Assembly (NCBI GenBank): GCA_018715085.1 | Contig: DVMI01000032.1 | Span: 1 to 33,627 of the forward strand | DNA length: 33,627 nucleotides | From: Candidatus Avidesulfovibrio excrementigallinarum | Lineage (GTDB): Bacteria > Desulfobacterota > Desulfovibrionia > Desulfovibrionales > Desulfovibrionaceae | Direction: 5' to 3' | Part shown: one piece after another, positions 1-33,627 of the stretch | How the letters are laid out: each line of letters starts with the position of its first letter | How positions within the stretch are numbered: the first letter of the stretch is position 1 | Program-made: the position numbers and the translations under genes | The notes under the pieces: model-generated | The model's input: the letters and a program-made list of their open reading frames with translations, nothing else | Database searches by the model: none | Told to the model about the DNA's origin: nothing

Positions 1-2
1 GC

Positions 3-1103
3 AAGGACAGGCATGGTGCAGTCATTGGATTCATTTCTCAGCTTATGTCTGTTGGTGATGACGGCTGGAGCTCCATTTATGATAAAATTGCCAAAGTAGA
101 AAAGTCCATCACTCAAATCACCAGTCACGGCTATCAAAAAAGCAGTCTGTCTGACGAAATTATCAGTGCTGATCCTAAAATGGAAAAGTGTATCGAGCAG
201 GCATACTGTTATGCCAAATCAGATGAACCTGTGCTGATTTATGGCCCTACAGGGGTGGGAAAGGAACTTTTTGCCAAAGCCATCCAGCGCCATAGCAACC
301 GCGCACAGCGTCCGTTCATCTGTGTCAACTGTGCGTCACTTTCCAAGGAGTTCATCAGCTCTGAGCTGTTCGGATATGCGCCGGGCGCCTTTACGGGCGC
401 ACACCGTCAGGGAAAGGCCGGGCTTATGGAAAAGGCCGATGGCGGCACACTCTTTCTGGATGAGATAGGGGAACTTCCCCTGGACGCGCAGGGGGCCTTG
501 TTGCGAGTGCTGGAGACACACCAAATCCAGCGTCTCAACGCGCTTGAGTCCCGCAAGGTGGATTTCCGGCTGATTACGGCAACAAACCGCAATCTGCGGG
601 ACATGTGCAACGAGCATTTATATCGGGAGGACCTCTTTTTCCGGCTCAGTGTGCTGCCGTTGAACATCCCTCCGCTGTGCGAGCGCAGACGCGACATCCC
701 GTTGTTGATCGAGCATTTTTTGAACAAAATGCGCGGGGTCGGTGCCTGGACCGTCCAGCAGGAGGCCTTGGACATTCTGCAGCACTATTCCTGGCCGGGC
801 AATGTCAGGGAGCTGCGCAACGCCTTGGCCTATGCCGTTGTCAACGCCGGGGATGCCGTCATCAGCAGCAGCCACCTGCCCCCGAATATTCTTGACAGTG
901 ACTCTCTGGCATGCCCCACGGCCCCGGCTGCCGCGAAGGCAGGTACGATTGAACGGCGCCCGATGCAGGAAAGAGAACGGCTGGTCATGGCCGTGCAGAA
1001 ATGCGGCGGCAACATAAGCTGTGTGGCCCGCCTTCTTGGCATGTCGCGAACGACCGTATATGCAAAGCTGAGGCAATACGACATTCCGCGATGCCGCATG
1101 TGA
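3..1103 (+). CDS. PAS-type sigma54-dependent transcriptional activator (5' end cut by window edge)
   Basis: This is an enhancer-binding activator of sigma54 RNA polymerase. The frame is open to the first base of the window; the residues before the internal Met at 45 (DRHGAVIGF) look like the end of a PAS domain, so the true start lies outside. After a short helical linker comes the AAA+ domain: Walker A GPTGVGKE (243-266), the sigma54-contacting loop GAFTGA (384-401) and Walker B GGTLFLDE (near 441-464). A Fis-type helix-turn-helix (LLGMSRTTVYAKL) closes the protein. It stands directly upstream of a -24/-12 promoter and the tct transporter operon on the same strand, so it most likely controls that operon in response to a small ligand sensed by PAS. 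A terminator follows at 1207, so it is a separate transcript. Confidence 0.93.
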   Translation, partial: KDRHGAVIGFISQLMSVGDDGWSSIYDKIAKVEKSITQITSHGYQKSSLSDEIISADPKMEKCIEQAYCYAKSDEPVLIYGPTGVGKELFAKAIQRHSNRAQRPFICVNCASLSKEFISSELFGYAPGAFTGAHRQGKAGLMEKADGGTLFLDEIGELPLDAQGALLRVLETHQIQRLNALESRKVDFRLITATNRNLRDMCNEHLYREDLFFRLSVLPLNIPPLCERRRDIPLLIEHFLNKMRGVGAWTVQQEALDILQHYSWPGNVRELRNALAYAVVNAGDAVISSSHLPPNILDSDSLACPTAPAAAKAGTIERRPMQERERLVMAVQKCGGNISCVARLLGMSRTTVYAKLRQYDIPRCRM

Positions 1104-1206
1104 CCGCGGATCTTCCCGTGATTCCGGGCGGACAGGCAACAGGCCCTGTGCGGCCGGTCCGCCACCGGAAGAGGGCGCATGCGGGCTGGCCGGCCTTGCA
1201 TGAATA

Positions 1207-1247
1207 CAGGCAGAAAGCACGTTTTTTGTGCCTTCTGCCTGTTTTTT
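1207..1247 (+). terminator. Rho-independent terminator of the first sigma54 activator
   Basis: A 14-base inverted repeat (1207-1220 with 1228-1241, one mismatch) is followed directly by six T residues. It lies about 100 bases after the activator stop codon and separates it from the tct operon. Confidence 0.8.
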
Positions 1248-1620
1248 GCGCTTTTCGTACAGAGTGGCTCCTTCCTTATCCTCCGTGCGGCGTGGCCGCA
1301 GGCGTGAACATGGCCAGTCTCAGGCGCGCCGCCTCTTTGTCCTGGCTGTGCGCGGCCTGAACGCCTGTTGAACGCTTGCGTCATGCGCGCTTTTCCTCCG
1401 CAGCCGTGGCAGGCCGGCTGTTCTCACGACAACGTGGTCCGATGCCCGCTCACAACTATCAGCGAATACAGGAAATTCCTCAGCAGGCAGCCTGTTGTCC
1501 CGTGCTGAGGATCCAACACGTCCTCCACGGTATTGCGGCAGGCCTCTTCAACGCGTGCGCCTGGTTGCGGGAGGAAATCCGCTGCGGCTTTGAACAGAAA
1601 TGACAAGGAGTGTTTAGGCG
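1248..1620. other. Non-coding stretch between activator terminator and enhancer region
   Basis: No convincing gene. Short open frames on both strands (for example 1376-1603 plus) have no family resemblance and no good ribosome site. The recognisable regulatory signals begin at 1621. Confidence 0.5.
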
Positions 1621-1638
1621 GTGAACAGATATGTTCAC
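1621..1638. promoter_or_regulatory. Inverted repeat, probable enhancer site for a sigma54 activator
   Basis: A perfect 7-base inverted repeat GTGAACA-gata-TGTTCAC. Its centre is about 148 bases upstream of the predicted start at 1778, a normal distance for an upstream activating sequence. A second, overlapping repeat (TCAC-aaat-GTGA) follows at once. The DNA between it and the promoter (about 1695-1750) is AT-rich and could bend or bind IHF. That the neighbouring activator binds here is inferred. Confidence 0.6.
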
Positions 1639-1751
1639 AAATGTGAGCGCCCGGACAAAAAAGCGGAGCCCTTCGTGTCAGAATAAACAGTATCCTGAAA
1701 AAAAAGTATGATTTTTAGTAAGCTAACGAAGTAGGCTCGTAATTAAAAAAC

Positions 1752-1768
1752 TGGCATATCTCTTGCTA
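1752..1768 (+). promoter_or_regulatory. -24/-12 sigma54 promoter of the tct operon
   Basis: TGGCAT-ATCTC-TTGCTA matches the sigma54 consensus TGGCAC-N5-TTGCW with the required 12-base step from GG (1753) to GC (1765). Transcription would begin near 1778, leaving a leader of about 115 bases before tctC. An activator gene and an inverted repeat upstream support the call. Confidence 0.78.
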
Positions 1769-1892
1769 CTTTTATCACATAATGCCATGCCATGAAGGCA
1801 CCATGTGCTTTCTCAATGTTGGGGTCGAGCGGGCGGATTTGTCTTGCCTGGCGCCGCAGTCGAAGAACGGCATTTCTGCCAAGGAGGATATT

Positions 1893-2855
1893 ATGGCGGT
1901 GTTGCGGAAACTTTTGATGGCTGGGGTTTGTGTCCTTGCATGCTGTTTCTGGGTCGCGGACTCGGCGCATGCAGCCTATCCTGAGAAACCGGTAGTTCTT
2001 GTCGTGGGGTATGCGGCTGGAGGCAGTACGGATTTGCCGGCACGCGCCTTTGCCTCTGTATTCAGCAAAACGCTGGGTCAGACTGTTGTGGTGAAAAATG
2101 TTGCGGGCGCTTCCGGTGTGGCGGGCAATACCGAGGTCGCGTTTGCCAATCCTGACGGCTATACGGTGCTGTTTGGTCCTTCTGGCCCCATGGTCATGTA
2201 TCCGAACATTCAGAAGATGCCTTATCCGGACGACGCGTTCATTCCCGTGTGCCGTGTGGTGCAGGACAACACAGTTCTGTTTACGCCCAAAAACGCGCCC
2301 TGGACTGATTACAAAAGCATGGTGGAGATTATTAAAAAGAATCCCGGCAAGTATCGGTACGCCACGTCCGGGGCAAACAACCCTGCACATATGGCCAATC
2401 TGCTGCTGTTCAGAGAATTGGGGCTGAAGGTCGGACATCTGCCTTCCAACGGCGGTGCAGGCTGCGTGCAGGCCATGAATGCCGGTAACGCCCATTTTTA
2501 TGCGGACATGCCCCCTGTAGGCAAGACGTATGATTTGCGTCCCCTCGGTGTGTACAGCAGCGAAAGACTTCCGCACGCGCCCCATATTCCGACATTCAAG
2601 GAACAGGGTGCCAATCCGCCGGATACCTATGTGTGGCAGGGCTTGTTCGTGCCTAAGGGCACGCCGCAGGAAGTGGTGGACACTCTCGCCGCCGCTGCCA
2701 AAAAGGCCGTAGAGTCTGAAGAATGCAAGGAGCTCTTTGCCAAGCTGGAAACTGTTGGCGCGTACATGCCGCCTGAAGAGTTTGCCAAGTTCTACAAGGA
2801 AGAAGGGCGCCGCTGGCGCGACATCTACATTAAGGCTGGGGTAATCAAGCAGTAA
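1893..2855 (+). CDS. tctC: Tripartite tricarboxylate transporter substrate-binding protein (TctC/Bug family)
   Basis: Periplasmic receptor that captures an organic anion and delivers it to TctA/TctB. The 320-residue protein has a signal peptide ending SAHA-AYPEKP (cleavage after about residue 27) and typical Bug features: an early VVGYAAGGSTDLPAR segment, VVVKNVAGASG, and a C-terminal half with VWQGLFVPKGTP. I chose the ATG at 1893 because AAGGAGG lies six bases before it and the signal peptide begins there; an in-frame ATG at 1782 would add a 37-residue tail before the signal and lies at the predicted transcription start. It is first in the tct operon behind a sigma54 promoter. Ligands of this family include citrate, dicarboxylates and aromatic acids; the ligand here cannot be read from sequence. 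Confidence 0.92.
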   Translation: MAVLRKLLMAGVCVLACCFWVADSAHAAYPEKPVVLVVGYAAGGSTDLPARAFASVFSKTLGQTVVVKNVAGASGVAGNTEVAFANPDGYTVLFGPSGPMVMYPNIQKMPYPDDAFIPVCRVVQDNTVLFTPKNAPWTDYKSMVEIIKKNPGKYRYATSGANNPAHMANLLLFRELGLKVGHLPSNGGAGCVQAMNAGNAHFYADMPPVGKTYDLRPLGVYSSERLPHAPHIPTFKEQGANPPDTYVWQGLFVPKGTPQEVVDTLAAAAKKAVESEECKELFAKLETVGAYMPPEEFAKFYKEEGRRWRDIYIKAGVIKQ

Positions 2856-2861
2856 TCAGAC

Positions 2862-2889
2862 GGCTGTCCGCCCCATCGGGCGGACAGCC
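2862..2889 (+). other. Intercistronic hairpin between tctC and tctB
   Basis: A perfect 12-base inverted repeat (2862-2873 with 2878-2889) with a 4-base loop lies just after the tctC stop. No T run follows; the tctB ribosome site comes next. It is better read as a 3' stabilising or partial-attenuation element that raises receptor over permease than as a full terminator. Confidence 0.6.
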
Positions 2890-2908
2890 TGACTCCGGAG
2901 TGATTTTC

Positions 2909-3367
2909 ATGAGCTACAAGTACCAGGAAGTGGTTTTTTCCCTGCTGATGCTTGGTGTGGGAGTGTTTTTGCTTGCACACACGTTTTCTGATCAATATCA
3001 GACGCTCTTGAGTGGGGATGGCGTTCTATCTCCCATGTTTTATCCCAGGGTGATCCTGGCAGGCTGGTGCGTGCTGTCCGTCGCAATGACGGTACAGGCG
3101 CTGAAGCTGCCGGCAACGCTGGTCAAGGCCTTCAACGTGCGGCAGGTCGTCTGCGCCCTGCTCCTCATGGTGGCAATGCTGATTCTGCTGGCCTGCTTCG
3201 GCTTTCTGGTTGCCGCCATTCCGTTTGTGTTCGGATTTGCCTTGTTCCTTGGCTACAAAAACAAATTGGTTGCAGCCATCGCCGCCGTCATCATTCCCGT
3301 TTTGCTGTATGTTCTGTTTGATAAGGGCCTTGGCATCATTCTCCCCGCAGGCGTCTGGCATTTTTGA
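2909..3367 (+). CDS. tctB: Tripartite tricarboxylate transporter small membrane subunit TctB
   Basis: Small integral membrane partner of TctA. The 152-residue product has four hydrophobic segments: near residues 8-24, 45-60, 75-105 (split by a short polar turn) and 110-145. That matches the usual four-helix TctB layout, and length is normal. The ATG at 2909 is preferred because GGAG (2897-2900) sits eight bases before it; an in-frame GTG at 2900 overlaps that site. It lies 53 bases after tctC and 175 bases before tctA, a wider gap than usual inside this operon. Sequence is weakly conserved in the family, so size, topology and position carry the call. Confidence 0.87.
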   Translation: MSYKYQEVVFSLLMLGVGVFLLAHTFSDQYQTLLSGDGVLSPMFYPRVILAGWCVLSVAMTVQALKLPATLVKAFNVRQVVCALLLMVAMLILLACFGFLVAAIPFVFGFALFLGYKNKLVAAIAAVIIPVLLYVLFDKGLGIILPAGVWHF

Positions 3368-3542
3368 TCGAACCTTTCTTTGGATTCCGCATACGGGTCG
3401 GACGGGACGCAAGGTGCCCACGCAGGCTGACGCTTTTGTTTTGGCAGGCGCAGCGTTGGCGGCGTAAAGCCGGCGGGCGGGACGTCTTGCCGAAATACAG
3501 CACCAATCAGCAACAGCTCTAGCTATCATCAAGGGATATGAC

Positions 3543-5054
3543 ATGGATATAGTGTTAGCCACTTTTCAGGAAATGTCGTGGGTGACATTGCTGACGGTCT
3601 TTTTGGGAACGCTTTTTGGCGTGATTCTTGGTGCGCTGCCGGGACTCGGTTCCATTGTGGGCATCAGCGTCGTAATCCCCTTCACGTTTACACTGGACAG
3701 TCCTTCGGCCATTGCCCTGCTGCTGGGCGTTTACGCGGGATCCATCTATGGCGGAAGCATTTCTTCTGTCCTGATCAACACGCCGGGCACGCCGCAGTCG
3801 GCATGTACGGCGTTTGAAGGGTATCCCATGGCACAGCAGGGCAAGGCGGGTGAAGCCATTGGCTGGGCCACCATGGCTTCAGTTCTTGGCGGTTGTTTTT
3901 CCTGCCTTTTGTTCATCGTCTTTGCGCCGCAACTTGCCTCGGCCTCTTCCAAGTTCGGCGCCATGGAACTTACCGCCCTGGTTTTGCTGGGCATGTCGTC
4001 CATATGCACGCTTTCTGCAGAATCCAAAATCAAGGGCATCTTTTCCGGCCTGGTTGGCCTGATGTGCGCCATCGTGGGGCAGGATCCCATGACTGGGGAA
4101 GTGCGCTTTACGTTCGACTTTTATCCGCTGATGAGTGGCATCACCTTGATTCCCATTGTGGTGGGAGCATTTGCCATTGCAGAGGTGCTGGCGCGCGTGG
4201 ACGCCATCACGCGTACGGAACAGACAAACCCCATTTCGTGCGCCGGCATGGTGCTGCCATCGCTTTCTCAGCTGCTCCACCGTTGGAAGATTTTGCTCAA
4301 GTCTTCCTTTATCGGCGTGATCATTGGCATTCTGCCTGGGGCCGGTTCCACGGCGGCAGCATTTATCAGCTATGGCGAGGCCAAGCGCAGTTCCGAAAAT
4401 CGTGACAACTTTGGCAAGGGTGAGCCGGACGGCATCATCGCTGCAGAAGCCTCTAATAATGCCGTGACCGGCGGTGCGCTGGTGCCGGCCATGGCGCTGG
4501 GCCTGCCGGGAGACGCCGTGACGGCCGTCATGCTGGCAACGCTCATCCTGCACGGTGTCGTTCCTGGTGTCCGTCTGATGCAGGAAAGTCCCACCATCGT
4601 GTATTCGGCCTTTATCACACTGTTTGTGGCCAACATCCTGCTTATCCCCTGCGGAATGCTTGTCATGAGGGGATTTTCGCAGCTGCTGCGCATTCCTGAG
4701 CCTCTGTTTCTGCCGTTTATCTACCTTATTTGCCTGCTTGGCGCGTATTCGTCGCGTGGCAATTCGCTGGATTTTTACCTGGCCATTATTGCCGGCGCTG
4801 TCGGCATCGTCTTCCGCTACTTTTCCATTCCTGTGGCGCCGCTTGTTATCGGCCTCGTACTCGGCGCTCCGTTCGAGTACAGCCTGCGACAATCCTTCAT
4901 TGTCACGGAAGGCAATATCATGGGGGAACTCATCGAACACCCCATTGCTGTGTTCCTGCTGGCGCTGACGGTCGTCATACAGGTTCTTCCCTGGATATCC
5001 TCGATGCGCGCCCGACATCGTCAGAAGGCGGCGCAGAAGCAGTCCCAGTCTTGA
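3543..5054 (+). CDS. tctA: Tripartite tricarboxylate transporter large permease TctA
   Basis: Main transport channel of the TTT system, about 11-12 membrane helices in 503 residues, the standard family length. Diagnostic features are two copies of the glycine-rich loop: ALPGLGSIVGISV near residues 30-45 and GILPGAGSTAAAFISYGEAK near 260-280, plus GGSISSVLINTPGTPQS. The ATG at 3543 follows an AAGGG ribosome site. The 175-base gap after tctB holds GC-rich sequence but no clear signal. Uptake is driven by an ion gradient rather than ATP in known members. No clear T-tailed terminator follows, so transcription may continue into the epimerase gene. Confidence 0.95.
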   Translation: MDIVLATFQEMSWVTLLTVFLGTLFGVILGALPGLGSIVGISVVIPFTFTLDSPSAIALLLGVYAGSIYGGSISSVLINTPGTPQSACTAFEGYPMAQQGKAGEAIGWATMASVLGGCFSCLLFIVFAPQLASASSKFGAMELTALVLLGMSSICTLSAESKIKGIFSGLVGLMCAIVGQDPMTGEVRFTFDFYPLMSGITLIPIVVGAFAIAEVLARVDAITRTEQTNPISCAGMVLPSLSQLLHRWKILLKSSFIGVIIGILPGAGSTAAAFISYGEAKRSSENRDNFGKGEPDGIIAAEASNNAVTGGALVPAMALGLPGDAVTAVMLATLILHGVVPGVRLMQESPTIVYSAFITLFVANILLIPCGMLVMRGFSQLLRIPEPLFLPFIYLICLLGAYSSRGNSLDFYLAIIAGAVGIVFRYFSIPVAPLVIGLVLGAPFEYSLRQSFIVTEGNIMGELIEHPIAVFLLALTVVIQVLPWISSMRARHRQKAAQKQSQS

Positions 5055-5433
5055 CGGACGCGGGGATCCGCCGGCGAAGGAGGCTTTACACCCGCCTGAG
5101 GACGGCGGGGCACTGCTTACGGCCGGGATTTACATTGGCTTGAAACGGTCTGGAATGCTCCATCATGCAGCGATATTCAGGCGGGTGCATTGCCCCGCCT
5201 GGAGAAAAAGAGGGTTGTTTCAACGCATGCGGACAGCAGAGGTGTGCGGTTGCATACAGCCGGTTGAGGTGAAGAGGGTGCGGCCGCAGGCCGTGCGGAC
5301 GGCGTGACGTCTGCCCCAGGAAGCCCCTTGTTTGAATGAAGCATTCCAACGGCGCAACATATACTTTTCTGGTGGACTGCCGGTGTACTCTGCCATGCTG
5401 CCAGCCAGAAAACGAACCCAAGGAGTATGACGC
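5055..5433. other. Gap between tctA and the epimerase gene
   Basis: Two short GC hairpins occur: CCCGCC/GGCGGG at 5091-5109 and CAGGCGGG/CCCGCCTG at 5178-5201. Neither has a T run, so they are weak terminators at best. A TATACT box at 5360 could be a -10 element but no good -35 partner is spaced correctly. No -24/-12 element was found. Confidence 0.4.
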
Positions 5434-6372
5434 ATGAAAATTCTTGCCATTGGCGCAGCGGGGTTTCTTGGTTCTTATATTGTCAGGGAATTTCTTGAAA
5501 ACGGGCATGAGGTCACCGTGCTGGACTTCAAGAAGGAAGCCCCGAACCTGCCCAAAGGGGTGAACTATGCCTTTGGCGACGTGACCGATGCCCAGGCCAT
5601 GCGTGAGGTTGTTGGGAAGGAGCATCCTGAAGTCATCGTCAATCTTGCAGGATTGCTTACGGGATTGTGTGCGCGAAATCCCTATCAGGCCATCAGTGTC
5701 AACAGCATGGGGATGGCAAACGTGCTGGAAGCGGCGCGGCTCAATGGGGTTCAGCGTGTAGTGATTTCATCGAGTGCCGGGGTCTGCTCGCCGGACAGGG
5801 TCGATACGCGTGAGGAGCGCTGGATTTCTCCGCAGATTTCCATGTATGGCGCGACAAAATTCATGTGTGAAGTGCTGGCGCGAGAATTCCGTAAAAATTA
5901 TGGTCTGGAGGTCGTGTGCCTGCGGTTTTCTTTGATTTACGGACCGGGCAGCGTGGCAAGTGTTGGCAATGCCATGCGTATCAAGACGATTGAACGGTGT
6001 GTCACCGGAGAAAACATCGTTATTGACGATGTCCGCGCTACCGACAGAGTGCACCTTCTCCATGTTGCCGATGCGGCGCATGCCGCAGTGTTGGCTGCAA
6101 CCGCCGCCAAGGTGCCTGAGCCGGTCTACAATATTTCTGGCATTCCGGCAGATTTCCTGAGTTTTGAAGAAATTGTCGACATCCTCCACACAGCCTGTCC
6201 GGGAGCCGGCACCGTGACGTTTACCGGAACGGGCGCTCCTGTCGAATACGGGGTCTATCTGCATGATAAGGCACGCCGGGATCTTGGTTTCGTACCGGCC
6301 ATGCGCGCCTCTGTAGGTCTGGTGCAGAATGCGCAGTGCCTTTTGAAGTCGTTGCAGAAAAAGGCTGAATAG
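5434..6372 (+). CDS. NAD-dependent epimerase/dehydratase (extended SDR)
   Basis: A 312-residue extended short-chain dehydrogenase. The Rossmann nucleotide loop is GAAGFLG (residues 7-13), the catalytic set is Ser near 113 in VVISSSAG with Tyr138 and Lys142 (YGATK), and LRFSLIYGPG near 170 is typical of sugar-nucleotide or sugar-acid epimerases. The ATG at 5434 has AAGGAG nine bases upstream. It is 379 bases downstream of tctA on the same strand and ends before a strong hairpin at 6485. Co-location suggests it acts on the imported compound or a product of it, but members of this family act on many substrates and it could have its own promoter. Confidence 0.85.
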   Translation: MKILAIGAAGFLGSYIVREFLENGHEVTVLDFKKEAPNLPKGVNYAFGDVTDAQAMREVVGKEHPEVIVNLAGLLTGLCARNPYQAISVNSMGMANVLEAARLNGVQRVVISSSAGVCSPDRVDTREERWISPQISMYGATKFMCEVLAREFRKNYGLEVVCLRFSLIYGPGSVASVGNAMRIKTIERCVTGENIVIDDVRATDRVHLLHVADAAHAAVLAATAAKVPEPVYNISGIPADFLSFEEIVDILHTACPGAGTVTFTGTGAPVEYGVYLHDKARRDLGFVPAMRASVGLVQNAQCLLKSLQKKAE

Positions 6373-6810
6373 CCCTTTCAAGAAAGCGGGTGCAGGCAAG
6401 GCGTCGCCTTCTTCTGTACAGCACAGAGGATCGTAAGCGTGCTATCGCAGATGTCTGTCTGACTGCCCTGAACGCTGTGATTGTTGAAAAGGAATCTGCC
6501 CCAAGGCAGATTCCTTTTCATGTTGTCCACGAGCAAAAAATAGGCAGCCTGCACCGCACATTTTGAGGCAGGCGCGGGAACAGAAGGCCGGGTCGGGGCA
6601 AGCGCCGGATGGTCCGGTGCAGTTATGTGCCGCCAGGTTCGGCGCAGGATTGAGCGTGTTGTGGCAGCGGGTGGCAGTCTTGAAGGGACTGGCGGCCAGG
6701 GGGCGCAGCGTTTGGGGAAGAGAGAAAGACGCTGCAGGAAGGAGAACGGAGCCGGGGAAAAGGCAGCACCTGTTGCAGAGCGTCTTCTTTCCCCGGCAGG
6801 ATTGTTACGT
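6373..6810. other. Convergent gap between the epimerase gene and topA
   Basis: Apart from the hairpin at 6485-6520, a GC-rich inverted repeat (GCCGGGGAAA at 6751 with TTTCCCCGGC at 6788) lies just beyond the topA stop and may help end topA mRNA. No gene is supported. Confidence 0.4.
6485..6520. terminator. Perfect 16-base hairpin, probable bidirectional terminator
   Basis: Arms 6485-6500 and 6505-6520 pair perfectly around a 4-base loop. The outer part is A-rich on the left and T-rich on the right, so it can end transcription from either side. It lies 113 bases after the epimerase stop and about 290 bases beyond the end of the convergent topA gene. Confidence 0.75.
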
Positions 6811-9108
6811 TCAGCTGTCAAGCAGGGACGCCTGCTGGTCGTCGTCTGCAGTCTGGCTGTCGGCGTCCAGCGAGCGGGTATAGCGGCAGTTCTTTTCCGG
6901 GCAGGCCAGATAGTTGCCGCGCGCGGTGGAGAACTTGCGCACCAGCAGCGGGAATCCGCACTTGGGGCAGGGCTCCTGGACAGGCCAGTCCCACAGCGCA
7001 TAGTCGCACTTGGGATAGTTGCTGCACGAATAGAACACCTTGCCACGCTTGGAGCTTTTTTCGACCAGCACGCCGCCGCAGTCTGGTCTGGGGCAGGGAA
7101 CGTTTGTGGAATAGGGGGCGCTGTAGTCGCACTTGGGGTAGCCGCTGCAGGCGATGAAGCGGCTGCCTGTCCGTGATTTGCGCAGGACAAGATCGCTGCC
7201 GCAGCGCGGGCAGACGCCCACTTTTTCCAGCTCGGGCTTGGTGCGCGCCTGGATGTGGATCTGCCCCTTGTCGTCGCGCACATAGTCCGAGGTGAACGTG
7301 CACGCCGGATAGCCCGAACAGGCCAGAAACTGTCCGCTTTTGCCGAATTTGACCATCAGGGGCTTGCCGCATTCCGGACAGGGCAGGTGGGCGTCCAGCC
7401 CCCCCTTGACCTGGCTCATGGCTTTCTGGGCTTCGGCAAGGGTAGGGTAGAAGTCGTTGCAGAACTGGCGCAGCAGGGCGACCCAGTCCTGTTTGCCCTC
7501 GGCCACGTTATCGAGCTGTTCTTCCATGTGGGCCGTAAAGCCTACGTCCATCAGCGTCTTGAAATGGGTGCGCAGGTGATCACACACCACACGGCCCAGA
7601 TCGGTCGGCACAAAGTGCTTGTCTTCAAGCTTGACGTATTCGCGATCCTGCAATGTCGAAATGATGGCCGCATAGGTTGACGGCCGTCCGATACCCTGTT
7701 CTTCCAGCTCGCGCACAAGAGAGGCTTCCGTAAAACGCGGGGCGGGCTGGGTGAACTTCTGTTCCTTGCTCAAAGCGTCGAGCGTGAGCGTTTCGCCGGT
7801 GGCCAGGGGCGGCAGCGCGGCGACTTCTTCTTCCTTGCTGCGGGGCAGCACAACAAGAAAACCGGGGAAAAGCAGCCGTTCGCCTTTGGCGCGCCACAGG
7901 ACCGAACCGTTTTCCACCGTGACGGTGGTGTCGTGAAACGCGGCGGGAGCCATCTGAGAGGCCACAAAGCGCGACCAGATCAGCCTGTAGAGCTGGTATT
8001 GCTCCGGCGTCAGAAACGGTTTGACCTGATCAGGGGTCAGGGTGACATCCACAGGCCGGATGGCTTCGTGGGCGTCCTGCGCGCCGGCCTTGCCCTTGAA
8101 GACCCGGCCTTTGCCGCCGGGCGCCATGTAGGCCTTGCCATAGGCGTTTTCGATGAACGCGGCGGCGGCGCTGACGGCTTCGTCGGCCAGGCGCACGGAG
8201 TCGGTACGCATGTAGGTGATGAGGGCCGTGGTGCCCCTGTCGGCAAGATCAAGCCCTTCATAGAGGCGCTGGGCGATGTTCATGGTGCGCTTGGAAGAAT
8301 AGCCCAGGCGCTGGTTGGCAGCCTGCTGGAGCGTGGAAGTGATGAACGGCGGCATGGGCTGGCGCTTGCGCTCTTTCTCTTCCACAGCCTTGACGACAAA
8401 CGGCGCAGAACGGATTTCCCGTTCCAGGGCGTCTGCGGCTTCGGCATTGGGAACAACAGGCTTTTTGCCGGCGACCTTGAACAGTTCGGCCTTGAACGGC
8501 GGCGGCGTCGCGCCGGAAAGGGTGACGCGCAGCACCCAGTATTCTTCGGGCACAAAGGCTTCGCGGGCTTCCTCGCGTTCGGCAATCAGGCGCAGCGCCA
8601 CCGACTGCACACGTCCGGCAGAAATGCCGCGTTTGATTTTATTCCAGAGCAGAGGAGAAATACGGTAGCCCACGAGACGGTCAAGAACGCGCCGGGCCTG
8701 CTGGGCGTCAAACAGGTGTTCGTTCAGCTCGCGCGGGTGCGCCAGGGCCTCGTGTACGGCCTTGGACGTGATTTCGTTGAACTGAATGCGCTTGAGGTTC
8801 TTGTTGGTGCCTTTGAGCAGTTCGGCCACATGCCAGGCAATGGCCTCCCCCTCACGGTCAGGGTCGGGGGCCAGATAGACCACGTCGGCCTTGGACGCGG
8901 CGTTGCGCAACGACTGGACGACCTTTTCCTTGCCTTCGATGATCTGATAGTGCGGCGCAAAATCGTGCGCCTCGTCAACGCCAAGGTCTTTGGTGGGCAG
9001 ATCGCGGATGTGCCCCACGCTGGCTTCCACCATATAGCCCGGACCAAGAAATTTTTTGATGGTTTTGACCTTGGCCGGGGATTCCACGATGATAAGACTT
9101 TTGCCCAT
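6811..9108 (-). CDS. topA: DNA topoisomerase I
   Basis: Type IA topoisomerase that relaxes negative supercoils by cutting one strand. The 765-residue protein begins MGKSLIIVESPAK. Its Toprim domain carries Glu9 and the acidic triad D82-P-D84-R-E86; the catalytic Tyr299 lies in TYMRTDS. Four C-terminal zinc ribbons follow, near residues 577-603, 633-660, 672-701 and 714-741, each with four cysteines. An in-frame upstream extension to 9309 was rejected because the family begins at this Met and AAGGAT lies upstream. It is the last minus-strand gene of the housekeeping block, 276 bases after the acyltransferase gene, so it may have its own promoter. Confidence 0.97.
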   Translation of the reverse strand: MGKSLIIVESPAKVKTIKKFLGPGYMVEASVGHIRDLPTKDLGVDEAHDFAPHYQIIEGKEKVVQSLRNAASKADVVYLAPDPDREGEAIAWHVAELLKGTNKNLKRIQFNEITSKAVHEALAHPRELNEHLFDAQQARRVLDRLVGYRISPLLWNKIKRGISAGRVQSVALRLIAEREEAREAFVPEEYWVLRVTLSGATPPPFKAELFKVAGKKPVVPNAEAADALEREIRSAPFVVKAVEEKERKRQPMPPFITSTLQQAANQRLGYSSKRTMNIAQRLYEGLDLADRGTTALITYMRTDSVRLADEAVSAAAAFIENAYGKAYMAPGGKGRVFKGKAGAQDAHEAIRPVDVTLTPDQVKPFLTPEQYQLYRLIWSRFVASQMAPAAFHDTTVTVENGSVLWRAKGERLLFPGFLVVLPRSKEEEVAALPPLATGETLTLDALSKEQKFTQPAPRFTEASLVRELEEQGIGRPSTYAAIISTLQDREYVKLEDKHFVPTDLGRVVCDHLRTHFKTLMDVGFTAHMEEQLDNVAEGKQDWVALLRQFCNDFYPTLAEAQKAMSQVKGGLDAHLPCPECGKPLMVKFGKSGQFLACSGYPACTFTSDYVRDDKGQIHIQARTKPELEKVGVCPRCGSDLVLRKSRTGSRFIACSGYPKCDYSAPYSTNVPCPRPDCGGVLVEKSSKRGKVFYSCSNYPKCDYALWDWPVQEPCPKCGFPLLVRKFSTARGNYLACPEKNCRYTRSLDADSQTADDDQQASLLDS

Positions 9109-9214
9109 GAGCGTTGGTATCCTTGAAAAAGAGCCTTTTGCCGGGATGCGCTCCCGGGGGGCGTCTGCCTGCTCCGTCAGGGGGCAGGTCGTTTTGGGGG
9201 ACAGGCGCAACACA

Positions 9215-9245
9215 AGGCAGCCGTGGAATCCGTTCCCGGCTGCCT
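9215..9245 (-). terminator. Hairpin after the acyltransferase gene, possible terminator
   Basis: Perfect 8-base arms (9215-9222, 9238-9245) lie in the plsC-like to topA gap. Read on the minus strand the sequence after it is TTGTGTT, a weak T run. A second 9-base repeat (9269-9277, 9295-9303) sits beside it without a T run. Confidence 0.35.
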
Positions 9246-9384
9246 GCGGGGGAAGCCCCCGGTTTGCTGTGTCCGCGTACAGGGCGCTGCCCCGCGCGGA
9301 CACAGGCAAGATACTTTACATATGCTGAACGTCAAGCCTTTATATTGCCAAAGGCCGACGTGGCTGCACAGAACCCCGGAGTGC

Positions 9385-10191
9385 TCAGTGCGCGGCCAGA
9401 GGAACGCCCCACTCTGTGAGCGCGCTGATGATGAAGCGAAGCGTTTCTTCCTGCGCTTCCTTGCCGGAACCCTCCACAGTGAGGGGAGCGCCAAAGCGGA
9501 AGCGGATGGGGAACTTGGGACGAATGGGGCCAAAGTCCGAGCACTGACGGCCTTCGCCCCAGGCCCGGGTGTCGATGGCCAGAGGCACGACGGGCACGCC
9601 CGCGCGCCGGGCCAGCTTGACGGCCATGCTGTTGAACTGAGCGGGATCAAAAATCGGGAAGCGTCCGCCCTGCGGGAAGACGATGATCGACTGCCCCCGG
9701 GCCAGTTTTTCCGTACCGGCTTCGAGCACCAGTTTCAGATCGTCGCGGGGATTGAGCCGTGCCAGAGGAATGGGGCCCCTGGCCCGAAGGAGGGTGCCGA
9801 AAACAGGATACCGCAAAAGGCTCTGCTTCACCACAAAGGTCACGTCCTTAAAAGGCTGGATGACGGCCGGCAGGCACATCGTCTCGAGCGTGCTCATGTG
9901 GTTGGAGGCGAACACGCAGGGGCCGGACAGGGTTTTGAAGTGATCCATGCCTTCCACATGGAACCGGCAGCCCACGTCTTCCAGATAGCGGGAGACCGCT
10001 TCGCTCTGGGCGCTCCACCAGACGCCGGTATAGCGGCCGCGTGAGGCCAGATATCCGCCCCTCAGCACAAGCATGAACAGGCGGGAGTAAAACGTCACTT
10101 CAGGCAGCCACCGGTTCAGCCACATGACGTGGCGTTCCGGCGAATGCATTTCGTCGCCGACAAAGAAGGCGGCGCGGGAAAGATCTTCCAC
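9385..10191 (-). CDS. Lysophospholipid acyltransferase family protein (PlsC-like)
   Basis: A 268-residue membrane-associated acyltransferase of the PlsC type, which would acylate lysophosphatidate or a related acceptor. The start is a GTG at 10191 with AAGGAG eight bases upstream. The catalytic block reads NHMSTLE (residues 97-103), giving His98 with Glu103 in place of the usual Asp of HX4D. The second block is FPQGGR (172-177) instead of FPEGTR. VPVVPLAID near 199 matches the usual final motif. These departures suggest a divergent subgroup, perhaps with another acceptor, rather than a dead gene. It lies 26 bases after rarA and is probably cotranscribed with it. Confidence 0.8.
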   Translation of the reverse strand: MEDLSRAAFFVGDEMHSPERHVMWLNRWLPEVTFYSRLFMLVLRGGYLASRGRYTGVWWSAQSEAVSRYLEDVGCRFHVEGMDHFKTLSGPCVFASNHMSTLETMCLPAVIQPFKDVTFVVKQSLLRYPVFGTLLRARGPIPLARLNPRDDLKLVLEAGTEKLARGQSIIVFPQGGRFPIFDPAQFNSMAVKLARRAGVPVVPLAIDTRAWGEGRQCSDFGPIRPKFPIRFRFGAPLTVEGSGKEAQEETLRFIISALTEWGVPLAAH

Positions 10192-10217
10192 GGATACAGC
10201 TCCTTAAGCCGGGAACG

Positions 10218-11435
10218 TCACCCCCGGCGGGTCTGGCGTTTGCGGCGAATCCAGGCGTTGAGCCGGGGCTCTTCGCCGTTTTCGCGGGACTGATAGAACG
10301 TTCTTCCTGCAAGTTCCGGCGGCAGATAGTCCTGCTCGACCCAGGCGCCGGGAAAACTGTGCGGGTAAAGGTATCCCTGACCGTACCCCCATTCCTTTTG
10401 CAGGCGTGTGCTTGCATTGCGCAGATGCAGGGGGACCGAGCGCGTGCCGTTTGTCCGGATCTCGCGGGCCACCACACCGTAAGCGGCATAGCTGCTGTTG
10501 CTTTTGGGGGCCAGGGCCAGATAGACGGTCGTTTCGGCCAGCGGAATAAATCCTTCGGGCATGCCCACAAACTCGACAGCCTGCTGGCAGGCCACGGCCA
10601 GCGGAAGGGCCGAGGGATCGGCCAGGCCCACGTCTTCGGAGGCCGACAAGATGAGCCGGCGGCAGATGAAGCGGGGATCTTCGCCGCCTTCGAGCAGGCA
10701 GCCCAGATAATAGAGTGCCGCGTCAGGATCGCTGCCGCGGATCGATTTGATCAGCGCCGAGGCGTATTCATAATGACTGTCGCCGTCCTTGTCGTGGCGG
10801 ACCAGAACTTCTGGCAGCGTGGCCTTGACCTTGTCGAGAGTCCTGTCTTCTTCAGGCAGCGCTGCGGCATATTCGACCAGCGAGAGGAGCGTGCGCGCGT
10901 CGCCGTGGGCGGCCGTGGCCAGAAAGTCCATGACTTCGTCGGGCAGGGTGGCGTTTTGGGCGGCGGCACCCCGGCGGGCCAGCTCCAGCAGGTTTTCTTT
11001 GCTGAGGGCGCGCAGGCGCAGCACCTGAAGTCTGGACAGCAGCTGCCGGGTGACGCTGAACGACGGATTTTCGGTCGTCGTGGCAATGAGAGTCAGCTCA
11101 CCCGATTCCAGAATGGGCAGGAAAAAGTCCTGCTGGGCTTTGGTAAAGCGGTGCAGTTCGTCCAAAACAAGGATATCCACCCCGGCCAGCTGGCGGCGCA
11201 TTTGTTGCAGGCCCGCTTCCGGGGCGCTCAGGCGCAGCACATGGGAGGTCCGCGCCCGGGCCAGCAGCAGCGCCAGCGTGGATTTGCCGCAGCCCGGCGG
11301 GCCGAACAGCAGCAGGCTGGGCAGACGCGGCATGTCCATGAGCAGACGCAGCTGTTCAGCAAGGTGCGTCTGACCTACGAACATGTCCAGCGCGCTGGGG
11401 CGCAGGCGATCAGGCAGAGGTTGCGAGGCGGACAT
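10218..11435 (-). CDS. rarA: Replication-associated recombination protein A (RarA/MgsA AAA+ ATPase)
   Basis: Clamp-loader-like AAA+ ATPase that acts at stalled replication forks. In this 405-residue protein Walker A is GPPGCGKS (45-52), Walker B LVLDELHRF (89-97), and TTENPSF near 120 is the family sensor region. The C-terminal half has RGSDPDAALYYLGCLLEGG and DPRFICRRLI, which are diagnostic of RarA rather than of RuvB or DnaX. The ATG at 11435 was chosen over an upstream in-frame Met because the conserved protein begins here; GGGAAG serves as a moderate ribosome site. The acyltransferase gene follows after 26 bases. Confidence 0.95.
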   Translation of the reverse strand: MSASQPLPDRLRPSALDMFVGQTHLAEQLRLLMDMPRLPSLLLFGPPGCGKSTLALLLARARTSHVLRLSAPEAGLQQMRRQLAGVDILVLDELHRFTKAQQDFFLPILESGELTLIATTTENPSFSVTRQLLSRLQVLRLRALSKENLLELARRGAAAQNATLPDEVMDFLATAAHGDARTLLSLVEYAAALPEEDRTLDKVKATLPEVLVRHDKDGDSHYEYASALIKSIRGSDPDAALYYLGCLLEGGEDPRFICRRLILSASEDVGLADPSALPLAVACQQAVEFVGMPEGFIPLAETTVYLALAPKSNSSYAAYGVVAREIRTNGTRSVPLHLRNASTRLQKEWGYGQGYLYPHSFPGAWVEQDYLPPELAGRTFYQSRENGEEPRLNAWIRRKRQTRRG

Positions 11436-11510
11436 GGCAGCTTCCCGGTAGATAAGAATGACAGGAGTGTATGGCGAACGCCCGCCGAACACAAGAGGAC
11501 AGGCCCGAAA

Positions 11511-11538
11511 CCGGCGGTGCGGCTATGCGCACCGCCGG
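11511..11538. other. Strong GC hairpin between pyrR and rarA
   Basis: An 11-base perfect inverted repeat (11511-11521, 11528-11538) with a 6-base loop. No T run on either strand, so it is not a classic terminator. It is the only notable element of the 306-base gap 11436-11741, which holds no gene. Confidence 0.5.
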
Positions 11539-11741
11539 AACAGGCTCAAATGAGGCTCGTAAGGATCCGTATCGGCGGCGCTGCCGGCAGCGTCCGCGCG
11601 CCACAGAGGACAAGGGCCGTTTTGTGCGCGGTTGCAGGGAAAAGGGGATCCTGCCCGGCAGGCACCCTCTGGGATGAGGGTTCCATGCAGGAATCCGTGC
11701 CGCATTGCGCCGCGCGCCGGCCCTGCGGGGCAGGGGAGGAC

Positions 11742-12272
11742 TCAAGCGCGCTCGATGGTCACTTCATCCCGGCCGTCACGCTCGTGCAGCAGCACATTGA
11801 CCTGCTCGTCGCGGGCCGTGTTGACGCTGCGGCCCACATAGTCAGCGTGAATGGGCAGCTCGCGATGCCCCCGATCCACAAGCACCAGCAGTTCCACCCG
11901 GCGGGGGCGGCCGTAGTCGAGGATGGCTTCCAGCGCCGCACGGATGGTGCGCCCGGTGAACAGCACGTCATCCACCAGCAGAACGTCCTTGCCGTCAAGA
12001 GAAACGGGGATGAACGACTCGCCGATGACCGGCTTGCCAAGCGGCGTGGTCCAGTCGTCGCGATAGAGGTTGATGTCCAGCGAGCAGAACAGGATCTCGC
12101 GGCCGAGCCGCTGGTTGAGCACCACGCCAAGGCGTTTGGCGATATCCACGCCGCGGCGCTGGATGCCAAGCAGCACAAGCCCTTCGCACTGGCCGTGCCG
12201 TTCGATGACCTGGCTTGCCAAACGTTCGATGATGCGATCAATTTCGTCTGCATGCAGCAGAATGGTGGGCAT
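11742..12272 (-). CDS. pyrR: PyrR: pyrimidine operon regulator / uracil phosphoribosyltransferase
   Basis: A 176-residue PRTase-fold protein. The PRPP-binding loop VDDVLFTGRTIR and the downstream VLVDRGHRELPI-ADYVG segment are characteristic of PyrR and separate it from hypoxanthine PRTases. The ATG at 12272 has AAGGAGG five bases upstream. In Gram-positives PyrR binds pyr mRNA; in many proteobacteria the RNA-binding role is unproven and uracil salvage may be its main job. No pyr biosynthesis gene or evident attenuator is nearby. It lies 76 bases after yedF, with a GC hairpin (12308-12335) in between, and may be cotranscribed with it. Confidence 0.92.
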   Translation of the reverse strand: MPTILLHADEIDRIIERLASQVIERHGQCEGLVLLGIQRRGVDIAKRLGVVLNQRLGREILFCSLDINLYRDDWTTPLGKPVIGESFIPVSLDGKDVLLVDDVLFTGRTIRAALEAILDYGRPRRVELLVLVDRGHRELPIHADYVGRSVNTARDEQVNVLLHERDGRDEVTIERA

Positions 12273-12348
12273 GGGGGCCTCCTTAAAAAAACCGGCTGAA
12301 GATACAGGCCCGCCGCCGGAAGGCAGCAGGCGGGCGACGAACAGAGGG

Positions 12349-12951
12349 TCAGGGCCGGATGACCTTGTCGGCCAACGCGAGGCTTGTGACCACATCCATC
12401 ATGTTTGTGGTCTGGCCGACGCGGCGCGCGTCGAGCAGGCCGTAAAACTGAAGACAGGTGCCGCACACCAGGATTTCCACGCCGGCAGCTTCAAGCTTTT
12501 GCAGGCTGTCCAGCGCAGCGCCGGGAGCGGCGGCCAGTTTGACGCCTCCGTTCAGCAGAACGATGCGCCACAGGCTCTCGCCAAGCTCTCCCAGGCTGGC
12601 CAGGAAATTTCCCATCAGTTTTTCGCCAAGGGTGTCGTCACCGCGTCCGAGCGTCTGGGTCGTGATGAGCACCAGCGTTTTGCCGAGGCGGGAAGGCGCG
12701 GGCGCGGCCGCGGGGGCGGCAGGGGCGTCCTGCGCTGTGGCAGTGGCCCGGATTTCCCAAAGATTCTCTGCCTGTTGCTCTGAAGCCGCCGCATAGCCGT
12801 TGCGGCCAAGAAAACGGCAGACATTTTCCTGTGCGGCGACATTATCCACAAGGACAGTCAGCGCCGCAGGACGCTGCGCTCTGATGAGATCTCGACAGCG
12901 GAGAACCGGTTCCGGGCAGGCGAGCCCTCTGCAATCCAGTTGTTGGGCCAT
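12349..12951 (-). CDS. yedF: Sulfurtransferase-like selenium metabolism protein YedF
   Basis: Two-domain protein of 200 residues. The N-terminal TusA/SirA-like domain has DCRGLACPEP with Cys12 in the CPxP motif, which in sulfurtransferases carries the sulfur. An Ala/Pro-rich linker (about 74-87) leads to a DsrE-like domain with the pair Cys163 and Cys166 (CGTC). This arrangement defines the YedF family found in selenium-using genomes; its chemical role is not settled. The ATG at 12951 follows GGAG six bases upstream and fits the family start. selU, another selenium gene, lies 3.8 kb away on the same strand. Confidence 0.92.
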   Translation of the reverse strand: MAQQLDCRGLACPEPVLRCRDLIRAQRPAALTVLVDNVAAQENVCRFLGRNGYAAASEQQAENLWEIRATATAQDAPAAPAAAPAPSRLGKTLVLITTQTLGRGDDTLGEKLMGNFLASLGELGESLWRIVLLNGGVKLAAAPGAALDSLQKLEAAGVEILVCGTCLQFYGLLDARRVGQTTNMMDVVTSLALADKVIRP

Positions 12952-13692
12952 GATGCGCTCCGTAGGTGTGAGGGGCATGTCAGTCCGTTTAGTGTAGCCT
13001 GCCTTGGCGCGGATGTGAAGAGGAGCCCGCAGCACACAGGAGGGCAGCCCTGGCGGACAAGGCGTGGTGCAGGGGGGGCAGGCGGACGCACAGAAGCGGG
13101 AGGGGCACGGTTGGTGCAACGGATGCGGCCGGCACAGAGGGAGGGGGGCCGCCGTGAAGGCTGGCGGCGTGTTGCAAGGACACGGCCGCGCTTTTTAGGC
13201 AGGGCAGGAGAGCCGTTGCCGGCGTGCGGCATGGCAAAAAACGCTCCGCATGCAAGGCAGCGCTGCCGGAAGCGCGGATTCTGTCCGGAGGGCTGCGGGA
13301 GCGCGCTGGGTCAGGAAAGGAGGCGCAAAGGAAGCGGATCGAGCGCTGCGAAAGGACGCGGGGGGCAGCGTATGTTTGCGTCTGCCGGGTGCGCACGGCA
13401 GGCACGGGGGCGCGGTGCCGGTTTGTGCCGGGCGGTCTGCCGGGAGACAACCGCGTCAGGGAGGATTTTTTACGGCCGGGTGTGTGGCAGGCGCGGCGCC
13501 ATAAAAGGCCGTGGTCTCAACGCTGCCGGAACGCGCTTTGCCAGGGCGCCGCGGCAGGGGGCAAGAAGACGGGGCGGGACGCGTTTTTTATGGAGTTCCC
13601 GCCCCGCACAAGGGGCTTTTTGTCCGGTTGTTCTTTATAGGTAGCCAGATGTTGACAATGTCCCGGCGCGATCGGGGTGACCGGAAGCGCCT
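12952..13692. other. Long GC-rich non-coding gap
   Basis: Open frames on both strands exist only because stops are rare at this base composition; none shows a recognisable domain, and their composition is Arg/Gly/Ala-rich as expected of chance GC-rich translation. The plus strand is visibly G-rich. Apart from the hairpin at 13570-13606 I see no clear RNA or regulatory element. Confidence 0.5.
13570..13606 (-). terminator. GC hairpin downstream of the APC transporter gene
   Basis: Ten-base perfect arms (13570-13579, 13597-13606) enclose a 17-base loop that contains a run of T on the plus strand. It lies 87 bases beyond the transporter stop. The T run is in the loop rather than after the stem, so termination is only probable. 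Confidence 0.4.
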
Positions 13693-15144
13693 CTACAGAT
13701 GGATGTGCCCGCGCGCAAGCAGAAAGACGGCGATCAGGGCCACCAGCAGCAGAATGGTGAGGATGCCCTTTTCATAGCCCAGGAAAACCGGCTTGCCGTC
13801 ATGGGCCTGTTTGCGGCTCCAGATGAACACCGGCACGCCGGCCGCGACAATGATCGTGGCGGTAAGCAGGTAGTGCAGGCCGGCGGCATAAATCAGCCAC
13901 AGGGCATACACGCTGCCGAAGATTCCGCAGAACAGGGCGGACGAGCGGTGCGTTGAGGCGGTGGCGGGGTACTGGCCGTCTTCGCACAGCTTCCACAAGA
14001 ACAGCGTGGAGATCAGGTAGGCCGGCAGAACCATGACCCCTGTGATGCTCAACATGGTGTTCCAGGCATTCTGCGAAAAGTAGACCATGATCATGGCCGC
14101 CTGCATGACGGCGCTGGTGACCCAGAGCGAAACAGAGGGCGACCCCTTGTCGTTCTCTCTGGCAAACTGCCGGGGGAACGTGCCGTTTTTGGCGGCGGCA
14201 AAGGGCATTTCGGCAGTGATGAGCGTCCAGGCCAGCCAGCTGGACAAAATGGCCACAAGCAGTCCCAGATTCATGATCCGCGCGCCCCAGGGGCCGATGA
14301 CTTTTTCAAGAATGCCGGCGGTGGAAGGGGTGGGCACGGCGGACAGCTCGGGCTGACTCATGAAGCCGTAAGGCAGGATGGAGAGCAGCGCGTAGATGAC
14401 AAGGCATCCCAGAAAGCCCATGAGCGTGGCCTTGCCCACGTCCTGCGGGCTCTGCGCGCGATCCGACAGGACCACCGCGCCTTCGATGCCGATAAAGGCC
14501 CAGAGCGTCACCAGCATGGTGCTGCGGATCTGGGTTTCCAGATCGCCCAGAGGCTGTCCGTTGTCCACGGCCAGACGGCCGAGGAAGTCGCCGTCAAATT
14601 GATCAATGTGGAACGCAAAAACCATGATGATGATGAACAGAAACAGGGGCACGAGCTTGCCGACGGTGCCGATGACGTTCAGCGCGGCGGCCTGACGCGC
14701 CCCGCGCAGCACAATGAAGTTGAACGCCCAGATCAGCAGGGAGCCCCCGACAATCGACCAGAAGGTGTTGCCGCCTTCAAAGTACGGCGGGAAGAAATAG
14801 TTCAGCGCGTCCATGGTGATGACGGCGTACCCCACGTTGCCGAAGATCTGGCACAGCCAGTAGGCCCAGGCGATCAAAAATCCGCTGAAGGGCCCGAACC
14901 CCACTTTGCCGTACATATAGATGCCCGCCGTAAGATCCGGGCGGACGTCGGACAGGATGCGGAACGTGCTGGCCAGAAAGAACATGCCAAGACCGGTAAT
15001 GGCCCAGGCAATGATGACCGCGCCCACAGAGGCAGAGGCCGCCATGTTCTGAGGAAGGCTGTAGATGCCGCCTCCGACCATGGAACTGACCACCACGCTG
15101 GCAAGGGCCACGATACCCAGCTTTTTTGTCGGTGTTTGTGTCAT
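13693..15144 (-). CDS. APC-superfamily basic amino acid antiporter (arginine/agmatine or arginine/ornithine type)
   Basis: A 483-residue polytopic protein with about 12 hydrophobic segments. The first helix carries VVSSMVGGGIYSLPQNMA, the unwound substrate-binding segment typical of the basic amino acid/polyamine antiporter family (ArcD, AdiC, AaxC). The ATG at 15144 matches the family start; GGAG lies ten bases upstream. It is downstream of a pyruvoyl-dependent arginine decarboxylase on the same strand, so exchange of external arginine for agmatine is the most likely job. An ornithine or other exchange role cannot be excluded. The 452-base gap between the two genes leaves open whether they share a transcript. 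Confidence 0.88.
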   Translation of the reverse strand: MTQTPTKKLGIVALASVVVSSMVGGGIYSLPQNMAASASVGAVIIAWAITGLGMFFLASTFRILSDVRPDLTAGIYMYGKVGFGPFSGFLIAWAYWLCQIFGNVGYAVITMDALNYFFPPYFEGGNTFWSIVGGSLLIWAFNFIVLRGARQAAALNVIGTVGKLVPLFLFIIIMVFAFHIDQFDGDFLGRLAVDNGQPLGDLETQIRSTMLVTLWAFIGIEGAVVLSDRAQSPQDVGKATLMGFLGCLVIYALLSILPYGFMSQPELSAVPTPSTAGILEKVIGPWGARIMNLGLLVAILSSWLAWTLITAEMPFAAAKNGTFPRQFARENDKGSPSVSLWVTSAVMQAAMIMVYFSQNAWNTMLSITGVMVLPAYLISTLFLWKLCEDGQYPATASTHRSSALFCGIFGSVYALWLIYAAGLHYLLTATIIVAAGVPVFIWSRKQAHDGKPVFLGYEKGILTILLLVALIAVFLLARGHIHL

Positions 15145-15596
15145 GATGCGGGTGCTCCGATGCAGGGTTGTCCTGCGGGGATGAAGGCTGCGCCTTGAGG
15201 AGGATGTTCTCCTGTGCGGCTGCAATCCGGCGCTGTTGCAGCAGGCGCGGTGTCCTGGTTTGCGCCGTCCTGCCCGGAAGGCCGCTGGTTGCCGCCCGGG
15301 ACAGGGCGGTTTTTACCGGCGGCGCGTTCCGGCGTGCCGGCAGGAGGAGGCGGGGAACCCATCCCGGCCGGACTCGGACCTTGAGATATGGGGGGACACC
15401 TGCCGCGAGTCTCCGCCGGGATGGGAAGGTGTGGCGCTGCCGGACAGGCACGCCCAAAGCCGTACAGGACGCCTGCCGGGGCGGACGTTCAGGCGGGCGC
15501 AATAGCGGCCGCCCGGGGCCGTGACAGGTTCCGTCTGGCGCATGGCGTGTTGGCAGCGCCGCTTGTGAAACCGGCTGGCTGCCGGACCGGACTGCG
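15145..15596. other. Gap between arginine decarboxylase and antiporter genes
   Basis: No gene supported. It holds a plus-strand terminator-like element at 15292-15314 and, just after the decarboxylase stop, a short minus-strand hairpin (CCGGC/GCCGG at 15571-15585) followed by three T residues, a weak terminator. Confidence 0.4.
15292..15314 (+). terminator. Terminator-like hairpin opposing the arginine genes
   Basis: CCGCCC (15292) pairs with GGGCGG (15304) and five T residues follow on the plus strand, while both neighbouring genes run on the minus strand. It could end a short antisense or small RNA arising in the gap; no promoter for one was identified. Confidence 0.4.
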
Positions 15597-16181
15597 CTAA
15601 AGCGTGACTGGCGCGGCGGTCTTGAAGTTCAAAAAGCCCATCACCGTCAGGCAGTAGCCATAGGGCTTGGTGATGTTCAGGTAATTGTGCCAGAACTGGA
15701 ATTCGCTGTGTTTTTCGACGCCGCGCAGCGACAGTTCGTGGTTGAGCGATTTGTTAAGCCACATTTCGGCATGGGCCTTGGCGATATCGTCGTCAATCCA
15801 GGTGGGGAAGTATTCGACATATTCCGCAGCCCAGCCGCCGATCAGCCGGCCCTGCTTGTCTTTGCCCCAGCAGATGCCGATGCCTGTGGCAATGGCCCGG
15901 TGTTCCTCGATGCGCGCGCCGTTGGCCGCCATGATGACTTCGAGCACGGCCCCGTGATGGAATTTGTCGGCCACTTTGTCTACGGGCACGATGTTGCCGT
16001 ACAGTTCCTTAGGCAGCACGGAGGTGTAAGGGATTATGTTGAAGTTTTCGATTCTGGCCTGCATCAGCGCGGAATCGTAGCAGAATGTTTCGTACGGCTG
16101 GGGCGGAATGCCGTCTTCGGCTTCGCCGGCGCCGCCGGAAATGAAGGCCAGTGTCGGATAGCGGGTACCAATCGTTTCCAT
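15597..16181 (-). CDS. aaxB: Pyruvoyl-dependent arginine decarboxylase (PvlArgDC, AaxB type)
   Basis: Converts arginine to agmatine and CO2, consuming a proton. The 194-residue proenzyme is expected to cut itself between Thr53 and Ser54 in IIPYTSVLP, turning Ser54 into the pyruvoyl cofactor; AaxB of Chlamydia is cut at the equivalent pair. Other family features are [13 protein letters not shown] near residue 13 and GICWGK near 108. The ATG at 16181 follows GAGGAG by six bases. The antiporter gene lies downstream on the same strand, giving the decarboxylase-antiporter pair of the Chlamydia aax system without an evident porin gene. Likely roles are acid resistance or arginine removal. Confidence 0.9.
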
Positions 16182-16779
16182 GACAGACTCCTCGGGAGTT
16201 AAAGATGCGGGCCGGCGGGAATCGCCCGGCTCAAGTTGCCCATGGGTCTGTTTGAGCATTTATTTCAATGATAACAAATTAGTATCTGCATATCCGGGGT
16301 ATTTTCTGCGGGGGGGGGAACAGCGGCCTCAGGGAAAAGGCCGGGTGCCGGCGCTGCCTGAGGCAGGAGCCGGAAGACTGAGCAAAGAAAAGGCGTTGTC
16401 TGCCTTTGCCGGGAGTAACAGGCACGGGCAGGCGGAAACGGGGCGTGTAACAGGCAGAGGATCAGCGGCTGGCGGCATTTGCGCCGCAGGCGCGCTGCCC
16501 GTGCGGGCAAGGGCGCTGTGCCGGCAATGGATTACAGGCATGGAGGCGCGGCCTGGGGGAAGGTCGCGGCGTTGAGGGCGGAAATCCCGTTTTTCCAGAA
16601 AGGCTGGTGCGGCCGGGGCAAGGGGGGAGGCTGCCTGCGCTGTCCCGGCCTGTCTGTGCGCGGCGTTTCCGGCACGGCGGCGGCTGAGGGTCGAGGGTGA
16701 TCTCGCTGCCCTGAAAAGCCGCCTGCAGGGAAGCGGGGGAACGAAGCCGTATTGCCGCAAAGGATGCGCAGGAGGGGGG
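16182..16779. other. GC-rich gap between selU and the arginine decarboxylase gene
   Basis: An AT-rich patch at 16257-16300, about 80-120 bases upstream of the decarboxylase start, is where its promoter would be expected; a TATCAT box is present on the minus strand but with no convincing -35 partner. A run of nine G residues lies at 16310-16318. No gene is supported. Confidence 0.4.
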
Positions 16780-17919
16780 TTATGCGGTCAGCAGCGTACC
16801 GGAAGACGCGTCAGGCACGTTGCTGGCGGAATGCGGTGCGCCGTGCAGGGCGATCAGGCGTGCTTCGACGGCAGCCAGCCGTTCGGCAGCCAGGGCGGCG
16901 TCGTGATTGGCCAGCCGCAGCACCGCGAAGAGAGGCCGCCCGTGCTTGTCCAGCTGCCGCCGGTAGAGGGCGTCGTAGCTGACCAGCACTTCCGCCACGG
17001 CCTCCCGGTAGCGTCCTGCGGCGATGTCTGCAGCACAGCGGCGCGTGCGTTCCGAGCCGAGCCTTTTCTCAAGACGCCACAGGCATGCGGTCAGCGCCTC
17101 CTGCCACTGCGGGGCGGCGTACTCCCGGGTCAGACAGTCGACGCGGGCTTCAAAGGGGATGTCGGCCAGCACAAGCCGCCCCGTGCGGATGTGTGCAAAA
17201 AATTCGTCGCACAGCGCGATGTTGCCGATGCGCTTGTCTTCGTCTTCCAGCCAGACCGGACGGGAAGGATCCAGGGCGCGCCACTGTTCGCAGAGGGCGT
17301 TTTCCATGCTTTCTCCGCTGGGCTGTTCGCCAAGGCCTACCGCGCCAAAGGCCGACCCCCGGTGGTTGGCCAGCCCTTCCAGATCGATGACCTGGTGGCC
17401 GCGTCCGGCAAGGGCGCGCAGCATGGCGGTTTTGCCGCTGCCGGTCATGCCGCCAAGCACAAGTACGGGCGAGGGACAGCCGGCAAGCACCTGGCGGACA
17501 TGCCGCCGGTAGGCGTTGTAGCCGCCTTCGAGCACCAGCGCGCTGAAGCCGCCCAGTTCCAGAAGCCAGGCCATGGCGTTGCTGCGCATGCCGCCCCGCC
17601 AGCAGTGGAGGAGCACCTCGGGCCGGGCATTATGGCTGCGCGGACGGGGCAGAGAGGGCCGCAGCGTCTCGCGCGCATGGGCCAGTTTGCTGGCAAGTTG
17701 CGGCCCGACCAGGTTGAGCGCCAGGTGGACGGCTGCTTCCGGGCCGCCTTTGGCATAGGCCGTGCCGACTTTGGCGCGCTCTTCGTCAGACAGCGTGGGG
17801 ATGTTGATCGCTCCGGGAATGTGTCCGTGTGCGTATTCGGCAGGGGAACGGGCATCCACCACCGGCAGTCCCGCGTCACGCCGGGCCATGAATTGCTGAA
17901 TGTCCAGAAGCTGGGGCAT
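16780..17919 (-). CDS. selU: tRNA 2-selenouridine synthase SelU/MnmH
   Basis: Replaces sulfur by selenium in 2-thiouridine at tRNA position 34, using selenophosphate. The 379-residue protein has an N-terminal rhodanese domain with the catalytic Cys106 in HCWRGGMRS, then a P-loop domain with GMTGSGKT (157-164). Length and order match the family. The ATG at 17919 begins the conserved MPQLLDI segment, but no good Shine-Dalgarno precedes it; a GTG 11 codons upstream is possible and has none either. Together with yedF this suggests selenium use; selD, selA and selB are not in the window. Confidence 0.93.
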   Translation of the reverse strand: MPQLLDIQQFMARRDAGLPVVDARSPAEYAHGHIPGAINIPTLSDEERAKVGTAYAKGGPEAAVHLALNLVGPQLASKLAHARETLRPSLPRPRSHNARPEVLLHCWRGGMRSNAMAWLLELGGFSALVLEGGYNAYRRHVRQVLAGCPSPVLVLGGMTGSGKTAMLRALAGRGHQVIDLEGLANHRGSAFGAVGLGEQPSGESMENALCEQWRALDPSRPVWLEDEDKRIGNIALCDEFFAHIRTGRLVLADIPFEARVDCLTREYAAPQWQEALTACLWRLEKRLGSERTRRCAADIAAGRYREAVAEVLVSYDALYRRQLDKHGRPLFAVLRLANHDAALAAERLAAVEARLIALHGAPHSASNVPDASSGTLLTA

Positions 17920-18336
17920 GGCTTGCAGAAGGGGTAGGGCGGTTATCACAGCCGCGCAGGCGCCGCCGCGGCTGTATGGGACAACCTGCCGGGGAGACGG
18001 CGTTTCCGGAGGGAAGGCGTCCGGCGCGGGCCCGGCAGAAGACACTGTAAGGGCAGATGGCGTGCGGCATGGCGCGCTTTGGCGTGCTGTGCGCTCTTGA
18101 GGCCGGATCTGCCGCCGCTAGGGAGCGGCAGGCGGCAGGCGGCTGTGTCCGCCAGATCGGCGTCATTGCACGCTGGCCGCTCTTGTGAGAGCAAAAAAGG
18201 GCTATACGGCACAGCCGGGACGTTGTCAAAACGGCCTGAGAGCCTCTTGCCGCACGTTGTGGATGCGCGTATCGTGCACGTCTGGCCGGGAGTCGGAAGG
18301 CGCGGCCTGAAAGACGCCTGGGGCCTGGAGGAATGT
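17920..18336. other. Divergent gap between selU and the B3/B4 gene
   Basis: Both flanking genes are transcribed outward, so their promoters should lie here. The sequence is GC-rich with several short repeats of GGCAGGCGGC type near 18125-18145. No confident promoter, operator or RNA gene was found. Confidence 0.4.
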
Positions 18337-19047
18337 ATGAAATATCTTGTAGATGCGGCGGTGTTTGAACGCTATCCCGGCTTTCGGCGTATGGTCGTCG
18401 TGGCCGAAGACGTGGACAACCGCAGCGAAGTGCCCGCGCTGCGTGACCTGCTGCGTTGCTGCGAGGACGGCGTGCGCGGCGAAGACATGGCCAACTTCAA
18501 GGAGCTGCCCGCGCTGGCCGCGTGGATACAGGCCTTTGTGGACATGGGGCTCAAGCCCAACCGGTATCCGCCTTCCGTGGTCAACCTGATCAAGCGCGTC
18601 CGCAACGGCAAGCCGTTGCCGTACGTCAACTCGCTGGTGGCGGTGTTCAACTGCATCAGCCTCAAGTATCTTGTGCCGTGTGGCGGCGACGATCGCGACG
18701 TGGTGCGCGGCGATCTGCGGCTGGGCCTTGCCACAGGTCAGGAAACGTATGTGCCGCTTGGCCAGCCGGACGTGCTGGAGCATCCGCCCGTGGGAGAAAT
18801 CATCTACTACGACACGGGCGACAACGACGTGTTCTGCCGGGCGTGGTGCTGGAAAAACGGCGATCGCAGCAAGCTCATGCCCGGAACCCGCCGGGCAATC
18901 ATCAATGTGGACGCCATGGATCCGGCAACAGTAGCCCGCCTTGAACAGGCAGCCGGCGAACTGGCCGGATTGCTGCGCGAGCATACAGGCGCCAGAACGG
19001 TCATCCACCGGATTGCTCCGGAAACGCCTTCGTTCGAACTTGACTGA
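18337..19047 (+). CDS. Free-standing B3/B4-domain protein (PheT-editing-like fold)
   Basis: A 236-residue soluble protein resembling the B3/B4 domain of the phenylalanyl-tRNA synthetase beta chain, which edits mischarged tRNA. Segments supporting this are VVVAEDVDN near 25, PPSVVNLIKR near 90, PLPYVNSLVAVFN near 104 and the C-terminal TRRAIINVDAM. Stand-alone members are widespread and mostly uncharacterised; they could remove wrong amino acids from tRNA or act on a free aminoacyl compound. The ATG at 18337 is chosen because GGAGG is five bases upstream, although the frame extends further. A strong terminator lies 39 bases after the stop, so it is probably monocistronic. Confidence 0.82.
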   Translation: MKYLVDAAVFERYPGFRRMVVVAEDVDNRSEVPALRDLLRCCEDGVRGEDMANFKELPALAAWIQAFVDMGLKPNRYPPSVVNLIKRVRNGKPLPYVNSLVAVFNCISLKYLVPCGGDDRDVVRGDLRLGLATGQETYVPLGQPDVLEHPPVGEIIYYDTGDNDVFCRAWCWKNGDRSKLMPGTRRAIINVDAMDPATVARLEQAAGELAGLLREHTGARTVIHRIAPETPSFELD

Positions 19048-19085
19048 CACACGCCGTGTTTTGGGTCTCTTGTCATTGACACGCC

Positions 19086-19126
19086 AAAGAGGAGGGCTCC
19101 CGCGTTGAGGGAACACTCCTCTTTTT
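19086..19126 (+). terminator. Rho-independent terminator of the B3/B4 gene
   Basis: AAAGAGGAG (19086) pairs with CTCCTCTTT (19116-19124), with further pairing inside, and the right arm runs into a T run ending at 19126. Confidence 0.85.
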
Positions 19127-19329
19127 GTTCTGCCCTGTGCGCGGGCAGAGAAGACGGCATGCGTCCGGTCCGGAAAAGGCCGGCGTGGCGCAATGCCCGC
19201 CGGGTGTTGCTTGAGAAAACCGCGTGCCCGCCATGCGTTGCGGGAACCGCCGGTGTGTCCTTTGTTCCAGAGGGATTGCCAGAGCTGTTCCGGTCAGGAC
19301 TGCCCTGGGGCGTGGCGCGGCACGCCGTG

Positions 19330-19384
19330 AAAACCGGATTACGGCGGGAAAGCAACGCCGGATCTGGGCTTGCCGTAAATCCGG
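19330..19384 (-). terminator. Rho-independent terminator of the cupin gene
   Basis: Twelve base pairs with one bulged base (19334-19345 with 19372-19384) end in four T residues on the minus strand, immediately after the cupin stop. With the opposing terminator at 19086 it insulates the two convergent genes. The 344-base gap 19048-19391 holds nothing else I can support. Confidence 0.7.
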
Positions 19385-19391
19385 CGCAGTG

Positions 19392-19916
19392 TCAGGGAAG
19401 CTGGGCGTATTCGTCGTCACTGACAGGATCCAGCCATTCGTTGCGGGTGTTTTCCCCCGGAACTTCTACGGCAATATGGACAAACCAGCTGTCTTTTGCC
19501 GCGCCGTGCCAGTGCCGGACGCCGGCAGGAATGTGCACCACATCGCCGGGATGCAGTTCGCGGGCAGGCTTTCCCCATTCCTGATACCAGCCTCGTCCCG
19601 CGGTGCACAACAGGATCTGTCCGCCGCCTTTTGTGGCGTGGTGAATGTGCCAGTTGTTGCGGCAGGCGGGTTCAAAGGTGACGTTGCCGATGATGACGCC
19701 TTCTGTGGAAAGCATGTTCAGATAGCTGTTTCCCACAAAATAGCGGGCATAGGCCGTGTTGGCCCCGCCACGGGGAAAGAGTTCAAAATTGTCCGGCATG
19801 GTGGCCTCCTGTAGAGTTTCTTGATGTTGCGCGGCAGCCCAGGCCATGGAGGGCAGCATGCCCAGGCTCAGGGCAAACAGCGCGCCTGTCATCAGTATGT
19901 ACAGTCTTTTGGGCAT
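19392..19916 (-). CDS. Cupin-domain protein with signal peptide and strong internal start
   Basis: A 174-residue protein whose N-terminus looks like a signal peptide (hydrophobic residues 5-24, SMAWA-AAQ cleavage near 27), followed by a single cupin barrel. Likely metal ligands are His90 and His92 or His93, Gln100 and His135 or His137 (motifs HIHH and GDVVHIPAGVRHWH). The long form starts at 19916 behind AGGAG. Met40 at 19799 has AGGAGG exactly five bases before it and begins MPDNFELF, so a cytoplasmic form starting there is equally plausible. It lies 222 bases after a CMD-family gene with the same arrangement. Such CMD-cupin pairs are seen in many genomes, with no settled function. Confidence 0.85.
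   Translation of the reverse strand: MPKRLYILMTGALFALSLGMLPSMAWAAAQHQETLQEATMPDNFELFPRGGANTAYARYFVGNSYLNMLSTEGVIIGNVTFEPACRNNWHIHHATKGGGQILLCTAGRGWYQEWGKPARELHPGDVVHIPAGVRHWHGAAKDSWFVHIAVEVPGENTRNEWLDPVSDDEYAQLP
19797..19810 (-). promoter_or_regulatory. Internal ribosome site and start in the cupin gene
   Basis: On the minus strand AGGAGG (19805-19810) stands five bases before an in-frame ATG (19797-19799), a better ribosome site than that of the upstream start. It would give a 135-residue protein lacking the signal peptide. Confidence 0.6.
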
Positions 19917-20138
19917 GAGGTGTGTTCTCCTGCAAAGGCTCCGCGGGCGGTTGCGAAGCCGGGATTTCTGGCGGCTGCCGCTGCAGCCGCCAGAACGGCG
20001 TTTTGGCAAATGCGGATTTTTCTGCAAAGAATGTCAGCAAGGCGCCACGGTCCCCCGGAGGCCGGCCGCGCGCAAAGGCGGCGGACAGGCTTTGGCGGGG
20101 CCGGTGTTTTTAAGGACGGAGCATGCGCATGGAGCGCA

Positions 20139-21023
20139 TCAGGAGTCCTGCATGACGGCATTGACGCAGCCAAGGGCGTTGAGTGTGCGCGGAAAGCCGA
20201 TGTACGGAAGCATCTGAGCCAGCGTGTCGATCAGTTCCTGCTTGGTGTTGCCCACGTTTGCGTTGCCCTGTACATGGGCTTTCACCTGCGCCTCACACCC
20301 TCCCAGCGCGCTGACAACGGCAAAGGTCAGCAGTTCCCGCGTCTTCAGGTCAAGTCCTGTGCGGGTATAGATGTCGCCAAAGCAGAAGGCGGAAAGCCAG
20401 TTTACGAGGATGTCTTTCTGACTTTCTGGCGTTGCAGCGTGCATTTTGTCGATGGTTTCGCCAAAGATCGACTTCTGTACGGCAAGTCCGCGGTCAAAGC
20501 GGTTGTCTTCTGTCACTGTGGCCTGGCTTTCAACCGGGAGCGCAATCCCCTGCGCGGCAAAGACGTCGTTGATCCGGCGCAGCGCGCTTTCGGTCTTGGG
20601 AAAGCCGATGTAAGGCGCGCACTGGTACAGCGCTTCCTTGATTTCGACCGGCGTGACGCCGTCGCGCAGCGCCGCCTTGGTTTGCAGGTCCAGTGGCTCC
20701 AGCGTCTGGCAGGTTGTGAGCACGACCAGAATGACAAGGTGGCGCTGCCTGACGTCCAGGACGCCCCGTGCGGCGATCTCTCCGTACATGAGGCGATCGC
20801 GGATGGCGATAAAATCGGGATCAGTGTCTGCAAGCGCGCACGGCGCTCCGGCAAATACAGACTGTGTGTACTGGGCCGCGGCCTGAACTCTGTCCGGCAT
20901 GGCTGCCTCCTTATGCTGCTCAACAGGGCTTGCCAGAGCAGGCGCGCCATGTCCGGTCAGAAACAGTACGGCCAGTGTCGCAAGGGCAGGGAACAGACAC
21001 CGCGCGAAAACGGCCTTCATCAT
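20139..21023 (-). CDS. Carboxymuconolactone decarboxylase (CMD)-family protein, two CMD domains, signal peptide and internal start
   Basis: A 294-residue protein. Residues 1-31 form a signal peptide (hydrophobic 8-24, APALA-SPVE). Two CMD-like repeats follow, about 55-150 and 185-290, each ending in a similar APYIGFPKT or LPYIGFPRT helix pair. The CxxC of AhpD-type members is absent, so a peroxidase role is unlikely from sequence alone. The long start at 21023 has AGGAGG seven bases upstream. An internal ATG at 20900 (Met42, MPDRVQ) has AAGGAGG five bases upstream and would give a signal-less form. A cupin gene with a matching design lies downstream on the same strand; joint action in a lactone or quinone reaction is only a guess. 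Confidence 0.87.
   Translation of the reverse strand: MMKAVFARCLFPALATLAVLFLTGHGAPALASPVEQHKEAAMPDRVQAAAQYTQSVFAGAPCALADTDPDFIAIRDRLMYGEIAARGVLDVRQRHLVILVVLTTCQTLEPLDLQTKAALRDGVTPVEIKEALYQCAPYIGFPKTESALRRINDVFAAQGIALPVESQATVTEDNRFDRGLAVQKSIFGETIDKMHAATPESQKDILVNWLSAFCFGDIYTRTGLDLKTRELLTFAVVSALGGCEAQVKAHVQGNANVGNTKQELIDTLAQMLPYIGFPRTLNALGCVNAVMQDS
20898..20912 (-). promoter_or_regulatory. Internal ribosome site and start in the CMD gene
   Basis: On the minus strand AAGGAGG (20906-20912) stands five bases before an in-frame ATG (20898-20900). The flanks nearly match the internal start of the cupin gene: GGAGGC, two differing bases, then CCATGCCGGACA. Confidence 0.6.
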
Positions 21024-21621
21024 GGCAGAGCCTCCTCTGAGTTTTTCAGTTGGTATCCTTTTGCAGGAAGATATGCCGGATGGAGGCTGGAAAACAGACA
21101 CATTCTCCGCAATTTATTGCCTAAAACTGGCACGCGTGGCCGGATTCTGCCCGGCATGCGGCTGTGCGGCCGCCGCGCCTGCCGGAAGGAGGAACGCGGA
21201 AGGGCGGCTGGCCCTGTGTCAGGCATGCGGAACAGCCGGCATGCGGTTGCCGGTGCGGCAGCGCTGTGTTGCAGGGCGTTGCGCGTCAGGCGGGGAGGTC
21301 GCGCAGGTCGTGGATTTCCGGCCGTCCGGAAGAAAAAGGAAACCGGCTGTGCATGGCCACAGCCGGTTTGTGCCTGCCGTGTGCAACCTGGTCATAATAC
21401 ATGGCAGGCAGGAGCAGGCACCGTGGCAAGGGGCAAACCCGGCGCCTGCCAGAATGGGGGGGCGGTGTTGCAGGACCGGCGTCTGCGCGTACAGGTGCTT
21501 TTTTGCCGGGCAGGCGCGGTTTTTGGCTGTGCGGCAGTGCCGTTTGCGCGCCGTTTCCGGCACAAAGGGGCTGCAGGAAAAAGACGCGCAAAGAAAGCAG
21601 AGGCGCGGCGCGCAATCCGCA
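21024..21621. other. Gap between the CMD gene and the thiolase gene
   Basis: No gene supported. It contains the thiolase-operon terminator at 21333-21369 and an AT-richer stretch at 21040-21130 where the CMD promoter should lie. Long plus-strand frames here are chance products of GC-rich sequence. Confidence 0.4.
21333..21369 (-). terminator. Rho-independent terminator of the AtuA-CaiB-thiolase operon
   Basis: Twelve perfect base pairs (21340-21351 with 21358-21369) around a 6-base loop, followed on the minus strand by CCTTTTTCT. It lies about 250 bases after the thiolase stop. Confidence 0.75.
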
Positions 21622-22806
21622 CTAGCCGGCGTTTTCAACCATGGCTGCCACACCCATGCCGCCGCCGACACAAAGGGTGGCCAGGCCCAGCCGGGCGTTT
21701 TGTTGCCGCATGGCGTGCAACAGGGTGACAAGAATGCGGCACCCTGAGGCCCCGACAGGATGGCCCAGGGCGATGGCCCCGCCGTTGACGTTGACGATGG
21801 CGTCATCCCAGTCCAGTGCCTTGCCAACGGCCAGGCACTGGGCGGCAAAGGCTTCGTTGGCTTCAATAAGATCGAAGTCCTGCATGGACTTGCCTGTTTG
21901 CTGCAGCAGACGGCGTGTGGCGGCAATGGGGCCTGTGCCCATATAGGCGGGATCGACGCCCGCCGCGCTTCCGGCCACCCAGTAGGCCATGGGGCTGGTG
22001 CAGAAGCGGGCTGCCGCCCCGGCACTCATGACCACGACAGCCGCAGCGCCGTCGTTGATGCCCGAAGCGTTGCCGGCTGTTACGGTTCCGTCTGGTTTGA
22101 AGGCCGGCCGCAGGGGAGCCAGACTTTCCACAGTGACGTTATCCCTGGGGGCCTCGTCGTCACTGACGAGCAGGCGTTCTTTCTTTCTGACCACCGGCAC
22201 AGGAACGATCTCTTCGCGGAACGCACCCTGCGCGCGGGCACGCTGGCATTTGTTCTGACTGCGGGCGGCAAAGGCGTCCTGCTCTTCACGGGTGATGCCG
22301 TAGCGGGCGGCGATGTTTTCGGCTGTGATGCCCATGTGAATGTTGCCGAAGGCGTCCCACAGGGCGTCCCTGACCAGCGTGTCGATCAGGGTGCTGTCGT
22401 TGAGCCGGTACCCGAAACGGGCCTTGTTCAGGGCAAAGGGCGCGGCGGACATGTTTTCCATGCCGCCGGCGACCACCACGTCCGCCTGGCCTGAGCCGAC
22501 CATGAGCGCGGCCAGCTGCACACTCTGCAGGCCGGAACCGCAGACCATGTTCAGTGTCTGGGCGGGGATTTCAACAGGCAGGCCGGCCTTGATGGCGGCC
22601 TGTCTGGCCACGTTCTGCCCCTGGGCGCCCTGCAGCACGCACCCCATGATCACTGTATCCACGCAGTCTTTGGGCAGTCCGGCCCTGTGCAGGGCTTCTT
22701 CAATAACCAGAGCTCCCAGATCCGCCGCTGGAATGCCGGACAGGGCTCCGCCCATTTTGCCAATGGGGGTGCGGCAGGCTCCCGCCAGAACAATGGAGCG
22801 TGTCAT
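21622..22806 (-). CDS. Acetyl-CoA acetyltransferase (thiolase II family)
   Basis: A 394-residue thiolase with the full catalytic set: Cys89 in NMVCGSG, which takes the acyl group, His349 in GHPVGASG, and Cys379 in LCVGGGMG; NEAFAAQ near 317 is also typical. Length is normal for AtoB/PhaA enzymes. The ATG at 22806 has GAGGA five to six bases upstream. It is last in a minus-strand operon after a CoA transferase and the two AtuA parts, 191 bases beyond the CoA transferase, and precedes a terminator. In this setting degradation of a 3-oxoacyl-CoA to acetyl-CoA is more likely than synthesis, but chain length cannot be told from sequence. Confidence 0.95.
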   Translation of the reverse strand: MTRSIVLAGACRTPIGKMGGALSGIPAADLGALVIEEALHRAGLPKDCVDTVIMGCVLQGAQGQNVARQAAIKAGLPVEIPAQTLNMVCGSGLQSVQLAALMVGSGQADVVVAGGMENMSAAPFALNKARFGYRLNDSTLIDTLVRDALWDAFGNIHMGITAENIAARYGITREEQDAFAARSQNKCQRARAQGAFREEIVPVPVVRKKERLLVSDDEAPRDNVTVESLAPLRPAFKPDGTVTAGNASGINDGAAAVVVMSAGAAARFCTSPMAYWVAGSAAGVDPAYMGTGPIAATRRLLQQTGKSMQDFDLIEANEAFAAQCLAVGKALDWDDAIVNVNGGAIALGHPVGASGCRILVTLLHAMRQQNARLGLATLCVGGGMGVAAMVENAG

Positions 22807-22913
22807 GTTAGTTCCTCGTAAGACATTGATGATGTGTGGACGCCTTTTTTTGAGGGGCCGCCAGAGCCCGGGGCGGGCTGGCCTTGAAGTTTTTTTTGCA
22901 AAGGCAGTGCCGC

Positions 22914-22938
22914 CCGCGCGCAGAGGGCGCGGTTTTTT
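22914..22938 (+). terminator. Terminator-like hairpin opposing the CaiB-thiolase operon
   Basis: CCGCGC (22914-22919) pairs with GCGCGG (22927-22932) and six T residues follow on the plus strand. It sits in the 191-base gap between two minus-strand genes, so it would act on an antisense transcript or merely form an mRNA hairpin. Confidence 0.35.
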
Positions 22939-22997
22939 GCACCCGGCGCGGGCGTCTGCTCTCGCGTCCGTCAGCGGGGCCCCGGCATGGGGCCGCC

Positions 22998-24197
22998 TTA
23001 AAGAACGCCTTCTGCTGCAAGCGCCTGCACGTCCGCTTCTGTCATGCCAAGCATTTCGTGCAGGATTTCCTGATTGTGCTGCCCCAGCGTCGGGGCAGGA
23101 CAGCGGACTTCCGGCATGGTGTCCAACAGTTTGATGGGGTTGCCGTTGACCTTCATCGGGCCGATGACCGGGTGCGTGACGTCGATGAACATTTCCCGCG
23201 CGCCGGCGATGTGCTCATCTTCGACAATCTGGCCGATGTCATAGATGGGCGCGGCCGGGATGCCGTTGCCAAGCACGATCTCCACGATTTCCTTGACGGT
23301 CCGCTGGGTGGTCCAGCGCTCGATATAGGCCGTCTGAATGTCGTTGTTCTTGACACGCAGCGGGATGGTGGTGAAACGCTCGTCAGTGATCATTTCGGGC
23401 ATGTTCAGGACGTCGTTGCAGAGCTTTTCGTACAGATGCTGGTTGCCGCAGGCGATAATGACGTATCCGTCCTTGGCCCTGTACGAGTTGTACGGGGCAA
23501 TGGCCATGTAGGCGTTGCCGTTGCGTTCGGGGATATGCCTGTTGTGAAAATAGCGGATAAACGCGTTTTCCAGGCTCGAGACGACAGAGTCCACCAGGGA
23601 AACGTCGACACGCTGCCCGTGCCCCAGAGTCTGCCGTGCCTGGAGTGCGGCAAGAATGCCGACGGTCAGGTTCAGACCGCCCAGAATGTCGCCCATGGCG
23701 CAGCCCGCACGCGTGGGCATGTCGCCTTTTTGTCCCGTAATGCTCATCAGTCCCCCCATGGCCTGGGAGATGATGTCGTAGCCCGGCCGCTGGGAGTAGG
23801 GTCCGTAGCTGCCAAAGCCCGAAAGCGCCGCGTAGACGATTTGCGGGTTGATGTTTTTGAGCGTGTCGTAGCCGAGCCCCAGGCGATCCATGACCCCGGG
23901 ACGGTAGTTTTCGAGCACCACGTCGGCCTTTTTGACCAGATCACAGAAGATCTGTTTGCCTTTCGGATGCTTGAGATTCAGCGTGATGCCGCGTTTGTTG
24001 CGGTTGAGGTTGGCGTAATAGGCGCTTTCCCCGTTGACGTGCGGCGCATAGGCCCTGGCGTCATCCCCTTTGCCGGGAGTTTCGATTTTGATGACGTTGG
24101 CACCCAGATCGCCGAGAATCGAACCGCTGAAAGGTCCGGCGACAACGCGGCTCAGATCCAGGACAGTGATGTTTTCGAGTGCGCGGGGGCTAGTCAT
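22998..24197 (-). CDS. Class III (CaiB/BaiF family) CoA transferase
   Basis: Moves CoA from one acyl-CoA to a free carboxylic acid. The 399-residue protein begins with the family segment ITVLDLSRVVAGPFSG, has VIKIETPGKGDD near 36, and carries the catalytic Asp170 in AMGDILGGLNL, to which the acyl group is linked during the reaction. PYNSYRAKDGYVIIACGNQ in the second half is also typical. The start at 24197 follows GAGGAT and overlaps the end of the small AtuA gene by eight bases, a sign of translational coupling. In the operon it would activate the imported and hydrolysed acid. Substrates of the family range from carnitine and succinate to aromatic acids. Confidence 0.93.
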   Translation of the reverse strand: MTSPRALENITVLDLSRVVAGPFSGSILGDLGANVIKIETPGKGDDARAYAPHVNGESAYYANLNRNKRGITLNLKHPKGKQIFCDLVKKADVVLENYRPGVMDRLGLGYDTLKNINPQIVYAALSGFGSYGPYSQRPGYDIISQAMGGLMSITGQKGDMPTRAGCAMGDILGGLNLTVGILAALQARQTLGHGQRVDVSLVDSVVSSLENAFIRYFHNRHIPERNGNAYMAIAPYNSYRAKDGYVIIACGNQHLYEKLCNDVLNMPEMITDERFTTIPLRVKNNDIQTAYIERWTTQRTVKEIVEIVLGNGIPAAPIYDIGQIVEDEHIAGAREMFIDVTHPVIGPMKVNGNPIKLLDTMPEVRCPAPTLGQHNQEILHEMLGMTEADVQALAAEGVL

Positions 24198-24519
24198 GGC
24201 GATCCTCAACTTCAATCTTCATGCGCATGATGGCTGACCCCAGCGATTTGCCCAGGGTGTCAAGCCGCAGTGAATGGGTTGCGCCGCCGCCCAGCGCGTG
24301 CTTCATCACAAAGTTGAAGCCGTGCAGCGAAGGCACGTCGTAGCGGACGATTTCCCCCTTGACCATGTCGCCGAAATGGGCCCGGACGCGTTCGACGGTG
24401 AGCTCCCGCGCAAGCAGGGGATAGTCGCGGGGATCTCTGGCATACACGCAGATGTTGCTGGTGTCGCCCTTGTCACCCGAACGCCCGTGGGCGAGATCCT
24501 TCAGATAAACTTCCGCCAT
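24190..24519 (-). CDS. AtuA-related small protein (C-terminal part of AtuA as a separate gene)
   Basis: A 109-residue protein starting MAEVYLKDLAHGRSGDKGDTSNICV. The SGDKGDTSNI block is the hallmark of the C-terminal domain of AtuA-family proteins, which in some bacteria is fused to the large domain. Here it is a separate gene starting two bases after the stop of the large part, with GGAGG nine bases upstream, and it overlaps the CoA transferase start by eight bases. The tight order implies equal production and probably a complex of the two parts. The biochemical activity of AtuA is unknown; Pseudomonas atuA belongs to acyclic terpene degradation. Confidence 0.85.
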   Translation of the reverse strand: MAEVYLKDLAHGRSGDKGDTSNICVYARDPRDYPLLARELTVERVRAHFGDMVKGEIVRYDVPSLHGFNFVMKHALGGGATHSLRLDTLGKSLGSAIMRMKIEVEDRHD

Positions 24520-24521
24520 GA

Positions 24522-25892
24522 TCAGCGTACCTCCAGAATGTGATGGCTGAGTTTGACCGCGTCGCGGGGAATCAGCGTGGGCCACAGGCCGATGATTTCC
24601 TGCACCTTGGAGCGCCCTCCGAAGAAACTGGCTCCTGGAGGTCCGTTGAGCTGCAACGGAGAAATTTCCGGAACGATCTTGGCTGCCTCGGATTTTTCCC
24701 TGGCCCGGATCGCAATGCGCAGGACCACTTCATTCATGCGGTTCACCAGATCGTCGGCCATGTCGGCCACGTCCAGATGCAGCGCGTTGAGCCCCAGATA
24801 GCTGATATGGATTTCTTCGGCGTTAAGGCCCTTGCGCTTCATTTTCTTCATCAGGATGTCGGCGGCGTACTGTGCCTTTTCATAGGCGTCGGGCCAGGCA
24901 AAGCTCAGGTAGGTGACAACTTTCCAGCCGGCATGGTAGCCCAGGCACAGCTTGAGCTGATCAGGACGCGGCTTGCCCTTGATGTTGCCCACCCGCACAC
25001 GGTTGGGGCCGGCGTTGTTCAGTGTGGCCTGACTGATGTCGACCACCACGTCGGGCGTGATATAGTTGGCGGGATCGTGCACTTCATAGAGGAACTGCTC
25101 TTTGACGGACTGCTCGCAGATAATGCCGCCGCAGTCCGGCGCTTTGGTGATGTGGAAGTCGTCGGCACTCATTTCGGCAATGGGAAAGCCCAGCTGATCC
25201 ATGTCGGGCACGCCGCGCCAGTCATACTGATAGTTGCCGCCGGCGCCCTGGCCGCCGCACTCCAGAAGATGCCCGGCCATGATTCCTCTGGCCAGGTTGT
25301 CCCAGTCGTCGCCGGCCCAGCCGAATTCGTGCTTCAGCGGGGCCATGAACAGGGCCGAGTCCGTGGCGCGCCCGGTGACGACCACGTCGGCGTTGTCCGC
25401 CAGACAGGCTTCAATGGGTTCATGACCAAAATACACGTTGGCGTTGACCAGATTGTTGCGGACTTCCTCAAAGTCGCCCTCGCCGTCCAACGAGTCGAAC
25501 CGCACGCCGTCTGCCAGAAGATCCGGAATGCTGGCCATGATGTCGTCACCCAGGACGTACCCGATGCGGTATCCGGAAAGCCCCTTGGCCCTGGCAAGTT
25601 CCTCCAGCTGCGTAACGCAGCCCTGTACGTTCATTCCCCCGGCGTTGGTCAGGATGCGGGTATGCCGCTGCCTGGCTTCGACGATGACCTCCTGCATGAG
25701 CGAGATGAAGTCTCTGGCAAATCCCGCCTGGGGATTTTTGAGCTTCTGGCGCTGCATGATGGAAAGAGTCAGCTCGGCAAGATAGTCGCAGGCCATGTAG
25801 TCCAACGCTTCGGCATGGCGAATCATGTGGATGGCGGCGTCATTGCTGTCGCCCCAGAATCCCTGGCCTCCCCCGATGGCGATTTGCTTCAT
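24522..25892 (-). CDS. AtuA family (DUF1446) protein, large part
   Basis: A 456-residue cytoplasmic protein with the DUF1446 hallmarks: IAIGGGQGFWGDS at the N-terminus, DYLAELTLSIMQRQK near 37, ILTNAGGMN near 80, VVTGRATDSAL near 170 and a conserved GGxxGAGGNYQYDWRG region near 215. The first GGG-rich loop may bind a phosphate or nucleotide, but no reaction is established. The ATG at 25892 is supported by the family start although the ribosome site (AAAGG) is modest. It is the first gene of the minus arm of the divergent island, 94 bases after a predicted sigma54 start, followed by its small partner, a CoA transferase and a thiolase. Presumably it works on a CoA ester between those two steps. 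Confidence 0.9.
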   Translation of the reverse strand: MKQIAIGGGQGFWGDSNDAAIHMIRHAEALDYMACDYLAELTLSIMQRQKLKNPQAGFARDFISLMQEVIVEARQRHTRILTNAGGMNVQGCVTQLEELARAKGLSGYRIGYVLGDDIMASIPDLLADGVRFDSLDGEGDFEEVRNNLVNANVYFGHEPIEACLADNADVVVTGRATDSALFMAPLKHEFGWAGDDWDNLARGIMAGHLLECGGQGAGGNYQYDWRGVPDMDQLGFPIAEMSADDFHITKAPDCGGIICEQSVKEQFLYEVHDPANYITPDVVVDISQATLNNAGPNRVRVGNIKGKPRPDQLKLCLGYHAGWKVVTYLSFAWPDAYEKAQYAADILMKKMKRKGLNAEEIHISYLGLNALHLDVADMADDLVNRMNEVVLRIAIRAREKSEAAKIVPEISPLQLNGPPGASFFGGRSKVQEIIGLWPTLIPRDAVKLSHHILEVR

Positions 25893-25996
25893 GTGTTTGC
25901 CTTTGCTGTTAGGCTGTTAACGGGCTGTTACACCTTTTGATTATGGTTGATGCCGCATGCCCCTGTGCCAAGGGGGGCCGCATATGGACGACAAAG

Positions 25997-26012
25997 AGCA
26001 TGAACCATGCCA
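25997..26012 (-). promoter_or_regulatory. -24/-12 sigma54 promoter facing the AtuA operon
   Basis: On the minus strand TGGCATG-GTTC-ATGCT has the exact 12-base step from GG (26011-26010) to GC (25999-25998). The -12 part departs from TTGCA at its first and last bases. Transcription would begin near 25986, giving a 94-base leader. Confidence 0.55.
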
Positions 26013-26227
26013 TTGTCACAAAATGCCCGCTGGGCAGCGGCAGCGCGCCGTGTGCGCGGCTTCCGCTGCCGTGCGCAGCGCCGCGGGGAGGCGTAAAAAG
26101 ATCTTTGCGGGCAGGCAGTTGACGCAACTTCCGGACCGTTGCGCCACAGGCGGCGGCATAGGAAACGAAAGGGATACACAAGAGGTTTCGCCCCGGGCAG
26201 GGCGCCTGTCTGCGGTGCAAAAAAATG

Positions 26228-26345
26228 GGTAATTTCTGAAATTCAAGAATATTCTAAGATTAGAGAATAATATATATCATACTAAAATAAAATAAATTAT
26301 TGCATTTATACCGGGAATTATTCTGAACTTATGGAATATCTCTGC
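26228..26345. promoter_or_regulatory. AT-rich palindrome cluster between divergent operons
   Basis: A sharp AT-rich island in GC-rich DNA. It contains the perfect palindromes AATTTC-T-GAAATT (26231-26243) and AGAATATTCT (26246-26255), a spaced repeat TATTCT-N8-AGAATA (26250-26269), and further GAAT-type half sites near 26315-26340. It lies between the two opposing -24/-12 elements and is the best place for activator binding, though no single site dominates. Confidence 0.45.
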
Positions 26346-26351
26346 CAAGAC

Positions 26352-26369
26352 AGGCTGCCAGCCTTTTTT
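26352..26369 (+). terminator. Short hairpin with T run in the divergent gap
   Basis: AGGCT-GCC-AGCCT is followed by five further T residues. It is nested in a larger imperfect inverted repeat whose outer arms are TCTGCC (26341) and GGCAGA (26404-26409). With no gene upstream on this strand its role is unclear. Confidence 0.35.
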
Positions 26370-26598
26370 CCCCCGCCCGTGCGCTTATGCCTGGCGGGCG
26401 GAAGGCAGAGTGTGGCCATGGCGGAGCTTTTGAAAGGGAAAATTATATTTTTTTATGTTATTTCAAGTTATTAAGTGTTCTTTCAGAAGGGCTGACAAAA
26501 GGTCGCTGCGAGCCATTTCCGCTGTGCCGGCGTCCGATCTGCCATGGTTGATCGCCTCCATGAAGGCAGGCCGCACCGCCTGAAGGGGGAATCTGCGT

Positions 26599-26615
26599 TG
26601 GCGCGTGTCTTGCAA
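26599..26615 (+). promoter_or_regulatory. -24/-12 sigma54 promoter of the TAXI-TRAP-amidase operon
   Basis: TGGCGC-GTGTC-TTGCAA has a consensus -12 box and the exact 12-base step from GG (26600) to GC (26612). Transcription would begin near 26625, 65 bases before the receptor gene. A sigma54 activator gene at the far end of the locus supports it. Confidence 0.78.
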
Positions 26616-26689
26616 CAAAAGAGTCACATCCCAGAGCGCTATTGTCTTCTTCATGACAGACGCGACGACCCCAACCAAGGAGAATTCTT

Positions 26690-27658
26690 ATGAAAAAATG
26701 GTGGATCGGCATGATGGCGGCGTGCGTGTTTGCGTCTTCCGCGTGGGCGGCGGAAACGCGGCTGACGATCGGTTCTACGATCACGTCTTCGCCTTTTTAT
26801 GGATATTTTGTCGCAGTCGCCCAGATCATCAACGACGATATCCCCAACATGCAGGCCAATGTGGCAGAAACCGGGGCCACGGTGGACAACCTGAAGCGCA
26901 TGCAGCGCCGGCAGCTTGACCTTGGGATGATCACCACCAACATCCTGAACCATGCTTACTACGGCACCCACGCGTTCAAGGATCGGCCCATCAAGTCCAA
27001 GCTCCTCTGGGTCTACAACAATACGCCGCAGACCGCGTTCGTGCGCGCCGACTCCAACGTGCATGACTGGGCCGACCTCAATGGCGCGGAAATCAATCCC
27101 GGCATCCGCGGTTCTGCGTCCGAAATCACCACAGAGGCCGTGTTCAATACGCTGGGCATCAAGCCGAAGTATTTCCGCGGTTCGGGCAGCGACTATGTGT
27201 CTGCCATGAAAGACAACCGCATTGTCGGGTTTGTCGGTTCCGCGACGGGCGTCAAGATGTCCTCGACGCAGCTTGACATCCACACCTTTACGCCCCTGCG
27301 CCCCTTGAGCCTTACCCCGGAAATGCAGAAAAAGATTTTGGACAACCATCCTGACCTGACCATCACGCACATGCCTGAAGGCTCCGGAAAGGACGTTCCG
27401 GCGTTCACCTGCTGGTCGTTCGCACTGGGCGCTTCGGCCGCTCCCAACATGGACGAGGAAACCGCGTATCAGATCGTCAAGGCGGTTATGGAAGACAAGA
27501 CCAAGCAGGTCAGCGCCATGCCCAGCCTTGCGGGGGTGGATCTGGCCAAGATGACACTGGAATGCGCGTCTTCGCCGCTGCATCCCGGCGCCATCCGGTA
27601 TTTCCGTGAAAAGGGACTTGAGATCCCCGAGCATCTGATTGCTCCCGAAGACAAATAG
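26690..27658 (+). CDS. TAXI-family TRAP transporter solute receptor
   Basis: Periplasmic receptor that hands an organic anion to the TRAP permease. The 322-residue protein has a short signal peptide (KK, hydrophobic core, SSAWA cleavage near residue 20-21) and the TAXI opening LTIGSTITSSPFYGY, then VAETGATVDNLKRMQRRQLDLGMIT near 55-85 and GSASEITTEAVFNTLG near 140. AAGGAG lies upstream of the ATG at 26690. It is the first gene behind a -24/-12 promoter and is followed after 62 bases by its permease. Known TAXI ligands are few, for example glutamate or alpha-ketoglutarate; the ligand here is unknown. Confidence 0.92.
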   Translation: MKKWWIGMMAACVFASSAWAAETRLTIGSTITSSPFYGYFVAVAQIINDDIPNMQANVAETGATVDNLKRMQRRQLDLGMITTNILNHAYYGTHAFKDRPIKSKLLWVYNNTPQTAFVRADSNVHDWADLNGAEINPGIRGSASEITTEAVFNTLGIKPKYFRGSGSDYVSAMKDNRIVGFVGSATGVKMSSTQLDIHTFTPLRPLSLTPEMQKKILDNHPDLTITHMPEGSGKDVPAFTCWSFALGASAAPNMDEETAYQIVKAVMEDKTKQVSAMPSLAGVDLAKMTLECASSPLHPGAIRYFREKGLEIPEHLIAPEDK

Positions 27659-27672
27659 CCATTTCACCACAC

Positions 27673-27703
27673 GGCGCCCGCAGACTTTTTTCCTGCGGAC
27701 GCC
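27673..27703 (+). other. Intercistronic hairpin between receptor and permease
   Basis: Eleven-base arms (27673-27683, 27693-27703) with one mismatch lie between the receptor stop and permease start; the T run is in the loop. It resembles the hairpin after tctC and may stabilise receptor mRNA. Confidence 0.5.
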
Positions 27704-27720
27704 AAGCCACAGGAGCTGCA

Positions 27721-29646
27721 ATGCGCGAGAAACTCAGTAACATCGCCGGTGGAGCGCTGGCCTTCTTTGTGCTCTACACAAGCGCATTCGGCGCGTTTGA
27801 AGGGTTGATTCAGCGGGCCGTCTTTCTCATCCTCGTGATCATTCTTGGTTTCACCATGTACCCCATGTTCAAGACGCCGGTCAGGCACGGCTGGGCGGTG
27901 GCGGCGTTTGAAGCGGTGCTTGGCGTCTGCTCGGTCTTGGCGTGCGTGCGCGTCATCATGAATTACGAGCACATCATCCTGAACCTTCCTGCAGCAGAAC
28001 CGCTGGACATCGCCTGTACCGCAATCCTGCTGCTGACCATTCTTGAACTTTGCCGGCGGACGGTAGGATGGATTTTTACCTCCATCATCATTGCGGCGCT
28101 GGCCTATACCTGCTTCGGCCATCTGATCAGCGGGCCTTTCGGCCATCGTGAGTACGATTTCGCGTTCATTGCGGAATTCCTTTATCTGAACGATTTGGGC
28201 ATATGGGGCTCCATGCTGGCGGTTGGTGCCGCCCAGGTGGCCATTTTCATCACCTTCGGCAGCATGCTGCTGTATACCGGCGGAGGCCAGTGCCTGATTG
28301 ATTTCGCGTCGCTGGTGGGCGGCAAAAGCCCGGGCGGCGCAGCCAAGATGGCGACGGTATCCTCGGCGGTCTTTGGGATGATGTCCGGCAACGCCGTCGG
28401 CAACGTGGCGACCACGGGCAATGTGACCATTCCTTTGATGATCCGCCTCAAGTATCCTCCGGCGCTGGCCGGAGCGGTGGAAGCCGTGGCGTCCACCGGC
28501 GGGCAGCTGACGCCGCCCATTCTTGGTGCGGCCGCATTTGTCATGGCCGAAACCCTGGGCGTGAGCTACTGGCAGATTGCCAAAGCCGCCATGCTTCCCG
28601 CCATCCTGTTCTATCTTGCCATCTACATGACAGTGCATATTCTGGCCGTGCGCACGGGACTGGCCATGCTCACGCCGGAAGAGACACCGAAGATTTCAGA
28701 AATCTTCACCTTCAAGCGGGTGCTTCCGCTGTTGCTTGGCATCGGCCTGCTGGTGTTTGGCGTCCTGCGCGGCAACTCCATCGTGTACTGCGTGTTCCTC
28801 GGCGTCATGGGTCTGATTCTGGCGTATCTCATCTCTAACGTTCGTGACGCGGCCAGCTTCAAGGACGCGCTGATCCATCTTGGCATTTCGCTTGTACAGA
28901 CAGCCAAGGGCGTGGTGCTCGTGGGGATTTTGCTTGCGGGCGCTCAGATTCTGGTTGCGCTGATCAACCAGACGGGCCTTGCGGTAACGGCGTCCACCAT
29001 GATTCTGGGTGCTGCCGGCGACAATTTGTACCTGATGGCCGTCATCACAGCGATCATCTGCCTGATCATGGGCATGGGCCTGCCTACGCTGCCTGCCTAT
29101 GTGCTTGTCGCGGCCATCATGTGTCCGGCTTTGGGCGCGGCGCTCAAGGACGCGCTCCCCGGTGAATTCATCACGCTGGGCGTACATGGCATTGCCACGC
29201 ACATGTTTGTGTTCTTCTATGCCTGCCTGTCATCCATCACGCCGCCTGTGTGCGCGGCCGTGTTCGTCGCGTCGGGGATTTCCAAGGAATCCTGGCTCAA
29301 AACGGCCTACGAGGCGGTGCGGCTCGGTACAGTGACCTACATTCTGCCGTTTATGTTTATCTTTTATCCGGGGATGACGTGGCTTGGCGGTTGGGAAGCC
29401 ATTGCCCTTGCCGCAGCGTCCGGCCTTTCGCTGGTCATCTGTGTCTCGCATATCATGGCGGGCGCCAACGTGACGGGCAGCCGGATTGCGGACGCGGTGA
29501 TCTTTCTTGGCATTATTTATCTTGGCTTGCTGACAAGCCCGCTGGCAACCTACGCGTCCCTGGCCCTTGCCATCGGCATGGGCATGCTGGGCAAGTTCCG
29601 GTACGCCAGGGCAAAGCGCAAGCTTTCAGCCGTTACCTCAAACTGA
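27721..29646 (+). CDS. Fused TRAP transporter permease (4TM/12TM)
   Basis: A 641-residue membrane protein joining the small (DctQ-like) and large (DctM-like) TRAP subunits, as is standard for TAXI systems. About four helices occupy the first 140 residues; the rest contains the DctM features GGGQCLIDFASLVGGKSPGGAAKMATVSS in segments near 192-220, GNAVGNVATTGNVTIP near 222-240, GGQLTPPILGAAAFVMAE near 260, and MGMGLPTLPAYVL near 440. The ATG at 27721 has AGGAG six bases before it. It is followed after 13 bases by the amidase gene. Transport would use an ion gradient. Confidence 0.95.
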   Translation: MREKLSNIAGGALAFFVLYTSAFGAFEGLIQRAVFLILVIILGFTMYPMFKTPVRHGWAVAAFEAVLGVCSVLACVRVIMNYEHIILNLPAAEPLDIACTAILLLTILELCRRTVGWIFTSIIIAALAYTCFGHLISGPFGHREYDFAFIAEFLYLNDLGIWGSMLAVGAAQVAIFITFGSMLLYTGGGQCLIDFASLVGGKSPGGAAKMATVSSAVFGMMSGNAVGNVATTGNVTIPLMIRLKYPPALAGAVEAVASTGGQLTPPILGAAAFVMAETLGVSYWQIAKAAMLPAILFYLAIYMTVHILAVRTGLAMLTPEETPKISEIFTFKRVLPLLLGIGLLVFGVLRGNSIVYCVFLGVMGLILAYLISNVRDAASFKDALIHLGISLVQTAKGVVLVGILLAGAQILVALINQTGLAVTASTMILGAAGDNLYLMAVITAIICLIMGMGLPTLPAYVLVAAIMCPALGAALKDALPGEFITLGVHGIATHMFVFFYACLSSITPPVCAAVFVASGISKESWLKTAYEAVRLGTVTYILPFMFIFYPGMTWLGGWEAIALAAASGLSLVICVSHIMAGANVTGSRIADAVIFLGIIYLGLLTSPLATYASLALAIGMGMLGKFRYARAKRKLSAVTSN

Positions 29647-29659
29647 CATGGAGAAGGCT

Positions 29660-31087
29660 ATGAACGAGCTGATTCGTCTGACGGCCGTTGAGGCTGTGGA
29701 GCGTTTGCAGAAAGGAGACATCACTCCCTCAGACCTGCTGGAGGCTTCCATTGAGCGGATCGAGGAGGTGGAACCGGCCATCAACGCGCTGCCCATCCGG
29801 TGCTTTGATCACGCACGCGAAGAGCTGAAAAAGCTGCCTGATCGCGCCGCAGAAAACAGCCAGCGGCCCGGCTGGCTCGGCGGTCTGCCCATTGCGGTGA
29901 AAGACCTGGCCCACGTGGCCGGCGTGCGCACGACCATGGGCGGCTCGCGCATCTTTGAAAATTTTGTGGCCACCGAATCGAACTATTCGGTGCAGAACCT
30001 GGAGCGTCACGGCGCCATTGCCGTCGCCAAGTCTGCCTCGCCGGAGTTTGGTTTCAACGCCACCACCTTCAGCACCTTGTTTGGCGATACGCTCAATCCC
30101 TGGGATCCCGACAAAACCACCGGCGGTTCCTCGGGAGGCTCTGCGGCGGCGGTGGCTGCGGGCGAAGTGTGGATGGCCACCGGTTCGGATCTGGGCTCCA
30201 GCATCCGGCAGCCTGCGTCTTTCTGCGGGATCGTGGGCCTGCGCCCCAGCCCCGGCATGGTGCCCCGCGGGCCGCGCGTGCCTCTGCCATTCAACCTGCT
30301 GCCGGTCGAAGGCCCCATGGCGCGCAACGTCAAGGATACGGCGCTCATGTTCGATGCCATGCGTGGTGCGCACTACGGGGATCCGCTGTCCTTTGATTCG
30401 CCGGTCTACTCGTTTCTTGAGGAAGCCAAAAAACCGCGCAATCCCCAGCGGGTGGGCTTCTCGGTCGATCTGGGCATCACGCATGTGCATTCACGCATCG
30501 AAAAGGTTGCCAGAGCGGCCATGGCCAGCCTTGAACGCGCGGGCATTGCCGTTGAGGAAGCGCAGCCGGATCTGTCGCTGGCCAAACCGGTGTTTCATGC
30601 GATCCGCGGAACCGGGCATATCGCGTCCATGGCGCCCTATTTTGAGACGCACAGAGACATGCTGACGCCGGAAATCGTCTGGAGTGTGGAAAACGCCCGC
30701 AAGCAGACGCCGGACGAAATCGCCACGGCCGAGCGCGGTCGCGGACAGATCGTGCACAAGATGACGGAGTTCTTCAAAGATCACGATTTGCTGATCTGCC
30801 CGGCCACCGTGACCCCGACGTTCCCGCATACGACGCACAGCCTCAAGGAGCTGGAAGGCTACACCTTTGACACCTATATCGACTGGATTGCCATCACGTT
30901 CTCGCTGACGCTGACAGCCTGCCCTGTGCTGTCCGTCCCGTGCGGCAAGGACGAGGAAACAGGCATGCCCGTCGGCCTGCAGATTGTGGCCAAGCCGCGT
31001 CACGAGGCGGATTTGTTCGCCTTTGCCGCGCGGTTTGAGGAAATTTGGAACCTGGGCGTTCTGACGCCCGTAACGCCAGGGCGCTGA
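29660..31087 (+). CDS. Amidase (amidase signature family)
   Basis: Hydrolyses an amide bond through the Ser-cisSer-Lys triad. In this 475-residue protein the triad reads Lys81 (AVKDLAHVAG), cis-Ser157 in GGSSGGS and nucleophile Ser181 in DLGSSIR, with the usual 24-residue step between the two serines. The family form GGSIR is changed to GSSIR. A GatA role is unlikely because no gatB or gatC is nearby. The start at 29660 is preferred over ATG 29648 because GGAGAAGG stands just before it. It is the last gene of the transporter operon, 13 bases after the permease, so its substrate is probably the imported compound, an amide, lactam or hydantoin-derived acid. Confidence 0.93.
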   Translation: MNELIRLTAVEAVERLQKGDITPSDLLEASIERIEEVEPAINALPIRCFDHAREELKKLPDRAAENSQRPGWLGGLPIAVKDLAHVAGVRTTMGGSRIFENFVATESNYSVQNLERHGAIAVAKSASPEFGFNATTFSTLFGDTLNPWDPDKTTGGSSGGSAAAVAAGEVWMATGSDLGSSIRQPASFCGIVGLRPSPGMVPRGPRVPLPFNLLPVEGPMARNVKDTALMFDAMRGAHYGDPLSFDSPVYSFLEEAKKPRNPQRVGFSVDLGITHVHSRIEKVARAAMASLERAGIAVEEAQPDLSLAKPVFHAIRGTGHIASMAPYFETHRDMLTPEIVWSVENARKQTPDEIATAERGRGQIVHKMTEFFKDHDLLICPATVTPTFPHTTHSLKELEGYTFDTYIDWIAITFSLTLTACPVLSVPCGKDEETGMPVGLQIVAKPRHEADLFAFAARFEEIWNLGVLTPVTPGR

Positions 31088-31116
31088 GTATCCGGCAGCG
31101 TTGATCCGGCTCCAGA

Positions 31117-31171
31117 GGGGGAGAAGGAATGCTTTTTGAAAAAGACGTCCTTCTTCCCCTTTATCTTTTTT
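31117..31171 (+). terminator. Strong Rho-independent terminator after the amidase gene
   Basis: Twelve paired bases with one G-U pair (31117-31128 with 31148-31159), more pairing inside (TTTTT with AAAAA), then TTTATCTTTTTT. It ends the transporter-amidase operon and isolates the regulator gene. Confidence 0.88.
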
Positions 31172-31562
31172 GATATGTCGCCCCGGGCGCACACATGGCG
31201 GCGGCCGGGCGGCAGTATGCTCCGCTGACGCGTGGAGAACTCAGGCGCGTGTTGTGCGGAATCTGCCTGCGGCGCGGTTTCCCGGCGTGTCTGTTGCCGG
31301 GCATGGCTGACAACAGGCGGCTGGGGCCAGCGGGAGCAGAGAAGACGGCGGCAGGCAGTGCGGTCAGTGCCTTGCAACGCTCCGGCCGGGTTCTTTCAGC
31401 TCAAAACTTTTTTGAAATGGCCGCCGAGTGGCGGGAAACGCAAGGCGCAGGCCGCGTGGGCGGCTGGCACTGTTGCAGGATGAAAGGAAATGAGGGAGCG
31501 CAGCAGTCAACCTTGGCCGGCCGGGACAGGATGGTCATGCCGCTTGACAGGAGAATGCCAGG
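31172..31562. other. Gap upstream of the second sigma54 activator
   Basis: The regulator promoter should be here, but I see no convincing -35/-10 pair. A TGGCAC...TTGCA pair at 31465-31477 has the wrong spacing. No gene is supported. Confidence 0.4.
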
Positions 31563-33134
31563 ATGGAATCTGTTGAAGAGACCTGTTGGACTTTTCAGGA
31601 ACGGGCCTGGAACCAGAGAGACGCCATGGATATGTCTGAAAGCAGCGGCAGTTGTTCGGATCGCTCGCAACTCGACAAATTGCTGGGGCAGGGAGCCCTT
31701 GACGTGCTGGATGCCATTTATGACGGCATTCTGATTGCGGATGCGGACGCGGTGGTCTTGTATGTGAACCCGGAATACACGCGCATTACTGGCGTCCGGC
31801 CCGAAGACATTGTGGGCAGGAAGCTGGAGAGTGTGCGGCGGGGTGTCACACTGCCGGCAGTCATCCGTTCGGGTGTGCGCCGCGCGGGGGTCTACCGGCG
31901 CGACGGTGCGGTGGAATATGTGGTCGACATGGCGCCCATCTATGTGGACGGCGCCATTGCCGGCGGCGTTTCCGTGGTCAAGGACATTACCGAAATTCAA
32001 ACCTTGACGCGGGAACTGTCGTCGCTCAGACAGCGCAACAACCGCTTGCGGCGGGGCCTTGGCAAGCTGCATGCCGCCCGTTACTCCTTTACAGACATCG
32101 TCACGCGCAGCGACGTCATGCGCACCGTAATGGACAAGGCCCGGCGCATGGCCACAAGCCATGCCGACATCCTCATTCTTGGCGAAAGCGGTACGGGCAA
32201 GGAGGTTCTGGCCCAGTCCATCCACAACGCCAGCGATCGTGCCGGCAAACCGTTTCTTGCCATCAACTGTGCGGCGCTGTCCCCGGAAATCATGGAAAGC
32301 GAGCTGTTCGGCTATGCCGACGCGGCCTTTACCGGCGCACAGCGCGGCGGCAAGGAAGGGCTGTTTGAGGTGGCCGACGGCGGCACGCTGTTCCTTGACG
32401 AGATCAGCGAAATGTCGCTTGGCGGGCAGGCCAAGCTGCTGCGGGTGCTTCAGGAGCGCACGGTGCGCCGTGTCGGCGGCACGGACGAAACGCCGCTTGA
32501 CGTGCGCATCATTGCGGCCACCAACCGCGATCTCAGAAGACTTGCTGAAAACAAGCTGTTCCGCGAAGACCTGTACTACAGGCTGAACGTGCTGCAATTG
32601 ACGTTGCCGCCCCTGCGCGAACGGGAAGGCGACATCCCCGTGCTTGCCGAGGCCTTTGCCTGCAGCCTGCGGCGCGACAATCCTCCCCGCTTTTCGCCAG
32701 AGGCTCTGCGGGCGCTGGAAGGCTATTCCTGGCCCGGCAATATTCGCGAACTGCGCAATACGGTAGAGTATGCGCTCTATCTGTGCGAGGGCGAAACGGT
32801 TGAGCCTGCCCACCTGCCGCCGGAAATTGCCCGGGCCAAAGACGCCGTGTCGGCAGAGGACGCCCGGGGAGCGACAGCGCTGCTGCGGGGCGCAACCCTG
32901 GAACAGGCCCTGGATCGGGTTGAACGGCAGCTGATAGGCGCGCTGTTGCAGCGCCATGGTGTAAGCCTTGAGGCCAAAAAATGCGTGGCGGACGAGCTGG
33001 GCATTGCGCTGTCGACGTTGTATGCAAAAATCGAAAAGCACGGTCTTGCGGACACGCAGGACTATTGCCGGGGTGAACGCCATCCCCGCGGGCGCCGGCC
33101 CGGCCAGAAAAACAAGGCGCGCCAGAACGGATAG
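31563..33134 (+). CDS. PAS-type sigma54-dependent transcriptional activator
   Basis: A complete 523-residue enhancer-binding activator. A PAS domain (about 45-148, with LDAIYDGILIADAD and YVNPEYTRITG) is joined by a helical, possibly coiled-coil linker (145-170) to the AAA+ domain: Walker A GESGTGKE (207-214), sigma54 loop AAFTGA (254-259) and Walker B GGTLFLDE (273-280). A Fis-type helix-turn-helix lies near 466-492 (ELGIALSTLYAKI), followed by a basic tail rich in Arg, Lys and Gly. The loop differs from the canonical GAFTGA at its first residue. The ATG at 31563 follows AGGAG by nine bases; ATG 31626 is an alternative. It most likely senses the substrate or a pathway product and activates the two divergent -24/-12 promoters. 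Confidence 0.94.
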   Translation: MESVEETCWTFQERAWNQRDAMDMSESSGSCSDRSQLDKLLGQGALDVLDAIYDGILIADADAVVLYVNPEYTRITGVRPEDIVGRKLESVRRGVTLPAVIRSGVRRAGVYRRDGAVEYVVDMAPIYVDGAIAGGVSVVKDITEIQTLTRELSSLRQRNNRLRRGLGKLHAARYSFTDIVTRSDVMRTVMDKARRMATSHADILILGESGTGKEVLAQSIHNASDRAGKPFLAINCAALSPEIMESELFGYADAAFTGAQRGGKEGLFEVADGGTLFLDEISEMSLGGQAKLLRVLQERTVRRVGGTDETPLDVRIIAATNRDLRRLAENKLFREDLYYRLNVLQLTLPPLREREGDIPVLAEAFACSLRRDNPPRFSPEALRALEGYSWPGNIRELRNTVEYALYLCEGETVEPAHLPPEIARAKDAVSAEDARGATALLRGATLEQALDRVERQLIGALLQRHGVSLEAKKCVADELGIALSTLYAKIEKHGLADTQDYCRGERHPRGRRPGQKNKARQNG

Positions 33135-33627
33135 GGACCGGGAGGAACAGAATACCCCGCAGCGGGCGGACATGGAACCCGTTGCTCCCCACCACGCATA
33201 CGGAACCGTGCCCTGGCTGAGGGCGCGCGTCACGCGCCTGCCGGCATGCAGACGGCCTTGCCGCCGGCAGAGCAGGCGGCGGGGCAGAATGCCCGGAGCG
33301 CACAGGAGGTTTCCGGCCGGGACATCCGGCTTTGTGCGGAGCAGGCAACGCGTTTGTCAGCCTGCCGCACGCCCTGACGAACTGCCTCGCAGTCCTGGAA
33401 AAGTCCGCGTTACCGCAGACGGCCCTGCCGTAAAGGCGCTTTCCCTCCGCCCCTGAGGCCATGACCAGAAGGACATTTTTATATAAAAAATCATTACTGG
33501 AAGCCTGAAGACTCCAAGGCGTTGCCGGGCGCGCTTTTCTGTAAGGGAGCGCACGCGCGGAGCCGTTGTTGCAGTTGCATGCAAGGAAAACTGGAGTTTT
33601 TCAGGGTTCCACGAGGCGCATGGAACC
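33135..33627. other. Right-end stretch without a supported gene
   Basis: An AT-rich near-palindrome around ATTTTTATATAAAAAAT (33475-33491) stands out in GC-rich DNA and may belong to a promoter. The last 23 bases form an inverted repeat, GGTTCCA (33605-33611) with TGGAACC (33621-33627), cut by the window edge; it may be a terminator whose T run lies outside. The small minus-strand frame at 33357-33584 is not supported by any motif. Confidence 0.4.

Follow-up and report, generated by a model that had tools for sequence, protein, structure and literature searches.

Two adjoining genes of Candidatus Avidesulfovibrio excrementigallinarum, encoding a two-domain carboxymuconolactone-decarboxylase-like protein (CMD) and a small cupin, are probably dual-start genes, in which export signals were joined in front of old cytosolic starts and both forms of each protein are made. 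The two unrelated enzyme genes lie on the minus strand of the window, that is, the whole stretch of 33,627 nt analysed (contig DVMI01000032.1; coordinates are 1-based in the window), with CMD (21023-20139) upstream and the cupin (19916-19392) downstream. Signal peptides (SP) were called by eye and with a simple rule. The features of the two genes, including their Shine-Dalgarno (SD) sites, are as follows.

20139..21023, minus strand: CMD gene, long (predicted exported) frame, 294 aa, two carboxymuconolactone-decarboxylase domains (PF02627, E 3e-37)
21031..21038, minus strand: SD of the CMD export start, AGAGGAGG, 7-base gap to the ATG at 21023, -12.0 kcal/mol
20931..21023, minus strand: predicted Sec-type signal peptide of CMD, 31 residues ending ALA, with n, h and c regions by inspection; a signal peptide is also present in homologues
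20901..20930, minus strand: CMD linker SPVEQHKEAA, ten residues, holding the internal SD
20906..20913, minus strand: internal SD of CMD, TAAGGAGG, then cagcc, -12.2 kcal/mol
20139..20900, minus strand: predicted short (cytosolic) CMD form, beginning MPDRVQ, 253 aa; SP-less homologues begin here
19392..19916, minus strand: cupin gene, long (predicted exported) frame, 174 aa, PF07883
19927..19931, minus strand: SD of the cupin export start, AGGAG, 10-base gap to the ATG at 19916, -7.4 kcal/mol
19836..19916, minus strand: predicted Sec-type signal peptide of the cupin, 27 residues ending AWA
19800..19835, minus strand: cupin linker AAQHQETLQEAT, 12 residues, holding the internal SD
19805..19810, minus strand: internal SD of the cupin, AGGAGG, then ccacc, -10.3 kcal/mol
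19392..19799, minus strand: predicted short (cytosolic) cupin form, beginning MPDNFEL, 135 aa; cytosolic homologues begin here

The CMD product starts with MMKAVFARCLFPALATLAVLFLTGHGAPALA as signal peptide followed by SPVEQHKEAA, and the cupin starts with MPKRLYILMTGALFALSLGMLPSMAWA followed by its linker. Judged by sequence features, the long forms carry an export signal and the short forms do not. In both genes, a plausible SD precedes each of the two in-frame starts. In agreement with the original prediction, the signal-peptide start is followed 39-41 residues later by an internal in-frame ATG (at 20900, 41 residues in, for CMD; at 19799, 39 residues in, for the cupin), and (A)AGGAGG stands exactly five bases before this ATG in both genes. 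The energies (-12.2 at the internal against -12.0 kcal/mol at the first site of CMD, and -10.3 against -7.4 kcal/mol in the cupin) indicate that the internal site is at least as strong as the gene's own first start in each case.

The CMD protein matched PF02627 with 126.9 bits over two domains (gathering cut-off 23), and the cupin matched PF07883 (Cupin_2) with 31 bits (gathering cut-off 27.2). Against TIGR02425 (PcaC), the CMD protein scored 107.3 bits (E 5e-31), below the curated cut-off of 155.7, and it was rejected as a PcaC equivalog; it shares the CMD fold and two CMD domains with PcaC and with PDB entries 2af7 and 4g9q. The cupin scored 112.2 bits (E 1e-32) against NF049940 ((R)-mandelonitrile lyase), below the curated cut-off of 140, and this activity is not claimed for it, although the cupins of that family and PDB entries 2f4p (TM1010), 4bif and 4uxa are likewise small and single-domain. 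Because both proteins fall below these curated cut-offs, their reactions were not assigned.

The internal sites had been described as nearly identical in spite of the unrelated proteins, and the common block GGAGGCnnCCATGCCGGACA indeed agrees in 18 of 20 bases. With up to three mismatches allowed, the window holds three matches to the common start pattern, where 0.05 would be expected. Across the 2.14-Mb assembly, AGGAGGN5ATG was found 35 times, compared with three times for the reversed control; the other sites are nearly all ordinary gene starts, with few chance matches, and only those of CMD and the cupin sit in frame behind a signal peptide. A 409-kb sample served as a rough background, as the crude gene caller missed the cupin (a longer shadow ORF was taken) and the SP rule admits a few non-SP proteins: 3 of 206 genes without a signal peptide had an in-frame ATG with an SD energy of -7 or lower within codons 25-52; of the 38 SP-like genes, the window CMD alone had a credible internal site at the junction, the one further match being a false signal peptide. 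The internal sites of CMD and the cupin are not due to chance. The exact sequence GGAGGCNNCCATGCC is present in three copies genome-wide, all of them in the window, and the third copy is a comparison site at the start of a pyrR-like gene.

12263..12282, minus strand: start of the pyrR-like gene, GGAGGCCCCCATGCCCACCA; start at 12272, intergenic, no signal peptide

This ordinary start is also the sole exact GGAGGCnnCCATGCC in the genome besides CMD and the cupin. Since the third exact copy is an ordinary gene start, the block is how a strong start looks in this genome, a consensus strong start common to the two genes. Elsewhere in the same genome (L259; G000:C45:10900-11900, ATG at 540), AGGAGG-N5-ATG was seen behind the membrane segment of a small membrane-anchored protein, where an internal start would yield a 34-residue soluble form.

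In total, 77 CMD and 74 cupin homologues were gathered. Their alignment, a check proposed beforehand, showed that cytosolic CMDs and cupins have the internal Met as their first residue, behind a normal SD, while exported ones carry a signal peptide upstream and most retain the SD and Met at the junction; in the Desulfovibrionaceae and Brachyspira sets, 41 exported CMDs and 18 exported cupins keep the SD at the internal ATG. A cultured relative, Desulfovibrio sp. ZJ369 (L061), has a CMD with both a signal peptide and the internal ATG. These starts support the earlier suggestion that signal peptides were added before older cytosolic genes. The signals before the retained start are of Sec type in Desulfovibrionaceae, of Tat type in a separate CMD subfamily (L143-L145, with a strong internal SD in L144 and L145 and a weak one in L143), and of lipoprotein type in Brachyspira. 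In the CMD tree, the Tat group and the lipoprotein group form one clade each, and within the Desulfovibrionaceae clade cytosolic copies branch from among exported ones at three or more points. Such nesting may reflect either repeated signal gain before working starts or repeated takeover by the internal start after signal loss, and both readings of the tree would need a working internal start.

In the cupin L179 (the same gene as L040), the signal peptide is followed by GMKRMPAYGDSG, a stump of an SGNH-like hydrolase (GMKRILVFGDSN) that is fused whole in front of the cupin in L037, L041, L043, and L044. The stump presumably arose by deletion, and this cupin would then show how a signal is captured. 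Other CMD-like domains are fused ahead of a cupin in one frame in L057, L217, L218, L221, L222, L226, and L228, and some fusions of this set have a weak SD before the cupin Met.

The mean SD energy at the internal ATG of the 41 SP-bearing CMDs was -8.4 kcal/mol, compared with -2.5 kcal/mol at 202 other in-frame ATGs, and an energy of -5 was reached by 93% of the former and 18% of the latter. Relative to synonymous-codon shuffles, 30 Desulfovibrionaceae CMD rows gave a mean of -7.84 against -4.83 +/- 0.38 (z about -8) and the 18 exported cupins gave -8.6 against -4.6 +/- 0.68 (z about -6), pooled z values that overstate independence because the rows are related. The excess belongs to the pooled sets, the single-gene shuffle p values being mostly not significant (window CMD p 0.13, cupin p 0.34). 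In 22 non-redundant CMDs with both signal peptide and Met, information peaks at positions -12 to -9 (GGAG) with 1.3-1.5 bits, and flanking columns are mostly weak. Base -10, a codon wobble position, is A in 20 of the 22, although 8% of fourfold sites carry A and GGA accounts for 10% of Gly codons; the codon after GGA encodes Ala, Val, Glu or Gly, yet begins with G. Of these 22 exported CMDs, 18 have GGAG at this position, compared with 2.5% of windows from the rest of the signal region.

The mean core identity of the 22 CMDs is 67%, and identity at their fourfold sites is 0.50, where saturation would give 0.37; with fourfold sites this near to saturation, an unused motif would have blurred by age alone. 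The codon frame of the SD is AAG GAG in the window CMD and most exported cupins and GGA G in most CMDs, from which it follows that the genes have an RNA motif in common and not a peptide. In Brachyspira, codon usage already predicts an SD of this strength, since most Gly codons there are GGA, and some CMD rows with signal peptide and Met have a weak SD (L018, L019, L021, and L126). Strong SDs within genes are reported to be generally depleted (PMC5100845), which makes their retention in CMD and the cupin more telling. For the Desulfovibrionaceae set, on which selection was measured (the nearest orthologues of the window genes are ~70% identical), these patterns suggest that the internal start is under selection and is not a leftover.

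Fifteen exported CMDs have no internal ATG, and 11 of these have lost GGAG as well. The motif is kept in L120, L023, L116, and L119; in L119 (genome G042), TTG replaces the internal ATG and the SD is intact (GGAG, 5-base gap). The difference in GGAG between CMDs with and without the internal ATG (4/15 in the latter) has a p value of 0.005, which is slightly conservative. A separate cytosolic CMD accompanied an ATG-less SP-CMD in 8 of 15 genomes and an ATG-bearing one in 0 of 24 (Fisher 1e-4, phylogeny ignored; in phylogenetic terms there were about six ATG losses, and a second CMD copy is present in two or three of these cases). Six or seven of the genomes with an ATG-less SP-CMD had no detected cytosolic copy, one of them being G042 with its TTG. 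Incomplete assemblies are perhaps part of the reason, and the cytosolic CMD form is apparently not always needed, given these genomes.

Within one clade, the CMD copy of L019, L020, L021, and L127 is exported, has the ATG and is the only CMD of this group in its genome, whereas the copy of L024-L027 is cytosolic and those genomes also hold an exported-only copy (four versus four genomes; Fisher 0.029, phylogeny ignored). Among the cupins, a separate cytosolic copy accompanies four of five without the internal ATG versus 0 of 17 with it, again with phylogeny ignored; each genome with one of the four ATG-less SGNH-cupin fusions also has a separate cytosolic cupin. This pattern of paralogues looks like the splitting of a dual gene into two. 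By hand tally, genomes with one CMD and one cupin pair a cytosolic CMD with a cytosolic cupin in 5 of 5 cases and an exported CMD with an exported cupin in 12 of 21 (Fisher 0.04).

The main rival to the dual-start reading is that the signal was added recently, so that the old SD and ATG have not yet eroded and the exported form alone matters; it holds this place because the genome has no close orthologue (nearest ~70%). Cytosolic homologues begin at the internal site, the cupin family is mostly cytosolic, some lineages have shed the ATG and SD harmlessly, L179 is a fresh signal-peptide capture, and the tree permits several independent gains of signal peptides, all of which would fit such a leftover. 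However, 18 of the 22 exported CMDs still have GGAG with its rare wobble A, although their identity is 67% and their fourfold sites are near saturation, near-consensus sites are kept by two adjoining genes, and loss of the ATG accompanies a separate cytosolic copy. We therefore regard a recent, uneroded leftover as unlikely, though deserving serious weight. It is very improbable that the upstream start is unused, the internal start alone being real and the apparent signal peptide an untranslated leader. The stronger SD at the internal site of the cupin (-10.3 versus -7.4 kcal/mol upstream) would suit this, but the upstream SD of CMD reaches -12.0 kcal/mol, about 40 CMD homologues encode signal peptides there with n, h and c regions and a cleavage motif, and 15 homologues without the internal ATG must initiate upstream.

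An internal SD could also act as a programmed ribosome pause that aids membrane targeting, an idea put forward for membrane proteins of E. coli (PMC4359368), and its position at codons 36-39 is near the reported pause zones (codons 16-36 and 40-60). The early codons of periplasmic proteins are, however, reported to be depleted in pauses and not enriched (PMC4359368); the SD stands at start spacing from the ATG, coincides with the start of cytosolic homologues, and decays on ATG loss though the signal peptide stays. As the SD tracks the ATG and not the signal peptide, the pause is disfavoured and we give it hardly any credence. The original prediction also raised the copying of a 5' cassette, and the 18 of 20 identical bases in unrelated genes, together with the confinement of all three exact GGAGGCNNCCATGCC copies to the window, would fit a copy that included the start and passed between CMD and the cupin by gene conversion. 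That proposal failed: the local alignment of the CMD and cupin 5' regions stops at the 21-base start block, the cupin L169 of another genus has its own CAGGAGGCgACgATG, and the third exact match is the ordinary pyrR-like start without a signal peptide, which leaves the cassette with next to no probability.

Under the preferred dual-start reading, once-cytosolic enzymes would have gained an in-frame N-terminal export signal upstream, with the old ribosome site and ATG remaining inside the new linker. Initiation at the first ATG would give a precursor for export, to be trimmed at a point about ten residues ahead of the internal Met, and initiation at the internal ATG would give an almost identical protein that has no export signal and remains in the cytoplasm; the two forms would differ by about ten linker residues. 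Sequence comparison shows the two starts, an internal Met at the start of cytosolic homologues, an SD beyond codon expectation and its decay on ATG loss. From this we infer use of the internal start in this organism, export of the long form, and selection for the possession of both forms. The earlier claim that both forms could be made has indirect support from SD selection, SD decay after ATG loss and the paralogue pattern.

Flavodoxin-like genes with a Tat-type signal were seen near the CMDs of relatives (L093:2643-3260, L095:1816-2481, and L090:4636-5313), with a strong SD and an ATG exactly at the start of the flavodoxin domain (MLILYFSHSGNT); their junctions read aaggaggacaatATG, aaggaggcagcATG, and aggagaacagaccATG, respectively. 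FMN-reductase-like genes with a Tat-type signal (L095:918-1643 and L099:4239-4973) have a weaker comparable site (gaaggaaaatctATG and aaaggaaatcccATG). As the flavodoxin-like genes share the same junction, the class may be wider. Tentatively, and with somewhat more doubt than confidence, we propose that in Desulfovibrionaceae, and perhaps in other anaerobes, export signals may repeatedly have been put before intact starts of small cytosolic enzymes (CMD, cupin, flavodoxin-like), giving a standing class of one-gene, two-compartment genes that would be kept by selection on the internal SD and would later duplicate into exported-only and cytosolic-only genes.

A few bacterial genes with two starts and two compartments have been described, each as a single case, and annotation pipelines retain one start. 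Here, comparison of sequences by itself indicates that two enzyme families retain an internal start at the level of RNA, behind Sec, Tat and lipoprotein signals, and relatives appear to divide the two roles between paralogues. The comparison also cautions that start calls for genes of this kind are systematically ambiguous. These genes could offer a bacterial test bed for change of compartment, in which a signal is attached, both forms are kept, and specialisation follows.

Dual in-frame starts around a signal are already known singly (SpeA, PagC, and OmpX). Repeated attachment of signals before intact starts with later splitting was not found in a literature search that was thin on subscription papers. 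The E. coli speA proteoforms resemble CMD and the cupin in that one gene has two in-frame starts; the short form is without 26 N-terminal residues, and the forms have been linked to different compartments (PMC13245402). However, speA is a single E. coli gene, whereas the design described here is repeated in two adjoining unrelated genes and several families and, unlike speA, shows SD conservation and signs of gene splitting. Salmonella PagC and OmpX likewise have one start before and one behind a Sec signal peptide, with a short form that is SP-less, and these starts are backed by Ribo-RET (PMC11005335); PagC and OmpX are outer-membrane barrels with no evident cytosolic role, while CMD and the cupin have cytosolic homologues that start at the internal site. 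Two-polypeptide phage endolysins also have two in-frame ORFs in one gene with a common stop but are lytic enzymes without export signal or compartment division (PMC9430671). Finally, dual targeting in eukaryotes, through alternative starts or leaky targeting, places the product of one gene in two compartments as proposed here, and duplication is reported to be able to split the roles later (PMC4526572, PMC12718117); the eukaryotic case concerns organelles, whereas CMD and the cupin would rely on SD-driven initiation across the bacterial inner membrane.
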